Part shown: piece by piece, positions 1 to 64,000 of the stretch | Position numbering within the stretch: position 1 is the first letter of the stretch | Layout of the letters: each line of letters starts with the position of its first letter | Assembly: GCF_008329945.1 (NCBI RefSeq) | Contig: NZ_CP035807.1 | Location: 1,054,001-1,118,000 of the forward strand | DNA from: Thiospirochaeta perfilievii | GTDB taxonomy: Bacteria; Spirochaetota; Spirochaetia; DSM-2461 | Reading direction: 5' to 3' | DNA: 64,000 bases | The notes under the pieces: model-generated | What the model was told of the DNA's origin: nothing | What the model saw: only the letters and a program-made list of their open reading frames with translations | Database searches by the model: none | Program-made: the position numbers and the translations under genes

Positions 1-269
1 TCCATGGATGTAACTCCATATCGAAGGGAGTTACTATGGGCTACATGTTCTAAGAACTCAGCCTTATTTTCGTTCATATCAACCCGGGTATTTTTAGGTA
101 ACATAAAATGATTCATGCCACTAACTCCATTTATTCCATCATATAAACAGACGGAAATACAGGACCCTAATACTGTTGTAATCGCTTCACTTCGGTTAGT
201 AACATGGTACTCTCCAGGATAGATAGTTACCATTTTATGATGTGCCTTTAACAGTGTTTTACTTTTCAT
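1..269 (-). CDS. cheD: CheD chemoreceptor glutamine deamidase, N-terminal part (runs off the window start)
   Basis: Translating the minus strand from the ATG at 269 gives an open frame of 89 residues that leaves the window at position 1. It contains [14 protein letters not shown] and GMNHFMLP, which carry the conserved Thr, catalytic Cys and His of CheD. The family deamidates glutamines in methyl-accepting chemotaxis proteins and interacts with CheC in some bacteria. The start is supported by a purine-rich AAAGAG about 8 bases upstream and by the normal distance from the N-terminus to the Cys. Two chemoreceptors lie at 36-41 kb. The C-terminal half is not in the window. Confidence 0.88.
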
Positions 270-360
270 TTTAACTCTTTATCATCCATAATAAAAACCT
301 CATATAGTTGTTTAATAACAAGTATAGTTTAGGTGCTCTATCATTTCCAATAAAAATTTA

Positions 361-434
361 TGGAGCTAAAGGGACTCGAACCCTTGACCCCATCGCTGCC
401 AGCGATATGCTCTAGCCAACTGAGCTATAACCCC
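361..434 (-). tRNA. tRNA-Ala (anticodon GGC)
   Basis: The minus strand folds into a standard 74-nt cloverleaf. The acceptor stem GGGGTTA pairs with TAGCTCC with one G-U, the anticodon stem TATCG/CGATG encloses loop CTGGCAG, and the T arm has GGTTCGAGTCC. The discriminator is A and the CCA end is not encoded. It lies between cheD and a divergent lipoprotein gene. Confidence 0.96.
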
Positions 435-499
435 ATAATATGTAATAATTTATACAAAATAGTATTTATTTGTCAATATAATAACGTTATAATGATTAT

Positions 500-1165
500 A
501 TGAAAAAACGTATAATATTTTTAAATGTAATAATAATCCTACTATTTAATAGTTGTGTAACTTCATCTAACCATAACAGAGGTAGCCTAAGTGATGCTCT
601 AAATAAGGCTAAGGATGACTCTAATGATAGATATGTAGAGGATGAACCTGATAATGATTGGTATTATGAGGAACCTAATAACTCAAATGATGGTTGGTTT
701 TTTAATGATCGAAATAACCAAGATGTGGGAGTAAGGATAGATTCACAAAACCCTGTTGATCCAGAACCATTTTTTATTATATTTAGAGAGGGTTCTTCTG
801 TTTTAAATGGTCCATATTTTGATCAATCAATTGGTGGGGAACTCCTATTTGGAGGATCAGAAGAGGAGTATAATCTCTTTTTTTATGTTGGTTTAGATAT
901 GTTAGATCCAGATATGACTAATGACATATTAGAAGGAGTGAATAAGGATAGCCTATTTATGTTTACTGGGGGAATTGAATTAAGATACTACCCAATGAAT
1001 AACTTAAAATTCTTATCCCCTTATATATTAGGTCGATTAGGTGGAGCTCTATTATCATTTGAGTTTAAAAACAGTCTATTTGATGGAACAGAGTCTATTC
1101 ATTCAGACTCATTAGGAGGATTTACCCTGGATGCTGGATTAGGAGTTGATATAATTCACCTATAG
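500..1165 (+). CDS. Probable outer-membrane beta-barrel lipoprotein, ended early by an in-frame amber codon
   Basis: The 221-residue product starts with a lipoprotein signal (MKKRIIFLNVIIILLFNSC, Cys19 as lipobox cysteine). An acidic Asn/Asp-rich linker to about residue 85 follows, then alternating hydrophobic beta-strand-like segments typical of a small barrel. I do not recognise a family. The frame stops at TAG (1163-1165), but the same frame stays open for another 44 codons to TAA at 1298-1300 and ends in GYKF, a C-terminal aromatic typical of outer-membrane barrels. The listed product therefore lacks its last strands. Either the gene is inactivated, the stop is suppressed, or there is a base error. 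Spacing to the upstream tRNA is 65 bp. Confidence 0.7.
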   Translation: MKKRIIFLNVIIILLFNSCVTSSNHNRGSLSDALNKAKDDSNDRYVEDEPDNDWYYEEPNNSNDGWFFNDRNNQDVGVRIDSQNPVDPEPFFIIFREGSSVLNGPYFDQSIGGELLFGGSEEEYNLFFYVGLDMLDPDMTNDILEGVNKDSLFMFTGGIELRYYPMNNLKFLSPYILGRLGGALLSFEFKNSLFDGTESIHSDSLGGFTLDAGLGVDIIHL

Positions 1166-1300
1166 AGGTTTAGGCTAGGTGCTCTTTTAAAAGCCCAAAG
1201 CTACCTATACAGCCAAGAGACACTACAGGGTTTTCAAAATGATGTTTTTATAGCTACGGGTTTAATCAAACTAACTTTTGAGGCTGGGTATAAATTCTAA
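1166..1300 (+). other. In-frame coding remnant downstream of the amber codon at 1163
   Basis: The 44 sense codons after the amber remain in the frame of the lipoprotein gene and encode barrel-like strands (for example FIATGLIKLTFEAGYKF) ending in Phe at TAA 1298-1300. The last 35 bases overlap the 3' end of folK tail to tail. No start codon or ribosome site precedes the segment, so it is read here as the missing C-terminus and not as a separate gene. Confidence 0.6.
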
Positions 1301-1739
1301 CATCTTGGGAAGATACTTTATCTATATACTTATTAAAAGTTGAGTCTAACTCCCCTAGAGGAACTAGAACAAAGGCTCTCTCATACATTCTTGGATGGGG
1401 TATTGTTAGATCAGGAGTATTAATAATTTTATCTCCGTATAGTAAAATATCTACATCAATGATTCTAGGTCCCCATCTAAAAAGCCTAACCCGTTTTAAC
1501 TTTTTCTCCACATCCTGACAAACTAATAATAACTCACTTGCTTCTAAGTTTGTCTCTAAACCTAAAACACAGTTAATAAAATCATCCTGCTTCAAGTACC
1601 CCTGGGGAGCTGTAATATAGAGGGAGGATTGTTCTACACAGTTTATCCCTGGGTTTGCCTTTATTAATGAGATTGCTTTATTAATATTTTTTACCCTATC
1701 CCCAATATTACTACCAAGACTTAGATAAACTTTAACCAT
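1266..1739 (-). CDS. folK: 2-amino-4-hydroxy-6-hydroxymethyldihydropteridine diphosphokinase
   Basis: This enzyme transfers pyrophosphate from ATP to 6-hydroxymethyl-7,8-dihydropterin, the step before dihydropteroate synthase. The 157-residue product has YLSLGSNIGDR at the N-terminus, the FolK signature RWGPRIIDVDILLYGD with its metal-binding Asp pair, and IPHPRMYERAFVLVPLG near the end. ATG 1739 is chosen over the in-frame ATG at 1754 because TAGGAG lies 5 bases upstream of it. It overlaps the end of folB by 8 bases and is the last gene of the folE-folP-folB-folK operon. Confidence 0.95.
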   Translation of the reverse strand: MVKVYLSLGSNIGDRVKNINKAISLIKANPGINCVEQSSLYITAPQGYLKQDDFINCVLGLETNLEASELLLVCQDVEKKLKRVRLFRWGPRIIDVDILLYGDKIINTPDLTIPHPRMYERAFVLVPLGELDSTFNKYIDKVSSQDVRIYTQPQKLV

Positions 1740-2097
1740 TTTGTCTCCTAACAATCTCTACACCAAAATAGTCGTAGGAGCCAGGTACTGGAGCTTCTGG
1801 CTTCTTAACCCTAACTAGGACTGAATCTATAGAATTATAAGTAGATAAAACTCTTTTGGCGATCCCATGGGCTAGGGCTTCTATTAATTGGTAAGGCTCA
1901 CCTTGGGTTACTTCCTTTACTATTTCAAAAACTTCAGCATAACTGATGCTTTTAGCAATATCGTCTGTTCTACCTGCAGCCTCTAAATCTAAAAATATCT
2001 CCATATCAATAAAGAATTTCTGTCCTAATTTTGTCTCCTCAGGAAGTACTCCGTGGTATCCATAGAAACACATATTGTTTAAAAGTATTTTATCCAT
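1732..2097 (-). CDS. folB: Dihydroneopterin aldolase
   Basis: The aldolase cleaves 7,8-dihydroneopterin to 6-hydroxymethyl-dihydropterin and glycolaldehyde. The 121-residue product shows the family start MCFYGYHGVLPEE with its conserved Glu, the central SYAEVFEIV segment, and the KPEAPVPGSYDYFGVEI tail. ATG 2097 has TAGGAT just upstream. The in-frame ATG at 2112 lies inside the folP coding sequence and is less likely. It begins two bases after the folP stop and overlaps folK, so translation is probably coupled along the operon. Confidence 0.94.
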   Translation of the reverse strand: MDKILLNNMCFYGYHGVLPEETKLGQKFFIDMEIFLDLEAAGRTDDIAKSISYAEVFEIVKEVTQGEPYQLIEALAHGIAKRVLSTYNSIDSVLVRVKKPEAPVPGSYDYFGVEIVRRQNG

Positions 2098-2098
2098 A

Positions 2099-2947
2099 TT
2101 ATATCCTAACAATTTTATCAGTTACTAATGCAACTCTCTTATTCTCTTTTACATCATGGACTCTTAAAATGTCAGCCCCAAGGGATATCCCAATTGTAGA
2201 AGTAGCAAGGGTTCCCTCTACCCTCTCTTTTGGAGGGATATCTAATATTGATCCTATAATTGACTTTCTAGATGTTCCTAAAAGTAGAGGGTATCCTATT
2301 GTATTTAACTCCCCTAACCTAGCTAAGACCTCTCTATTCTGTTCTTGGGTCTTACCAAAACCAATACCTGGATCTAAAATTATTGACTCTTTTTTAATAC
2401 CAGCTTTAAGGGCTATTCGAATTGACCTTCTTAAGGATTTTCTTATCTCTCTAATAATATCATCAGAGTAATTACAATCCTCCTGGTTGTGCATTAACAC
2501 AACAGGAACATTATAGGACGCGATAACTTCTGCTAACTTATTATCCTTTAATAGACCCCATACATCATTAATAAGATCAGCCCCTGCTTCTAAACCAGCT
2601 TTGGCGACCTCAGCCTTTGATGTATCCAGGGATATAGTTATATCAAAATAATCTTTTATAGCCTTAATAACTGGAACAACCCTAGATATCTCTTCTTCAA
2701 TGGAGATAGGGGTAAATCCTGGTCTTGTAGACTCGCCACCAACATCAATAATATCAGCACCATCACCTATCATTTTTGAAACCTGGGCTAAAGCTTCCTC
2801 TAAACCTATAAACTCCCCTCCATCAGAGAAGGAGTCAGGGGTAACATTTAATATCCCCATAATATATGTTCTAGAGCCAAAATCTATAGTTAGATCTTTA
2901 AACTCAATTTTATTACTTCTTAATTTTGTATATCGTATATTTCTCAT
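2099..2947 (-). CDS. folP: Dihydropteroate synthase
   Basis: The enzyme condenses hydroxymethyl-dihydropterin pyrophosphate with p-aminobenzoate and is the sulfonamide target. The 282-residue TIM-barrel product carries both family signatures, MGILNVTPDSFSDGG and DIIDVGGESTRPG. It also has SLDTSKAEVAKAG, the DPGIGFGKT loop, GTSRKS and the terminal LRVHDV. It has an N-terminal extension of about 25 residues before the barrel. It starts two bases downstream of the folE stop, consistent with one transcript. Confidence 0.96.
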   Translation of the reverse strand: MRNIRYTKLRSNKIEFKDLTIDFGSRTYIMGILNVTPDSFSDGGEFIGLEEALAQVSKMIGDGADIIDVGGESTRPGFTPISIEEEISRVVPVIKAIKDYFDITISLDTSKAEVAKAGLEAGADLINDVWGLLKDNKLAEVIASYNVPVVLMHNQEDCNYSDDIIREIRKSLRRSIRIALKAGIKKESIILDPGIGFGKTQEQNREVLARLGELNTIGYPLLLGTSRKSIIGSILDIPPKERVEGTLATSTIGISLGADILRVHDVKENKRVALVTDKIVRI

Positions 2948-2949
2948 TA

Positions 2950-3510
2950 TTAAAACTTTATAAGCTGTAGTGCTTCAGCCCTTACCTTTGCATCACTTTG
3001 AAATGCTCCACGAACTCCACTAGTAATTGTTCTTGACCCTGGCTTTTTAATACCCCTCATTGTCATACACATATGTTCAGCCTCTACAACAACAATAACT
3101 CCTAATGGATTTAACTGCTTCTCTAAAGCCTCTACAATCTCTGTAGTTAATCTCTCTTGTAGTTGAGGTTTTTTTGCAACAGTATCCACAACCCTAGCAA
3201 GCTTACTTAAACCTGTAATCTTACCATTTCTAGGTATATAACCAATATGAGCTTTACCAAAAAAAGGAACAAGATGATGCTCACAACATGAATAAAAAGG
3301 TATATCTTTTACAAGAACTAACTCTTCGTGACCAGCCTGCTCGAAAAAAACTTGTAGATCATCGGAAGGATCCTTATTTATTGCACTGAAAATTTCTTCA
3401 TACATATTAGCAACTCTTCTAGGAGTATCTAATAGACCTTCTCTTTTGGGATCTTCACCAATAGCTTCTAAAATATCACGAACTGCACGTTCAATCTTTT
3501 CTTTATCCAT
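2950..3510 (-). CDS. folE: GTP cyclohydrolase I
   Basis: It converts GTP to 7,8-dihydroneopterin triphosphate, the first step of folate synthesis. The 186-residue product has the zinc-binding [17 protein letters not shown] region (Cys and His ligands), SKLARVVD and [14 protein letters not shown] with the second zinc Cys. Length is normal for the bacterial enzyme. It is the first gene of the fol operon. Its start lies 21 bp from the divergent 5-formyltetrahydrofolate cyclo-ligase gene, so the two promoters must overlap or sit inside each other's coding sequence. Confidence 0.97.
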
Positions 3511-3531
3511 ATTTATATATTAAAATAGATT

Positions 3532-4092
3532 ATGGATTTTAAAAATACCCTTAGAAAAGAAATATTAGAGAATCTTAACTCATTAGAACATATAGACGCT
3601 TTATCCAATAGAATAACAGAGAATCTTACATCTATGCCAATCTGGAAGAGCTGTAATAAGATATGCATATTTATAAGTTTTAAAAATGAAGTAAATACAG
3701 ATAAAATAATAGAAACCGCAAAAAAAGAAGGTAAACATGTCTATGCCCCATTAATTAATGGAAAACATATGACATTTCATAGAGTAGACAATATAAATAG
3801 GGAAGATTTAATATTAAATAAGTTTGGAATACTAGAACCTCCTAAAAATATTGATGAATTTATTCCAAATGATGATACCCTATTTGTTATTCCAGGAGTA
3901 TCTTTTACAAAGAGTGGAAACAGATTAGGCAGAGGTGGTGGTTATTATGACAGATACCTATCTAAAAACATTGTAAAAAACAGTATAGCTCTAGCATTTA
4001 ATATACAAATAAGAGATAAAATACCTACAGAGAGTTGGGATCAAAAGATGAAATATGTTGTAACAGAGACAAAAATATACGGAGGACTATAA
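3532..4092 (+). CDS. 5-formyltetrahydrofolate cyclo-ligase
   Basis: The 186-residue product belongs to the YgfA/MTHFS family, which uses ATP to turn 5-formyl-THF into 5,10-methenyl-THF and so recycles a dead-end folate. Visible motifs are a basic N-terminus (LRKEILENLNSL), FVIPGVSFTKSGNRLGRGGG with the ATP-binding glycine run, and YYDRYL. It is divergent from folE, fitting the folate theme. Its TAA shares one base with the ATG of the next gene (TAATG), indicating translational coupling. Confidence 0.94.
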   Translation: MDFKNTLRKEILENLNSLEHIDALSNRITENLTSMPIWKSCNKICIFISFKNEVNTDKIIETAKKEGKHVYAPLINGKHMTFHRVDNINREDLILNKFGILEPPKNIDEFIPNDDTLFVIPGVSFTKSGNRLGRGGGYYDRYLSKNIVKNSIALAFNIQIRDKIPTESWDQKMKYVVTETKIYGGL

Positions 4093-4670
4093 TGGCAATT
4101 AAATCAGCACTAGAACTGGCAATGGAAAGAGCAAGTAACATAAAAATAGATAAAAATGAGCTAAAAAGAAAAGAGTTGGAAGTAAGAGGAAAAGAAGCTG
4201 CCTCCAAGTTTTTAAACACACCTAAATATGACTTCTTAAAATGGTTTACAGAACTTGAAAATGATAATAAAAATGAAATTTTACAAGGAGTTGTATGGGT
4301 ATTTGTTAAAAATATAACTCTGCCGAACTCAACTGCAGATATTGATAAATTACTTAAAATTAAAGAGGGCTTTCTTTTAATATCAAATAAAAAAGAGGAA
4401 ATTGAGAATATTTTTACCCAGCTTATAACAGCGTTCCAGCAATATATTGATAATAGTAAAACACTTCTAGAACAGGCAAAAACCGAGTTTGCCCCAAGGT
4501 TGCAACAAAAGGCAATGCAGATAGCCCAACAAACAGGACAGATGATACCTATAGAGCCTGAGACAGACAGGGATTTTATAGAGTTTCATAGGGACCAACA
4601 GATTCAGGTAGATGACCACTATAAAGAGTATATAAAACAGGCAACAGAGGTATTAAAAGAGACAATTTAA
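4092..4670 (+). CDS. Conserved hypothetical protein, helical
   Basis: The 192-residue product is not recognised. The start is ATG 4092, which overlaps the stop of the cyclo-ligase gene and has GGAGG 7 bases upstream. A longer frame from 4035 lies within the previous gene. The protein lacks a signal peptide and membrane segments and is rich in Glu, Lys and Gln. Two regions, about residues 1-50 and 105-192, look helical or coiled-coil. Its stop overlaps the ATG of the rarA-like gene by one base, so it is the middle gene of a tightly coupled trio and may work with that ATPase. Confidence 0.8.
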   Translation: MAIKSALELAMERASNIKIDKNELKRKELEVRGKEAASKFLNTPKYDFLKWFTELENDNKNEILQGVVWVFVKNITLPNSTADIDKLLKIKEGFLLISNKKEEIENIFTQLITAFQQYIDNSKTLLEQAKTEFAPRLQQKAMQIAQQTGQMIPIEPETDRDFIEFHRDQQIQVDDHYKEYIKQATEVLKETI

Positions 4671-6826
4671 TGGACCTTTTTGATTCGGTAAATGACCTAC
4701 ATACAGAACCTCTAGCTGCCAGGATGAGACCTAGGGACTTAAATGAGTATTTTGGACAGCACCACATAGTAGGAAAGGGAAGACTACTTAGACGTGCAAT
4801 AAAAGGTGATCAACTATCATCCCTAATTTTTTACGGTCCTCCTGGTACGGGTAAAACAACTCTAGCAAGGGTTATAGCAGGAACAACAAAGAGCTTATTT
4901 ATAAGTATTAATGCTGTTTTAAGTGGAGTAAAGCAGATAAGAGAAGCAATAGATGAAGCCTCAGAAAACAGAAAACTATACGGAAAAAGAACAATTCTAT
5001 TTGTAGATGAGGTACATAGATGGAATAAGTCCCAACAGGACGCCCTACTCCCATGGGTTGAGAATGGAACATTTGTATTAGTTGGAGCTACCACAGAGAA
5101 CCCATATTTTGAAGTGAACTCTGCCCTTGTTAGTAGAAGTAGAGTTTTTCAGCTAAGACCATTAGAAGATTCTGACCTCTTTGAAGTAGCAAAGGCTGCA
5201 ATTGAGGATAGAGAGCGGGGTTATGGTAAGTGGTCTATAAAATTTGAAACAGGAGCCCTAGAACTACTTGTAGAGAAATCAGCTGGTGATGCTAGAAGTC
5301 TTTTAAATGCTCTAGAGTTAGCAATAGAGACAACTCCTGATAATTTTCCTCCTCCTATAGATGATGAGATATACATATCAACAGATACTGCCCAAGAGAG
5401 TATACAGCAAAAAGCAGTTTTATATGATAAAGAGGGGGACTACCACTACGATACAATTAGTGCCTTTATAAAATCCCTAAGGGGAAGTGACCCAGATGCG
5501 GCACTGTACTGGCTTGCTAGAATGTTAAGGGCTGGAGAATCTCCTAACTATATATTAAGACGTCTATTAATCTCTGCTAGCGAGGATATTGGATTAGCAG
5601 ATCCAAATGCAATCCAAGTTGTTACTAGCTGTGCTACAGCATTTGATAGAATTGGGATGCCAGAAGGTGCATTTTTTTTAACCCAAGCAACCCTATATTT
5701 GGCAACAACTAAAAAGTCCAATACAACTATGGCTTATTTTGATGCATTAAAAGCAGTAGAAGAAGAGAAAACCGAGGTTCCGAATCATCTAAAGGATGGA
5801 AGTCGAGATAAACACAGTTTTGGCCATGGTGAAGGGTATAAATACCCCCACGCCTTTAAAGACCACTGGGTATCCCAAGCCTACCTTCCCGATGCCCTAA
5901 GGGGTAGAATATTTTATAAACCCTCAGACCAGGGTTGGGAAGAAAGTGTTCAAAAAAGTGTTCTAGATAAAAGAGAACAGCAGATAAGTGTAATGATGGA
6001 GCAAGCACCCCAGGAGGTTCTAACATTCTCCCCTAATAATAAAGAGAGGGATAAATGGATAAAAAGAACCCAGGGAGACCTTAATGAAAATCTTACTAAG
6101 ATAAAAAACAGGTTATTTGACAACCTTAAAATATCCAGGCATTTTAACTTTCTTATCCTAGGTGACGACGGAGGGAGTTTAACATTTGAAGCTTTTAAAA
6201 GAACACCAGAGGGGTATGTTTTATCCGGAGTCGAGGGTAGAGAGAGTTATGAAGTTTTAAACTACTATACAACGACACTAGACAGTATTGATCGCCCTGA
6301 AATATTTTTAGGAACTATACCAGATACTGAAGTAAGTTTTGAAGTTTTAATCTTAAAAAATAGACTTACCTATTTTGATAAAAATAAAGATTTAATTAGT
6401 AAACTTCTAAAATATATTAAGAAGGATGGTAATTTAGTTTTAACCCAGGTTATACCAAGGGAGTCTACTCGGCTTTCAAATATTGTAAACAACAGGGAAT
6501 TAAAAGAAATTTTATTAAATATAGAGGGGGTCATTTTTAATAAAGAGAGTAATCCTTTAACAAATTGGGACAGTAAAACTGTTATAAATCATGTAAAAGA
6601 TTTAGGTTTTACAGATATAGAGAGTGAGATTATTGATACTACAGAACTAAGAGTAATTAAGAAGGAGAACATAGACACTTGGTTTAACGGAGAGTTTGGT
6701 GACGTTTTAAATGAGTTAAATATAAGTGAAACCAAAGAGAGTGTTGTTGATAAACTTAAAAGTTTAATAAGTGAAAAAGAGATTCCCTGGACTTCTAGAC
6801 ATATTATATTAAGGGCAAAAAGATAA
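4670..6826 (+). CDS. rarA: RarA/MgsA-type replication-associated AAA+ ATPase with a C-terminal methyltransferase-like extension
   Basis: Residues 1 to about 440 form a clamp-loader-like AAA+ ATPase: Walker [10 protein letters not shown] (56-64), Walker B ILFVDEVHR (about 109-117), sensor VGATTENP, then ISASEDIGLADPNA and GEGYKYPH, all typical of RarA. The family acts at stalled replication forks with single-strand binding protein and recombination proteins. Ordinary RarA ends near residue 440-450. Here about 270 residues follow. From residue 485 (FNFLILGDDGGSLTFEAFKR) the pattern resembles a class I methyltransferase-like Rossmann fold with strand-ending LKYIKKDGNLVLTQVIPRES, but I see no convincing SAM-binding glycine loop. 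The extension may be degenerate. Confidence 0.9.
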   Translation: MDLFDSVNDLHTEPLAARMRPRDLNEYFGQHHIVGKGRLLRRAIKGDQLSSLIFYGPPGTGKTTLARVIAGTTKSLFISINAVLSGVKQIREAIDEASENRKLYGKRTILFVDEVHRWNKSQQDALLPWVENGTFVLVGATTENPYFEVNSALVSRSRVFQLRPLEDSDLFEVAKAAIEDRERGYGKWSIKFETGALELLVEKSAGDARSLLNALELAIETTPDNFPPPIDDEIYISTDTAQESIQQKAVLYDKEGDYHYDTISAFIKSLRGSDPDAALYWLARMLRAGESPNYILRRLLISASEDIGLADPNAIQVVTSCATAFDRIGMPEGAFFLTQATLYLATTKKSNTTMAYFDALKAVEEEKTEVPNHLKDGSRDKHSFGHGEGYKYPHAFKDHWVSQAYLPDALRGRIFYKPSDQGWEESVQKSVLDKREQQISVMMEQAPQEVLTFSPNNKERDKWIKRTQGDLNENLTKIKNRLFDNLKISRHFNFLILGDDGGSLTFEAFKRTPEGYVLSGVEGRESYEVLNYYTTTLDSIDRPEIFLGTIPDTEVSFEVLILKNRLTYFDKNKDLISKLLKYIKKDGNLVLTQVIPRESTRLSNIVNNRELKEILLNIEGVIFNKESNPLTNWDSKTVINHVKDLGFTDIESEIIDTTELRVIKKENIDTWFNGEFGDVLNELNISETKESVVDKLKSLISEKEIPWTSRHIILRAKR

Positions 6827-6850
6827 ATGAACTTTTTTTTATTACTACGC

Positions 6851-6879
6851 TTGACAAAAAAATCTGTTTACGAAATAAT
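6851..6879 (+). promoter_or_regulatory. Probable sigma-70 promoter of the tRNA cluster
   Basis: A perfect -35 box TTGACA (6851-6856) is followed after 17 bases by AATAAT (6874-6879), about 105 bp before tRNA-His. A second TTGACA at 6937-6942 lacks a good -10 at the right distance. It is the best promoter candidate for the four-tRNA transcript. Confidence 0.5.
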
Positions 6880-6984
6880 ACATCTCGCTGAGTAACTACG
6901 AATCATTTGTTTTTCGAACTACTACTTTAAGTGGTATTGACAAAATTATACAAATAATTCAAAGTGAAATTGTTGCACTAACAT

Positions 6985-7058
6985 GGTGAATGTAGTTCAG
7001 TTGGTAGAGCGCGAGTTTGTGGTTCTCGTTGTCGCGGGTTCGAGTCCCGTCATTCACC
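6985..7058 (+). tRNA. tRNA-His (anticodon GTG)
   Basis: This cloverleaf includes the extra G-1 at 6985. The acceptor stem GTGAATG pairs with CATTCAC, the anticodon loop is TTGTGGT, and the T loop is GGGTTCGAGTCCC. The discriminator C73 opposite G-1 is the histidine identity pair. No CCA is encoded. First gene of a four-tRNA cluster. Confidence 0.96.
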
Positions 7059-7065
7059 CTTACTT

Positions 7066-7139
<74 letters not shown>

Positions 7140-7204
7140 AAAAATATCTGGAAACAGGTATTACATAGCGATACTTTGTATCGAGTTGTTTAACAACATT
7201 ATTT

Positions 7205-7286
7205 GCGAGCGTGGTGAAATTGGTAGACACGCTAGACTTAGGATCTAGTGCCTCGCGGTGTGAGGGTTCGAGTCCCTCCGCTCGCA
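7205..7286 (+). tRNA. tRNA-Leu (anticodon TAG)
   Basis: A long-variable-arm (class II) tRNA of 82 nt. Acceptor GCGAGCG pairs with CGCTCGC, the anticodon stem CTAGA/TCTAG holds loop CTTAGGA, and the variable arm lies between it and GAGGGTTCGAGTCCCTC. Discriminator A, no encoded CCA. Confidence 0.96.
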
Positions 7287-7344
7287 AACGGTTTTTTAGT
7301 TATAGAGTTTCAACTTCTTTAGCTTCTAAGAAAACCTGGTCAAT

Positions 7345-7416
7345 GCGAAAGTAGCTCAGTGGTAGAGCTTCACCTTGCCAAGGTGGATGTCGCGGGTTCG
7401 ACTCCCGTCTTTCGCT
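7345..7416 (+). tRNA. tRNA-Gly (anticodon GCC)
   Basis: Acceptor GCGAAAG/CTTTCGC, anticodon stem TCACC/GGTGG with loop TTGCCAA, and T arm CGGGTTCGACTCCCG. The discriminator is T, normal for glycine tRNA, and no CCA is encoded. It is the last tRNA, directly before an intrinsic terminator. Confidence 0.96.
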
Positions 7417-7426
7417 TTAACTTTTT

Positions 7427-7460
7427 AGCGATTCGATCTAGTCGGATCGCTTTTTTTTTA
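7427..7460 (+). terminator. Intrinsic terminator of the tRNA cluster
   Basis: A 10-bp stem (AGCGATTCGA/TCGGATCGCT, one G-U) with loop TCTAG is followed by nine T. It separates the tRNA transcript from tig. Confidence 0.93.
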
Positions 7461-7490
7461 TTACTTTATTTTTATTAAAGGATGGAACAC

Positions 7491-8843
7491 GTGATTTCTA
7501 AAAAAAACATTGAGAAGCTGGAAAACTCAGCTGTAAAGCTTTCAGTAAGCGTTGACAAAGCTGAATCTAAGAAAGAGTACAATTCACTTATAAACAAGTA
7601 CTCAAAGTCTGTTCAGATCAAAGGTTTCCGAAAGGGAAAGGTTCCTACAACTATTTTAGAGAAACGTTTTGGTGAAAGCCTTAAGCAGGAAGCAGCAAGT
7701 AATTTACTAGAAAAAGCATTTAAACTAGCAGTAGAAGATATTGAAGAGAAACCTCTTGGAATTGCAACTCCAGAATTAGTTGGAGATTTAGATTTTAACC
7801 CTGAGGAAGAGTTTTCATTTACTGTTAAGTATGATGTTTTCCCTGAGGTTAAACTTGGAGAGTACAAAGGTCTTGAAATTGAAGAGCCTAAAGTTAGTAT
7901 CTTAAAAAAACATAAAGATGCTGAACTAGAAAAGATCCAAGAGCAAAACTCTATAGTTATAGATAAAGCTAGCAAAACTATTGCATCAAAAAATATTGTT
8001 ACAATGAATTATGCTGAATTAGATGAACAAGGTGAAGTTATAGAAGATACAAAGAGAGAAGATTTTGTATTTACTGTAGGAACAGGTTACAACTACTACA
8101 AACTAGATGACGATGTTATCAAAATGAAAGTTGACCAGGAAAAGGTTATTGAAAAAACTTACCCAGCAGACTTTGAAGTTAAAGAGTTAGCAGGAACTAC
8201 TAAAAAAATCCAGGTTAAAATTACTGCAGTAAAAGAGAAACAACTACCAGCTTTAGACGATGAGCTAGCTCAAGATGTTTCTGAAGATTTTAATACACTT
8301 GATGATCTTAAAGCTTCTATTGAAACTAAATTAAAGGATCAAGTAAAAGAGAGAGTAGAGAATATTACTACAGATAATCTATTACTAAAAATAGTTGAAA
8401 ATTCAGAGCTTATTATTCCTGAATCTATGATAAATGCTGAACTTGAAAATAGATGGAGAAACTTTATGCAACAGTCAAGAATGACTGAAGAGAACATAGA
8501 GATGTTTCTACAACTACAGGGTCAAACTAAACAAGGATTAAAAGAGACATGGAAAGAGGATGCAGAAAAAACTGTTAAATCTCAAATTCTTTTAGAAAAG
8601 ATCCTTGAAAAAGAAGATGTAAAGGTATCAGATAAAGATGTTGCAGATGAGATTAAAACTCAATCTGAAATGTACAAAATGCCTGAAGATGAGTTAAAAG
8701 ATACATTTGAAAAGAATGGCATGATGGAATATCTTAAAAAAGATATCAAAACAAAAAAATTAATTAAGAGTCTTTTAAAGTCTGCTACAATCACTAAGGG
8801 TGAAAAAGTTGACTACAATGACTTTATGATGGGTAAAATTTAA
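7491..8843 (+). CDS. tig: Trigger factor, ribosome-associated chaperone
   Basis: Trigger factor binds the ribosome near protein L23 and shields nascent chains. The 450-residue product has the N-terminal ribosome-binding domain with the signature [21 protein letters not shown] central peptidyl-prolyl isomerase-type domain (about 150-240) and a long helical C-terminal domain follow. GTG 7491 is preferred because AAAGGA(TGG) lies 8 bases upstream. The in-frame ATG at 7482 overlaps that ribosome site and leaves no spacing. It heads the conserved order tig-clpP-clpX-lon. Confidence 0.95.
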
Positions 8844-8860
8844 TTATAAAGAGGTTAGTA

Positions 8861-9454
8861 ATGAAAGTTGAAAATATTATAGTTCCACAGGTAACAGAAC
8901 AAACTGGTTCCGGTTGGGAAAGAAATGATATCTATTCTAGACTGTTAAAGGATAGGGTTGTTTTTTTAGATGGAGAAGTAAATGATACATCTGCTAACCT
9001 CATAATTGCACAACTACTGTTTTTAGAATCCCAGGATCCTGATAAGGACGTAAGTTTATATATAAATTCCCCTGGAGGTTCTGTAACAGCTGGTTTAGCT
9101 ATTTATGATACTATGCAGTATATTAAACCAGATGTGCAGACAATTTGTATTGGACAGGCTGCAAGTATGGGAGCAGTACTTTTAAATGGTGGTGCACCAG
9201 GTAAAAGATTCAGTCTACCATCTTCTAGGATAATGATTCACCAACCGTGGGGTGGTGTTCAAGGACAAGCTAGAGATATTGGAATTCAAGCAAGAGAAAT
9301 ATCTAGATTAAAAATACTATTAATAGAGTATTTAGCTAAACATTCAGGAAAGACAGTAAAAGAGTTGGGAGATGACCTTGAGAGAGATTTCTTTATGACT
9401 GCAGTAGAAGCTGCTGAATATGGAATTATCGACAAGGTTTTAACAAGGGATTAA
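8861..9454 (+). CDS. clpP: ATP-dependent Clp protease proteolytic subunit
   Basis: This serine peptidase forms the double-heptamer chamber that degrades substrates unfolded by ClpX. The 197-residue product has the nucleophile motif [11 protein letters not shown] and the catalytic His in MIHQPWGG. The catalytic Asp is expected in the [13 protein letters not shown] region, and YINSPGGSV forms the oxyanion/handle strand. Length matches the family. It begins 17 bp after tig with GAGG as ribosome site and ends 2 bp before clpX. Confidence 0.98.
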
Positions 9455-9456
9455 TA

Positions 9457-10737
9457 ATGGCTAAAACTAGAAGTAAAGATAAATCCTGTTCATTTTGTGG
9501 AAAATCATCTGATGAAGCCAAAAGATTAATTGCTGGTCCAGGTGTATATATATGTGATGAATGTATAGATGTTTGCACAAAAATTGTAAATGAAGAAGAG
9601 TCTACTGAGGCTCTTGAAATTGATGAGAAACTTCCTACTCCTAAGGAGATTAAGGAACACTTAGATAGTTATGTTATAGGGCAGGATAATGCAAAAAAAG
9701 TATTATCTGTAGCAGTATATAACCACTACAAAAGAATTTTAAGTGCACATAAGATTGATGATTCAGTAGAATTAGAAAAGTCAAATGTACTTATAATTGG
9801 TCCTACAGGTACAGGAAAAACATTGTTAGCAAAAACACTAGCTAAAAAGTTACAAGTACCCTTTGCAATTGCAGATGCAACTACACTAACTGAAGCGGGT
9901 TATGTAGGTGAAGATGTAGAGAACATTCTATTAAAACTTATTCAGAATGCAGGAAATGATGTAAAGAAAGCCGAAAAAGGTATAATTTATATAGATGAAA
10001 TTGATAAAATTTCTAAAAAGAGTGAAAATGTTTCAATAACTAGGGATGTTTCTGGTGAAGGTGTTCAACAGGCTCTTTTAAAAATAATTGAGGGAACTGA
10101 AGCTTCTGTACCTCCCCAGGGAGGAAGAAAACACCCTAATCAAGATATGCTTAAGATTAATACAAAGGATATTTTAGTTATTTGTGGTGGAGCTTTTGTT
10201 GGTCTTGATAAAATTATTGAGAAACGTGTTGGTCATAACAGCTTAGGTTTTGGAGCTTCAATTCAATCCAGTAAAGATAAAGATTTAGCCAACATATTAA
10301 CTGATTTAGAAGCAGATGATCTTGTTAAGTTTGGTTTAATTCCTGAGTTTATTGGAAGACTTCCAATAAATGTTGCATTAAATAACTTGGATGAAGAAGC
10401 ACTAGTAAGAATTATTACAGAACCTAAAAATTCTATAGTTAAACAGTATACAGCACTATTAGGACTAGATGATGTGGATTTATACTTTGAAAAAGAGGCT
10501 ATTGTTGCAATAGCAAACCTTGCAGTAGAGAGAAAAACTGGTGCTAGGGGATTAAGAACAATTTTAGAAAGTTCTATTAACTCTATGATGTATGAAGTGC
10601 CATCAACTAAAACAGCTAAACGAGTAATAATAACCAAAGAAGTGATAACAAATAATGAAGAACCTATTATCCAAACTACAGAAGAAAAAATCGAAGACTG
10701 GCCAAGAGAACTCTACGAGGCACCAGTTAACAAGTAA
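9457..10737 (+). CDS. clpX: ATP-dependent Clp protease ATP-binding subunit ClpX
   Basis: ClpX is the hexameric AAA+ unfoldase of ClpXP. The 426-residue product begins with a zinc-binding domain ([14 protein letters not shown] then CDECIDVC). The AAA+ module has Walker A GPTGTGKT, Walker B IIYIDEID and the pore loop region GYVGEDVE. The IGF loop that docks to ClpP is not in its most common form, although VGHNSLGFG is at the expected place. The final 28 codons overlap the start of lon. Confidence 0.98.
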
Positions 10738-13084
10738 TATAAAACATGTACTTCCCTATTTAACTATAGGGGAGACTGTTATATTTCCAAATACTATAGC
10801 TCCAATTTTCATATCTAATCAATCAGATATTAAAGCTTTTGAATCCTCAATGGAGAAAAGTAAAAATATTGTAATTGGTTATCCAATTGATAAAAAAAAG
10901 AGCAAATCGTTAAACAATACATATAAAACAGCAGTATTATGCCATATATTACAGGTATTAAAACTCCCTGATGGTACAGTTAGAATTTTAGTAGAAGGGG
11001 TTAATAAAGTTAAACTTTCTACAATTACTTTTAATGAGTTCTATATTGCAGAGTGTAAAATTATTAATAACCCTATTCCAATAGATACTAAAACAAAATC
11101 ATTAATAGAAGTGATTAAAAAAATATTTACTGAATATAGTTCTATTCATGGTAAAATTCCCGAAGAGGTTGTAACAACTATAGATAGATCAGATACTCCT
11201 GATAAAATATTAGGAAATATCTGTTTTGTAACTCCTCTACCCTATGCAGTTAAAATTAAATACTTTTTAGAGAACAATAACTTAATAAACCTTGAAAATA
11301 TCGCAGTAACTTTAAAGTCAGAGATTGAGATATTAAGATTACAACAAAATCTTCATGGAAGAGTAAAAAAGAATTTAGAGAAGACTCAAAGAGACTACTT
11401 TTTAAATGAACAGATAAAAGAGATAAATAAAGAGTTAGGAAAGGATGAAGATCCTTCAGGATCAGATCAACTACTTAAACAGATAGAAAAATTAGAACTT
11501 AATGTTAAAGATAAAGAAAAATTAACCAAGGATGCCAATAGATTAAATAAACTTCAACCTATGTCACCGGAAGCAGGCATTTTAAGAACTTATCTTGAAA
11601 CTGTGGTAGAACTTCCCTGGAATAACAAGAGTGAAGACTTAGTGAGTTTAAAAAAAGCCAAAAGTATTTTAAATGATGAGCACTACAATATGGTTAAAGC
11701 TAAGGATAGAATCTTAGATTTTATTGCAGTACGACAGTTTGATGTTGAAAAAAAATCCCCTGTTTTATGTCTTGTAGGGCCTCCTGGTACTGGTAAAACT
11801 TCTTTAGGAAAATCTGTTGCCAACTCCTTAGGTAGAGAGTTTGGTAGAATATCCCTTGGTGGAGTTAGAGATGAGGCAGAAATCAGAGGGCACAGAAAGA
11901 CCTATATTGGAGCTCTACCAGGAAAGATTATTCAAGCAATAAAAAAAACCGGTGTTAAAAACCCAGTAATTCTCTTAGATGAAATTGATAAAATTGCAGC
12001 GGAGTATAAGGGTGATCCTGCAGCTGCACTTTTAGAGGTATTAGATCCAGAACAAAATCATACATTTACTGATCACTATTTAGAGATACCATTTGATCTA
12101 TCAGATGTTCTATTTATTGCCACAGCAAACTCGTTAAATCCTATACCTGCCCCACTTTTAGATAGAATGGAAGTTTTAGAGATACAGGGTTATACTGAAA
12201 TAGAGAAAACTGAGATAGCTAAAAGATTTATAATTCCAAAACAACTTAAAACAATAGGGTTAACCGATGCCCAAATCAGTTTTACAGATGATTCTCTATT
12301 AAAAATAATAAGAAAATTCACTAGGGAGTCTGGAGTAAGAAACCTAAATAGAAATGTAGCATCTGTACTAAGAAAAATTGCACGATTAAAACTTGAGGAG
12401 TTTGAAGAGGGTGACGAACCTTTTAAAGCTGAGGATATTAAATTTGAAGTAACTGATGAGAATTTAAATGATCTATTAGGAGATGATAAAATACCTGATG
12501 AAGATATTAAAGATTCAACGGTTCCTGGACTCTCTGTTGGACTAGCCTGGACTCAGTTAGGGGGAACAGTGCTTCCGCTGGAGATTGTATTATCCAAGGG
12601 TAAAGGAAGAATAATTTTAACTGGTCAACTAGGGGATGTAATGAAAGAGAGTGCTCAAATTGCTATATCCTATGTTAAGTCAAATTGTGAATTATTTGGA
12701 ATTGACCCTGATTTTGATAAGGACGTTGATATTCATATACACGCTCCAGAGGGTGCTATTAAAAAGGATGGCCCATCTGCAGGTATTACCATGACTTCGG
12801 CACTAATATCAGCTATAAAACAGACTTGTATTAATAAAAAAACTGCTATGACTGGTGAAATAACATTAACTGGACAACTACTACCTATTGGTGGTCTTAA
12901 AGAGAAAGTTCTAGCTGCTGCGAGGAATGGCTCAACAGATGTTTTAATTCCTTTAGCAAATAAAAAAGATATCAAGGATATTCCAAAAGAGATAACTGAT
13001 AAGATAACTTTTCATACCCACTCTAGGGTTGATGAAGCGATTTTCTCTCTTTTCCCCAAGGGGACTTTTAACAAAAACTCTTAG
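10655..13084 (+). CDS. lon: ATP-dependent protease Lon
   Basis: Lon is a hexameric AAA+ serine protease that degrades misfolded and regulatory proteins in the cytoplasm. The 809-residue product has an N-terminal substrate domain ([19 protein letters not shown]), Walker [10 protein letters not shown], Walker [10 protein letters not shown] and the protease signature [10 protein letters not shown], whose Ser is catalytic, with a Lys further on. ATG 10655 lies inside clpX, giving an 83-bp overlap. No ATG, GTG or TTG occurs in frame between the clpX stop and the conserved VLPYL. The first 28 residues are basic and not conserved. The real start may be an unusual codon near 10739. Confidence 0.96.
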
Positions 13085-13086
13085 GC

Positions 13087-13115
13087 TGGATATTTTTTCA
13101 TAAAAGCTGTATAAT
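13087..13115 (+). promoter_or_regulatory. Probable promoter of argF
   Basis: A perfect TATAAT (13110-13115) lies 17 bases after TGGATA (13087-13092, 4 of 6 matches to TTGACA), 28 bp before the argF ATG. This suggests argF is separately expressed from lon. Confidence 0.45.
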
Positions 13116-13143
13116 AATACATAAATATTATTTTGGAGTAGAT

Positions 13144-14082
13144 ATGAGAGATAAATTAAAGGGGAAATCATTCTTAACACTGAAGGATTTCAGTAAAGAA
13201 GAGATAAGATATATATTAGATACAGCACATAAATTAAAGGCCGATAGAAAGGATGGAATTTATCACCAACTTTTTAAAGGCTTATCCCTTGCCATGATTT
13301 TTGAAAAGCCATCAACAAGAACAAGATGTGCATTTGAGACAGCTTTTGGGGAGGAAGGTGGACATCCTGTATTTCTATCAGTTAATGATATTCAACTTGG
13401 TAAAAAAGAGAGTATAGAAGATACAGCTAGAGTACTAGGTAGAATGTTTGATGCTATTGAGTTTAGGGGTTTTAAACAGGAGACTGTAAATAGCCTTGCA
13501 ACACACTCTGGAGTTCCTGTATTTAACGGTTTAACAGACCTATACCATCCAACACAGATATTAGCTGACCTTATGACCGTGGAGGAACACCTTGGCACTC
13601 TTGAGGGCAAAACCCTGGTATATGCTGGTGATGGTAGAAACAATATGGCCCACTCCCTAATGATTGGATGTGCTAAGATGGGGGTTAATATAACAATTAT
13701 TTCCCCTTCATCCCTGGCTCCTAATGAGGATGTTTTAAATTACTCTATAGAAGAAGCTAATAAATCTAACTCCTTTGTAAAAGTTACTGAAGATATGAAT
13801 GAGGGCTTAAAAGGAGCTGATGTTGTTTATACAGATGTCTGGGTTTCTATGGGGGAAGAAGAACAATCTAAGGATAGAATTTCACTATTGCAGCCATATC
13901 AAATTAACAATAATTCACTAAAGCTAACTAATAATAGTGAGGTTATTTTTATGCACTGTTTACCAGCTGTTAGGGGCTTAGAGGTAACTAATGAAGTAAT
14001 AGAGGGTAGTAACTCTGTGGTATGGGATGAAGCTGAAAATAGAAAGCACTCAATTAAAGCAATAATGTTCGCATTAATTTAA
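13144..14082 (+). CDS. argF: Ornithine carbamoyltransferase
   Basis: It makes citrulline from ornithine and carbamoyl phosphate in arginine synthesis, or acts in reverse in arginine catabolism. The 312-residue product has the carbamoyl-phosphate motif EKPSTRTRCAFE, HPTQILADLMT, the ornithine-binding region around DVWVSMGEE, and the C-terminal HCLPA with the catalytic Cys. No other arginine genes are adjacent, so anabolic or catabolic role cannot be told. A GGAGTAGAT ribosome site precedes the ATG. Confidence 0.96.
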   Translation: MRDKLKGKSFLTLKDFSKEEIRYILDTAHKLKADRKDGIYHQLFKGLSLAMIFEKPSTRTRCAFETAFGEEGGHPVFLSVNDIQLGKKESIEDTARVLGRMFDAIEFRGFKQETVNSLATHSGVPVFNGLTDLYHPTQILADLMTVEEHLGTLEGKTLVYAGDGRNNMAHSLMIGCAKMGVNITIISPSSLAPNEDVLNYSIEEANKSNSFVKVTEDMNEGLKGADVVYTDVWVSMGEEEQSKDRISLLQPYQINNNSLKLTNNSEVIFMHCLPAVRGLEVTNEVIEGSNSVVWDEAENRKHSIKAIMFALI

Positions 14083-14089
14083 TTATTTC

Positions 14090-14117
14090 TTGACTATTTA
14101 TCAAATAATTATATTAT
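14090..14117 (+). promoter_or_regulatory. Promoter upstream of the exported hypothetical gene
   Basis: TTGACT (14090-14095), 16-base spacer and TATTAT (14112-14117) lie just after argF. They are followed by a strong CAGGAG ribosome site before ATG 14136. Confidence 0.55.
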
Positions 14118-14135
14118 TTTAAACAGGAGCGTTAA

Positions 14136-14552
14136 ATGAAAATTATAAATAAAAGAGCTTTATCAATTTTACTACTATTATTAACAACAATAATGCTTAC
14201 ATCAGCAACAAAATCACCTTATTATGCTAAATCTGTAGTTATTACTAAGGTTTTCCCCCACAGTAAGGGATATAAAGTTTACTATTTAACTAATGATCTA
14301 AATACTAAAGAAGCATATCTCCCAAGTTATCTTTTTGAAGAGCAAAAAGATGATACAAGAGAGCGATCAAAGCTTTTCCAGGGTTATGATAAAGCATTTC
14401 CATATATGACAATTTTTTGGAAAGATGGTGAATTTTCCCATGTTAAGTTGTATTTAAAAAGTGATTATGGAGATCCCACTTGGGGTGTTTTTACAAATCA
14501 ATCAGACCAGGATGAATTTTTTGAAAATGCTGATCTTAAATTTGATTTTTAA
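14136..14552 (+). CDS. Exported hypothetical protein
   Basis: The 138-residue product has a clear Sec signal peptide (basic MKIINKR, hydrophobic core to about residue 22, cleavage near TSA-T). The mature part of about 114 residues, with several Tyr and Asp/Glu, is predicted to be periplasmic. No family is recognised. It has its own promoter and a downstream terminator and is therefore a single-gene transcript. Confidence 0.8.
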   Translation: MKIINKRALSILLLLLTTIMLTSATKSPYYAKSVVITKVFPHSKGYKVYYLTNDLNTKEAYLPSYLFEEQKDDTRERSKLFQGYDKAFPYMTIFWKDGEFSHVKLYLKSDYGDPTWGVFTNQSDQDEFFENADLKFDF

Positions 14553-14576
14553 AGATAATTATATATATAATTATAA

Positions 14577-14603
14577 GGTAGGTATTATACCTACTTTTTT
14601 TTT
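14577..14603 (+). terminator. Intrinsic terminator
   Basis: A stem GTAGGTA/TACCTAC with a three-base loop is followed by nine T. It ends the preceding hypothetical gene, and the next gene starts 12 bases later. Confidence 0.85.
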
Positions 14604-14614
14604 AAGGATATCAA

Positions 14615-15586
14615 ATGCAACAAAGAAAGATAGATAGTTCAGTTATTGATTGTATTAATAATAATAATAAATTTATAGTGATGGCACATAAGCAGCCTGA
14701 TGCTGATACTCTATGCTCAGCAATTGCACTAGAATCATTCCTTTCCCGAATGGGTAAAATTACATCACTACATACCGCAGGACCTTTTACCCGAATAGAA
14801 ACTCTACATCTACAGGAAAAATTCTCATTAGAACCATTAACAGAGAAAGAGAAGGATGGTGCTATAGTTGTAATTGTCGATTGTAATAGTTCTGATAGGG
14901 TTGGTTTTTTAGAGGAAGATATTAAAGAACTCCCTGTAATGATAATAGATCATCATGCTACAGATTCTGATTATGGTGAGTATAGATGGGTAGATTCAAC
15001 CTACCCTGCAACAACTTTAATGATTCAAGATCTTATATTTAGTTTTAATGAGGTACCAACCCCACTTGAAGCTGAAAATTTATTTCTAGGTTTCTGTACA
15101 GATACTGGTTTTTTCAGACACCTTGATAAAGGATCTGAATTATCAATAGAAAATGCTGCAACCCTAGTAAAATATGGAGCTTCCCCTAAAGAGACATACT
15201 CTATTATGACTGGTGGAAAAACACTTGAGTCAAGAAAGCTTATGGGTAGAATCCTTGAAAGATGTGAATCCCACTATGATGGTAAGATAATAATTTCATG
15301 GGAAGACCTAAGTGACAGAGAGGAACTAAAAGCTGAAGATAGAGACTCTGATACACTATATCAAGCTCTACTAAGCATTACTGGTGTAGAAGCTATAGCA
15401 ATAGTTAGGCAGGAGTCTGATAATAAGTGTACTGTAGGTCTTAGAAGTGTAAAAGATGTAGATGTTAGAAAACTAGCCGAAACATTTGGTGGTGGTGGTC
15501 ATCAAAGAGCGTCAGGCTTTGCAACAGAAGGAAAACTTTCTGATATAAAAGAGGAACTTATCTCTAGATTTAGAAATTATCTATAA
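14615..15586 (+). CDS. DHH-family phosphoesterase (NrnA-like nanoRNase / pAp phosphatase)
   Basis: The 323-residue product has the DHH-domain motifs in order: HKQPDADTLCSA (metal-binding Asp pair), VIVDCNSSDR, the name motif IDHHATD, and after the DHHA1 linker the substrate loop GGGGHQRASGF. NrnA-type enzymes degrade short RNA oligonucleotides and dephosphorylate 3'-phosphoadenosine 5'-phosphate. The same architecture is shared by cyclic-dinucleotide phosphodiesterases, so the exact substrate is not certain. The gene starts just after one terminator and ends before another. Confidence 0.9.
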   Translation: MQQRKIDSSVIDCINNNNKFIVMAHKQPDADTLCSAIALESFLSRMGKITSLHTAGPFTRIETLHLQEKFSLEPLTEKEKDGAIVVIVDCNSSDRVGFLEEDIKELPVMIIDHHATDSDYGEYRWVDSTYPATTLMIQDLIFSFNEVPTPLEAENLFLGFCTDTGFFRHLDKGSELSIENAATLVKYGASPKETYSIMTGGKTLESRKLMGRILERCESHYDGKIIISWEDLSDREELKAEDRDSDTLYQALLSITGVEAIAIVRQESDNKCTVGLRSVKDVDVRKLAETFGGGGHQRASGFATEGKLSDIKEELISRFRNYL

Positions 15587-15588
15587 AA

Positions 15589-15608
15589 AATAAGTTATAT
15601 AACTTATT
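15589..15608. repeat. 20-bp perfect palindrome
   Basis: The sequence AATAAGTTATATAACTTATT reads the same on both strands and lies right after the DHH gene stop, before the terminator. It may extend the terminator structure or be a protein-binding dyad. Confidence 0.6.
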
Positions 15609-15621
15609 ACTTACTAAAAAA

Positions 15622-15647
15622 AGCCGATTTAATATCGGCTTTTTTTA
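15622..15647 (+). terminator. Intrinsic terminator between convergent genes
   Basis: Stem AGCCGAT/ATCGGCT with loop TTAAT, flanked by A runs on the left and seven T on the right. It can serve both the DHH gene and the minus-strand gene that ends at 15660. Confidence 0.92.
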
Positions 15648-15659
15648 TACTCTTAAACC

Positions 15660-16172
15660 CTATAAAACAAAGTTTAGTGAAACCCCTATAAATCCCTGGG
15701 AATCATTATCTATAAAGTTATCCCTACTATCTAAAAGAGTTCGATGATAAACTTCTAATTCGACATCTCTATCTAAATCAATTCCAATACCAAATTTATA
15801 TGAATCAGTAAATTTTGAAACACTTAAATCGTTCATATCGCTTTGAATTGCAAAAAAACGTTGGTAGTCTGATTTTAAATAGAACCCACCCATAGGAATG
15901 TTCATTCCTACACCTGCAGAAAAAACATTTGGGGCTTGAAAACTCTTAAAAAAGCTATCTGCACTGCTATCAATTTCAAAATAAGCCTTACCTGTAAACT
16001 CAAAGATTCCCCAAAAATCTGAACCTATTCCTAAAACCAAACTTGAATTAAATGCTGAATTCTCAACAGGTAGGATATAACTAGTAATAAGTGTAACATC
16101 CCTCCCCTGTCTGGCGCTTACACCTAGGCTTAAAGAAAATATTATTAAAATTAAAATTGTCTTTTTATTCAT
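15660..16172 (-). CDS. Probable outer-membrane beta-barrel protein
   Basis: The 170-residue product begins with a Sec signal (MNKKTILILIIFSLSLGVSA then RQGRD) and continues as alternating polar and aromatic strands such as GFYLKSDYQRFFAI and FIGVSLNFVL at the C-terminus. This fits a small outer-membrane barrel. ATG 16172 is chosen because ACGGAGG lies 5 bases upstream. The in-frame ATG at 16211 has no ribosome site and would bury the signal peptide. No specific family is recognised. Confidence 0.8.
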   Translation of the reverse strand: MNKKTILILIIFSLSLGVSARQGRDVTLITSYILPVENSAFNSSLVLGIGSDFWGIFEFTGKAYFEIDSSADSFFKSFQAPNVFSAGVGMNIPMGGFYLKSDYQRFFAIQSDMNDLSVSKFTDSYKFGIGIDLDRDVELEVYHRTLLDSRDNFIDNDSQGFIGVSLNFVL

Positions 16173-16276
16173 GTTATCCTCCGTAAATATAACTTTATAT
16201 TTATTAAACACTAGGTATGTTACAGGTGTTACCTTTTATAAAAAAATAATATAATAGAAATATATAAGGAGGATCT

Positions 16277-16819
16277 ATGAATTTACCTAAAGGAATAGAG
16301 AGTATTTTAATAGATAAAGAGACTATAGAATCTAAAGTTACAGAATTAGCAAATATAATTGATAATAATTATAAGGATATTGAGACTCCCCTAGTTGTCA
16401 TTGGACTATTAAAAGGTTCATTCATTTTTATGTCAGACCTAGTAAAACAGATGCAGACACCTCTGCAAGTTGATTTTATGATAGCATCAAGCTATGGAGA
16501 CTCAATGGAAAATACTGAGGTATCAATAATTAAAGATATTGAAACACACATTTCTGGAAGACATGTACTAATTGTAGAAGATATAATTGATACTGGAATA
16601 ACATTAACAAAAATTGAAAATATACTATCTAATAGAAATCCTAAGTCAATGAAAATATGTACACTACTTAATAAACCTTCTAGAAGAACAAGTGAAGTTA
16701 ATATAGATTTTAATGGTTTTGATATTGATGACCACTTTGTAGGAGGAATGGGCCTAGACTATGCCCAGAAATATAGAAATCTTCCTTACATTGGGGTGGT
16801 AAAAAACGAAAAATTGTAA
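16277..16819 (+). CDS. hpt: Hypoxanthine phosphoribosyltransferase
   Basis: This purine salvage enzyme joins hypoxanthine or guanine to PRPP. The 180-residue type I phosphoribosyltransferase fold is seen from VVIGLLKGSFIFMSDL at the N-terminus, the PRPP loop VLIVEDIIDTGITL, and the C-terminal FVGGMGLDYAQKYRNLPYIG. Length is typical. AAGGAGG precedes the ATG. It marks the left edge of the accessory island. Confidence 0.96.
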   Translation: MNLPKGIESILIDKETIESKVTELANIIDNNYKDIETPLVVIGLLKGSFIFMSDLVKQMQTPLQVDFMIASSYGDSMENTEVSIIKDIETHISGRHVLIVEDIIDTGITLTKIENILSNRNPKSMKICTLLNKPSRRTSEVNIDFNGFDIDDHFVGGMGLDYAQKYRNLPYIGVVKNEKL

Positions 16820-16922
16820 AAAAATGTAATTTTACAACATTTTTCGCATTTAACGGTTGCAAAAAATAAGTTAAATGATTATAGTCTTTTTAGTTTTTAA
16901 ACTTTTTTTCATATTTTACTCT

Positions 16923-16965
16923 AAGAGTCAGTTGCCCGTGTTACGTGGTATGGCTCTTTTTTTTT
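16923..16965 (+). terminator. Intrinsic terminator downstream of hpt
   Basis: An 8-bp outer stem AAGAGTCA/TGGCTCTT (one G-U) encloses a second helix (TGCC-CGT/ACG-GGTA) and runs into nine T. A weaker inverted repeat AAAAATGT/ACATTTTT sits right at the hpt stop. The rest of the 268-bp gap to the integrase shows no gene. Confidence 0.85.
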
Positions 16966-17087
16966 GCTCTAAAAGTAACTATACTATAAATCCTTTTATA
17001 GTAAGAAGTTACAGAGATTAATAAAGACATCCAAAAGTGAATCTATGACTGCTGTAAACAGTTGTGTAAACACTTAGGAGTCATTAT

Positions 17088-18229
17088 ATGAGATACAGAG
17101 ATCCATTCAAAGTATTTCCCAAAAAACTAAAATCAGGAAAAGTAGTCTATTATTATACGACTTATGACATGTTTAATAGGAGAAAACAGTTTAGTACAGG
17201 CTGTACAAAAAAATCTGATGCAAAGAGATTCTGCATTAACTTATTGGTTACTGATTCTCTAACAGGTTCCCCTACCCTCACTTTCAAACAATACACCAAG
17301 AAATGGTACGTTTATGGAGAGTGTAAATATATTGAATCGATACTTAATAGAGGACGAACCTATTCAAGGAGTAACTCAGAACTTTTTAGAGCTAAACTAG
17401 TAAATAAAATGTGGCCTTATTTTGGAAATATCTTAATGACTGATGTAAAACCATTACATTTAGAAGAATGGATAATTATTTTAAAGAAGGAAGGTTTAAC
17501 TAACGTAACTATTAATACTTATCTATCTGCTATCAAAACTATTTTCAATGAAGCCTATAGGCTTGGAGATATCACAAAAAACCCAGTGACTCATATAAAA
17601 AGACTTGCTACAGACTCTAAAAACAAAGGAACACTAACTACTAGTGAAGTAGAAAAATTACTAGATCCAATTAATAAAGGAATGATTTGGAATAAAGATA
17701 TTTACTACATTTTCACACTTCTAGCTTCACAGACTGGTATGAGAATTGGAGAACTATTAGCATTAACAAAAAAGATATTAAAAGAGATCACATCATAGTA
17801 TCACATTCATGGGATCGGAAATATGGTTTAAAAGAAACTAAAACTGGAAAATCAAGAATAGTACCGATATCACAAGAATTATATTCTATCTTATTGGAGT
17901 ACTCCTCAAGAAGTATTCATAACTATATATTCTCAAAAACAACACAGGATAAACCAATAGCAAACTACTCAATTAGGAAAGAGTTTTATAAAGCCTTAGA
18001 AAATATCAAGATATCAAAAAATGAGCGTGAAGAAAGGTCTATAGACTTCCATTCTTGGCGTAGATACTATAATACAAGGTTAGTAGTCAAAGGTTACCCA
18101 ACAGCCATTATACAAGCTATTTTAGGCCATTCTAAGGATAGTAATATGACTGAACACTATACGAAATTAACGATAAAAGACTTATCTATAGTAATAGAAA
18201 AGAATAAAAATTATAGGAATGTGTTGTAG
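17088..18229 (+). pseudogene. Tyrosine recombinase / integrase, one frameshift
   Basis: Two frames, 17088-17798 and 17894-18229, join into one product of about 380 residues if one A is added to the A6 run at 17768-17773. The reading then continues as LTKKDIKRDHIIVSHSWDRK. All catalytic elements of a phage-type tyrosine recombinase are present: Arg in TGMRIGELLAL, His-x-x-Arg in FHSWRRYYN, LGHS, and the nucleophile Tyr in TEHYTK. There is a core-binding domain at about 75-185 and an N-terminal AP2-like basic region. It is not an integron integrase, since no extra patch domain is visible. It lies at the left border of the accessory island and probably mobilised it. Confidence 0.85.
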
Positions 18230-18301
18230 ATAGACTAAACTTAACATAACTGTTAGTTATTTTAAATACAGACCCACTGTGACATTATCAAGGAGAATTA
18301 A

Positions 18302-18724
18302 ATGAAAATTGATGATACTTTAGGTTTAAGACTATCTATTATCGTTGGGGCAATCACTTGTCTAACACTTTTGCAATCATCTGGAATGGTTATTAATGGT
18401 GCGGAGATTCTAAAGATTGAGTTCACTACTAAGGTTAATATAACTCTAGGTTTGTTTTCATTTGCTCTTATATCTCATTTAACACAGTTTTTATATTTTA
18501 TAATTTTAGGAAATTTTGATTTAATGCATGGTGTGAACAGAATAATATGTAATTTGAGCATAATTTTTCCTATATTGTTTATACTTTTCATAGTCTTTGA
18601 TATGTCCCTATTTTATTTCTATGACATTAAAAGTAGATATCTTATAGTGAATATACTTTCCGCTTTAATATTTGTAGGATTACTCGTAATCCCTTTTATT
18701 ACCTTCAGAAGAAAGTATCGATGA
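18302..18724 (+). CDS. Small integral membrane protein, unknown function
   Basis: The 140-residue product has four hydrophobic segments (about 10-32, 43-70, 80-105 and 112-135) and a basic C-terminus (FRRKYR), so the C-terminal end is likely cytoplasmic. AAGGAG lies 7 bases before the ATG. No family is recognised. It follows the broken integrase and belongs to the accessory island. Confidence 0.7.
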   Translation: MKIDDTLGLRLSIIVGAITCLTLLQSSGMVINGAEILKIEFTTKVNITLGLFSFALISHLTQFLYFIILGNFDLMHGVNRIICNLSIIFPILFILFIVFDMSLFYFYDIKSRYLIVNILSALIFVGLLVIPFITFRRKYR

Positions 18725-19171
18725 TTATAGATAATCTTTGGGTATTTTAGTTAGAACCTGTAATTACTAATATGATAAAACAAATAAATGGTTTATCTAT
18801 GCTGACAGAATATGTAATAGGAGAAAAGATTCAGGTAGTTTCTCTTGGAAATGGTAATCCGATTTCCTATGGAATAAATAATATTCCTCACCTTCTATAA
18901 TAAAATTAATACTCCTTTTTTGTGGAGTACTATAAGATCCCCCATCCCTATATATAGTAAACTTAAAAAAAATGTTAAAGCTTGTCTAACATAGCCTTAC
19001 CACTATTCCTAAAACAAGAGAACAATTCTCAATTATAAATCAATTAAATTGATTCATATATATATACTTATACAACTAATTTACTACCATATGAATTAAC
19101 AACCCATCCAATAATTTATTGAACTGGAGTATTATATAGAGTCTTTTTCCGACATTATATATCCTGGAATT
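18725..19171. other. Long intergenic stretch with at most one very small ORF
   Basis: No gene is supported in these 447 bases. One 42-codon frame on the plus strand (18772-18900, starting MIKQINGLSMLTEYVIG) lacks a convincing ribosome site. It could be a remnant. The rest is AT-rich with no clear hairpin or repeat. Confidence 0.5.
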
Positions 19172-19363
19172 CTAATTAATTCCATTTCTGAAGTTATCAT
19201 CTATTTGTATCATCTTATCATTTACACGATCTTCTACAAGATCATCAAAATTTTTGACATCTTCTCCATATTCATTGATAATTTCTTCTATAGCTTCGTT
19301 TCTAATACTATCTTCAAAATCTTGTTCCATTTTTATTACTGCTTCATTACTACCAATTCCCAT
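19172..19363 (-). CDS. Small acidic hypothetical protein
   Basis: The 63-residue product is highly acidic and looks helical (for example IEEIINEYGEDVKNFDDLVEDR). AGGAGAG is placed 6 bases before the ATG, which supports translation. No family is recognised. It stands alone between the integrase region and the IS256 remnant. Confidence 0.5.
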   Translation of the reverse strand: MGIGSNEAVIKMEQDFEDSIRNEAIEEIINEYGEDVKNFDDLVEDRVNDKMIQIDDNFRNGIN

Positions 19364-19544
19364 AATCTCTCCTAATAAAATATAATGTTATTATTAAGAT
19401 AATATTTTTATCTCAGAAATCAAGTATAAGACATTAAATAAGTATAATTAGAGATATAATCAAAAGTTGTGGATAGGTTAAAATAAAAGAGCAAATCCTT
19501 TAATATATATTTTGTGAAAAACAGAATAAAAAAGGAGATGCTCT

Positions 19545-19875
19545 ATGAGTAATAATACTACAGACATAAAATTTAAAAAAGATCCAGGAACATGGTCTTT
19601 GATGGAAAAAATACTACGGGATGGTGCAAGAAAAATGCTTCAACAAGCTCTTGAAAATGAAGTGGCTGAATTTTTAGAAAAACATAGTAACTCAAGAGAT
19701 GAAAATGGTCTGAAGTCCGTAGTAAGAAATGGCTATAATCCAGTGAGAGATATAGTAACTGGGATTGGTAAATTTGAAGTCAAAACACCTAGAATTGACG
19801 ATCGAAAACTACCTGAAACCGAAGACCGGTTTACAAGTGCTATATTGCCCAAATATCTAAGAAAAATACCCAGGG
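19545..19875 (+). mobile_element. IS256-family element, left part only
   Basis: The first 110 codons of the ORF at 19545 encode the N-terminal part of a mutator-type (IS256) transposase: ENEVAEFLEKHSN, VVRNGYNPVRDI, GKFEVKTPRID and SAILPKYLRK. The DDE catalytic domain that should follow is absent, and the sequence passes directly into unrelated coding sequence. Only the left end of the element survives. Its outer boundary upstream of 19545 is not defined. Confidence 0.7.
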
Positions 19876-20321
19876 GAAGTAGTAATTTTTGTGAATTAGA
19901 AAGTTTCCATTTATTTAAAGCGGAATTAGAAATTATAAAAGATAGAGAACACAGGTTTACTCCATTTAAAAATACTTGGTATTACTCTTGTAGAAATAAG
20001 GATGGTTTTCCTTGTGCTGTACTAGATGATTTTAACTTAAATAATAAATTTGATTTAGCATTAGATATTAGACATTATGTTAACCGTAGTGAACCTTGGG
20101 AGTTAAGATTACTCTCTAGAAGTAATGATATAAAAGATCTTCCAGAAATACTAAAAAAACAATTGAAAGAATATCATAGATTTAATTTTGTAACAGAAAC
20201 ACCAGAGTATGCAGGTAGTTCAGGTTATATAAAAACATTAGAAAGAGATATAATGCATCCAGAAATAATTGCTACTATAAAATCTCTTTGTAACACTCTG
20301 GTTGAGGTACAAAATGTTTAA
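19545..20321 (+). CDS. Chimeric ORF: IS256 transposase N-terminus fused to an unrecognised C-terminal region
   Basis: The 258-residue frame joins about 110 residues of IS256 transposase to 148 residues of other origin. The second part (starting near GSSNFCELESFHLFKAE and containing FKNTWYYSCRNKDGFPC and DLALDIRHYV) is not recognised. It may be the 3' end of a gene cut by the insertion element, possibly an upstream member of the defence locus that follows. A strong AAGGAG precedes the ATG, so the fusion could be made, but it should not be active as a transposase. It is separated from the Abi gene by a promoter-hairpin unit. Confidence 0.6.
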   Translation: MSNNTTDIKFKKDPGTWSLMEKILRDGARKMLQQALENEVAEFLEKHSNSRDENGLKSVVRNGYNPVRDIVTGIGKFEVKTPRIDDRKLPETEDRFTSAILPKYLRKIPRGSSNFCELESFHLFKAELEIIKDREHRFTPFKNTWYYSCRNKDGFPCAVLDDFNLNNKFDLALDIRHYVNRSEPWELRLLSRSNDIKDLPEILKKQLKEYHRFNFVTETPEYAGSSGYIKTLERDIMHPEIIATIKSLCNTLVEVQNV

Positions 20322-20349
20322 TAAAATAACTCTTTCAAATTTAATAATG

Positions 20350-20378
20350 TTGAACAATTCTTTAAGTTATAGTATATT
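20350..20378 (+). promoter_or_regulatory. Probable promoter of the Abi-pglZ-brxL operon
   Basis: TTGAAC (20350-20355), a 17-base spacer and TATATT (20373-20378) form a good sigma-70 promoter. Transcription would start near 20385, only a few bases before the hairpin at 20391. Confidence 0.5.
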
Positions 20379-20390
20379 TAAGTTACCAAC

Positions 20391-20437
20391 GCTTGCTACT
20401 TCATTTTTTTTTAAGGTGAAGTCAGTGAGCTTTTTTT
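20391..20437 (+). terminator. Long hairpin with T tail between promoter and Abi gene: terminator or attenuator
   Basis: GCTTGCT-A-CTTCA (20391-20403) pairs with TGAAGTCAGTGAGC (20417-20430) through about 12 pairs, two of them G-U, with one small internal bulge. Seven T follow. It may end the upstream chimeric transcript. Because the best promoter lies directly before it, it could instead act as a leader attenuator for the defence operon. Confidence 0.6.
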
Positions 20438-20453
20438 ATAAGGTTTTAAAACT

Positions 20454-21398
20454 ATGAATAAAATATATGATAAACCTTACAAATCTGCAAAGCAATTAGT
20501 TGACTTCTTATTGGATTATAAACTAAATATTAGCAATCATGAGAGTGCAGAAAGTTTTCTATCAAAAATAAATTACCATAGGTTTAAGATATATTTAAAA
20601 CCATTATGGGATAAAAATAATAACTGTTATAACTCTGATTATACTTTTGAAGATGCAATAGAGCTATATAGATTCGATGATGAGTTGAGGGATTTATTAT
20701 TTACTATTATTGGAAGAATAGAGATAAAATTAAGAACGCGTTTAGATCATACAATATCTAATTATACCAATGATCCTTTCTGGTATTTAAATGATAAATG
20801 GTTTAATAAGAATTCGGCCTATCGTTTTAGATCAAAATTAAATTCTAACTTCTTACAATCCCAAGATAGTGACAGTTTACATTTTAAGAATAACTACATA
20901 AATGATAAGAATGCCAATTATAAAAATCTACCTCCATTTTGGGCTATTATAGAACTATCAACTTTTGGAACTATGATGGATATATTTAAAGCTCTGAATA
21001 AGGATGAATTTAAATTTAGTGGAAAAGAGAATGCCTTAGATACCCTATCTAAAGAGTTTGGAGCAAATAATTTAAAAGTGCTAAATTCTTGGATCGTTTC
21101 AATACGAGATATTAGAAATAAATGTGCTCATCACGCAAGATTATGGAATAGTAATTTAAGAGAACCGAGCAGTATAAAAAAACTTTTATCAAAACCTCCT
21201 GCCCATCCAAATAGAATTTATCTATTTTTTATTGTTGTAGAAATTTTATGTAATAATTTAGATATTGATATCAATATAAAAGAAGAACTTACAAAACTAT
21301 TTGGCAAATATCCAGCTGTTAATTATTTCAAAGATTCTATGGGAGTACCAGATAATTGGTCGGATGATATATTTTGGGAAAGAGGTGCTGTAAAATGA
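20454..21398 (+). CDS. Abi_2 (AbiD/AbiF-like) family abortive-infection protein
   Basis: The 314-residue product matches the Abi_2 family from its start (KPYKSAKQLVDFLLDY, INYHRFKIYLKPLW, ELYRFDDELRDLLFTIIGRIEIKLR) to its end. Members are linked to abortive phage infection. The segment IRDIRNKCAHHARLWN carries an R-N-x-x-x-H arrangement of HEPN ribonucleases, so RNA cleavage is the likely activity. The ATG follows an AAGG site. Its stop overlaps the pglZ ATG by four bases (ATGA), placing it in one operon with the BREX-type genes. The frame is intact. Confidence 0.85.
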   Translation: MNKIYDKPYKSAKQLVDFLLDYKLNISNHESAESFLSKINYHRFKIYLKPLWDKNNNCYNSDYTFEDAIELYRFDDELRDLLFTIIGRIEIKLRTRLDHTISNYTNDPFWYLNDKWFNKNSAYRFRSKLNSNFLQSQDSDSLHFKNNYINDKNANYKNLPPFWAIIELSTFGTMMDIFKALNKDEFKFSGKENALDTLSKEFGANNLKVLNSWIVSIRDIRNKCAHHARLWNSNLREPSSIKKLLSKPPAHPNRIYLFFIVVEILCNNLDIDINIKEELTKLFGKYPAVNYFKDSMGVPDNWSDDIFWERGAVK

Positions 21399-23922
21399 AT
21401 AAATTCCAAGAACCATTAGAGAAATTATTTGATAAACATCGAATAATATTCTGGTGTGATGAAGAAGTTGAATTGTTAGAAGAGTTTAACTCTGTTGATA
21501 TATTAGGTGTTGAGAAGATAGTTGTTTCAAATAATGAGTTTAGTGTTAAATATAAGATAAGTAGGGAATTTTCTGATAAGAAGTTTTTACTCTACTTTGA
21601 GGGTAAAGAACCGGACTATTTAGATGACTGGTTACTTGATATTAAACTTGCTAATTATACATTCCATACAACACCTGAAGCAATTGTACTACAGGAGCTG
21701 GGACTTGATTATCGGTTTAGAGATTTTATTAAGGCCCATAAAGAGTTCTTTAAGAGTAAAAGTAGAACAGAGAAGTTTAAAAAGTTATTGATAACCGATG
21801 TCGTTACTGAAGATGAACTTAGAATGACTATATTAAAAGCTGTTATTACAAGTGAGGCTATTAGTATTGAGGATCTTATTCTAAAACTATTATCTATAAC
21901 TACAGATAAACAAGAGAAGATATTTAAGGATCTAAATAAGTTTAATATTTCAAATTATTTCTGGTTAGTTATTAAAAAGAGTATAATTATCAATCAGATT
22001 CTCCATCACTATATGAACTCGCTATTGAGTTATTTAAAGCTGTTACAAGTTTTATTAATGGAGACTCTCTTATTTCCGTAGGAAGTAACTCTGCATCAAA
22101 TGCCCTATGATCTAGGATAAAACATATGATTTCCAATTGGAAACATGACACAAAGACATTTGTAGAATACTCTAGAAGGGTTCAAGAAGATCTTCATATT
22201 AAAAAGACACTAAACAGTGGTGTTGATATAAATGAACTTGCATCCGAAGATCAATATGATGAGATTGAAAAATATATAATTACTCAACTAATTGAAAAAA
22301 TAAACAGTAATCTAATCTCTTTAAATGACGTAGAGGTTATAATAAAACAGAGAGAGCAGTCTTTCTTCTATGAAGCATCTTTACCATTTTATGAAACCAT
22401 ACTTAATGGAGCTAAACTACAATGGGAGATAGAGTCCCTTAAAGATAAAATTAGTATTGATGATCTTGAATCTTGGGGAGATGAGTATAGTAAGCGACTA
22501 TATAAAGTAGATCTTCATTATAGAAACTTTATACACTCGTATAAACAGACTCAACAAAATCCAGTACTACAGAATCTATTTGATAAGTACCATAATTTGT
22601 ATAGTAATGATTGGTTATTACCACTAAACGATAACTGGCAAAAAACAGTAGACAGAACAGATACATGGAACACTACCCCCGGGAAGAGACAAAGAGACTT
22701 CTATTATTACAATGTAAAACCATTGATTGATAAAGGACAAAAGGCAGTAGTTATTATTTCTGATGCTTTAAGATATGAGATTGGAGTTGATCTAAACGAT
22801 AACTTAAATGCGGAGATGGTATACGAAAGCAAGATAGATCATCTATACAGTGAGCTACCTTCCTATACCCAATTAGGTATGGCATCACTACTACCTAATA
22901 GTGAATTAGAGATTAAAAATGACTGTAATGTATTAATAGACGGAATGAACTCAGATGGGACACCAAATAGATCAAAGATATTAACTAAGAATAGTGGAGT
23001 TCAATCACTAGCTATATCCTATAAAGAGTTTATGAAACTAAATTCTGGAAAAGAAGGACGTGAATTACTAAAAGAGAATAAGTTAGTCTATATCTATCAC
23101 AATAAGATTGATAAAACAGGTGATGATAAAGCAACAGAAGAAGATGTTTTTGATGCTGTTAACCATAGTATTACAGAGTTAAAAGAGCTATTAAAAAGAT
23201 TGTATAACATGAATTCATATAACTACTTTATAACTTCAGATCATGGATTCATCTATCAGGCTAAAGAGTTGGAAGAAAGTGATTTTATAGAGAGTAGTAC
23301 TACTGGGGATATTTGGAAACAAAACAGAAGATTTTTCATAGGTAAAAACTTGGAAAATCACTCATCATATAAAGAGTTTACTGCAAATGAACTTGGGCAA
23401 AATGGAGACTACACCTGTATGTTCCCAAAATCTATAAATAGAGTCCGTGTAAAAGGAGCAGGTAGTAAATTTGTTCATGGAGGAACTTCCCTTCAAGAAG
23501 TTATTATCCCAGTTTTAAGAATTAATAGAAAAAGAGAAGCTATAAGATCATTAGTAGATATTGATATTATTAAAGGTAAAGAGGAGATCAGTTCATCTAT
23601 TAAACCAATAAGTTTTATACAGAGTAAACCTATTGGTGATAAACTACTTCCAAGAAGAATAAAAGCTGCATTCTACAACCATGATAAAACTGTTATTATT
23701 TCTGAAGAGTTTGAGTATACTTTCGATTCAACTGATAGTCTAGAAAGACAGAGAGAGAAAAAGTTTACTTATCACCTTTCTAATAGAGCAACTGATGAGT
23801 TTAATAACCAGAAAGTAGTACTTGTTTTACAAGAAGCTATAGATGGTACTTCAGGCTGGAAAGAGTATAGTACATATGATTTTAGAATGAGTATGTCATC
23901 AACAATGGATTTTGATTTTTAG
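21395..23922 (+). pseudogene. pglZ: BREX phage-defence protein PglZ (alkaline-phosphatase superfamily), two lesions
   Basis: Translation from ATG 21395 runs to a stop at 22079, and the rest is open from 22126 to 23922. Adding one A to the A5 run at 21974-21978 restores IKKEYNYQ and keeps the frame to a TGA at 22108-22110. The same frame then continues SRIKHMISNWKHD without interruption. The repaired product would be about 842 residues, the normal size of type A PglZ. Metal-site motifs VVIISDALRYEIG and FITSDHGFIY are intact. PglZ is the signature component of BREX systems and acts with BrxC and PglX, which are absent here. Nine bases separate it from brxL. Confidence 0.85.
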
Positions 23923-23930
23923 AGGTATAA

Positions 23931-25958
23931 ATGAAAGACTTAGATATAAAATTAAACAAACACTTTTTAGGTAAAGTAGTACGAAAAGATCTCACAAAAT
24001 TAGTCAAGGGTAACGCAATTGTTCCAGCTTATGTTCTTGAATATCTACTTGGTCAATACTGTGCTACAGATGACAATGCTACAATTAATGAAGGTGTTGA
24101 GAGTGTTAAAAATATAATATCCAGTCATTTTGTTCATAGAGAAGAATCAGAACAGATAAAGTCAAAAATTAGAGAGAATGGTAAACACAGAATCATAGAT
24201 AAAGTCTCAGTTTCATTAAACGATAAACGAGATATCTATGAAGCTACATTTATTAATCTAGGTTTAAAAAAGATAGAAATCTCAGCAGATTTAGTAACAA
24301 AACATCCTAAACTCTTATCTAACGGTATTTGGTGCATTATAAACATGGAATACTTTGCTATAGAAGATGGGGAAACCGCTCCTTGGCATATAGGATCTTT
24401 AAAACCTATACAAATATCAAATGTATCCGTTGATGAATATAAAGAAGCTAGAGCTCAATTTTCAACGGAAGAGTGGATAGATCTTCTACTACAGTCTATG
24501 GGATTACAACCAGAAGAGTTTACTAGAAGATCAAAACTGATTCAGTTAAGCCGGTTAGTTCCATATGCAGAGAATAACTATAACTTAATAGAGCTTGGCC
24601 CAAAAGGAACAGGTAAATCACATATTTATTCAGAGCTATCACCACATGGAATACTTATATCCGGTGGAGAAGTTACAAAAGCAAAACTATTTGTTGATAA
24701 TAAAAGTGGAACAATAGGGCTTGTTGGTTACTGGGATGTTGTTGCATACGATGAGTTTGCAGGAACAGGTAAAAGTGTAGACCGGGGTCTTGTAGATATA
24801 ATGAAAAACTACATGGCTAATAAATCATTTTCCAGGGGTACAGAAGTTTTTGGAGCTTCAGCATCAATGGTTTTTGTAGGAAATACTGATCACAGTGTAG
24901 CTTACATGTAAAAACACTCACATCTTTTTGATGCACTTCCCTCTCAATACGCCGACACAGCATTTTTAGACCGTATCCATTGTTATGTTCCAGGCTGGGA
25001 AGTACAAAAACTTAGAAATGAGATGTTTACAAACAACTATGGTTTTATTGTGGACTACCTCTCTGAAATTATGAAGCAATTACGAAGAGAAGATTATACT
25101 CAGGACTTTAAAAAGTACTTTGTTTTATCTGATAGTATTACCACAAGAGACAAAGATTCCATAACTAAAACATTCTCTGGTCTTATTAAAGTTATGTACC
25201 CAGATGGAGAATACTCAGAAATTGAAGCTAAAGAGATTATGGACTTTGCAATAGAGAATCGTAAACGTGTTAAGATACAGCTTATTAAAATGGATGAAAC
25301 ATTTGAACATGTAGACTTTAGTTATACATCCAAGGCTACTGGAGAGACTTACACAGTTAATACTTTAGAATCTATTGAATACGGCTTTAATGAGGATCTA
25401 CAGGTTAAACATATGCATAGTGAAGATCCAGTATCTGATTCTGTTAATATAAGTTCTGAAACAACTCCTGTCAGACAGGTTATATTAAAAGAAGGTAATA
25501 CTGAAATTAGGGATAACCAAGAAGGAATTAGTTATGAGAACCTATTTGGGGATTACTTTGTTGGTGCTAAAGAGATTCTAATAGTAGATCCTTTTATTAG
25601 GATGCCTCATCAATTTAGAAACCTTATGGAGTTAATCAAGGTAATACTAACAAAGAAAGAGATTGGTGAAGAGATAACAATTCATGTTGTAACTGGAGTA
25701 GATGAGGATTACAGATATGAGTCGGATTCTCATTTTACCGAAATTGGAGAATCTATATCTCCGTTAGGTGTATATTTCTCCTATGAGATAAATAATGGAA
25801 TACATGATAGATCAATTGAAATTGATGATAAGTGGAAGATCCTATTAGGTCGTGGTTTAGATATGTTTCAGAAACCTCTTGGTAGATATGATATTGCTGA
25901 AATTTATCCTGAGATTCGGAAATGTAGAGAGTGTAATATTACATATATAAAAAAATAG
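23931..25958 (+). pseudogene. brxL: BrxL-type AAA+ ATPase with a MIT_C-like C-terminal domain, one in-frame stop
   Basis: The open frames 23931-24911 and 25023-25958 are in the same register, split only by TAA at 24909-24911 (probably TTA for Leu in VAYM-L-KHSHLFDALP). The 675-residue product has the BrxL N-terminal region and Walker A LGPKGTGKSH with GYWDVVAYDEFAG as Walker B region. MVFVGNTD and DTAFLDRIHCYVPGWE then follow. After IENRKRVKIQLIKM the usual Lon-like domain is missing. Instead residues from about 530 resemble the MIT C-terminal domain of MITD1: HVVTGVDEDY, IHDRSIEIDDKW, LLGRGLDMFQKP and a final CNITYI strand. BrxL is the DNA-binding ATPase of type I BREX. The stop suggests a decayed gene. 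Confidence 0.82.
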
Positions 25959-26074
25959 ACCTAATTTTAAATTAGTAAAAATAGCTTTGCCACAGAATCA
26001 TCGATAGTGATATTATTAGTTTAATAGGAGTTAATATTTGAAATCAGACGAGACCCGTAGGGTATTTCTGTTGT

Positions 26075-26168
26075 ATCTGTCAAAGATTTTTACAGACTTA
26101 AAAAAGGAAAAAAATTAAGTCAGGGGTAGTCTATCTATTGACAGATGGAGTCCTTATATGTGTTATAT
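26075..26168 (-). repeat. Nested hairpin ending in a GTTATAT core: possible degenerate attC
   Basis: Directly downstream of brnA, ATCTGTCAA (26075-26083) pairs with TTGACAGAT (26138-26146), and inside it GACTTAA pairs with TTAAGTC. GTTATAT at 26162-26168 would be the outer core site of a minus-strand attC. TCAAAGATTTT and CCGTAGGGT nearby resemble parts of the attC at 27493. The opposite core site is not found, so this is at best a damaged site. Confidence 0.3.
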
Positions 26169-26184
26169 GGTTATTCATTTATTT

Positions 26185-26427
26185 TTAAGCTCTATGTAGT
26201 ACTTTTTCTTTATCAAGTCTTTCAGATATCCATATTTTAATTATTGATTGTCGAGGAACACCTAGTCTTTTTGCTTCTTGATCTAATGAGTTTATCATCC
26301 AAGAAGGAAAATCTACATTAACTCTTTTTATATCATAATTTGGTTTTTCAACTTTTGATAAATCAAATTGATCTAAGATATCTTCTTCCCCTGCATCAAA
26401 TTTTTTATCCAATTCTGAAGCTTTCAT
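26185..26427 (-). CDS. brnA: BrnA-type antitoxin
   Basis: The 80-residue product has the BrnA layout: an N-terminal segment with DEEDILDQFDLSK-like acidity and a C-terminal ribbon-helix-helix-like part (VNVDFPSWMINSLDQEAKR, VPRQSIIKIWISERL). BrnA binds and neutralises BrnT and represses the shared promoter. It overlaps the 3' end of brnT by 23 bases, the usual toxin-first order of this pair. It lies at the low end of the cassette-like array. Confidence 0.9.
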   Translation of the reverse strand: MKASELDKKFDAGEEDILDQFDLSKVEKPNYDIKRVNVDFPSWMINSLDQEAKRLGVPRQSIIKIWISERLDKEKVLHRA

Positions 26428-26677
26428 ATAAATCCTCCTCGTTTTTTCTAGACCTTCTAACAGATATTATTCTTACATTTAATTCTCTATAAGTAATAAT
26501 AGCAGTCCAACATTTTCTATTTAATTTTGCTATGATTAAAAATCTTTCTTCTTCCAGGTTTTTTGATGGAAGTTTAATTAAATTTTCATCTTTCCATAAT
26601 TCTTGTGCTTCTAAGAAATCAATTCCATGTTTAATAAAGTTAGAATTACTTTTAATATTATCATATTCAAAATTCAT
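26405..26677 (-). CDS. brnT: BrnT-type ribonuclease toxin
   Basis: The 90-residue product shows the BrnT pattern: FEYDNIKSNSNFIKHGIDF at the start (the W-D-x-x-K-x-x-x-N-x-x-K-H-G-I-D-F motif in slightly altered form), ERFLIIAKLNRKCW and a final RIISVRRSRKNE. BrnT is a type II RNase toxin of the RelE fold that blocks translation. An inverted repeat immediately upstream is a likely autoregulation site. The gene is intact. Confidence 0.9.
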   Translation of the reverse strand: MNFEYDNIKSNSNFIKHGIDFLEAQELWKDENLIKLPSKNLEEERFLIIAKLNRKCWTAIITYRELNVRIISVRRSRKNEEDLYESFRIG

Positions 26678-26690
26678 ATGTTTTAATTAT

Positions 26691-26707
26691 GGTATAATTT
26701 TTATACC
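26691..26707 (-). promoter_or_regulatory. Probable BrnA operator upstream of brnT
   Basis: GGTATAA-TTT-TTATACC is a perfect 7-bp inverted repeat ending 14 bases before the brnT start. On the minus strand it overlaps TATAAA/ATTATA, fit for a -10 region. BrnA proteins are known to repress their own promoter by binding such dyads. Confidence 0.5.
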
Positions 26708-26811
26708 TTGTCATCTAGCGTTTAGTAATAATTTATACTTTTTTTATTTTTTTTAGCATATTAACGAAGTTGATTGCCATTATGCGACAACATCACAATC
26801 ATTTAGTAGAT

Positions 26812-27329
26812 CTATTTAAAATGGTAGGTCATCAGCTTCTTTTTAATACTACCCCATATTTCTTTTATATTATCTTCACCTTCATAATATTCTGCTATGT
26901 CGCCTTTATAGTGAATATCTTGTTTTGGTAATATATTAATTTTCTAGAGTCCGGATATTCACATACATCAACTTTATTTATTGTTCTTAAATCCATATAA
27001 ATTAATGGTTCTGAATTAGGATTATAGATTTGATGTGCTCCAGATTTACTTTTTTCAAATAGCACAATTTCACCTATATTTACTTTTTCAATACCTGTTG
27101 GTGTTCTTAGTTCTCCTTTACCATATATTATAACAAATAATTCTTCCGAATTATGGTGATAATGATATGGATAAGAATATTTTCCTTTTTCCAATGATCT
27201 AATATTACAATTCATGTCTTGAAGATTTAGTTCTTTTCCTAAATTTCCAGAAGACTTCCAACTATATTCTGGTATAGGAGAATTGTTTGATTCTAATTTT
27301 TATTTTTTAGGGTTTATAATTATTGGCAT
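26812..27329 (-). pseudogene. Cupin-domain protein, broken by an in-frame stop and a frameshift
   Basis: The open part (26895-27215, 106 codons) has cupin motifs: YPYHYHHNSEELFVIIYGKG with metal-binding His and Glu, then GEIVLFEKSKSGAHQIYNP. Upstream the same frame continues back through SWKSSGNLGKELNLQD to a TAA at 27300-27302 and an ATG at 27327-27329. Downstream, adding one A near 26919-26921 restores KDIHYKGDIAEYY and a good coding frame to TAG 26812. The intact protein would be about 172 residues. It lies between brnTA and an attC-like site and is probably a dead cassette gene. Confidence 0.7.
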
Positions 27330-27492
27330 AAATACTTCTGATGTTTTTTTAATATTTAGATATTAATTATTGTCTTAAATATATATGAGAAACTATAAAA
27401 TTTAAACAATTTTTCTTTTATGATCATAATAAACAATGAATAAGTGTTTTAACTACTAAATGGCTAAAAGTACTATTCTGTATCTAAAATCC

Positions 27493-27603
27493 ATATAACG
27501 CCTCATTGAAATGCGAAATTATCCCGAAGGGTTGGCGGAGTCTGTGCCTTTTTCTTGCACAGACTCTGACAAAGATTTTGTCATTTCCAATGAATTGTTA
27601 AAT
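27493..27603 (-). repeat. attC-like integron recombination site (minus-strand orientation)
   Basis: On the minus strand the 111-bp site starts with ATTTAAC (27603-27597, a perfect RYYYAAC core) and ends with GCGTTATAT. The arms AATTCATTGGAAATG and CATTTCAATGAGGC pair with one unpaired G, the extrahelical base that sets orientation in attC sites. Inside are a 10-bp hairpin GAGTCTGTGC/GCACAGACTC and the blocks GAAGGGTTGGCG and TGACAAAG, both also found in the second site at 29905. It lies 54 bp downstream of higA, as expected for a cassette ending in its attC. Confidence 0.75.
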
Positions 27604-27656
27604 GCCGATATAAAACAATTAGCCATAAATGACACTTTTAGATGATATTGTTAAAC

Positions 27657-27938
27657 TTATGATGCTGTTAATGTTGTATTAAAATCTAGATTTAGTCCTA
27701 ATGCATTACATACTTTTAAAAAAGTCATCATATTACAACTATTACCATTTTCAAGTTTAGATAATTGTTGTTGTGTAACATGAGCCTTTTTAGATACTTC
27801 AAGCTGACTTAAACCAGAAAGCTCTCTAGCTTCATGTATTTTTAATGCCAGTTCAATGAATTTTTTTTCTTCATCAAAAGATTCTTTAAAATCACTATTT
27901 TCTAAAGATGTATTTAGATGGTTTCTAAATGTTTTCAT
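27657..27938 (-). CDS. higA: HigA-type antitoxin, XRE-family DNA-binding protein
   Basis: The 93-residue product has a helix-turn-helix of the XRE class in its C-terminal half: ARELSGLSQLEVSKKAHVTQQQLSKLENG with the recognition helix at QQQLSKLE. It should neutralise the upstream HigB toxin and repress the operon. It overlaps higB by 14 bases. The stop lies just upstream of the attC at 27493, making higBA an integron cassette. Confidence 0.88.
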   Translation of the reverse strand: MKTFRNHLNTSLENSDFKESFDEEKKFIELALKIHEARELSGLSQLEVSKKAHVTQQQLSKLENGNSCNMMTFLKVCNALGLNLDFNTTLTAS

Positions 27939-28311
27939 TGTATTCCTTCCTTAATTTTTCTTCATTATATTTACTGAGGAAATCGTCTCTATACATTTTT
28001 GCTTTAGCAATTTCCTTTTTAGGTACTTTATTGGTTTTCTTGTTGAAACAATTTGTCAAAATGATAAAATCTTTAAAGCAAAAGAAATAAAGTATTCGAA
28101 CCTGTTTACCTGTAAGCTTTATTCTCAATTCATGAATCCCATCATCTAATATATCAGCATAGGGTCGTGGTAAAAGAGGACCTTTCTCTTCTAATATTGA
28201 AAGCCAACTTAATAATTTTGCTTTATTACTATTTTTTTGAGATTCAACAAAATCAAAAACTTCCGATTCTTGATTTTGTTCATAATAAATAATATTCCAT
28301 TTGTTTATCAT
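27925..28311 (-). CDS. higB: HigB/RelE-family toxin (phage Gp49-like)
   Basis: The 128-residue product has the RelE/HigB fold pattern: WNIIYYEQNQESEVFDFVES, ILEEKGPLLPRPYADIL, IHELRIKLTGKQVRILYFF and ILTNCFNKKTNKVPKKEI. The conserved Arg in ELRIK and the K-rich tail are typical of ribosome-dependent mRNA interferases. It is the first gene of the pair, and a strong inverted repeat precedes it. Confidence 0.88.
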   Translation of the reverse strand: MINKWNIIYYEQNQESEVFDFVESQKNSNKAKLLSWLSILEEKGPLLPRPYADILDDGIHELRIKLTGKQVRILYFFCFKDFIILTNCFNKKTNKVPKKEIAKAKMYRDDFLSKYNEEKLRKEYNENI

Positions 28312-28319
28312 ACAATATA

Positions 28320-28343
28320 TTCTACATCATTATTGATGTAGAA
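28320..28343 (-). promoter_or_regulatory. Probable HigA operator upstream of higB
   Basis: TTCTACATCA and TGATGTAGAA form a perfect 10-bp inverted repeat with a 4-base spacer, ending 9 bases before the higB start. The position suits an XRE antitoxin operator. The next 190 bases towards the IS110 element hold no gene. Confidence 0.6.
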
Positions 28344-28532
28344 GCAATTCTAATTACATTTTTATCCATAAGTATCTGCTCTATCAACATAGTTGTTTTA
28401 CTATTATCTTGGTTTATACAATTTCTGATTAACATAAGAACTAATTTGTTTATTTTCCGAAGGATAATATGTTATTTATTTCTTTTGGCACAAACCTCAT
28501 AATCATTAAAATTAATACTCATCAAAAAGTGC

Positions 28533-28539
28533 ATTTAAC
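28533..28539 (-). repeat. Separated attC core site (GTTAAAT on the minus strand)
   Basis: The plus strand reads ATTTAAC followed by G, identical in form to the core at 27603 and at the distance expected for the missing core of the attC that resumes at 29905. The IS110 element begins directly after it. Confidence 0.55.
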
Positions 28540-28566
28540 GATGCTATGATAGAAAGTGTAAAAGGT

Positions 28567-28680
28567 TGCGACTGGTGCTATAATTAAGTCAGTACTTCTT
28601 AAAAGAAGAACGGCCGATGGCTGTAAGCGGACTGGGACATATTATGAACCCGTTTTAACGATTAGCAGTCATCAGTCGCA
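28567..28680 (+). ncRNA. Candidate IS110 bridge RNA (structured 5' region)
   Basis: TGCGACTGGTG (28567-28577) pairs with CATCAGTCGCA (28670-28680) over 11 bp, one G-U. Inside are the hairpins CTTCTT-AAAA-GAAG type (about 28594-28609) and GGCC-GAT-GGCT, plus a large loop region 28630-28665. A structured RNA upstream of the transposase is the position of the bridge RNA in IS110-group elements. TTTAACGAT at 28654-28662 is identical to the left target junction at 28534-28542. This is a prediction from pairing only. Confidence 0.45.
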
Positions 28681-28782
28681 TTAACATGTTGAGGATGAGA
28701 TTATATTTCTCATACCCCGTATAGACGTATGATTATTATACTCCTCTTCTTTTAGGAAAGAAAGATTTTTAGGAGAGATGAA

Positions 28783-29889
28783 ATGGAATTCATGGGAATT
28801 GACCTTCATACTGACTGCTTTAATCACTGTACATTTAATGAGGGAACAAAAAAGAAAGTAGGAACTTATTCAATTGATAAGGAATCTTTGGAAAAATTTT
28901 ACAAGATTTTAACACCAGAAACTTATGTAATTGTTGAATCAACAACAAATGCATTCAAGTTTACAGAACTAATCCAAAATAAGGTTAAAGATGTTTTTAT
29001 TTCTAATACTTATTCAATGAAACTCATCAGCTTTACGAACAAAAAGACTGATAAAGTAGATGCAGAGAAACTAGCAAGAGTTCTCAAAATGCAGATTATG
29101 AGTGGTGAAGAACAAATTAAAAGAGTTACTTTGCCTCCTCCAATTATCCAGGATTTAAGAGCTTTATTTTCAACTTATAAACTTCTTGGTAAACAAAGAA
29201 CTCAACTAAAAAACAGAATTCACTCTTTATTAAAACAAAATCTTTTTCCTTTTAATAAAGTAATGATTTTTAATAATAAAATGAGAGATAAAATATTAAA
29301 TATTTCAGATTCAAGAGAATTAAAATTTCAACTAATGATTTTGTTTAAAGAACTGGATAATTTAGATGAAACTATTATTTTACTTAAAAAGGAAATTGAA
29401 ATAGCTGGATCACCATATATGAAAGAGATAGATATACTCACATCTATGCAGGGAATAAGTGTATTTACCGCCATTGCTATTATATCAGATATAATTGATG
29501 TGAAAAGGTTTTCAAATTCTAAAAACTTTGCATCTTATTTAAGATCAGCCCCAAAAGTTGAAAGTTCAAATGAAAAGACACTGATTAAGAGTACAAATAA
29601 GCAGGGCAGAAAGTTAACAATAGCTCTTCTTTATCAATCATTAAACCATTTTATCAACTCAAACAGGGCAATAGAGCATTGGTATGATAAACTAAGTGAA
29701 TATAAAAAAGTTGGTAAAGTGAGAATGGGAACTTGTAGAAGATTTATTACAGTCATTTATCAGCTTCTAAAAAAAGAAGAATATTATAGATTCATGGATA
29801 CTAAAAACCATGATAGGAAAATGCACGATTATGAGGTTTTATTAAGAAAAAACCGGATAAATATTAGCAAATTGAAGGAGGTTTCTTGA
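28783..29889 (+). CDS. IS110-family transposase (DEDD recombinase)
   Basis: The 368-residue product has the N-terminal DEDD/RuvC-like domain: MGIDLHTDCF (first Asp), VIVESTTNA (Glu), then KKTDKVDAEKLARVL (Asp pair). The C-terminal Transposase_20 part contains SMQGISVFTAIAIISDI and SKNFASYLRSAPKVESS with its conserved Ser. These enzymes move without inverted repeats through a circular intermediate and are guided by a bridge RNA. The frame is complete. AGGAGAG precedes ATG 28783. Confidence 0.93.
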   Translation: MEFMGIDLHTDCFNHCTFNEGTKKKVGTYSIDKESLEKFYKILTPETYVIVESTTNAFKFTELIQNKVKDVFISNTYSMKLISFTNKKTDKVDAEKLARVLKMQIMSGEEQIKRVTLPPPIIQDLRALFSTYKLLGKQRTQLKNRIHSLLKQNLFPFNKVMIFNNKMRDKILNISDSRELKFQLMILFKELDNLDETIILLKKEIEIAGSPYMKEIDILTSMQGISVFTAIAIISDIIDVKRFSNSKNFASYLRSAPKVESSNEKTLIKSTNKQGRKLTIALLYQSLNHFINSNRAIEHWYDKLSEYKKVGKVRMGTCRRFITVIYQLLKKEEYYRFMDTKNHDRKMHDYEVLLRKNRINISKLKEVS

Positions 29890-29904
29890 CTTTCATCATA
29901 GACG

Positions 29905-30086
29905 TCCTGTTGAGGTGACTGCTCGTTCCTGTAGCGAAGCGGAAGGATTGGCGTGCTTCTTGCTCAATAAATACCCATTTAAACTAAAATTTAGCAAAAA
30001 AAATACTAAATTTTAGTTTAAACTTTTAGTAAGGATTCATGCGAGAAGCATGACAAAGACAGTTCACTTCCAACAGTTTGTTATGT
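29905..30086 (-). repeat. attC-like site interrupted by the IS110 element
   Basis: On the minus strand it begins with ACATAAC (30086-30080) and continues into arm CTGTTGGAAGTGAACTG. That arm pairs with CAGTCACCTCAACAG (29921-29907) apart from two extra bases in the first arm, the orientation mark of attC. A second stem TGCTTCTTGC/GCGAGAAGCA and a 17-bp inner stem lie within. The blocks GGAAGGATTGGCG and TGACAAAG match those of the site at 27493. The expected last core is missing here and is found across the IS at 28533. It lies 10 bp downstream of the HEPN gene. Confidence 0.7.
29978..30022. repeat. Perfect 17-bp inverted repeat forming the attC tip
   Basis: TTTAAACTAAAATTTAG (29978-29994) is exactly complementary to 30006-30022, separated by 11 mostly A bases. 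It forms the variable terminal stem of the interrupted attC. Confidence 0.9.
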
Positions 30087-30096
30087 GTTGTTTGAT

Positions 30097-31887
30097 TTAT
30101 TTTTTCTTAGTCCAAGCTTTTGTTTCTGACTGTGCATCTATATCTGTCCTATAAATCTTCTCTATATTAGGTGTTGTATTTTTTTCCAATTCTTCAATAA
30201 AAAAATCATATTTACATCGCCTAAAGTTTAATGCGGAACCTATAGACCAATCAGGATTTTCTTTTAATGTAGTAATGATAGATTGTAATGTGTCAGTATA
30301 ATAAATATATAAATGATGATAAAACTGAGAAATATTAATATCTAATGAACCTTGATGATTAATTTTATTTCTAACTCTATAAATTCTTCTTAATTGCCAA
30401 CTTATATTATTGAAATGTATTGTTAAGTGTTTTTTCATGTTCTTAGATGATTTATACATTCCTTCTTTGAGACTAAATAATCTATTTAATATTAGAGGAT
30501 TATCTGATACACAGGCTTTTATTTTGTTCAGTATTTTACTATCTGTATCAACGAGAAATATTTTATTTAAATCATATGGGTGAAATCTATAATTATTTGA
30601 TTTTTCCAGAAAATTGCTAATTTCTGTATCGCTTTGTATTTTTCTGATGTATGGTTTTAAGTCTTTTGATACTGCAATTAAAGTACTGTATAGATAATTT
30701 AATGTAGTAATTGCTGCAACATTTTTTGTAACATTTCCTATTATAGTACCAGCCTGATCCTGGAAAAGTGATTCTAATGCTATCCATAGATTAGTTAACT
30801 TAGCCTCATCATTACTCGACATTAAAGATAGCCTAAAATATTGTATAGATGCTTCTATATATCTCCTTTCTTCTAATTTAAATAATTCTAGAGATCTAAT
30901 TAAGTTAATATAATTAGAATCAGGATTTTTTGATTTTCTCATGTATAGAGGGATATCATCATTGTGTTTTACTATTTCAAAGTCATCATTTTTGATTAAA
31001 TCTATCGGATGCATTTTCTGATTTTTTATATCTGGTTCATATATAACTCTAAGAGCTAATAAGTTTCTTAAAAGTTGCCTACCTTGAATCGCAGCTGTAA
31101 TTTTATCAAGGCTTTTAACAGTAACTTTAATAACAGAGCAACCCAAGTCTTGATTTAAAAATAATTCTGTAAGTCTATTTTTTGGTAGATCATTTCGATT
31201 TACGCTAATCAACCTATGGCTACTCAAAGTTTCTAATTGAAAACTGGTTCTAAGCAAGTAATAACATTCAAATTCGATTAATTCTTTAGAAAATAATTGT
31301 TTTAATTTAATAAATTTTTCTTCAAATTTTTGTGTTGTTTGCAGTATTTGAAATGAATTTTTAATGTATTCAAAAGAGTAACCTATGTTATGTAGTTCTA
31401 CAGCTAATAATTGCATAGCAGTATTTAGTTCTTTCTTATTATTTTCTTCACTAAATAATATTTCTTCAAGATAGTCAAAATTTTTGTTTAGGTAATCATT
31501 AAGAATTATAATTCCATACTGGGCTAGTTCACTTATCTCAATAAAGTCAGGATTATCTGACTTTTTAATTGATTTATATTGTTTGCTAATCTTATTAGTA
31601 TAAAAAAGTAAGCTACTAAAATATTTATTAATTATATTATCACTTTTTATGGTTATCTCTAATTCTTCGATAAGGTCATTTAAATTTGTGTGGTGCACTT
31701 TTACTTTATTTGAGATAATTGCTGATTCTCTTATTTCATTTAGTAAGTACTTTACATTTGTTGATCGAACTTGCCAAGATTCATAAGTTTTATCATTGAA
31801 TAGTTCTTCCCACCTAATAGTAAAAAATTTATGTTTATCTTTTTCAATGTTCCATTCTTTCCATTTTTCATCAGTAATATTAATCAT
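30097..31887 (-). CDS. Large HEPN-motif protein, putative defence cassette gene
   Basis: The 596-residue product is not assigned to a named family. It lacks signal peptide and membrane segments. The C-terminal third shows the layout of ApeA-like HEPN domains: LTNLWIALESLFQDQ followed, about 140 residues later, by WQLRRIYRVRNKINHQG, which contains the R-N-x-x-x-H ribonuclease motif. The N-terminal half is helical and unique. It ends 10 bp before an attC, so it is probably an integron cassette gene. A role in phage defence is an inference from the HEPN motif and neighbours. No clear ribosome site precedes the ATG. Confidence 0.7.
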   Translation of the reverse strand: MINITDEKWKEWNIEKDKHKFFTIRWEELFNDKTYESWQVRSTNVKYLLNEIRESAIISNKVKVHHTNLNDLIEELEITIKSDNIINKYFSSLLFYTNKISKQYKSIKKSDNPDFIEISELAQYGIIILNDYLNKNFDYLEEILFSEENNKKELNTAMQLLAVELHNIGYSFEYIKNSFQILQTTQKFEEKFIKLKQLFSKELIEFECYYLLRTSFQLETLSSHRLISVNRNDLPKNRLTELFLNQDLGCSVIKVTVKSLDKITAAIQGRQLLRNLLALRVIYEPDIKNQKMHPIDLIKNDDFEIVKHNDDIPLYMRKSKNPDSNYINLIRSLELFKLEERRYIEASIQYFRLSLMSSNDEAKLTNLWIALESLFQDQAGTIIGNVTKNVAAITTLNYLYSTLIAVSKDLKPYIRKIQSDTEISNFLEKSNNYRFHPYDLNKIFLVDTDSKILNKIKACVSDNPLILNRLFSLKEGMYKSSKNMKKHLTIHFNNISWQLRRIYRVRNKINHQGSLDINISQFYHHLYIYYTDTLQSIITTLKENPDWSIGSALNFRRCKYDFFIEELEKNTTPNIEKIYRTDIDAQSETKAWTKKK

Positions 31888-32212
31888 TGTCTTGCAAAAC
31901 CTCTAAGTTAGGAATATAATTATTTATAGTTATCTGAAATTACAGGGGATTCAGATTTTTATAGTAAGTGGTTTAACCCGTATACTTTTCTCGATCCCCT
32001 TAACTATATCACTTTATGAAGTGTCCTTTCTACTGTTATTTACATGTGAGTTATACTAGTATTTGTTTTTTAGCTTTTTTATAGCAATTTCCTAACTGGG
32101 TTTAAGTAATATTTAAGTTTGATAAGTGTCACTAAATACACATAACATATTTAATTACTAGTTTTCTGTATAACGGAATTATATATAGTTAAAACTCAAC
32201 TACAATATGACT
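31888..32212. other. Intergenic stretch at the right edge of the island
   Basis: No coding region is seen in these 325 AT-rich bases. GTTTAAC at 31971-31977 resembles an attC core, but no paired arm was found around it. A promoter for the HEPN gene is expected here but none stands out. Confidence 0.5.
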
Positions 32213-32241
32213 AATAAAAAAGGAAGGGATATCCCCTCTTC
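32213..32241 (-). terminator. Terminator of the MATE gene
   Basis: On the minus strand GAAGAGGGG-ATAT-CCCTTCC forms a GC-rich hairpin with one bulge followed by six T. It lies about 50 bp after the MATE stop. Confidence 0.65.
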
Positions 32242-32292
32242 TCACTAGTCTTCATGTGGAAACACTGGATAAGTAGGTGTTCATATGATTAT

Positions 32293-33651
32293 TTAACTAA
32301 TTAAAGTTCTAATCCATTTTTTACTCTTCAGTCTTTTAGTAGAGAGAAAAAGCTTAGCAAACTCCTCTGTTGCAGCAAATAAAGCGACCCAGTGTAGAGG
32401 AAGATGAAGGATAAAAGCTGCTATAAAACAGAGTGGGATACCTACAGCCCACTGACAGAACATATCTATAAACATAACATACTTTGTATCCCCTCCTGAC
32501 CTTAGAATACCTACTACTACTACAATATTATAAGACATAAAAAATACTTTTAGCATTATAAATAGATATACGAACCTAGCCATGCTTAATGTGGATGGAG
32601 GAAGGGATGTAAAAAATCCTAGGAATATATCTCTAAATAGAAATACAGATGTAAAAACAAATACTCCTAATACTACCCCAAATATAATTGCGTAATTAGC
32701 TTCTCTCCATACTTTATCATACTCCCTTACTCCCAGGGAGTGGCCTAGAAGAATTCCTGTTCCAGTTGCTAGTCCAGAAAAAAATGATATCATTATAGAT
32801 GATAAAGGTTCCAACATTGTCATTATTGCTAGTTCCTCACTACCTATCCTTCCGTAAATCATAAAATAAACATAGGTGCCTCCAGCCCAGGCAAAGCTAT
32901 TAATAGCTAAGGGAATAGATACGTCTAAAACCTTTTTAAAATCTTCCATTGTTATAATATTTATAAATTTAGATATGGAGATTCTGAATTTATTATTATA
33001 AAATAGGGTAATAATTACAATTAAAAAAGTTTCAATAATACAACTATAGAGAGTCCCAAGAGCTGCACCCCTTAGACCTAATGGGTCAAAGCCCAGTTTA
33101 CCAAAAATAAGAATGTAATTTATAACGATATTTGAAGTAACACCAATAAGACTAACTAAGGTACACTTTTTAACCTGTCCTGTACTTCTTAAGCCAACAT
33201 TTAATGAGATAATTACAGATTGTAGTATTAAATTTGTAGAAATTATCCTTAAATATTCAGAACCATATTTAATGACACTCTCATCAGAAGATGAAAAACC
33301 TACAATCTGAAGGGAAAAGATATTTATTATTAAAACTAATATAGTTGATATTGAAATAGATATAATTATTGTAACTAAAACATTTTTAGCTACACCATCA
33401 GCATCTCTTTTCCCCCAGTATTGGGATATTAGAATACCAGCTCCATTTGTTATTCCAAATATTGTTATTAACATAACAAAAAATGGCTTTCCTGCAGCAC
33501 CAACAGCAGCAACTTGAACAACCCCAAGGGTTCCGATCATCATTGTATCAACCAGGTTTCTAGAAGACCCTAATAGATTTTGAAGTGTAACAGGTACTGT
33601 TATTGCAAATATTCTTTTAATGAACTCTTTAATCATTTGATCAGAGTACAT
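32293..33651 (-). CDS. MATE-family multidrug/Na+ antiporter
   Basis: The 452-residue product has twelve hydrophobic segments in two related halves and the MATE start pattern FAITVPVTLQNLLGSSRNLVDTMMIG, then NGAGILISQYWGKRD and GGDTKY in the second half. MATE transporters export cationic drugs and metabolites using Na+ or H+. Substrate cannot be given. It is the first core gene right of the island. A dyad right upstream may be its operator. Confidence 0.92.
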   Translation of the reverse strand: MYSDQMIKEFIKRIFAITVPVTLQNLLGSSRNLVDTMMIGTLGVVQVAAVGAAGKPFFVMLITIFGITNGAGILISQYWGKRDADGVAKNVLVTIIISISISTILVLIINIFSLQIVGFSSSDESVIKYGSEYLRIISTNLILQSVIISLNVGLRSTGQVKKCTLVSLIGVTSNIVINYILIFGKLGFDPLGLRGAALGTLYSCIIETFLIVIITLFYNNKFRISISKFINIITMEDFKKVLDVSIPLAINSFAWAGGTYVYFMIYGRIGSEELAIMTMLEPLSSIMISFFSGLATGTGILLGHSLGVREYDKVWREANYAIIFGVVLGVFVFTSVFLFRDIFLGFFTSLPPSTLSMARFVYLFIMLKVFFMSYNIVVVVGILRSGGDTKYVMFIDMFCQWAVGIPLCFIAAFILHLPLHWVALFAATEEFAKLFLSTKRLKSKKWIRTLIS

Positions 33652-33652
33652 T

Positions 33653-33668
33653 ATGGAGTGGACTCCAT
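33653..33668 (-). promoter_or_regulatory. Dyad upstream of the MATE gene
   Basis: ATGGAGT-GG-ACTCCAT is a 7-bp inverted repeat two bases upstream of the MATE start codon. It could be a repressor site, or it may act on translation by pairing near the start. Confidence 0.35.
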
Positions 33669-33689
33669 GTCAATTATTTTAAGAATTAT

Positions 33690-33881
33690 TTATTCAGCAA
33701 TAACCTTAACCCTTAGATCCTTTAGAACATCGGTTAATACATCATCAACATCAAGATGGTCAAATTTTTCAAAATATCCAACCCTTTTATACAAACAAAT
33801 AATTTTAAGAAGCTTATTCTTTTCACCCTCAAAATTATCCTCAATAAATTCTTCTAACTCGTCACATTTAGTATCACTCAT
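33690..33881 (-). CDS. Small hypothetical protein
   Basis: The 63-residue product is acidic and helical at its start (CDELEEFIEDNFEGEKNKLLK) and ends in VDDVLTDVLKDLRVKV. The Shine-Dalgarno signal is weak. It sits 38 bp upstream of the MATE gene on the same strand and might be co-transcribed. A longer antisense frame overlaps it but looks non-coding. No family is recognised. Confidence 0.45.
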   Translation of the reverse strand: MSDTKCDELEEFIEDNFEGEKNKLLKIICLYKRVGYFEKFDHLDVDDVLTDVLKDLRVKVIAE

Positions 33882-33968
33882 ATAAAACTTAGTATACTAA
33901 AGAAAAATAGATTATTAAAGGGTAATATTATTATTTTATAGGATTTAACATTAGAGGTCTAATAAAAT

Positions 33969-34001
33969 AATAGCTCTAAAGTAGTAGAATATAGAGCTAT
34001 T
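33969..34001 (-). terminator. Terminator of the amino-acid ABC operon
   Basis: A perfect 10-bp stem AATAGCTCTA/TAGAGCTATT with a 13-base loop is followed on the minus strand by ATTTTATT. It lies 10 bp after the ATPase gene. Confidence 0.7.
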
Positions 34002-34011
34002 ATTTTAATAT

Positions 34012-34743
34012 TTAATTTTGTTTTGTTACCTGTTTTAAAAATTGTGCAGTTCTTTCGTTATCTGGGTTATTAAAGACCTTATCTGCACTCCCTTCTTCTA
34101 TAATAACACCTTCATCCATAACAATAACCTTATCAGCTACTTCCCGGGCAAACCAAATTTCATGGGTTACAATCACCATAGTCATACCCTCCTTAGCTAG
34201 ATCGTTTATTACCGCAATAACCTCTCCCACTAGTTCTGGATCTAGAGCACTTGTAGGTTCATCAAAGAGAATAACATCAGGCTCCATAGCTAGAGACCTA
34301 GCAATAGCAACTCTTTGCTTCTGACCACCAGATAACATTTCAGGATATACATTAGCTTTATCCTCTAATCCAACTTTTTTAAGTAATAACTTTGCTAATT
34401 TTGTAGCTTTAACTTTAGACATTTTTGTAACTTGAGTTGGCCCCTCCATAACATTTTCAATAACTGTTTTATGGGGGAAAAGATTAAAATGCTGAAAAAC
34501 CATACTAACCTTTCTTCTTAATGAATCTATATCATGGTTCTTCTTTTTAACTTCTTCCCCATTTATATAGACCTTACCAGAATTAGGCATTTCTAAGAAA
34601 TTAATGCACCTTAAAAGTGTACTTTTACCTGAACCTGATGGCCCAATAATTACAACAATATCCTTCTCTTTAACCTTAAGGTCTACACCCTTTAGAACTT
34701 CAAGGGTACCAAAATTCTTTTTTAAGTTTTTTACTTCTACCAT
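34012..34743 (-). CDS. Polar amino-acid ABC transporter, ATP-binding protein
   Basis: The 243-residue ATPase has Walker [10 protein letters not shown], the Q loop in [11 protein letters not shown], the signature LSGGQKQR, Walker [14 protein letters not shown] and the switch His in VTHE. NLFPHKT and SALDPELV are typical of the GlnQ/HisP subfamily that powers uptake of polar amino acids. It overlaps the permease gene by 7 bases. It is the last gene of a three-gene importer operon. Confidence 0.94.
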
Positions 34744-35423
34744 ATCTTTCTAACCTTTCTCTTTCCAGATGCAAACTTTTTGTCTACTCTTTTAAGTATA
34801 AACTGTAGTAGGGATGTTAAAAGTAGATAGTATATAGCTACAATTATAAGCATTTCCATGTACATAAAACTTGAACTACCAAGTTGCCTACCCCTTAAAA
34901 GTAACTCAGGTACAGCAATAGTACTTGCTAAACTAGAATCTTTTAAAGCAATAATAAATTGATTCCCTAATGGAGGTATTGCTCTTTTAAAAGCTTGGGG
35001 TAATATTATCCTCTGCATAGATTTTCTATGGCTTAACCCTATGGATCGGGCAGCCTCAAGCTGGCTAACAGGTATAGACTCAATTGCACCCCTAAATATC
35101 TCGGCAATGTAGGCTCCATTATGAAACCCTAATGCTATTACAGCTGAAGGGAAAGGTGGGATAGTCACAACTGATGTTAAACCGTAATAAATAATAAACA
35201 ACTGAAGTAATAATGGTGTTCCTCTAACCGTAAAAATATATGCAGAGGCAATACCTTTTAAACCCTTATTATGGGAGATCTTCATCATTGCAACAAAGAA
35301 ACCAACAATTAAACCACAAATAATACCAGAAGATGTTATTTGCAGTGTAATTAGTGCTGCCTTTATAAAATGTGGGAATCTTTCTACAACAACTGTGAGA
35401 TCCCACGGAAATAAATCTGTCAA
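34737..35423 (-). CDS. Polar amino-acid ABC transporter, permease
   Basis: The 228-residue product has about five membrane segments and the cytoplasmic EAA loop [20 protein letters not shown] that contacts the ATPase. [15 protein letters not shown] is the conserved motif of the HisM/GlnP family. It likely forms a homodimer because only one permease is encoded. It lies 13 bp after the binding-protein gene. Confidence 0.93.
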
Positions 35424-35436
35424 TACGTCCTCCTTA

Positions 35437-36201
35437 TTAAGGTACTGTTATATCCGATCCCTCAAACCATTTATTGCTTATTTTTTTAAGAGTTCCATCC
35501 CCTCTCATATCCATTAATATTTTATTAATCTCATCTAAAAGATCATCACCTTTTTTAAGGGCAATTGCACACTCTTCTTTCCTTAATAGCTCTCCAGTTA
35601 GTTTTAAATCCTCTCCACCTTTAATCTGTTTCATAGCATTTAAACCAACAACCCTGTCTGTAATAACAGCATCTACTCGACCATTTAATAGCTCCATAAG
35701 AGTTTGATTATCGTCCTCATACATTCTTACATTTGCCCCTAAAGCATCTACATCCTTAACAAATGTAGTTCCTGTAACAACGGCAATAGTTGTAGTTTCA
35801 TCAATATCTTCTAAAGATTTAATATTAGAATCTTTTTTGGTAATTATTTGAGCTCCAGAATAGTAATAAGGGGTTGTAAAATCTACAATTTTCTCCCTCT
35901 CCTCTGTTACAGCCATACTTCCAAGGATACCGTTATATCTACTAGCTCTTAGGCCTTCAATAATTCCATCCCAAGCAGTTGTAACATATTCCAACTCTAG
36001 GTCTAATCTTTTTGCAATCTCCTTTGCTACATCTACATCAAAGCCATCAACCTCATTAGATTCTGTTATAAAATTAAATGGGGGATATCCACCTGATCCA
36101 GCAAACATTATTACACCCTCTTCTTTATTTCCAGATGCAAATAAACTTATAGCTGACAAAATTGTGAAAAATAGAATAGTTGATACCTGTTTTAAATTCA
36201 T
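35437..36201 (-). CDS. Polar amino-acid ABC transporter, substrate-binding protein
   Basis: The 254-residue product has an N-terminal signal (hydrophobic core STILFFTILSAISLFA) followed by SGNKEE. There is no lipobox Cys, so it is predicted to be a soluble periplasmic protein. The mature part matches the family 3 binding proteins: GYPPFNFITESNEVDGFDVDVAKEIAKRL and ITDRVVGLNAM. Substrate is a polar amino acid or similar, not further defined. First gene of the importer operon. Confidence 0.93.
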   Translation of the reverse strand: MNLKQVSTILFFTILSAISLFASGNKEEGVIMFAGSGGYPPFNFITESNEVDGFDVDVAKEIAKRLDLELEYVTTAWDGIIEGLRASRYNGILGSMAVTEEREKIVDFTTPYYYSGAQIITKKDSNIKSLEDIDETTTIAVVTGTTFVKDVDALGANVRMYEDDNQTLMELLNGRVDAVITDRVVGLNAMKQIKGGEDLKLTGELLRKEECAIALKKGDDLLDEINKILMDMRGDGTLKKISNKWFEGSDITVP

Positions 36202-36257
36202 ATATACTCCTTACAATAGATTTGTATACTAATATTTAGTATACTAACTATTATATT

Positions 36258-36287
36258 AAAAAAAGACCCCTTGTTCAACAGGAGGTC
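36258..36287 (-). terminator. Terminator of the first chemoreceptor gene
   Basis: On the minus strand GACCTCCT pairs with AAGGGGTC with one mismatch and one G-U, followed by seven T. It lies 10 bp after the chemoreceptor stop. Confidence 0.75.
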
Positions 36288-36296
36288 ATATATTAA

Positions 36297-38492
36297 CTAT
36301 TCTGTTTTAAATCTACCAACTTCATTGTTTACCCTATCTGTCGCATCACCTAACTCAGTTGTTAACTCCTGGGACCGTAACATAGCTATTTTAATTTCGT
36401 TAGAACCAGAAGTTGCCTCGATTACAGCATCAGTAACTTCCCTTGAAATCCTTGATACATCCTTTAAAGATGAGTCTACAAGCTCTGAGCTTGAGTTTAT
36501 AACTGCAGAACTATCCCTTAACTGTATAGAACTATCCCTTAAAATGGACATTGATTGCAAAATCTCTTCTCCTCCAGAGAACAGTTCCTGGGTTGCACTA
36601 TTTATCTCTTGCAAAGCTTGATTCACACCCTCAACTTCTGAACTTATTAATCGAAATGATTCGGTAGTTTCGTTTATATTAGTATCAGTTATACCAATAG
36701 CACTGATTATCTCATTTATAACTGATGATATTTTAAGGGAATTATCACTAGAGAGTTCTGCTAACTTTCTAATCTCGTCTGCAACTACAGCAAAACCTTT
36801 TCCTGCATCCCCTGCATGGGACGCTTCAATTGCAGCATTCATTGATAAAAGGTTAGTCTGACTAGCGATATTTGATATGATCCCAGTCATCTCTGAAATA
36901 CTATCAATTTTGGTTACAATTCCCTCTTTAAAACTTTGACTAGTTTCATCCATTTTATTTTCTCCAAACTCTGCGGTTTGAACTAAACGTTTTGTAGATT
37001 CACCTTTTTTTAAAACTATATCAGCAACACTTTTTAATGAAGCAACCATCTGGGTAACAGCAGCTGTAGACTCCTCTATAGCACTGGCCTGTTCCTGTAT
37101 CTTATCATCCATTCCATTAATATTAGTTGTAATATCATTAACCGCATTTGCAGAATTATTTAGCTTGGAATTAAGTGTTGTTATCTGTTTTGAAACACCA
37201 TCTAAGTTATAGTTTATTTGGACCAATGAGGAAACAATTTCCTCTATATTGGCAACTAACTCCTGCTTTATATTTACATTAATATTTGAAGCCTCACCAA
37301 TCTTTTTAACCATAGATATTAAAGTATCTAGAAAGAGGTTAAATTGATGGGATAAAATTCCTACTTCATCCTGGGATTGGGAAACTAATCTCTTTGTTAA
37401 GTCTCCATCCCCTTCTGAAATATCTTTCATTGTAACAGAGGCAGCAACTAGAGGTTTTGTAATAGTTTTAGAGAAGATATATGACAATATAACGATTATA
37501 AGGTAAGTAATTATTCCTAACAAAACTATTTGTATTGCATTTTTTGTTGCCATTTTAGTAATCTCTTTTTGAGGAATATTTATTGTTAACATCCACTGTT
37601 GGCCACTATTTACAAATTTTATAGGCATACCAGTAATATGCATCTTAGCATTCCTGTTATTAGTAGAAAAAAATTCACCCTTAGAAATATTATTACTATA
37701 ATCACCTTTAAAATATTCAATATCACTAACGTTTTTTCCTAACCAATCATCATTTTGGGAAACGATTATGGTTCCGTTTTCAGAGAAAAGATTTATATAT
37801 CCTGTATCATAAATTGTAATATCACCAATAATGCTATCTATGGTTCCAACTTCAAAGTCTGTACCTACTAAACCTAGATACTTCCCGGAACTATTAAATA
37901 TCGGCTCCGATATAGTAACAATTGTCTTAAGCCCAGAGGCGTACTCAAATTCATAGGGGTCTGAAATAGTTGTTTTTTTTCTTGATTTTGGATAGTGGTA
38001 CCAAGCATCAGTTTCAGCATCTCCAGATAGTTCAGAAGAGTAGATCCCTACCCCACCAGAACCATCATCACTAATCCAAGAAGTAAATGCTCCAGATTTT
38101 CCATACCGTTCAGTATTAGCATACTCTATATCATTACCATCATAGGCGTTATCTTCAAATACCAACCATGTATCTACAATTCCTGGGTTTGACTCATACC
38201 ACCTTTTTAGCATATCGGTAATAACATCCCTTGGAATGTCTACTCCACTATTAACAATCGATTGAATACTCTCTTTAATAGCTTTGTTTTCCCATATAGC
38301 TCTCTCAAAGAGGCCCCTAATATAGGTTTCGTAATGGTTGGCATACTCTATAGTAATTGTAGATGCGTCACTGTAGGCTAAATCCATAGTTCTTTTATAT
38401 GTAACTCCAACTATTGTAGAAAATGCTACAAATATCATTATTGATATTATCAATATAAACTTTGAACTAATTTTTAACCTTTTAAATAACAT
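36297..38492 (-). CDS. Methyl-accepting chemotaxis protein with Cache sensor
   Basis: The 731-residue product has a membrane segment at about 10-30, an extracytoplasmic dCache-type domain (PGIVDTWLVFEDN, WYHYPKSRKKTTISDPYE, GLVGTDFEVG), a second membrane segment at about 345-365 and a HAMP domain. The signalling domain has the hairpin tip SMNAAIEASHAGDAGKGF and [14 protein letters not shown]. It should control flagellar rotation through CheA/CheW. The Cache fold suggests a small organic ligand such as an amino or organic acid. CheD at the window start could modify it. Confidence 0.94.
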   Translation of the reverse strand: MLFKRLKISSKFILIISIMIFVAFSTIVGVTYKRTMDLAYSDASTITIEYANHYETYIRGLFERAIWENKAIKESIQSIVNSGVDIPRDVITDMLKRWYESNPGIVDTWLVFEDNAYDGNDIEYANTERYGKSGAFTSWISDDGSGGVGIYSSELSGDAETDAWYHYPKSRKKTTISDPYEFEYASGLKTIVTISEPIFNSSGKYLGLVGTDFEVGTIDSIIGDITIYDTGYINLFSENGTIIVSQNDDWLGKNVSDIEYFKGDYSNNISKGEFFSTNNRNAKMHITGMPIKFVNSGQQWMLTINIPQKEITKMATKNAIQIVLLGIITYLIIVILSYIFSKTITKPLVAASVTMKDISEGDGDLTKRLVSQSQDEVGILSHQFNLFLDTLISMVKKIGEASNINVNIKQELVANIEEIVSSLVQINYNLDGVSKQITTLNSKLNNSANAVNDITTNINGMDDKIQEQASAIEESTAAVTQMVASLKSVADIVLKKGESTKRLVQTAEFGENKMDETSQSFKEGIVTKIDSISEMTGIISNIASQTNLLSMNAAIEASHAGDAGKGFAVVADEIRKLAELSSDNSLKISSVINEIISAIGITDTNINETTESFRLISSEVEGVNQALQEINSATQELFSGGEEILQSMSILRDSSIQLRDSSAVINSSSELVDSSLKDVSRISREVTDAVIEATSGSNEIKIAMLRSQELTTELGDATDRVNNEVGRFKTE

Positions 38493-38590
38493 AACTTAAC
38501 CTTCTTCTCTTCTTTCTTACTATTAACTATACTCGGAATCAGTTTTATTTACTATTTTTTTTAGTATATAATAAATAAGGGAGATCGGTA

Positions 38591-39106
38591 ATGAAAAAAC
38601 TATTTATGGTAACACTTGGTGGAAAGACTAGTACTTCAAACATTGAAGTTCACGATCTACAGTTTATAATTGCTAAAGATATAGAAGAGACCTACGAAAT
38701 TCTTAAACAGAACTGGTATGGTATAGATTTAAAACTCCATATTGATGCATATAAATGGATAGAAGGGGCGGATGAACACGAAGTTCGTATTACAGAGCCT
38801 ACTAGTGATATAACCCTAGATAAAAAGCTATATTTTATAAATATTGGAGGTTATGATGACTCATTAATGAATGAGTTACATCGATATGTGTTATTAGTAT
38901 GTAAGGATTTTAATGAAGCTAAGGCAAGGGCTAAGAAAAAGTTTTTTAATGGTTTAAAACAACCCCATATAGATAACCTTCTATGTGTAGACAGTTCAAA
39001 GTTACTTAATAAGATTTACAGTGGTAAGATAGAGTTAATACCAAGTGAGACAGAGTATACCTTGACCCCGGACTGGAAAGGGTACAGAAGAATAGATATA
39101 CAATAA
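38591..39106 (+). CDS. DUF1543-family protein
   Basis: The 171-residue product matches DUF1543: FMVTLGGKTSTSNIEVHDLQF, then LKLHIDAYKWIEG, with a second, similar half (LYFINIGGYDDSLMNELHR). The function is unknown. The two halves may be a repeat, since both contain the GG-x-(D/S) start. No signal peptide or membrane segment is present. It lies between two minus-strand chemoreceptor genes, with GGGAGATC as ribosome site. Confidence 0.8.
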   Translation: MKKLFMVTLGGKTSTSNIEVHDLQFIIAKDIEETYEILKQNWYGIDLKLHIDAYKWIEGADEHEVRITEPTSDITLDKKLYFINIGGYDDSLMNELHRYVLLVCKDFNEAKARAKKKFFNGLKQPHIDNLLCVDSSKLLNKIYSGKIELIPSETEYTLTPDWKGYRRIDIQ

Positions 39107-41236
39107 CTACTCTTTTAGTTTAAACTTTGAAACATCCCTATGTATTTTAGATATTGTCTCTTTATTTTTAAAGCTTAATTCAACAACTTCAGCAACAGCT
39201 GAGTTTATTTGATTATTACCAACAGATATCTCTTGAATACTTTGTAATATGGTTGTGGATATTTCTGATAAGTCAGAAACATCACTTAATATCTGCTCAT
39301 TTCCACTCCTCATCTCCTCAGACCCTTCTTTAACACCGTTTGTTAAATTAGTGATCTTCTCTAGGGCGTTTGTAACCTGAGTACTCTCTTTTAACTGATC
39401 CCCCATAGACTCTTTTATCTCCCCCTCTAGGGAATTTATTCTCTCTATTAATCGACTAACAAGAGAAAATCCCTCCTCTGCATCTTTTGATGCTTCTACA
39501 ACACTCTGGATAACACCTGTTATACCTTGAAGGTTATTGCTTATATTTCCAGACTGTCTAGAGGATGTCTCTGCCAATTTTCTTATTTCATCTGCAACAA
39601 CAGCGAACCCCTTACCTGCTTCACCTGCATGGGCAGCTTCTATTGCCGCATTCATTGCTAAAAGATTTGTTTGTTCCGATATGTCTGCAATTATTTTATT
39701 TGTTTCTAATAGACTAGAGGATTGTTCTGAGATCTCAATAGCCCTATCGTATACGTTTGCAATTTTTATTTTCCCAGACTCAGATGAGTCAACTAACTCC
39801 TTAAAGAGTCTATTTAAGATATCTATATTACTATTAACATGTCCAATATTGTTTACCATATGATTAATTGATTCAGATGAGTCATTAACTGCCTGAACTT
39901 GATTATCAACCATTCTATTTAAGGACTCGATGTTTTGCGTAATCTCTTCTACTGCAGAAGATGTAGAAGAAACTTTTGTCTCTTGGGTATTGATCTGCCC
40001 TTTTGTACTCTCTATATTTGCCGTTATCTCTGTTATAGCAGCGGATGTCTCCTCCATATTACTAGATAGGGTCTCCCCAATTTTCTCTAGATCTATTGAT
40101 GAATTTTTAATTGATAGGATCATACTGTTCATAGTTCCAGTAAAAGCGTTAAAACTATTAGACATTTCTGACAACTCATCTTTTGAAGTTACTCTTATCT
40201 CCCTGGTAAGATCCCCCTCTCCCTTGGAAATATCATTTAAAATTGATGCTATAAACTTTATTGGGGAGGAGATAGAATTTGCCATAAAATAACCTATTAA
40301 ATTAAAAACAATAACTAATATAATAGCAAATATAAGTAGAACTCTTAAAAAGTTATAAAATGGTTCCATAATTTCATCATTATGTAAGAAACCAATAAAT
40401 GTGTAATTTAGAACTTTTGATTTATATACAAAGGCTGTTGTTTCTTTATTATCAATAAATACCTGGTCATTTTCATAGTTTGATTCATATAAATCTCTAT
40501 ATACATCTATATCTGATAATTTTTTAAAATTATTATCCCTATGTAGAGGATCTGCTAAGACTGTATTTTCCCCCTCAACAAGTAAAACAAAGCCATCCTC
40601 TCCAACTTTACTGTTATCAATTACACTTGCTAAGTCATTTAGGGATACCTTTAATGATAGAACTCCAACCACTTCTGAATTAATATTAACAGCCTTTACT
40701 ATGCTTAAATCCACACTGTTTCCATCACTTGAAGGTGCTGCATCTGTTATAATAACTTTTTTCGGATCGGTTAGTGCGGTTTTATACCACCCCCTATCAG
40801 GAGGGTTATATCCCGCCTTCCTATCTGATAGAGGGTACCTTATATATCCACCGTATTTTGTACCTAACTCTATTCCGCTATATTTAGGATGGTTATCAAT
40901 AAAGATCTTTAACTGGGAATATATAAACCTCTCCCCATTTGACCAATTATCAGGATTCATAGAGAGATTTACTTTACTGTTTTTATATATAGTTAAATTC
41001 TCACTATTATCAATAATAATAGGATTCTCTGATAGAAACTGTATTGAGTCCTGCATACTTTCAAAGTACAGAGTAAAATAATCATCTATCTGCTTTAACT
41101 CTCTTTTTACAATTCCATTATATAGTGGTTTAATTGTCCCTAAAAGATTAAAACTGGATATTATAGATACAATAGACATTGGTATTATAACTGATAGGGA
41201 GAAGGCTAAAATTAGTTTTGTTTTTATAGATTTCAT
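39107..41236 (-). CDS. Methyl-accepting chemotaxis protein with Cache sensor
   Basis: The 709-residue product has a membrane segment at about 8-28, a dCache sensor ([35 protein letters not shown]), a second segment near 300-320, a HAMP domain and the signalling tip [23 protein letters not shown] 41236 is preferred because AGAGG lies 5 bases upstream. An in-frame ATG at 41254 lacks a site. It is only modestly similar to the chemoreceptor at 36297 outside the signalling domain, so it likely senses another ligand. It converges with the DUF1543 gene end to end. Confidence 0.94.
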
Positions 41237-41314
41237 ATAAACCTCTTGGTACAATTTTAGAATAGGGAACTTTATATTTCAAATAAAAAAACTCTAAAAT
41301 TTGAGGTATAGTCT

Positions 41315-41343
41315 ATACCAGCCTGGGAAAAATTGGCTGGTAT
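41315..41343 (-). terminator. Hairpin downstream of lacZ
   Basis: ATACCAGCC (41315-41323) and GGCTGGTAT (41335-41343) form a perfect 9-bp stem about 20 bp after the lacZ stop. A T run follows only 40 bases later (minus strand), so it may be a terminator with a delayed tract or an mRNA 3' end stabiliser. Confidence 0.5.
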
Positions 41344-41363
41344 ATAAAATAATGTATTAAAAA

Positions 41364-44450
<3,087 letters not shown>

Positions 44451-44547
44451 CTATGTTTTGAATATTAGTTCTACTTGTTGTATAAATCAATCTAAACATT
44501 TGAACAAATATTAATATATGAAACTAGAAGGAGATATAAAATAGCTG

Positions 44548-44564
44548 TATAATAGGGTAACCCT
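44548..44564 (+). promoter_or_regulatory. -10 element and dyad in the lacZ-araC intergenic region
   Basis: A perfect TATAAT (44548-44553) faces the AraC-type gene, with no good -35 upstream, as expected for an activated promoter. AGGGT-A-ACCCT (44554-44564) right after it is an exact 5-bp dyad that could be an operator. Confidence 0.4.
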
Positions 44565-44594
44565 AATTTTATTAAACAACAAAAGGAAAAAAAG

Positions 44595-45413
44595 TTGCCG
44601 ATACTATTTTCAATTAATAGCGAACATATGAAGATCTACCCCCTATACCTAACAACAACAGGAACATTTTTTAATGAGACTGTACGGGATAGACCGGAGG
44701 GTTTTCCTGAGTACCAATTTATTTTAACCCTAGAAGGTTCAGGGCTTTTTTATTTTGCAGGGAATAAAATAGAGATAGAGCCAGGAACCCTATTAATAAT
44801 ACCCCCTAATATTCCCCATAATTATAAAAAGAAGGGGGATATATGGGTAACCCACTGGATAGCATTTAATGGTAATAACATTGGGGAACTTTTTGAAAAG
44901 GTTCTTCCCAAGAGTATTGTAGATATAAATATTAAATTAAATGATAAACTATTTCTCCAGTTTGAAGAGGTAAATAACCTAACCTTTACAAACTATAAAA
45001 AGAATGCATTAAAAATATCCTCTATAATTTATGGAATGATTGCAGATATAGTTTATAAAATTGATAATAAGGATAAATCCAATAACAGTAGTCCAATTAA
45101 TCTAGATCGGGTTATATCCTATATTAATAAGAACTATTATCGGGATATTAGCTTAGATGAGTTGGCAATGGTAGAGGGTATCTCCTCCCAATATCTATGT
45201 AGGTTATTTAAAGTTGAAATGGGGATTAGACCCTTTGAATATCTAAAACAGTTTAGAATTAATAGGGCAAAAACACTTATACTTGAAAACCCAAATAAAA
45301 AAATTGAAGAGATATCAAAGGAAGTGGGGTTTAATAATCCTAGCTACTTTGGAGTAATATTTAAACAACTAGAGGGTAAGACACCTAAAGAGTATCTAAG
45401 GACGGAGAGCTAG
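44595..45413 (+). CDS. AraC-family transcriptional regulator, probable regulator of lacZ
   Basis: The 272-residue product has an N-terminal cupin-like ligand domain (EPGTLLIIPPNIPHNYKKKG) and a C-terminal double helix-turn-helix with LDELAMVEGISSQYLCRLFK and the family signature IEEISKEVGFNNPSYFGVIF. The start is TTG 44595, supported by AAAAGGA 8 bases upstream. ATG 44628 is an alternative without a site. It is divergent from lacZ across 153 bp. A galactoside-type inducer is an inference. Its last 29 bases overlap the end of the cobalamin operon tail to tail. Confidence 0.93.
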   Translation: MPILFSINSEHMKIYPLYLTTTGTFFNETVRDRPEGFPEYQFILTLEGSGLFYFAGNKIEIEPGTLLIIPPNIPHNYKKKGDIWVTHWIAFNGNNIGELFEKVLPKSIVDINIKLNDKLFLQFEEVNNLTFTNYKKNALKISSIIYGMIADIVYKIDNKDKSNNSSPINLDRVISYINKNYYRDISLDELAMVEGISSQYLCRLFKVEMGIRPFEYLKQFRINRAKTLILENPNKKIEEISKEVGFNNPSYFGVIFKQLEGKTPKEYLRTES

Positions 45414-46440
45414 AGGATAATATTTTTAATAATTTTTTATTTAAAACTCTTTTTTTTACAGCGACCCTATAATAGGTTGAGTCTAGGTTATTATAGTTAC
45501 TACAGCTTCTAATAAGTATTCCACTCTCTTTTAATTTTAACATAATATCCCTGTTATCTAACACTTTAAAAAAAATATAATTCCCTTGGGAGGCGTAGAC
45601 ACATAGGAATTTAAATTTTGAGAGTTCTCTATATAGGTAGACCCTCTCCCTTTTAATATACTTCTTAGATTTTTTTATATACACTTTATCCCTAAGTGCC
45701 GGGATAATATACTCCTGGGCGAGGCTGTTTATACTCCATGGAACCAGCTTGTTATAAAAAGCGTTAATAAACCCTATATTTGTTGTTAATAAACAGCCTA
45801 ATCGTAACCCAGGTATTGCAAAGAATTTAGTTAGTGATTTTAAAATATAAAGATTATCAAAGTTTATAATCTGATCTGTTAAACTCTTGTAGGAAGAGAA
45901 CTCAATAAATGCTTCATCTATAAAAAGGTCGATTCCCCTATTTTTAGACCTTTCTAATAGACTAATTAGAAATTCTGTTGAATATGAGCTTCCAGTGGGA
46001 TTATTAGGGTTACAAATAAAAACCACATCCACTGCATCTAATACAATATCATTTTTATTGCTATAGTAGGAGACATCCCAACCATTACTTAGGAGAGCTT
46101 TTTCATACTCTACAAAACCAGGTGCTGGGATTAAAGCCCTTCCACCTTTTTTTAGAGTAGTATACTTATATATTAACTCTATTGCTCCATTACCTAATAA
46201 TATATTATCTGGCTCTGTTAAGTAGTATTTAGATAGGGATTTTTTTAATTGAACATAGTTAGGGTCTGGATAGTTAACTATGGTTTTTAAGGATTTTTTT
46301 ACTCCCCTTACCCCTTTTTTACTAGGACCTAAAGGATTGATATTTGCACTAAAATCTATAATCTCACTTTTGGGGATATTAAGTTCTTCTGATGCCTTAT
46401 AAATATTACCTCCGTGGGTAAAATCCTTATCTACATACAT
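45385..46440 (-). CDS. cobD: Threonine-phosphate decarboxylase (CobD type), cobalamin side chain
   Basis: The 351-residue PLP enzyme begins THGGNIYKASEELNIPKSEIIDFSANINPLGP, the typical start of CobD/CobC proteins. It has CNPNNPTGSSYS, the DEAFIEF segment and the PLP lysine in LKSLTKFFAIPGLRLG. It makes (R)-1-amino-2-propanol O-2-phosphate for the nucleotide loop. HisC is the closest alternative, but the cobalamin neighbours and N-terminus favour CobD. It overlaps cbiB by 10 bases. Confidence 0.9.
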   Translation of the reverse strand: MYVDKDFTHGGNIYKASEELNIPKSEIIDFSANINPLGPSKKGVRGVKKSLKTIVNYPDPNYVQLKKSLSKYYLTEPDNILLGNGAIELIYKYTTLKKGGRALIPAPGFVEYEKALLSNGWDVSYYSNKNDIVLDAVDVVFICNPNNPTGSSYSTEFLISLLERSKNRGIDLFIDEAFIEFSSYKSLTDQIINFDNLYILKSLTKFFAIPGLRLGCLLTTNIGFINAFYNKLVPWSINSLAQEYIIPALRDKVYIKKSKKYIKRERVYLYRELSKFKFLCVYASQGNYIFFKVLDNRDIMLKLKESGILIRSCSNYNNLDSTYYRVAVKKRVLNKKLLKILSSSSPSLDTL

Positions 46441-47369
46441 AGTGTCAAAACTCCCAGGCCTAAGGAAAAAAAGATAAAGGATGTAACAAAGAGTACTTTA
46501 TACAGTTTTTTAATATCACCTAAGTTTGGGTCTCTATAATTATTTCCCATTGTTGGTTTATTATGCATAACTCCAAAGTATGAAACTCTACCACCTAACT
46601 GAATACCTAGGGCTCCTGCAACTGCAGCCTCGGAAAATCCACTATTTGGACTACTATGGTTTCTTTTATCCCTTAATAGAATTTTATAGGACTCTTTGTA
46701 ATCTAGTCCAACTAGAAAACTTACTATAACCAGTAGTAGACCTGTTAATCTAGCAGGAATATAGTTTAAAACATCATCAATTTTTGCAGAAAAATATCCA
46801 AATTCCATATATTTACTATTTTTATAGCCAACCATAGAGTCTAGGGTATTTACAGCCTTATAGAGCATTCCAAGAGGTGCTCCTCCTATAAAAATATAAA
46901 ACAGGGGGGAGGTTATTCCATCAACAATATTTTCAGATATAGTCTCTATTGTAGATCTGATAATATCAACTTCTTTCATATCTTTAGTATCCCTTGAAAC
47001 AAGGAGTGATAGACTCTTTTTTGCCATTTTTATATCCCCTTTTTTTAGGGCTAGATAGACCTTATTAGTCTCTATATATAGGCTTTTTGTTGCTAATATT
47101 TGGAATATTAGTAGTGTAGAGATGATAAAACCTAAATTAAACAGATCAAATAGCTTAATTAAATATAGTGGAATTAAATATGATATGGATGTAATTATGA
47201 TAAAAAGTAGAAGACCCTTAAATTTATAAAATCTTTTTCCAAAGTATAATAATGACTCTACTTTCTCTATTAATAACCCTATAAACCTAATGGGATGGGG
47301 CAGAGAGTGGGGGTCACCAAATATAATATCTAATATATAACCAGCAATTAGAGGAATAACTATGCCCAA
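46431..47369 (-). CDS. cbiB: Adenosylcobinamide-phosphate synthase
   Basis: This membrane protein attaches the aminopropanol phosphate to adenosylcobyric acid. The 312-residue product has several hydrophobic segments and the CbiB motifs DIIFGDPHSLPHPIRFIG, SRDTKDM, NIVDGITSPLFY and the C-terminal SPNSGFSEAAVAGALGIQLGG. It overlaps both neighbours by 10 bases, so the three genes form one operon. Confidence 0.94.
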   Translation of the reverse strand: MGIVIPLIAGYILDIIFGDPHSLPHPIRFIGLLIEKVESLLYFGKRFYKFKGLLLFIIITSISYLIPLYLIKLFDLFNLGFIISTLLIFQILATKSLYIETNKVYLALKKGDIKMAKKSLSLLVSRDTKDMKEVDIIRSTIETISENIVDGITSPLFYIFIGGAPLGMLYKAVNTLDSMVGYKNSKYMEFGYFSAKIDDVLNYIPARLTGLLLVIVSFLVGLDYKESYKILLRDKRNHSSPNSGFSEAAVAGALGIQLGGRVSYFGVMHNKPTMGNNYRDPNLGDIKKLYKVLFVTSFIFFSLGLGVLTLCM

Positions 47370-48847
47370 TCTTCTATTATCCTTTTAATCTTATCCATAT
47401 CTAGGTTCTGCTTATATAGTTCCGCAAGCTTATTAAACTCCAAATCCTTGTATGTTTTATAATCTATAATATTAGTGTCTATATCTAATCCCTTATCTCT
47501 TTTAATCTTTGAAATTAAGGTTGAGGTAAACTCTGAACTATCAAAAATTCCATGAAAGTATGTCCCTATGACATTACCCTTAACAGCACCGTCGTAAAAT
47601 CCACTTTGATCCTTAAGAAAGTAGTTCTCATTAGATATTGTACTTCCCATATGGATCTCATATCCTTGTACACTTATTCCTGACAAAGAGGAAAACTCCC
47701 CATCTATCTCTGTAATTACGCCACTATTTTGAATTGTTCTTTTCTCTGTCTCAAAGCTGGTTACCATATCTAATAGTCCTAAACCATTTGAGGATTTGAT
47801 GTCACCCTCAACACAGTGGGGATCCTCAATTCTCTTTCCCAACATTTGAAATCCACCACAAATACCAATTATTAAGCGCCCTTCCTTATTATGTTTATAG
47901 ATCTCCCTATCCCATCCACAACTCTTTAAAAAGTTAAAGTCTGTTACAACACTTTTAGATCCAGGGATAACAATAACATCTGTATATCCAATAGGATCCC
48001 CTTTGGAAACATACCTTACGTTTACATCCTCTAGGGACTCTAAATATGTAAAGTCAGTATAGTTTGAAATATGTGGATACTTTAATACAGTAAGTTCTAC
48101 GACCCCACCACTCTGTCTATTATTAAATCGGTTAGTTAGGCTATCCTCATCCTCTATATCTATATCGTTCCAAGGTATTACTCCTAAAACAGGAATATCT
48201 ATTAACTCCTCTAACATTTTTAGCCCAGGTTCTAATAGTTTTATATCCCCCCGGAACTTATTAATGATAACTCCTTTAATTCTTTTTTGCTCATTAGGAG
48301 ATAATAGTTTTATTGTTCCGTAAAGAGAGGCAAAAACACCCCCCTTATCAATATCTCCAACTAATATAACTGGAGAATTAGAGATCTCTGCCATTCCCAT
48401 ATTTACCAAATCACCCTCTCTAAGGTTAATCTCAGCAGGGCTTCCTGCCCCCTCTATGATTACCAAGTCGGATTCATTCTCTAATTCAAAATAACACTCA
48501 CTAACTATCTCTTTTAATCTAGGTTTATAGTTATGGTAGTTAGAAGCGTTCATGTTTTCTAGAATTTTCCCCATTACTATAATTTGAGACTCCGTATCAG
48601 ATGATGGTTTTATTAATATAGGGTTCATCTTAACACTTGGAATTTTACCCGCTGCCTCTGCTTGAACAACCTGGGCTCTACCCATCTCCTTTCCATCGGA
48701 AGTGATATAGGAGTTTAGAGCCATATTTTGAGACTTAAAAGGGTAAACATTAATTCCCTTGTTGTAAAAAAGTCTGCAAAGTCCTGTAGTGATTACCGAC
48801 TTTCCAACTGATGATGCAGTACCCATTATCATTAAAGATTTACCCAT
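47360..48847 (-). CDS. cbiP: Cobyric acid synthase
   Basis: The enzyme (CbiP/CobQ) amidates side chains b, d, e and g of adenosylcobyrinic a,c-diamide with glutamine and ATP. The 495-residue product has the P-loop-like start MIMGTASSVGKSVITTGLCR, QNMALNSY and IEGAGSPAEINL. It also has a class I glutamine amidotransferase domain with nucleophile Cys in IIGICGGFQMLG and His in YFHGIFD. It is first in the operon. No cobalamin riboswitch is visible in the 78 bp upstream. Only these late steps are encoded here, consistent with salvage or with other genes elsewhere. Confidence 0.95.
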   Translation of the reverse strand: MGKSLMIMGTASSVGKSVITTGLCRLFYNKGINVYPFKSQNMALNSYITSDGKEMGRAQVVQAEAAGKIPSVKMNPILIKPSSDTESQIIVMGKILENMNASNYHNYKPRLKEIVSECYFELENESDLVIIEGAGSPAEINLREGDLVNMGMAEISNSPVILVGDIDKGGVFASLYGTIKLLSPNEQKRIKGVIINKFRGDIKLLEPGLKMLEELIDIPVLGVIPWNDIDIEDEDSLTNRFNNRQSGGVVELTVLKYPHISNYTDFTYLESLEDVNVRYVSKGDPIGYTDVIVIPGSKSVVTDFNFLKSCGWDREIYKHNKEGRLIIGICGGFQMLGKRIEDPHCVEGDIKSSNGLGLLDMVTSFETEKRTIQNSGVITEIDGEFSSLSGISVQGYEIHMGSTISNENYFLKDQSGFYDGAVKGNVIGTYFHGIFDSSEFTSTLISKIKRDKGLDIDTNIIDYKTYKDLEFNKLAELYKQNLDMDKIKRIIEDWA

Positions 48848-48925
48848 TTCTTAACATCTCCACATATAAAAAAATCTTATATTATACTAAATTATTTCCA
48901 TGATAATATTTTTTAGCAGTAAAAT

Positions 48926-49447
48926 TTATAGTATTAATACCCCAAGAACACCTCCCAATATTATGACTAAAATAGGATGGAACTTCCCTTTTGATAAAAG
49001 TAGGATTAAAAATGAGACAATTGCTATTGTTAAGTCAATAATTCCTGATATAGCTCCGTTACCAAAAGTCCAAGTTGCATAAAAAATAAGAGAAATAACC
49101 CCAACTTGTAATCCCCTTCGAACTTTTTTAACACTCTTATTTGAACTAATCTTCTCTACAAAAGGTGATATTATAGATAAAATTATTATTGCAGGTAAAA
49201 TAACACCTGCAGTTGCCAAAAGAGATCCTTTCCAACCACCAACTTTGAAGCCAACAAAAGTTGCTGCATTTACGGCTATAGGACCAGGAGTCATTTGAGC
49301 TATTGCAATAAGGGAGGTAATATCTTCAATACTTATCCACTCTTTTATTTCAACAATCTCATGGATAATTAGAGGGATAGTCACAAGCCCTCCCCCATAG
49401 GCACTAATGCCAATTAATAAGAAACTAATTAATATTTCTAATAACAT
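48926..49447 (-). CDS. chrA: Chromate transporter family protein, second half-size subunit
   Basis: The 173-residue product has five to six hydrophobic segments and the CHR motif AYGGGLVTIPLI near the start, followed by IAIAQMTPGPIAVNAATFVG. Short CHR proteins occur as pairs that together equal one full-length ChrA. Known members export chromate, but many have unproven substrates. It lies 8 bp after its partner. Confidence 0.88.
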   Translation of the reverse strand: MLLEILISFLLIGISAYGGGLVTIPLIIHEIVEIKEWISIEDITSLIAIAQMTPGPIAVNAATFVGFKVGGWKGSLLATAGVILPAIIILSIISPFVEKISSNKSVKKVRRGLQVGVISLIFYATWTFGNGAISGIIDLTIAIVSFLILLLSKGKFHPILVIILGGVLGVLIL

Positions 49448-49455
49448 TTTAATGT

Positions 49456-49998
49456 TTACTCCTGATCCTTAAGCAAAAAATATCCTAATAATCCTGAGGA
49501 TAAGACTGCCCAAGCTGGGAATAGTTTTAATACGGCCACTATAAAAATACCAAAAGCACAAATTATTATTTTTCTATAATCTTTTAACTGACTTTTACCA
49601 AAAACATAACTCCCATAAGCTAATTGTCCTGTAACTGCTAAAGTACATCCTTTTAAAAAAGCTGCTACTTTTGGGTTTGAAAAATATGGCTCTGCAAAAA
49701 TAACAACAGATAAAATAATTATAATTGAAGGTAAAATTGTGGCTAGAACACTCAAGAAAGAGCCAATAAATCCTCTAAGTCTTCTACCCTGCAAAAAGGC
49801 TAAATTTACGGCAATAGCTCCTGGTATTAGTGTTGCGGTTGACATTTCAAATAAAAAATCTTCCTCTGAAACCCACTTCTTTTTTAAAACTAACTCATGC
49901 CGAAGAACCACAGACATAGCCAGCCCTCCACCTAAAGTAAATAATCCTATCTTAAAAAAAGTTATAAAAATATCAAATAGTGGAACTTTTACTCTCAA
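49456..49998 (-). CDS. chrA: Chromate transporter family protein, first half-size subunit
   Basis: The 180-residue membrane protein has the partner motifs FTLGGGLAMSVVLRHELV and STATLIPGAIAVNLAFLQGRR. It is related to, but distinct from, the neighbouring subunit, as usual for paired short-chain CHR proteins with opposite membrane orientation. It is first of the two-gene unit. Confidence 0.88.
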   Translation of the reverse strand: MRVKVPLFDIFITFFKIGLFTLGGGLAMSVVLRHELVLKKKWVSEEDFLFEMSTATLIPGAIAVNLAFLQGRRLRGFIGSFLSVLATILPSIIIILSVVIFAEPYFSNPKVAAFLKGCTLAVTGQLAYGSYVFGKSQLKDYRKIIICAFGIFIVAVLKLFPAWAVLSSGLLGYFLLKDQE

Positions 49999-50095
49999 GA
50001 AATCACCCTCTCTTATATATACAAAAATATCTCATATATTAAAACTATATTCTAGATGCTAAGTTTTTTGTTATTATATTTAAGAGGAAGAGTAT

Positions 50096-51274
50096 CTATA
50101 TTACTTGATAAGTTAAAGGCTTAATCTTATCTTTGACCTTTAGAAATGCCTCAACTATATCAGGATCAAAGTATGTCCCACTACCGTCTCTAATAATCTC
50201 TATGGACTTTTCAAAGGTAAAACCATCCTTATAAACCCTTTTATTTATTAAGGCATCAAAGACATCAACAAGGGCTACAATTCTAGCAGATAATGGAATA
50301 TTAACACCGGATAAACCCATAGGATACCCAGAACCATCCCATTTTTCGTGGTGACAAAGAGCAATATCCCGCCCCATAGTATAAAGGGATCTGCCCTCTA
50401 TATTTTTTTCGATCTCTTTTATTACATAGCTTCCACTTAATGGGTGACGCTTAATTATATCATACTCTTCATCTGTTAAAGGCCCATCTTTTAAAAGTAT
50501 TGAGTCTGGGACTCCAACTTTACCTATGTCGTGGAGAAGCGAGGATATTGCTAAGTCGGATATATACTCATCAGTTAAATACTCTTTATACTTATCATTT
50601 TTACTTAGCTCTTTACCAAGTATAATACAGTATCTTTTAAGTCTAATTAAATGAAAACCTGTGTCATTATCCCTATACTCTGCAAGTTTAGCTAAACCAA
50701 TTATTGAAGCGTCCCTTGTTGATGCCATCTTTTCTATTACAGATTTAAAACCAGCGATAAATACCGAGTTAATAACTACTATTACAAAGTTTAGAACAAT
50801 ATAGTTTAAAGCGTTAACAATCCAAGCTGAACTTGTCATTGAAGATGTTGCCTGCCAAGAAAAAAAATCTCTTTTTATTAGAAAAAAGAATAGGACCTGT
50901 AATATAACATTGGAAATAAAAGCTATTACAGCACCCTTATTACCTAATAACATAGCTGCAATTACAGTTGATGCAAATAACCATATACTACCAGAACCCT
51001 TAGGCCCTAGAGTCACAATTAAAATAACACCAAGTAGATGGAAAAGAGCAGCTCCAATAGCTGCTTTAATAGTCAGATTAATCTTTTTATTAAAAGTTAA
51101 AAAAATACATACAAAATAAATTATAGTATCTGCAATAACGACACTCCATAACTCCTCCTTTATAGAGAGGAGCATACTTGGAATATATGCAAAAAATCCA
51201 AAAAAAGAGAAGAGATAAAATACTGTATCGCACACTTTTTTACGCCATAAGAACATTTCTGAGCTATTAGTCAT
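50096..51274 (-). CDS. Membrane-anchored HD-GYP domain phosphodiesterase
   Basis: The 392-residue product has about six hydrophobic segments in residues 15-180, then an HD-GYP domain: EYRDNDTGFHLIRLKRY, SSLLHDIGKVGVPDSIL (the HD pair), RHPLSG, ALCHHEKWDGSGYPMGLSG with the GYP motif, and LVDVFDALINKRVYKDGF. Such proteins usually hydrolyse cyclic di-GMP. The metal ligands appear intact. The membrane region is not a recognised sensor. It is a single gene between chrA and the AI-2E-type permease gene. Confidence 0.92.
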   Translation of the reverse strand: MTNSSEMFLWRKKVCDTVFYLFSFFGFFAYIPSMLLSIKEELWSVVIADTIIYFVCIFLTFNKKINLTIKAAIGAALFHLLGVILIVTLGPKGSGSIWLFASTVIAAMLLGNKGAVIAFISNVILQVLFFFLIKRDFFSWQATSSMTSSAWIVNALNYIVLNFVIVVINSVFIAGFKSVIEKMASTRDASIIGLAKLAEYRDNDTGFHLIRLKRYCIILGKELSKNDKYKEYLTDEYISDLAISSLLHDIGKVGVPDSILLKDGPLTDEEYDIIKRHPLSGSYVIKEIEKNIEGRSLYTMGRDIALCHHEKWDGSGYPMGLSGVNIPLSARIVALVDVFDALINKRVYKDGFTFEKSIEIIRDGSGTYFDPDIVEAFLKVKDKIKPLTYQVI

Positions 51275-51318
51275 ATAATTAATTCTAGGCTAATGGTTTA
51301 GATATAGCAATAAATAAA

Positions 51319-52350
51319 TCAGCGACTAGGTTTTCCCATTATCCTACTAACAAAAACAAAAGATTCATTATTCTGTAAAACAATTTTGAGAATTACTAAA
51401 AGTGGTACTGATAAAAAGGCCCCGGCTATTCCCCAAATAAAGGACCAAAAAACCAACCCAAAGATAATTGTAACAGTATTTAATTGAAGCCTATTCCCCA
51501 TTATTTTGGGCTCTATAAACTGCCCTATGGATAACTGAATTCCAAATAAAATAATAATTAGGAACAGGAGTTTAACCCCTGAGTCAAACTGAACAAAGGC
51601 CATTAAAGTTGGCAGAGCTGTAGCTATTATAGACCCTATGGTAGGGATAAAATTTAATAAAAATGTAACAAAACCCCAAAAAACAGCGTAGTTTACATCA
51701 AATAATAGACAGACAACTAGGGCTATAGTTCCAGTAGTTAAGCTAACAAAAAATTTAACTGTCATATAAGAAACTATTGATTTCTGGATATGTTTTGAGT
51801 TTAATAAAAACGCCTTATCATCCCCTGCAATATACTTTATATACTTATTATACCCAGGCATACTAAATAGAAGAATTAAGAAGTAGAGGCTAAACATAAA
51901 AAAGGAAGACCCAAAAGAGCTTAACTTTGAGAAACTTGAACCTGCAAAACTCTGTAAGTTATCCTTAGATAGTATAGTAGCAATTTGGGACTCTAAGAGA
52001 GATTTATCAAGTTTTATAGGTATTACTTCATCAAAATAGTTAAAAATTGATAGTATTTTTTCCTGTAATAACTCTCCAAGCATTACCCTGTCAAAGTAGA
52101 TAGATTGGGCAGAGTCTACAAAGATCTGAATTATAAATGCTAGAATAAATATGGTACCTACAGCTAGTATTGGTGTAATTAGCATAACTGGAATTTTTTT
52201 TCTATGTAAAAATGAGAACAGTGGTTCGTAAACTAAGACAAACATAATTGCTATTACAAGGGGTAAAACAACCCTCGCTATTGATCGCATTACAAATAGC
52301 ACTACTATAATTAAAAGTACTAATAATAGATTTCGTATAGACTTAATCAT
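51319..52350 (-). CDS. AI-2E/PerM-family membrane transporter
   Basis: The 343-residue product has about eight membrane segments and the family features SLYFLILLFSMPGY, NFIPTIGSIIATALP and QFIEPKIMGNRLQLNTVTIIFGLVFW with the GAFLSVPLL ending. Members include AI-2 exporters and Na+/H+ antiporters, so the substrate is open. AGGAGAAATG gives the ribosome site. The neighbouring sufS gene is divergent. Confidence 0.88.
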   Translation of the reverse strand: MIKSIRNLLLVLLIIVVLFVMRSIARVVLPLVIAIMFVLVYEPLFSFLHRKKIPVMLITPILAVGTIFILAFIIQIFVDSAQSIYFDRVMLGELLQEKILSIFNYFDEVIPIKLDKSLLESQIATILSKDNLQSFAGSSFSKLSSFGSSFFMFSLYFLILLFSMPGYNKYIKYIAGDDKAFLLNSKHIQKSIVSYMTVKFFVSLTTGTIALVVCLLFDVNYAVFWGFVTFLLNFIPTIGSIIATALPTLMAFVQFDSGVKLLFLIIILFGIQLSIGQFIEPKIMGNRLQLNTVTIIFGLVFWSFIWGIAGAFLSVPLLVILKIVLQNNESFVFVSRIMGKPSR

Positions 52351-52440
52351 TCATTTCTCCTATATCATTTTATAATATACTCTATACAGCTTAACTTCAA
52401 CTTATTGTACATTTTTATATTAAAAGGATATATTAAAAAT

Positions 52441-53616
52441 ATGACAGATATATTCCCACTTCTAAATAATGAGTTTATCTATTTTGATGCAGCAGCAACT
52501 AACCTAAAACCTAATAGTGTAATAGAGGCCCAGAGTAGATATTATACAGATTATGGTTTAAATATTGGTCGGGGTAGTAGCCTATTAAACTATAAGTCCT
52601 CGGATATTATAGAGAATATTAGGGTTAGAACAGCAGAATTTATTGGCTCTACCAATCCTAATGAGTTAGTATTCACTTCAAATGCCACTGACAGTATAAA
52701 TATAGTTGCCCAGGGTTATGTTAAAAATAGAGTCAAAAAAAACTCTAATATAGTAATAACAATGTTAGAACACCATTCAAACTATGTGCCGTGGATAAAT
52801 TTAGCAAAAGAGATGGATATTGAGTGTAGAATTATACCGTTAGACGGTTATAGTTTAGATTATAGCTATATAGACAAATATATAGATGAAAACACAATAA
52901 TAACATCAGTAACTGGAATGTCAAACATAACAGGGGAAGTAACAGACCTTACTCCATTTATTACAAGATGCAGGGAAAAAGGCTCTAAAATATTAGTAGA
53001 TGCTGCCCAACTAATTGGCCATAAAAGAGTTAATGTAACAGATCTGGATATAGATTTTTTAGTATTCTCGGCTCATAAACTATTTGGTCCCTTTGGTCTT
53101 GGATTTTTATACGGGAAATTCAAAAACCTAGAGGAGATTACTCCAACTAGATTTGGTGGTAATATGGTCTCCTATATTAATAACCTAACCCATATACACT
53201 ATAGGGAGATCCCAAGAAGGTTAGAGTCTGGTACTCAGAACCCAGGGGCAATTTTTGCTTTTGATGCTGTCTTAGACTTTTTAGAAATATATAAAATAGA
53301 AGATAACGAAAAAAAGTTAATTCAGTTATCGTCCTACTTATTAGATAGACTTAAGAGTATACCAGGACTAATTATATACTCAGAGATAGGAAGTATAATC
53401 AGTTTTAACATTATAGGGGTACATCCCCATGATGCATCAGATTTTTTTGACAATAAAAATATAGTTGTACGAACAGGGAACCTATGTGCATCCCCTTTTT
53501 TTACAAATTTAGAGCAGTCTGGTGTAGTTAGGGTATCCCTTGGAATATACAATAATAAAAATGAGATAGATAGATTAATTGATACAATTATAGAGATAAA
53601 GGAGTTTTTCTTATGA
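52441..53616 (+). CDS. sufS: Cysteine desulfurase, SufS type
   Basis: This PLP enzyme removes sulfur from cysteine for Fe-S cluster assembly. The 391-residue product has FDAAATNLKP, LEHHSNYVPW, DAAQLIGHKRV, the PLP Lys in FSAHKLFGPFGLG, and the persulfide Cys in RTGNLCASPFF. ATG 52441 is used because AAAGGAT lies upstream. The longer TTG start at 52405 has no site. Its stop overlaps the next ATG by four bases. Confidence 0.94.
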   Translation: MTDIFPLLNNEFIYFDAAATNLKPNSVIEAQSRYYTDYGLNIGRGSSLLNYKSSDIIENIRVRTAEFIGSTNPNELVFTSNATDSINIVAQGYVKNRVKKNSNIVITMLEHHSNYVPWINLAKEMDIECRIIPLDGYSLDYSYIDKYIDENTIITSVTGMSNITGEVTDLTPFITRCREKGSKILVDAAQLIGHKRVNVTDLDIDFLVFSAHKLFGPFGLGFLYGKFKNLEEITPTRFGGNMVSYINNLTHIHYREIPRRLESGTQNPGAIFAFDAVLDFLEIYKIEDNEKKLIQLSSYLLDRLKSIPGLIIYSEIGSIISFNIIGVHPHDASDFFDNKNIVVRTGNLCASPFFTNLEQSGVVRVSLGIYNNKNEIDRLIDTIIEIKEFFL

Positions 53617-54014
53617 GCCTATATAAAGAGACATTAATGAAGCATTTTAGGGACCCACAATTTAAAAGAGAGCTAACTAACTACCAGGAAATGGAGGATG
53701 GTGTTAACCCTTCATGTGGTGATAATATTACCCTATATTTAAATAAGAACGACAATATAATAGAGGAGATATCCTTTACAGGAAATGGATGTGCAATCAG
53801 TATGGCATCTGCAGATATATTGTGCTCAATAATTACAAAAACTACAGATCCTAAGGCTGTTATATTAGAGTTTATTCAAATGATTACAGGGGGAGATATT
53901 ACATTTAAAGATGATCTTGAAGTTCTTAATGTATTTAAGGAGATGCAGAATTTCCCAGCTAGAAGAAGCTGTGCAATACTACCATGGAAGACACTAGAGA
54001 AGGTTTTATCCTAA
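53613..54014 (+). CDS. sufU: SufU-like Fe-S assembly / sulfur acceptor protein
   Basis: The 133-residue product has the three conserved cysteines of SufU/IscU: GVNPSCGDN, FTGNGCAIS and ARRSCAILPW, plus an ASADILC segment. In Gram-positive-type systems SufU binds zinc and accepts persulfide from SufS. The ATGA overlap with sufS supports a direct partnership. The rest of a suf operon (BCD) is not in the window. Confidence 0.92.
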   Translation: MSLYKETLMKHFRDPQFKRELTNYQEMEDGVNPSCGDNITLYLNKNDNIIEEISFTGNGCAISMASADILCSIITKTTDPKAVILEFIQMITGGDITFKDDLEVLNVFKEMQNFPARRSCAILPWKTLEKVLS

Positions 54015-54016
54015 TC

Positions 54017-56425
54017 TTAAAATGGAATAGTAACAATAAAACAGACTCCCTTTGGGGAGTTAGGGCTATACTCTATAGAACCTAGAAGTTTTTTCTCTAT
54101 AAGTTTTTTAATTATAGACATACCTAGTCCACTACCACCCTTACCAATTTTAGTAGAAAAATAGGGCTCGAATATTCTATCTCTATTTTCATGAGGGATA
54201 CCTACTCCGTTATCCCTATACTCTAAAACAATAGTTTTTTTATCTAAAAAGAGTAATATATCAATAATCCCGTTTACCATATCTTCGAAACCATGTTTTA
54301 TACTATTTTGAACTAAATTTGTTACTACTTGGGATATAACACCAGGATAGGACTTTATAATAATCTCATCTTTAACTAATAAATTTATTCTATGCTTTCC
54401 ACTTCTTGTTATAGGAGCAAGAGAGAGTGTTACCTCTTTTAGGTAGGAACCTAGGTTTATCTCTCTTTTAATATCACTTGCCTGATCTACAGATATCTGT
54501 TTAAATCCATTAACAAGGGATGAAGCCCTCTCCAAATTCTTAAGTATAATATCTGCAGTCTCTTCAGAAGTTGATATAAAAGTACCCATTTCTGACTTTT
54601 TAAGCCCCCCTTGGTTAAATTGCTCTTTTATTTTAATAAGTTCACCACTTAGATGACTTACTCCAGTTACACCAACCCCAAGGGGAGTGCTTATTTCATG
54701 GGTAAATCCAGCTACAAGACCTCCAAGATTAGCCAATTTTTCATTCTCTATAAGTAGGTCTTTCGTAACCCTTAGATCCATATAGGATTTATCGATCTCC
54801 CGAACTTTATCTTTTAAATTATTAAAAACCTCTATTAGATATAGTGCTCTAGAAATCTGAAATGATAAAACTTCCCCAATATGGAAGCTATTTAATAGTA
54901 TCTCCAACTCGCAGTAACCAGAGTAATTTAAGCTATTTAAAGGGAGAAAAAGCTTACAATAAACCTTACTATTTCTATTAAGAGAGTCATCTTTAACAAA
55001 GGTTCTGCCCTTTAATCCATTTATAAAACCATTTTCGCAATTATTAAAAATCAAGGTTATGCTTTTTATACCTAGATAGTAGAAATTTCTATCTAGAACC
55101 GCTTCTAGCTCCTGATAACTCATTACAGTTGCTAGGGCCATCAATATAGAATCCAGTTCTGAACTCTGTTCATTTAAATTTCTAAACTGCCTTAGCTTTT
55201 CATTGTTAATAGCCTTTATGATATTAGATTGAATTCTTTGCATATTTTTATAAAACATTAATAGGTGGCTTCTATTTAATTGCTCAATAACTCTCTCTGA
55301 CAAAATATTTATTATTTCCGTTAATGTATTTAAGTTATATCCCCTGTATTTATACTTGGCTATAAATTCATCAATTTTAGTTGAGAAAACAAACTCCTTA
55401 TTCTCTACAAATTCATTTAATATATTAGCAATACTATTTATATCCCTCTCTAACCCTTCTATTTTTACATCATCAAGCCTACTGGATACAAACTCAACAA
55501 AGTTTTCACCATCCTCTATAAAATCATCAATAGCTGTAATACATCCACAGCTATTTCGATATATAATCTTAGGAATACTATTATAATCTCCTAGGACTCC
55601 TCCCTTTATTTTTTCAAGAAGTTTAGCAACAGCTATTCTTCCTTGGTTGTAAAATTGTTGATCAACAGTGGTGAGGGAGGGATCCATAGACTTTGTATAA
55701 CGAGCATTATCAAATCCAGTTACAGCTATATTCTCTTTGTTAAAATTTATTTTCCTTTTTTTTATCTCGGCGTATACCCCTAAAGCTGTATCATCATCGG
55801 CACAGACTATGGCATCTGGAAGTTCTAATTTTTTATTAAAAAGCTCCTTTATTGCATTCGCACCAGAGTGGGGAGTAAAATCTCCATCAAAAACATACTC
55901 TTTATCCATAGGAATATTGTTTGTTTCTAAGGCTTCAAGATAGCCTTTGAATCTGCTCTCAGCCTCTAATTGCCCCTTAGGCCCCTTAATAAACATAATC
56001 TTCTTCTTACTATGAACTTTAATTAAATGGGAAACAATATCTTTTACTGGACTAAAATTATCTGATAAAATTGCAGGAAAACCTGGGACTTTAACTGAGA
56101 TTGTTATAGTAGGAATAGTTTTTGGGATAAATGATAAAAAGTCCTTTAACTCATCAATTGTTACATAATTTGTCATGGATCCTGCCAAAACTATAACACC
56201 GCTAAAGTCATACTCATCTAAAACATCAACATAAAGAGCTCTCTTCTCTACACAGAAATCTTGAACCTGTTTTATACCACCTACAGAAGCGATAACAACA
56301 TCAATACCCATCATCTCAGATGATGCGAGTATCCCTGAAATTAATTCCTGGGAAGTGTGGTCATGTATTTCAGTTGTAAAAACAGATATCTTAATTCTAC
56401 TACTCATAGTTTTATTATGGTTCAT
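54017..56425 (-). CDS. Histidine kinase with a LacI-like periplasmic-binding-type sensor domain
   Basis: Residues 10-290 form a type I periplasmic-binding fold as in LacI regulators: ISVFTTEIHDHTSQELISGI, DAIVCADDDTALGVYAEIKKR, VAVTGFDNARY-like IAVTGFDNARY and SLTTVDQQFYNQGRIAV. There is no helix-turn-helix, signal peptide or membrane segment, so sensing is cytoplasmic. A helical linker with a GAF-like stretch (about 400-540) leads to the kinase: H box LVAGFTHEISTPLG, N box VTNLVQNSIKHGFE, and G boxes YRDNGVGIPHENRDR and GGSGLGMSIIKK. No response regulator is adjacent. A sugar ligand is plausible but unproven. Confidence 0.88.
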   Translation of the reverse strand: MNHNKTMSSRIKISVFTTEIHDHTSQELISGILASSEMMGIDVVIASVGGIKQVQDFCVEKRALYVDVLDEYDFSGVIVLAGSMTNYVTIDELKDFLSFIPKTIPTITISVKVPGFPAILSDNFSPVKDIVSHLIKVHSKKKIMFIKGPKGQLEAESRFKGYLEALETNNIPMDKEYVFDGDFTPHSGANAIKELFNKKLELPDAIVCADDDTALGVYAEIKKRKINFNKENIAVTGFDNARYTKSMDPSLTTVDQQFYNQGRIAVAKLLEKIKGGVLGDYNSIPKIIYRNSCGCITAIDDFIEDGENFVEFVSSRLDDVKIEGLERDINSIANILNEFVENKEFVFSTKIDEFIAKYKYRGYNLNTLTEIINILSERVIEQLNRSHLLMFYKNMQRIQSNIIKAINNEKLRQFRNLNEQSSELDSILMALATVMSYQELEAVLDRNFYYLGIKSITLIFNNCENGFINGLKGRTFVKDDSLNRNSKVYCKLFLPLNSLNYSGYCELEILLNSFHIGEVLSFQISRALYLIEVFNNLKDKVREIDKSYMDLRVTKDLLIENEKLANLGGLVAGFTHEISTPLGVGVTGVSHLSGELIKIKEQFNQGGLKKSEMGTFISTSEETADIILKNLERASSLVNGFKQISVDQASDIKREINLGSYLKEVTLSLAPITRSGKHRINLLVKDEIIIKSYPGVISQVVTNLVQNSIKHGFEDMVNGIIDILLFLDKKTIVLEYRDNGVGIPHENRDRIFEPYFSTKIGKGGSGLGMSIIKKLIEKKLLGSIEYSPNSPKGVCFIVTIPF

Positions 56426-56519
56426 CTACATGGATAATTCAAAATATTTATCCTATTATTTTATAGATAAATAGCTTATTAGATGTTAGGATTAAATTTA
56501 TAAGAGAGAAGAGGTTTAT

Positions 56520-57212
56520 ATGGCATATTGTCCAAAATGTGGGGTTGAAGTAGAAAATAAAAAGTGCCCACTATGTTCCTACGTTATAAAACAGGATATT
56601 CATAGAGTTCCATTTAGTCACGCAGTTGAACTTGATAAAAAAATAGTTCACTTCTCTAGTAAGGAGAAAAAAAGTATATATAACGCGTCTACAATATTTT
56701 TTGCCATATTAATATCTTCAATATGTTTAACTGCAGATAATTTTTTTGATAAGACAATTACATGGGCCATCTATCCAATAATAGTAGTAACAACAATAGC
56801 TCTTATTACTGGAGTATCCCTCTATGTTAAAGGTGTTTTAAAAATATTAGGGATACTGTTACTCTTTTTATTAATGCTTTTTTTACTAGATATATATATT
56901 CCTGTTACAAACTTTTTTATGATGATATCCCTACCGATTAGCTCTATAACAACAGTTATCTCCTTTCTTGTTGTCTATATAATTAAAAAGAGTAAAAGAA
57001 AGGGTGCCAACATTCCAGGTTATATACTACTTGGGATTACTGTTTTAACCCTATCTATTGATATGATTATTCAAAATTTTATTGGTGGAGAATTTAGAAT
57101 AACATGGTCTTTAATTACTACTGTAACTCTAATTCCTATATCACTTTTCCTTCTATATATACACTATATATTTAGCCAAAGGGTCGATTTAAATAAGGTT
57201 TTCCACACCTAA
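56520..57212 (+). CDS. Zinc-ribbon membrane protein, unknown function
   Basis: The 230-residue product starts with a zinc ribbon (MAYCPKCGVEVENKKCPLC, two Cys pairs) and then has about six hydrophobic segments between residues 55 and 220. The ribbon should face the cytoplasm. No enzyme motif is seen. Its stop overlaps the end of the fumarase beta gene by four bases (convergent). Confidence 0.78.
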   Translation: MAYCPKCGVEVENKKCPLCSYVIKQDIHRVPFSHAVELDKKIVHFSSKEKKSIYNASTIFFAILISSICLTADNFFDKTITWAIYPIIVVTTIALITGVSLYVKGVLKILGILLLFLLMLFLLDIYIPVTNFFMMISLPISSITTVISFLVVYIIKKSKRKGANIPGYILLGITVLTLSIDMIIQNFIGGEFRITWSLITTVTLIPISLFLLYIHYIFSQRVDLNKVFHT

Positions 57213-57736
57213 TCTCTGTTATAGATATTGTTTCCCCAACTATCAATAGCAACAATTACAGGAAAATCCTTAATAACCAGCCTTCTAATAGCTTCTGGCC
57301 CTAGATCTTCAAAGGCTACAATATCACTCTTAATTACTTTTTGTGCATATAGAGCTCCACATCCTCCAAAGGAGTAGAAGTAGATAGCCTTATTTTTAAT
57401 AATTGATTTTAGGACATCCCCATATCGAGGCCCCTTTCCTATCATCCCCTTTAATCCTACATCCATTAATTTAGGAGCAAAAGCATCCATCCTAGAAGAT
57501 GTTGTAGGCCCACATGCACCTATAACATCACCCTCTTTTGCTGGAGATGGCCCCATATAGTAGATAACTTCCCCATTAATATTTACTGGAAGCTCTTGAT
57601 TATTATCAATTAGATCACACACTCTCTTATGGGCCTGATCCCTACCTACTAAAATACTACCTGATAGAAGGACTTCATCCCCCATTTTTAAATCTCTAAT
57701 TTTTTCATCTGTAAGGGGTAACTCTATATGCTTCAT
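57209..57736 (-). CDS. Class I fumarate hydratase, beta subunit / C-terminal part
   Basis: The 175-residue product matches the beta part of iron-sulfur hydro-lyases (fumarase, L(+)-tartrate dehydratase): LLSGSILVGRDQAHKR, YMGPSPAKEGDVIGACGPTTSSRMD, MIGKGPRYG and FSFGGCGAL-like YSFGGCGALYA. The frame is intact. It catalyses fumarate/malate interconversion only with the alpha subunit, whose gene overlaps its start by one base and is broken. Fumarase is more likely than tartrate dehydratase, but the motifs do not fully separate them. Confidence 0.9.
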   Translation of the reverse strand: MKHIELPLTDEKIRDLKMGDEVLLSGSILVGRDQAHKRVCDLIDNNQELPVNINGEVIYYMGPSPAKEGDVIGACGPTTSSRMDAFAPKLMDVGLKGMIGKGPRYGDVLKSIIKNKAIYFYSFGGCGALYAQKVIKSDIVAFEDLGPEAIRRLVIKDFPVIVAIDSWGNNIYNRD

Positions 57737-58575
57737 TATAACTCAACCTTTATCTTTCTATCTGCCCAGCAGTTAACACTAATAGCCACAGGAAGCCCTG
57801 CAATATGTGTTGGGTAGTGCTCTATTTTAACCCCAAGGGATGTAATGTTACCACCTAATCCTCCAGGACCTATATTTAAACTGTTTACTTCCCTTAAAAT
57901 ATCATCTTCTAACTCTTTATAATATGGGTCACTATTTATATCATCCAACTCCCTTAAAAGGGCTTTTTTAGATAACTTTGCAGCATAATCCATAGTTCCT
58001 CCAATACCTATTCCTAATACTGTAGGGGGCATGGAGAACCACCTGCACTTCTAATAGTCTCTAAAACTACCTCAATAACCCGGCTACGTCCCTCTGTTGG
58101 TTTTAACATAAAGAGTTTACTGCAATTCTCTGAACCAAAACCCTTTAGAACTCCAGAGATTTTAAGGCTATCCCCCGGTATAAAATCATAGTATATAACT
58201 GGAGGAAGGTTATTTTGGCTATTTTTTCTACCATTTAACGGATCCATTACAACTGATTTCCTAAAAGATCCATCCCTATATGCATCTTCCACAGATCGAT
58301 TTAATATGTCTTCAAGGTTAATCCCCTAAGCTCAACTTCTCTTCCAATCTCTACAAAGAGTAAAACCATACCTGTATCCTGGCACATAGGTGTACAATTT
58401 TTTTAGCACACTCAAGGTTCTCAACAATACTACTTAATACGGTTTTTGAAACTCCTGACTCACTATTCATAGACTCAACAATTCTATTACTTACATCCTT
58501 TGGAAGTATTACTCCAGAATTTAAAATTGATCTGTATACGGAATCATAAATATCTTCTTCCTTAATTACTTTCAC
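57736..58575 (-). pseudogene. Class I fumarate hydratase, alpha subunit, three frameshifts
   Basis: Three partial frames (58351-58575, 58014-58292, 57736-58032) cover one 280-residue alpha subunit. Adding one A to the A7 run near 58399-58405 restores AKKNCTPMCQDTGMVLLFVEIG with the first cluster Cys. Adding one G to the G4 run near 58321-58327 restores LRGINLEDILNRSVEDAYRDG. Adding one C to the C5 run at 58025-58029 restores GGSPCPPTVLGIGIGGT. All other motifs (PGDSLKISGVLKGFGSEN, NIGPGGLGG) are present. As written no functional subunit can be made. The start overlaps the yidD stop. Confidence 0.88.
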
Positions 58576-58856
58576 TTTTTATAACTCCTTATAAACTCTT
58601 TATATTTAAACAACTGCTCTTTTATTGTAGTTTTCTCAATTACAGGGTCTACCCCTCCCTTAAAAAGTGGGCTGCACCTAAAGATCCTTAATACTCCATA
58701 TATCAATCCCATTATAGGTCCATGTTTTTTTAAGGAGTCTATACAGTAGCTTGAACAGCTTGGAAAATATATACACTTTGGTGGAAATAGAGGTGATATT
58801 AGTATTTGATACAACTTTATTGGTAGTATTAAAATTGCAGATAAAAACCTTTTCAT
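58572..58856 (-). CDS. yidD: Membrane protein insertion efficiency factor YidD
   Basis: The 94-residue product has the YidD pattern: amphipathic N-terminus (PIKLYQILISPLFPPKCIYF), PSCSSYCIDSLKKHGPI and RCSPLFKGGVDPV. The family assists YidC-dependent insertion at the inner membrane. In many bacteria it neighbours rnpA and yidC, but here it stands upstream of a fumarase gene with a four-base overlap, an unusual setting. Confidence 0.92.
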   Translation of the reverse strand: MKRFLSAILILPIKLYQILISPLFPPKCIYFPSCSSYCIDSLKKHGPIMGLIYGVLRIFRCSPLFKGGVDPVIEKTTIKEQLFKYKEFIRSYKK

Positions 58857-58927
58857 AATTCTACTATATAATATTATTTACAATTGATTAAGATGACAAT
58901 TCCTAAACTCTATGTTATACAGTAAGT

Positions 58928-60640
58928 ATGGGGTTAAAAACATTCAGAAATCAAAAACTAAGGAACAAACTCCTAATAATTTATATTTTAGGTTTTTTTA
59001 TACCTATGATGTTTATAAATATACTATTCTCCTACAATCTATATCTAGAGGATAGAGATTTTGATAGAAAAAATCTTGAGAACCAGATAAGTAAGGCCTC
59101 CATATTAATAAAAAATGAGTTTAATAGTGCTCTACAGATTATCTATTCGGTCTATATAAATAAGGATTTAACGGATTTTATAAGAGGATCATACTCCTCA
59201 TCCAATGAGTATTTAAAAGAGCGTAACCAAGTATTTAAAACCAACTCCCTACTTAATCAACTAAGTACCTATGATATAAAATATACAATTTTCACAAAAA
59301 ATAAGAAGTATAGGCCGGACCCTGTAATAAAAAGAATAGATAAGGAAGTTGAGACTTCCCTCTGGTATAGAGAGTTTACTAAGAGCAAAAAAACAGGATA
59401 CCTATATTATACCAATGAAAACCGAGAATATATATCGATTATACGAACCCTAGACTATAGGGTTAAGGATGACAAAAAGTGGGATAACATATTAAAGGCA
59501 GATATCCCTATAAACAAAATAATAGAACATATTAATGGACTACCTAGGGAGTTTGGAGTATCCCTACTATCTAATAAAAATGAAGTTGTATATCAAACTA
59601 TTAATAATAAGAGTATAGATTATGTCTTTGAGAAGAATTTTGTTGGGATAAAAATGCTCTCAGAGTGGAGTTTAAGGGGTCTGATGTATAAAAAGAGCTA
59701 CTATACCTACCTTGTAAGCAATAACCGTATAAAAATAATTATTCCGATTATTATCATTTTAGTATCAGGTTCACTAATTATTTTTATGTTATCTAGATCA
59801 TTTTATAGCCGTATATACCGCTTATCCCGAAGGATGGAGGATGTAAGGTTAGGAAATTTTAAACCTGTTGAGATCTTTTTAGAAGATGGGGATGAGATTA
59901 CCGAACTATCTAGAAGTTATAACATTATGATAGATCATATAGAAAACCTTATAAATGAAGTCTCAGAGGGTAAAATAAGGGAGAATAGCAATGAGTTAGC
60001 AAAGAATAAAGCTCAATTAAGTGCTCTTATTAGTCAAATAAATCCCCACTACCTTTTTAATGTACTTGAATCCATAAGAATGAAATCCCTAGTTAAAGGA
60101 GAAAAAGAGACAGCAAATATAATAAAACATCTATCAAGATCTTTTAGGCATACAATATCATGGGATAAAAATATAATAACCCTAAAAGAAGAACTAGATA
60201 TAGTTAACGACTTTTTAAAAGTACAGAAATACCGCTTTGGGGATAAATTAAACTACACTATAAATGTTGATGAATCTCTATACGTACTAAATATTCCTAG
60301 GTTGAGTCTGCAACCCTTTATAGAAAACAGCTGTATTCACGGTATAGAAAATATAGATAACCATGGGAAACTTAATATTACAATATTTAGGGATAATGAT
60401 TTTTTAAGGGTTACAATTAAAGATAATGGTCAAGGGATAACAGATGAAGTTCTTACTAAACTTCACACTGAGATGTCAAATTGCAAAGTAGAAAATAGAC
60501 ACATAGGGTTCTCCAATACATATTGGAGACTTAAAAAACTGTACCCTAACTTCTCACTACAGATAGAAAGTACCCTTACCCAAGGCACAACAATATACTT
60601 AAATATTCCAGTAACAGAGGGAGATAATGTAGACCTATGA
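58928..60640 (+). CDS. YesM-type sensor histidine kinase
   Basis: The 570-residue product has a membrane segment at about 15-37, an extracytoplasmic sensor of about 230 residues, a second segment at about 270-290 and a HAMP domain (SFYSRIYRLSRRMEDVRLG). The His_kinase domain with phospho-accepting His is in LISQINPHYLFNVLESIR, followed by an ATPase domain (PRLSLQPFIENSCIHGIE, IKDNGQGI). YesM kinases usually control carbohydrate uptake with a YesN partner, here the next gene (ATGA overlap). Confidence 0.93.
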   Translation: MGLKTFRNQKLRNKLLIIYILGFFIPMMFINILFSYNLYLEDRDFDRKNLENQISKASILIKNEFNSALQIIYSVYINKDLTDFIRGSYSSSNEYLKERNQVFKTNSLLNQLSTYDIKYTIFTKNKKYRPDPVIKRIDKEVETSLWYREFTKSKKTGYLYYTNENREYISIIRTLDYRVKDDKKWDNILKADIPINKIIEHINGLPREFGVSLLSNKNEVVYQTINNKSIDYVFEKNFVGIKMLSEWSLRGLMYKKSYYTYLVSNNRIKIIIPIIIILVSGSLIIFMLSRSFYSRIYRLSRRMEDVRLGNFKPVEIFLEDGDEITELSRSYNIMIDHIENLINEVSEGKIRENSNELAKNKAQLSALISQINPHYLFNVLESIRMKSLVKGEKETANIIKHLSRSFRHTISWDKNIITLKEELDIVNDFLKVQKYRFGDKLNYTINVDESLYVLNIPRLSLQPFIENSCIHGIENIDNHGKLNITIFRDNDFLRVTIKDNGQGITDEVLTKLHTEMSNCKVENRHIGFSNTYWRLKKLYPNFSLQIESTLTQGTTIYLNIPVTEGDNVDL

Positions 60641-62172
60641 TTAAAACTTTAATAGTAGATGACGAACCTAATATTAGGGAAGGGCTTAAAATTGTAATCG
60701 AGTGGGAGAAGTTAGGTTTTCAAGTTGTTGGAGAGGCAGCTAGTGGGGTTGAAGCTCTAAGAAAAATTGAAGAGTTACAACCCGCTGTTGTTATAACAGA
60801 TGTAAAAATGCCAAAGATGAGTGGATTAGAACTTGCTGCTGAGTGTGTAAAAAAAGAATTAAATATATCGTTTATAATATTATCAGGCCACGGAGAGTTT
60901 TCTATGGCTAAACAAGCCTTAAATTTAGGGGTAAATGACTATCTATTAAAACCAGTGGATGAAGATGAATTAACTGAGGCTTTAATTAAATTAAAAAAGG
61001 ATAAATTTTCATCAATCTCTAGACATCACTCTGAACCTATATATCTACAAGCCCAATTTGATCAGCTTTTATCATCAAATAGAGAGAGGGAGTTACCAGA
61101 GATTAAGAGACTATTTAAAATTGATAATCAGATCAGTTTTTATTATGTAATAGTCGATTCAAGGGGTAATATACCTGTTGATACTATTAAAGGGCTAATT
61201 CAAAAAACCCTACCATCAAACTCTACTATATCCCTTAAAAAACATATGTGTGGAAGTTATGGTTTTATGATACACAGTACCATGTTAAAAGATTATAACC
61301 ACAGTATAAACATCTATCTTATGGATCTAATATCATTTGTATATAAAGAGACTTTAAAGGAAGTATCAATCTACCTAGGTACAAAAAAGAGAAATTTATA
61401 TGAACTAAAAGACTCCATGGATGAGGCCGTTATAGCTTCAGTTCATAGATATTACAGAGAGAGTGGAATAATAATTGACTATAACAATATTCAGCACCTA
61501 GACTTTTGTGATGAATATAGTGAGACCCAATATATAGATGATATTTTAAATGGGGTTTTAGATAGAGATAGAGGGGAAGTTACTAGAAGTATTAATAATC
61601 TAGTTAACTACTTTTTAGATCAATACCTATCAGCCCATATAATCTACCTGCACCTAAATCGTCTTCTTAATAGAGTTTTAGAGAGTGTACAGAAACTTGG
61701 GGGGGACAGTGAAAAGATTATACATAAAGCTGACTTTATAATAAAAAGAGAGAGCCAGATTTACCTCTATTCACTTCCAAATAAAATAGAAGGACTGATG
61801 GATGTAGTTTTAAATATTATTAATAAACTAAAAAACAAGAGCTCCCTTGGCTTAGAACTAAAAGAGTATATTGATGTAAACTTTAGAGAGAATTTAAGTC
61901 TAAAATGTGTTGCAGATAAATTTAATGTTAATCCAGCCTACCTAGGACAAGTATTTAAAAAGGAGACAGGTACATCTTTTAATAGTTATTTCCACACTCT
62001 AAGACTCAATGAAGCCAGTAAGTTATTATTACAAAGTAATATAAAAATATACGAAGTAGCCCAGAGTGTAGGTTATATGGATGTTAATTATTTTATGAAG
62101 AAATTTGAGAGACAATTCAGTACAACACCTAAGCAGTACAGAAAAAACTATAATAAGTCCATTAAAATATAA
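60637..62172 (+). CDS. YesN-type response regulator with AraC DNA-binding domain
   Basis: The 511-residue product has a receiver domain (LIVDDEPNIREGL with the acidic pair, phospho-Asp in VVITDVKMPKMSG, Lys in LLKPVDE). A middle region of about 250 residues and a C-terminal AraC-type double helix-turn-helix (LKCVADKFNVNPAYLGQVFK, IYEVAQSVGYMDVNYFMKKF) follow. It is coupled to the kinase by overlap and probably activates the solute-binding protein gene 111 bp downstream. Confidence 0.94.
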   Translation: MIKTLIVDDEPNIREGLKIVIEWEKLGFQVVGEAASGVEALRKIEELQPAVVITDVKMPKMSGLELAAECVKKELNISFIILSGHGEFSMAKQALNLGVNDYLLKPVDEDELTEALIKLKKDKFSSISRHHSEPIYLQAQFDQLLSSNRERELPEIKRLFKIDNQISFYYVIVDSRGNIPVDTIKGLIQKTLPSNSTISLKKHMCGSYGFMIHSTMLKDYNHSINIYLMDLISFVYKETLKEVSIYLGTKKRNLYELKDSMDEAVIASVHRYYRESGIIIDYNNIQHLDFCDEYSETQYIDDILNGVLDRDRGEVTRSINNLVNYFLDQYLSAHIIYLHLNRLLNRVLESVQKLGGDSEKIIHKADFIIKRESQIYLYSLPNKIEGLMDVVLNIINKLKNKSSLGLELKEYIDVNFRENLSLKCVADKFNVNPAYLGQVFKKETGTSFNSYFHTLRLNEASKLLLQSNIKIYEVAQSVGYMDVNYFMKKFERQFSTTPKQYRKNYNKSIKI

Positions 62173-62283
62173 TTTTTACATATTAATTATAGTAAATATC
62201 AATAAAATTCAATATTTATTCTTGTTGCACGCAAAAATAAGTAGGGGGATAATGAAATATAATTATTTAATAGGAGATTTTAA

Positions 62284-63933
62284 ATGAAAAAACAGTTGAT
62301 CGCTTTAATAGCATTGTCACTTGTTTCTGTAATGTCTTTTGCCAATTCTAACAAAGAGCAAAAGGGTGCAGATGGAAAAACAACCTTATCGATTTTTATT
62401 GGTGAGAGTATGCCGGACTATCCAGCAGATGGAACTATTGTAGGAGATAGAGTATCTGAGTTAGCAAATGTTGATTATGAGTTCGAATTCCTTGTAGGGG
62501 AACTACAAACAAGAACTGGTATAATGCTAGCATCTGGAGATTACCCAGATATTATTAATGCTAGAGGTGAACAGCATAGATTTTTAAATGCAGGTGCTCT
62601 ACTACCTTTAAATGATTTAATTACAACCCATGCTCCAAACCTTAAAAAAATGCTTGGTGACCAGTACTGGGAAGCTTTAAAAGAGGAAGATGGAAATATA
62701 TATATACTACCTGACCTAATCCCTTATGGAGAGACTAACTATACAGATGCTGATAAGGGTTGGTGGATTCAAAAAGCAGTTTTAAAAGAAGCTGGTTGGC
62801 CTGAAGTTAAAAAATTCGAAGACTACTGGAAATTAATTGAAAACTATAAGATGAAACACCCGGAGATTAATGGTGAAGAGACTATTGGTTTTGAACCTTT
62901 AACATATGACTGGTATAGAGACTACTTATATACTGCAGCACCTCTTTTAGAGGGAATGTACTCTGATAACCCAATTATCAACAAAATTAATGGTAAATGG
63001 AGAGTTTCTCCCCTTGATGGAACAGACTTGGAGTATAAATACTTTAAATTTATGAACGAACAGTTTAACAAAGGGTTAATAGACCCAGAAGGTTTTGTTG
63101 CTGATAAAGATCAATATATTGCAAAAATTGCTTCAGGAAGAGTTTTAGGGATATTTGATGAGTACTGGATTATGAATGAGGCTCAAGAGATATTAAAAGA
63201 TGAAAACCCAGATAGAATATTTGTAGCCCTTCCTCTTACATGGGATGGTGGAGATGATCAATACCACTATGCTAAAGCTTTAGCAACAGGTTTAGGAACT
63301 TCCATTACAACATCTTGTAAAGACCCAGTTGCAGCTATAAAATTCCTTGATACTTTAGCTACAGATGAGATACAAAAACTAGCTACATGGGGTGTTGAAG
63401 GTGTTGATTACTCTATAGATTCTAAGGGTAAATTTGCTAAAACAGCAGACCAAGTAAAACAGATGGACGAGAACGGAAACTGGTTCTACCCAGTTTGGGG
63501 TGGAAAATACTTCTACGAGTTCCTACCTTCAATGGACGGAACATTTGATGATGGAAATGCAACTAGATTTGGTATGCAACCTTCAGTATTTAAAGAGGGT
63601 TTAAGAGATTCACAAAAAGAAGTTCTTGATGCTTATGGTTTAGATAGTTTCTATGAGATGTTTACTCCAGCAAGTAACGAGAGAGCGATGTACTCTCCTC
63701 TATGGTCAATTGCTCCTGTTACAGGTTCTGATGAAGACCTAGTAGGAACTAAAATTTACGACTTAAGAACTAAATACTGTGCACTTGCAATGACTGCAGA
63801 GCCAGGTGATTTCCAAAATGTATGGGATGAATGGATGAGTCAGATCTCTGATGAAGATTTAGAGATTCAAACTAACTTCTACCAAGAAGCTATTAACAAA
63901 AGATTAGCTGGTTACGGTGTAGATAACGAATAA
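62284..63933 (+). CDS. Extracellular solute-binding protein of a sugar ABC transporter (LplA-like)
   Basis: The 549-residue product has a signal peptide (MKKQLIALIALSLVSVMSFA followed by NSNKEQ) with no lipobox Cys, so it is probably periplasmic or tethered by an uncleaved signal. The mature region fits large family 1 binding proteins found with YesM/YesN pairs: GTIVGDRVSELANVDYEFEF, MLASGDYPDIINA, PLNDLITTHAPNL. Substrate is likely an oligosaccharide. The permease genes normally follow and would lie beyond 64000. TAGGAGA precedes the ATG. Confidence 0.9.
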   Translation: MKKQLIALIALSLVSVMSFANSNKEQKGADGKTTLSIFIGESMPDYPADGTIVGDRVSELANVDYEFEFLVGELQTRTGIMLASGDYPDIINARGEQHRFLNAGALLPLNDLITTHAPNLKKMLGDQYWEALKEEDGNIYILPDLIPYGETNYTDADKGWWIQKAVLKEAGWPEVKKFEDYWKLIENYKMKHPEINGEETIGFEPLTYDWYRDYLYTAAPLLEGMYSDNPIINKINGKWRVSPLDGTDLEYKYFKFMNEQFNKGLIDPEGFVADKDQYIAKIASGRVLGIFDEYWIMNEAQEILKDENPDRIFVALPLTWDGGDDQYHYAKALATGLGTSITTSCKDPVAAIKFLDTLATDEIQKLATWGVEGVDYSIDSKGKFAKTADQVKQMDENGNWFYPVWGGKYFYEFLPSMDGTFDDGNATRFGMQPSVFKEGLRDSQKEVLDAYGLDSFYEMFTPASNERAMYSPLWSIAPVTGSDEDLVGTKIYDLRTKYCALAMTAEPGDFQNVWDEWMSQISDEDLEIQTNFYQEAINKRLAGYGVDNE

Positions 63934-63940
63934 AATTACT

Positions 63941-63966
63941 TAGTCCCCTTTTCTGGGGACTATTTT
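63941..63966 (+). terminator. Hairpin after the solute-binding protein gene
   Basis: TAGTCCCC and GGGGACTA form a perfect 8-bp stem with loop TTTTCT, followed by only four T. It probably causes partial termination, giving more binding protein than downstream permease. A GGGAGA ribosome site for the next gene appears at 63990-63995. Confidence 0.75.
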
Positions 63967-64000
63967 CACAATATAAAATAAAAATACTGGGAGAATAAAG

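Follow-up and report, generated by a model that had tools for sequence, protein, structure and literature searches.

A probable remnant of a type I BREX operon adjoining an AbiD-type HEPN gene in Thiospirochaeta perfilievii

Gene content of the locus

We analysed a stretch of 64000 nucleotides (the window) from Thiospirochaeta perfilievii, whose genome comprises 3.70 Mb in two contigs. At about 20454–25958 of the window, three adjacent genes follow each other on the plus strand: a gene of the Abi_2/AbiD family, a pglZ of type A and a brxL with an MIT_C tail. The original prediction described them as a compact three-gene operon. The families and the order were recovered by matches to Pfam, PADLOC and TIGR02687 profiles; the open frames were not, since pglZ and brxL are broken. 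Two of the three genes are thus pseudogenes, with at least three separate lesions, and abi_2 is the only intact one.

The abi_2 gene (20454–21398, plus strand) encodes a protein of 314 aa that matches both PF07751 (E = 5.4e-43) and the AbiD profile of PADLOC (1.2e-58). The latter match runs nearly end to end, residues 6–304 being aligned with positions 4–273 of a profile of 277. Comparison with five relatives placed the Rx4H motif at residue 221 (RNKCAH). Both features expected of an Abi_2/AbiD HEPN protein, a profile match over the full length and an Rx4-6H motif, are therefore present. The end of the gene overlaps the start of pglZ by the four nucleotides ATGA (21395–21398), as predicted. 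Given three lesions in the 4556 bp of pglZ and brxL, a gene of 945 bp would stay unbroken with a probability of about 0.54, so that nothing on selection follows from the intact state of abi_2. A second Abi_2 gene lies elsewhere in the same genome, near 240.5 kb on contig 1 (L119, 6501–7247, minus strand), and has a frame of 249 aa and 34% identity.

The open frame, the full-length AbiD match and the Rx4H motif would fit a still-working solitary abortive-infection gene of the AbiD type, independent of the dead BREX genes, and the nearest plasmid relatives of Abi_2 that we examined, in 3 out of 463 records, also stand alone. Against this, the AT-rich stretch from 19.4 to 26.3 kb gave 24 promoter-like matches versus 37.8 expected from shuffled sequences, and the matches upstream of abi_2 are thus not above chance. 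If transcribed, abi_2 alone could act today in this manner. We consider this reading, which is compatible with a BREX remnant, plausible but somewhat short of an even chance.

The pglZ pseudogene (21395–23922, plus strand) belongs to the PglZ family (PF08665, E = 7.1e-54), and the type A profile TIGR02687 matches both of its open pieces, which lie in different frames (21395–22081 and 22126–23922). As tblastn query we took the intact PglZ of G020, a genome from the same bacterial family. Residues 4–194 of that protein align at 21401–21979 and residues 194–836 in another frame at 21976–23919, with 37–38% identity. The frame thus changes near 21976–21979, and the second frame contains a TGA at 22108. 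The PglZ of a type I BREX system is consequently not intact here. The frame change sits on a short A run followed by a G, a kind of site at which slippage or errors of assembly can arise. Taken alone, it could be an assembly error; the two premature stops at the locus are not of that kind. Programmed −1 frameshifting as a rescue of pglZ was ruled out, given the TGA in the new frame and the separate stop of brxL.

The brxL pseudogene (23931–25958, plus strand) contains the Pfam domains BrxL_N, BrxL_ATPase and MIT_C. Its two pieces (23931–24911 and 25023–25958) share the same frame and are parted by an in-frame TAA at 24909. Residues 1–686 of the BrxL of G020 align across this stop in a single frame (23931–25952; tblastn, 51% identity). 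As for PglZ, an intact BrxL is therefore lacking. The MIT_C domain after the ATPase resembles a BrxL variant with a C-terminal HKD/PLD-like domain, the region being taken in by the PADLOC profile PDLC02508, and the premature stop is the sole difference from that variant. The HxRx4D motif found here is the same in 49 out of 66 long BrxL proteins, and an excerpt of PMC12839542 describes an HKD DNase at the C-terminus of BrxL in Type-1 BREX. A BrxL with an MIT_C tail is therefore a normal, known form. As the catalytic regions can still be read, the decay of pglZ and brxL looks recent from the sequence.

Surroundings of the locus

On the left, the run of genes that opens with an argF-like gene and closes with the one that we take to be hypoxanthine phosphoribosyltransferase-like (hpt-like; 16277–16819, plus strand) is collinear with a contig (C190) of the same-genus genome G001 over 13.1–16.8 kb, with 60–82% identity. 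The collinearity stops after the hpt-like gene, which marks the left edge of an island. The five window genes that match G001 in this segment are each in one open piece.

Beyond this edge lies a tyrosine recombinase/integrase pseudogene (17088–18229, plus strand), which a frameshift near 17.8 kb divides into two ORFs in different frames, both of integrase families. This gene may once have served the island as its integrase. The search for attachment sites gave nothing beyond weak, chance-like repeats. Directly upstream of abi_2, an ORF at 19545–20321 (plus strand) had been called a truncated IS256. Its first 107 aa or so do resemble a Mutator/IS256 transposase (Transposase_mut, E = 3.4e-5). 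The rest of the ORF did not bear out this description: for its tail (19845–20321), no relative was found in Pfam above the cut-off, among plasmids or in 98 related genomes. The ORF looks like an in-frame fusion to a sequence without relatives, and no second copy of it was found in the genome.

On the other side, brxL is followed by genes on the minus strand for a BrnT toxin with a CopG-type antitoxin (26185–26677) and a Gp49-like protein with an HTH partner (27657–28311). An IS110 transposase is also found downstream. In addition, a gene at 30097–31887 (minus strand) encodes a protein of 596 aa without Pfam match, which matches the ApeA profile of PADLOC weakly and over the full length (E = 3.3e-9). 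Judged by this match, it is possibly a divergent HEPN defence gene. These surroundings are those of a worn integrative defence island.

Missing BREX genes

The absence of brxA, brxB, brxC and pglX from the window had been noted from the open reading frames, and homology searches bore it out. No match to brxA or brxB was found in the window, to which the search for these two genes was restricted. For BrxC, no match was found in the whole genome (96.85% complete), while the same search was positive in 2 of 14 control genomes. For PglX, the genome gave a single generic match of 23 bits, below the cut-off and about 490 kb away. The locus is also the only place in the genome with matches to the PglZ family.

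We then looked for remnants of the front half. With the proteins of G020 and of a second genome of the same family (G010) as queries, no trace of brxA, brxB, brxC or pglX was detected in the window, including the stretch between the integrase and abi_2 and the region after brxL. Between 16.8 and 34 kb, no BREX remnant was found either with 2293 ORFs (≥100 aa) from 80 BREX loci as queries. Only four matches of this search were not wholly inside 21350–26000 (E between 1e-4 and 8e-3), the best one being to the integrase. Thus, BrxC and PglX are lacking at the locus and in the genome, and BrxA and BrxB at the locus. What does persist is the arrangement that is expected of a BREX origin and seen in intact relatives, a type A pglZ with brxL after it on the same strand. 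No junction of the front-half loss could be traced. The loss would reflect either a deletion on the transposase side or a partial arrival of the operon; a deletion caused from the IS256 side, as originally proposed, is possible.

In excerpts of PMC6326788, deletion of brxB, brxC, brxX (pglX) or brxZ (pglZ) from the BREX system of E. coli abolished both defence and methylation, and deletion of brxL abolished defence; PglZ is reported, in a passage of PMC12205998, to be a nuclease that binds BrxB. With the front genes gone and both pglZ and brxL interrupted, no BREX function would be expected at this locus today.

This expectation would not hold for the two remaining core genes if their interruptions were due to recoding or sequencing errors, PglZ and BrxL then being made in full. 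The slippage-prone position of the frame change in pglZ argues for such an explanation. However, the TGA that follows in the new frame and the separate in-frame TAA of brxL imply that slippage alone yields neither protein. The five genes shared with G001, each in one open piece, indicate that errors are not general in the window, and PglX and BrxC would be missing even if PglZ and BrxL were made. We therefore regard this explanation as very improbable.

BREX loci of relatives and the pglX–pglZ interval

The intact operon of G020 has the order brxA-brxB-brxC-two accessory genes-pglX-pglZ-brxL, its genes being named from similarity, gene order and comparison with an annotated Hymenobacter plasmid. 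The PglZ of this plasmid was the best plasmid match, and its annotated BREX set is complete. The locus of T. perfilievii resembles such type I BREX operons by its type A PglZ and its BrxL, in the same order and on the same strand and matching the intact genes of G020. It differs from them by the absence of the front four genes and by its interrupted pglZ and brxL. In G010, the end of pglX is followed by a pglZ in two pieces and then by brxL. This pglZ (L004, 374–2700) lies in two frames of 397 and 354 aa; BREX decay may therefore affect a further genome of this family.

To describe BREX loci more broadly, we scanned genome contigs and used the 80 best PglZ loci out of 532 relatives; PglX and BrxC were called by similarity to the proteins of G020 and of the Hymenobacter plasmid. 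PglX was found upstream of PglZ in 65 of the 80 loci, and in the other 15 the contig ends first: in 14 of these, no more than 1.1 kb lies upstream, and in the last one (L049) accessory ORFs occupy the 5.3 kb up to the contig start. BrxC was found within the flank in 37 loci. BrxL lies downstream of PglZ in 76 loci, the exceptions being L068, L074, L075 and L083. It had been set out beforehand that relatives always carrying the full BREX set upstream would mark the present copy as a deletion remnant, and PglX is found upstream wherever the contig is long enough. Together with the two broken core genes and the lost upstream half, this lends good support to the remnant, one of the two readings originally put forward.

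Among the 65 loci with PglX, 38 contain one or more mechanically called ORFs of ≥100 aa between PglX and PglZ, on the same strand. Across L023–L095, this interval holds many unrelated extra genes, several of them as recurring pairs; judged by eye from their motifs, ATPases and DUF262-, Schlafen- and PLD-like proteins are presumably among them. Plasmid annotations place Shedu and DUF262 proteins directly before pglZ. Furthermore, the preceding frame overlaps pglZ by 4 nucleotides in 21 of the 72 loci with a placeable PglZ start (one of them ambiguous), the other 8 of the 80 loci being left out for lack of the PglZ N-terminus. Since the overlap is common and extra genes are frequent, neither the ATGA overlap nor the presence of an additional gene before pglZ is special.

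Recurrence of the Abi_2–PglZ pairing

We searched for Abi_2 beside PglZ in several samples. An HMM built on four Abi_2 proteins gave no match in any of the 80 PglZ loci; it recognised two distant Abi_2 proteins (31–34% identity) with E values of 2e-38 or better and is therefore not blind. Among the 730 plasmid records matching a joint Abi_2–PglZ query, none covered at least 80% of it. From 395 genomes of the phylum of G343 (the genome of L021, one of the best-matching genomes), 30 had a PglZ, 41 an Abi_2 and 8 both, and in none were the two adjacent on one contig; the scoring was limited to two candidates per genome, so that these counts may miss copies of Abi_2. Our literature searches found neither BREX with AbiD and PglZ together nor incomplete BREX with pglZ and brxL and pseudogenes. 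One paper mentions BREX along with the Abi family, and among the listed papers that cover three or more of BREX, PglZ, BrxL and Abi_2, none includes Abi_2.

Within the same family, Abi_2 matches were found in only 2 of 26 genomes, that of T. perfilievii included. In the other one (G014), Abi_2 (L118, 3025–4011) belongs to a type I restriction operon of the order hsdM-abi_2-hsdS-hsdR, which is a direct example of Abi_2 as restriction-operon cargo. The table of PMC3710099 lists the Abi2/AbiD/AbiF family as embedded in R-M operons. The gene of T. perfilievii shares with this family the full-length profile match and the Rx4H motif, but it adjoins pglZ instead of lying in an R-M operon, a pairing that was not seen in the other BREX loci searched.

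These results bear on the other reading originally put forward, a reduced but working system of three genes that would couple a HEPN RNase to PglZ and BrxL. The single strand, the ATGA overlap of abi_2 and pglZ and the conserved motifs that can still be read in each of the three genes are what such a system would show. With pglZ and brxL interrupted, however, no full-length PglZ or BrxL is possible. The proposed survey for triads recurring without BrxC and PglX came back empty in the 80 loci, the 730 plasmid records and the 395 genomes, and the overlap is common before pglZ whichever gene precedes it. A reduced working system is accordingly the least credible of the explanations considered, and we give it almost no weight.

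Another explanation is that Abi_2 never belonged to a BREX operon and was brought next to pglZ by the deletion of the front half. The solitary position of its nearest plasmid relatives, the lack of any BREX relative with Abi_2 in the slot (0 of 80 loci) and the transposase-like ORF directly upstream are all consistent with this. The exact 4-nucleotide stop/start overlap speaks against it, being usual before pglZ and less expected from the random end of a deletion. We find such a placement unlikely, but it deserves more weight than sequencing errors or a reduced system.

Origin of the locus

We conclude with high confidence that what remains here is the 3′ half, now decayed, of a type I BREX operon in which an AbiD-type HEPN gene would have travelled as cargo. 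The ancestral order would have been brxA-brxB-brxC-pglX-[cargo]-pglZ-brxL, inside the now degraded integrative defence island. Before the decay, the AbiD-type gene would have occupied the cargo slot between pglX and pglZ and would have been translated as part of the operon. It was probably a second-line abortive-infection RNase beside BREX, as has been proposed for HEPN genes in R-M operons. We infer this earlier role from the junction with pglZ, from the slot and from the R-M analogy. As no relative with Abi_2 in the pglX–pglZ slot of a complete BREX was found in the 80 loci, the 730 plasmid records and the 395 genomes, the cargo step is drawn by analogy with the other slot genes and with the operon of G014.

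Effectors inside BREX loci have precedents. According to a passage of PMC12839542, stand-alone HEPN genes act as backup effectors in BREX loci, and auxiliary nucleases are described there as well. BrxU of pEFER, placed between brxC and pglX in an excerpt of PMC8565348, is likewise an additional effector within the operon; its position differs from that of the cargo here, an Abi_2 before pglZ. A more specific role can be imagined, in which the AbiD RNase, coupled translationally to PglZ before the decay, acted as a guard that was silenced by BREX and released when a phage inhibits BREX, in a PrrC-like manner. We hold such a role to be rather doubtful.

Type I BREX and BrxL of the MIT_C form are already known, as is Abi_2 in the role of cargo in restriction operons. 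The pairing of an Abi_2 gene placed before pglZ is unrecorded in the searches made, and it survives here as a relic only. A candidate “minimal BREX” is thereby struck off the list, and the case calls for caution, as profile matches alone can make two pseudogenes pass for an operon. In type I BREX, the interval between pglX and pglZ often serves as a cargo slot and is a good hunting ground for partner effectors. Surveying it could bring new ones to light, and an AbiD found there within an intact operon would be worth testing.

Follow-up and report, generated by a model that had tools for sequence, protein, structure and literature searches.

The frame at 23931-25958 of the window (the whole 64-kb stretch of DNA analysed here) is that of a BREX BrxL protein in which an MIT_C tail replaces the Lon-like domain, and the surrounding locus is what remains of a type-1 BREX operon, inactive now. 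MIT_C-tailed BrxL is a widespread and already published variant, of which the window copy is a decayed example. The best overall explanation, to which we assign a probability of about 0.6, is that of a type-1 BREX remnant with a phospholipase D (PLD)-tailed BrxL, whose tails would, in relatives, act on the DNA backbone.

Domain architecture and predicted fold of the BrxL tail

The frame contains the following features:

23931..25958, + strand: brxL pseudogene with an MIT_C tail, 675 codons interrupted by a single stop (PADLOC PDLC02508)
23961..24353, + strand: BrxL_N domain, residues 11-141 (PF20442, E 2.3e-50)
24387..25319, + strand: BrxL_ATPase (AAA+) domain, in two parts on either side of the stop (PF13337, E 1.1e-74 before the stop and 3.8e-48 after it)
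24909..24911, + strand: in-frame TAA stop of brxL, from the read-out of the frame
25524..25952, + strand: MIT_C domain, a MITD1-like PLD fold (PF16565; AlphaFold2 model; Foldseek matches to MITD1)

Re-reading confirmed the sequence as it had been quoted in an earlier, sequence-only reading of this DNA, including the TAA at 24909. The frame is not intact, as this stop interrupts it at a position that is a sense codon (Leu) in intact relatives. BrxL_N and BrxL_ATPase follow each other in the right order, both far above cut-off and with one stop between the pieces: the half before the TAA contains BrxL_N and the stronger BrxL_ATPase match, and the half after it contains the remaining BrxL_ATPase, followed by MIT_C. 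The two halves match positions 1-326 and 328-695 of the 698-position PADLOC model PDLC02508, and an intact Hymenobacter BrxL is 61% identical to the window brxL across 671 residues.

The MIT_C region makes up the last ~145 residues, occupying the place of the Lon-like domain, and covers 142/142 positions of PF16565 (E 3.8e-40, 137.5 bits, with a cut-off of 25 bits). Human MITD1 chains are matched by the window tail in a plain phmmer search as well (4a5z, 1.2e-22; 2ymb, 3e-22), and these matches, together with that to the Pfam profile, are far beyond chance and rule out a chance resemblance of motifs. For TIGR02653, the 675-position model of Lon-tailed BrxL, the match to the window BrxL ends at 479, and the match to the solved BrxL structure 8emc does not go beyond its residue ~485, ahead of the Lon-like domain.

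An AlphaFold2 model of the last 172 residues, built with seven relatives, reached a mean pLDDT of 85.7 and a pTM of 0.81; the full-length model of an intact relative (L003) was poor (pLDDT 62.5). When the tail model was searched against the PDB with Foldseek, the top five matches were MITD1 chains (E 1.8e-15 to 1.4e-14, TM 0.74-0.77 at 32-33% identity, with a TM of 0.76 for the best match), followed by phospholipase D structures from E 2e-4, and no Lon-like structure was among the 50 best matches. A Lon-like tail is ruled out by this result and by the earlier ends of the TIGR02653 and 8emc matches. Profile, sequence and predicted structure thus agree on what had been proposed from the sequence, a BrxL core joined to a MIT_C/MITD1-like PLD fold in place of the Lon-like domain. 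The outcome that would have refuted the proposal, assignment of the C-terminus to the normal Lon-like domain or to no MIT_C-like fold, did not arise.

A conserved pocket without the HKD lysine

Two motifs of the tail correspond to those of PLD enzymes:

25803..25826, + strand: HDRSIEID, residues 625-632, an HxR(x)4D motif that corresponds to the PLD HxK(x)4D signature with Lys changed to Arg
25848..25862, + strand: GRGLD motif (residues 640-644), located where PLD enzymes have the GSxN stretch

Across 59 distinct MIT_C tails, ten polar residues, numbered here as in the window BrxL, are near-invariant: D553, R557, Q561, N564, T588, H625, R627, R641, D644 and R663. Of these, Q561, N564 and D644 are invariant. 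H625-x-R627-(x)4-D632 and G-R-G-L-D have the same layout as PLD HxK(x)4D-GSxN apart from Arg in place of Lys, and the window tail accordingly does not have the HxK(x)4D catalytic motif of the PLD-superfamily HKD nucleases. The position of the HKD lysine is taken by Arg in 58 of the 59 copies and by Lys in none, and at residue 632, the place of the HKD aspartate, 42 of them have Asp and 15 have Asn. The PLD1 K898R and PLD2 K758R proteins are standard lipase-dead forms. Both mutants carry the same Lys-to-Arg change at the HKD lysine (PMC3648575).

Since human MITD1 keeps 10/10 of the near-invariant polar residues (with Asn at 632), the same pocket is present in MITD1 and in the bacterial tail. 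Human MITD1, described as a membrane binder, keeps the same residues, and conservation alone is hence no proof of catalysis.

Decay of the locus and its neighbourhood

Two genes precede brxL on the same strand:

20454..21398, + strand: abiD-like (Abi_2) gene (PF07751, E 5.4e-43; PADLOC AbiD, E 1.2e-58)
21395..23922, + strand: pglZ (type A) pseudogene, with a frameshift near 21974-21981 and a stop at 22108-22110 (TIGR02687 on both pieces)

An intact Hymenobacter PglZ is matched by tblastn in one frame up to 21973 and in another frame from 21982. For brxA, brxB, brxC and pglX there is no match anywhere within the 64-kb window, and BrxC has no match in the whole genome, so that a working BREX elsewhere in this genome was rejected. 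The window brxL does not follow pglZ in an operon that also has brxA, brxB, brxC and pglX; it adjoins a pglZ remnant only, and it is therefore a BrxL by descent, outside any working BREX. The stop in brxL had been noticed in the sequence-only reading, whereas the broken pglZ and the loss of the remaining operon had been missed.

It is very improbable that the gene is still in use through the downstream 311-codon frame (25023-25958), which would give a free protein of AAA-lid and MIT_C. This frame is open from an ATG start and retains the residues of the pocket; however, it has no Walker motifs, the near-invariant Gly634 is replaced by Lys in the window copy, and pglZ is broken as well, with the other operon genes missing.

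In an unrooted tree of the 59 bacterial tails, with human MITD1 as the single eukaryotic leaf, the window domain lies among Bacteroidota BrxL (support 96/91), whereas the tails of two genomes of the same family as the window's (L009, L010) are on another branch. Hence, the window brxL was probably acquired from a Bacteroidota-like source.

The abiD-like gene is located directly upstream of pglZ, as a neighbour whose membership in BREX is not implied. Also upstream of pglZ, a chimeric frame (19545-20321) joins a truncated Mutator-family transposase start to an unmatched stretch and may mark the deletion that took the front of the BREX operon. A tyrosine recombinase at 17088-18229, broken into two frames with the SAM-like and catalytic parts, is likely what is left of the island's integrase. 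The brxL remnant is followed directly by genes for a BrnT-type toxin and a CopG-type antitoxin (26185-26677, - strand), and a pair of Gp49-like (HigB-type) and HTH_3 genes at 27657-28311 (- strand) is likely another toxin-antitoxin. The frame at 30097-31887 (- strand), downstream of an IS110 transposase, encodes a protein of 596 aa for which Pfam gave no match at E 0.001.

Distribution of MIT_C-tailed BrxL and other carriers of the domain

MIT_C was found in 9-10 of 393 genomes in a sample of the window's phylum, in 27-30 of 395 in a Bacteroidota sample and in 4 of 301 in a sample of the phylum of an Anaerolineaceae genome. The BrxL ATPase was above cut-off in 19 genomes of the first sample, where most complete long BrxL frames (697-762 aa) end in MIT_C and the others are mostly 481-508 aa in length, too short for any tail. 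A BrxL core is present in 59 of 75 MIT_C frames (some loci counted twice), and several of the remaining frames without it are fragments or end-cut copies. In the relatives, brxL comes after pglX and pglZ, and the operon is either complete or continues to the end of the locus; for instance, the complete order brxA-brxB-brxC-pglX-pglZ-brxL is present on the Hymenobacter plasmid NZ_CP095057, with pglX annotated in three pieces. The fusion read from the broken window copy thus exists in intact BREX loci, and its presence in many sampled genomes and plasmids rules out that it is unique to the window's genome. A phage-borne origin was likewise rejected, with no match in phage records or viral contigs.

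The novelty of the fusion that had been implied does not hold, as PDLC02508 spans the whole protein and the variant has been published. According to a BREX survey, which infers a nuclease too, the LonP part of BrxL is replaced by a C-terminal HKD-endoDNase with a Lys-to-Arg change in 1030 of 2913 type-1 BREX taxa; the survey credits HKD-endoDNase BrxL to an earlier paper (PMC12839542). Based on motif, position, PADLOC model and frequency, we equate this HKD-endoDNase, as described there, with the MIT_C tail; the identification is our own, and neither MIT as a word nor MITD1 occurs in the main text of the survey. In public annotation, such plasmid genes are named brxL or 'MIT C-terminal domain-containing protein'.

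Several other proteins carry the domain. A Thiodictyon plasmid (NZ_CP020372.1) encodes a dynamin-family GTPase ending in MIT_C (L019:5559-8414; Dynamin_N E 2.8e-20, MIT_C E 2.7e-21, weak PADLOC LeoA/LeoBC matches). It is a single case, with no second dynamin-MIT_C fusion found in plasmids, and plasmid searches with dynamin-type and MITD1-like domains gave no further architecture. At L082:6588-12548 and 36-3707, a 1986-aa DruE-like helicase with a C-terminal MIT_C adjoins a DrmMI-like methyltransferase, possibly as a Druantia/DISARM-like system with a built-in PLD-like tail. A third protein has MIT_C followed by many Sel1 repeats (L081:7113-10310), in a cluster with an SNF2-type helicase, a DrmMI-like methyltransferase and a Mrr-like PDC-S02 protein, and a protein in which MIT_C follows IF2_N is encoded on an actinobacterial plasmid outside any BREX locus (L020:7413-8462). 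The fusions to dynamin and to the DruE-like helicase show a module moving among defence-type proteins.

The helicase and methyltransferase company of MIT_C favours an action on DNA, while MITD1 and the dynamin fusion would fit a membrane role, dynamin being the sole carrier that speaks for membranes. The sequence-only reading had left a membrane-binding and a nucleic acid-binding module side by side, and this context leans towards nucleic acid without settling the matter. We consider it distinctly unlikely that the tail anchors BrxL at the inner membrane in a MITD1-like manner, so that restriction would take place at the site of phage DNA entry. The nearest solved structure is that of MITD1, all near-invariant polar residues are common to human MITD1, and the GTPase, a member of a family of normally membrane proteins, has MIT_C where other dynamins have lipid-binding parts. 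However, BrxL is a DNA-loading ring, the other carriers are helicases or adjoin methyltransferases, and the dynamin fusion was seen once only.

Proposed mode of action

PLD enzymes work with two half-sites. Each MIT_C tail of BrxL carries one HxR(x)4[D/N] half-site, and pairing of two tails would thus be needed for a complete site. Lon-tailed BrxL forms ATP-dependent rings on DNA, and two such rings are held together around the DNA by their C-terminal domains, which meet tail to tail and enclose a wide chamber (PMC10164562). By homology, the N-terminal and AAA+ parts of the intact MIT_C-tailed relatives are expected to form such ATP-dependent rings on DNA as well, with the PLD-like tails in the position of the Lon-like tails that connect the two rings, and presumably paired there. 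We hypothesize that the tails pair upon double-ring formation on DNA, by which a composite site would be completed beside the DNA. As this site would exist only in the assembled double ring, cutting or gripping would be confined to loaded DNA.

The likeliest action of the tail, at somewhat less than even odds, is cleavage of the phosphodiester backbone of DNA; that it would grip the backbone without cleaving is rather doubtful. A non-catalytic, structural tail, which pairs two rings or docks another BREX protein and whose pocket is a left-over from a PLD ancestor, is unlikely. The Lon-like tail that was replaced has no catalytic dyad and a role in ring pairing (PMC10164562; PMC12839542), and a structural role would fit the absence of the HKD Lys and the frequent Asn in place of Asp; yet ten pocket residues are near-invariant in 59 diverse copies, beyond the needs of pairing alone, and the domain recurs on unrelated carriers.

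Relation to eukaryotic MITD1

MITD1 was reportedly described by Hadders in 2012 as a PLD fold that binds membranes. The protein acts in cytokinesis (PMC9477494). In the tree, human MITD1 groups with eight tails (L018, L021, L042-L044, L071, L072 and L076; support 100/99), which come from Bacteroidota, the Anaerolineaceae-phylum sample and one gammaproteobacterial plasmid, and the grouping is stable after removal of the longest branches. Identity to human MITD1 is up to 48% in this MITD1-like BrxL subclade and 34% for the window domain. The long stretches of the subclade (L021, L084-L086) are BREX loci with a more divergent PglZ.

It is conceivable, if somewhat unlikely, that the membrane domain of MITD1 descends from the tail of a BREX BrxL subclade with its phosphate-binding pocket kept whole, and that the pocket, not the HKD triad, is used by both; the direction of descent is not readable from a tree that is unrooted and has one eukaryotic leaf. 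Were this descent true, an anti-phage module would have turned into an ESCRT cytokinesis factor. The tail is presented as an HKD nuclease in the BREX survey (PMC12839542), and the same fold as a membrane binder in the MITD1 work. With a shared pocket, there are two ways to read this contrast: phosphodiesters may be bound or cut by MITD1 as well, or else the BrxL tail may lack nuclease activity. If MITD1 is non-catalytic, the same argument counts against the bacterial nuclease claim. This link to MITD1, which is absent from the main text of the survey, is the part worth passing on.

Comparison with known systems

The window BrxL is most readily compared with three described proteins. It resembles the HKD-endoDNase BrxL of the survey (PMC12839542; PDLC02508) in having a BrxL core with an H-R-D PLD-superfamily tail for LonP and in following pglZ, and it differs in being broken and in the loss of most of the operon. 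The Acinetobacter BrxL (8emc, 8emh) is alike in sequence and family across its N-terminal and AAA+ parts, but has a Lon/RadA-like C-terminal domain, which the window BrxL does not. The C-terminal domain of human MITD1 (4a5z, 2ymb) shares the fold (TM 0.76) and the pocket residues with the window tail; however, in MITD1 this domain is joined to an ESCRT-III-binding MIT domain, whereas in the window BrxL it is joined to an AAA+ ring.
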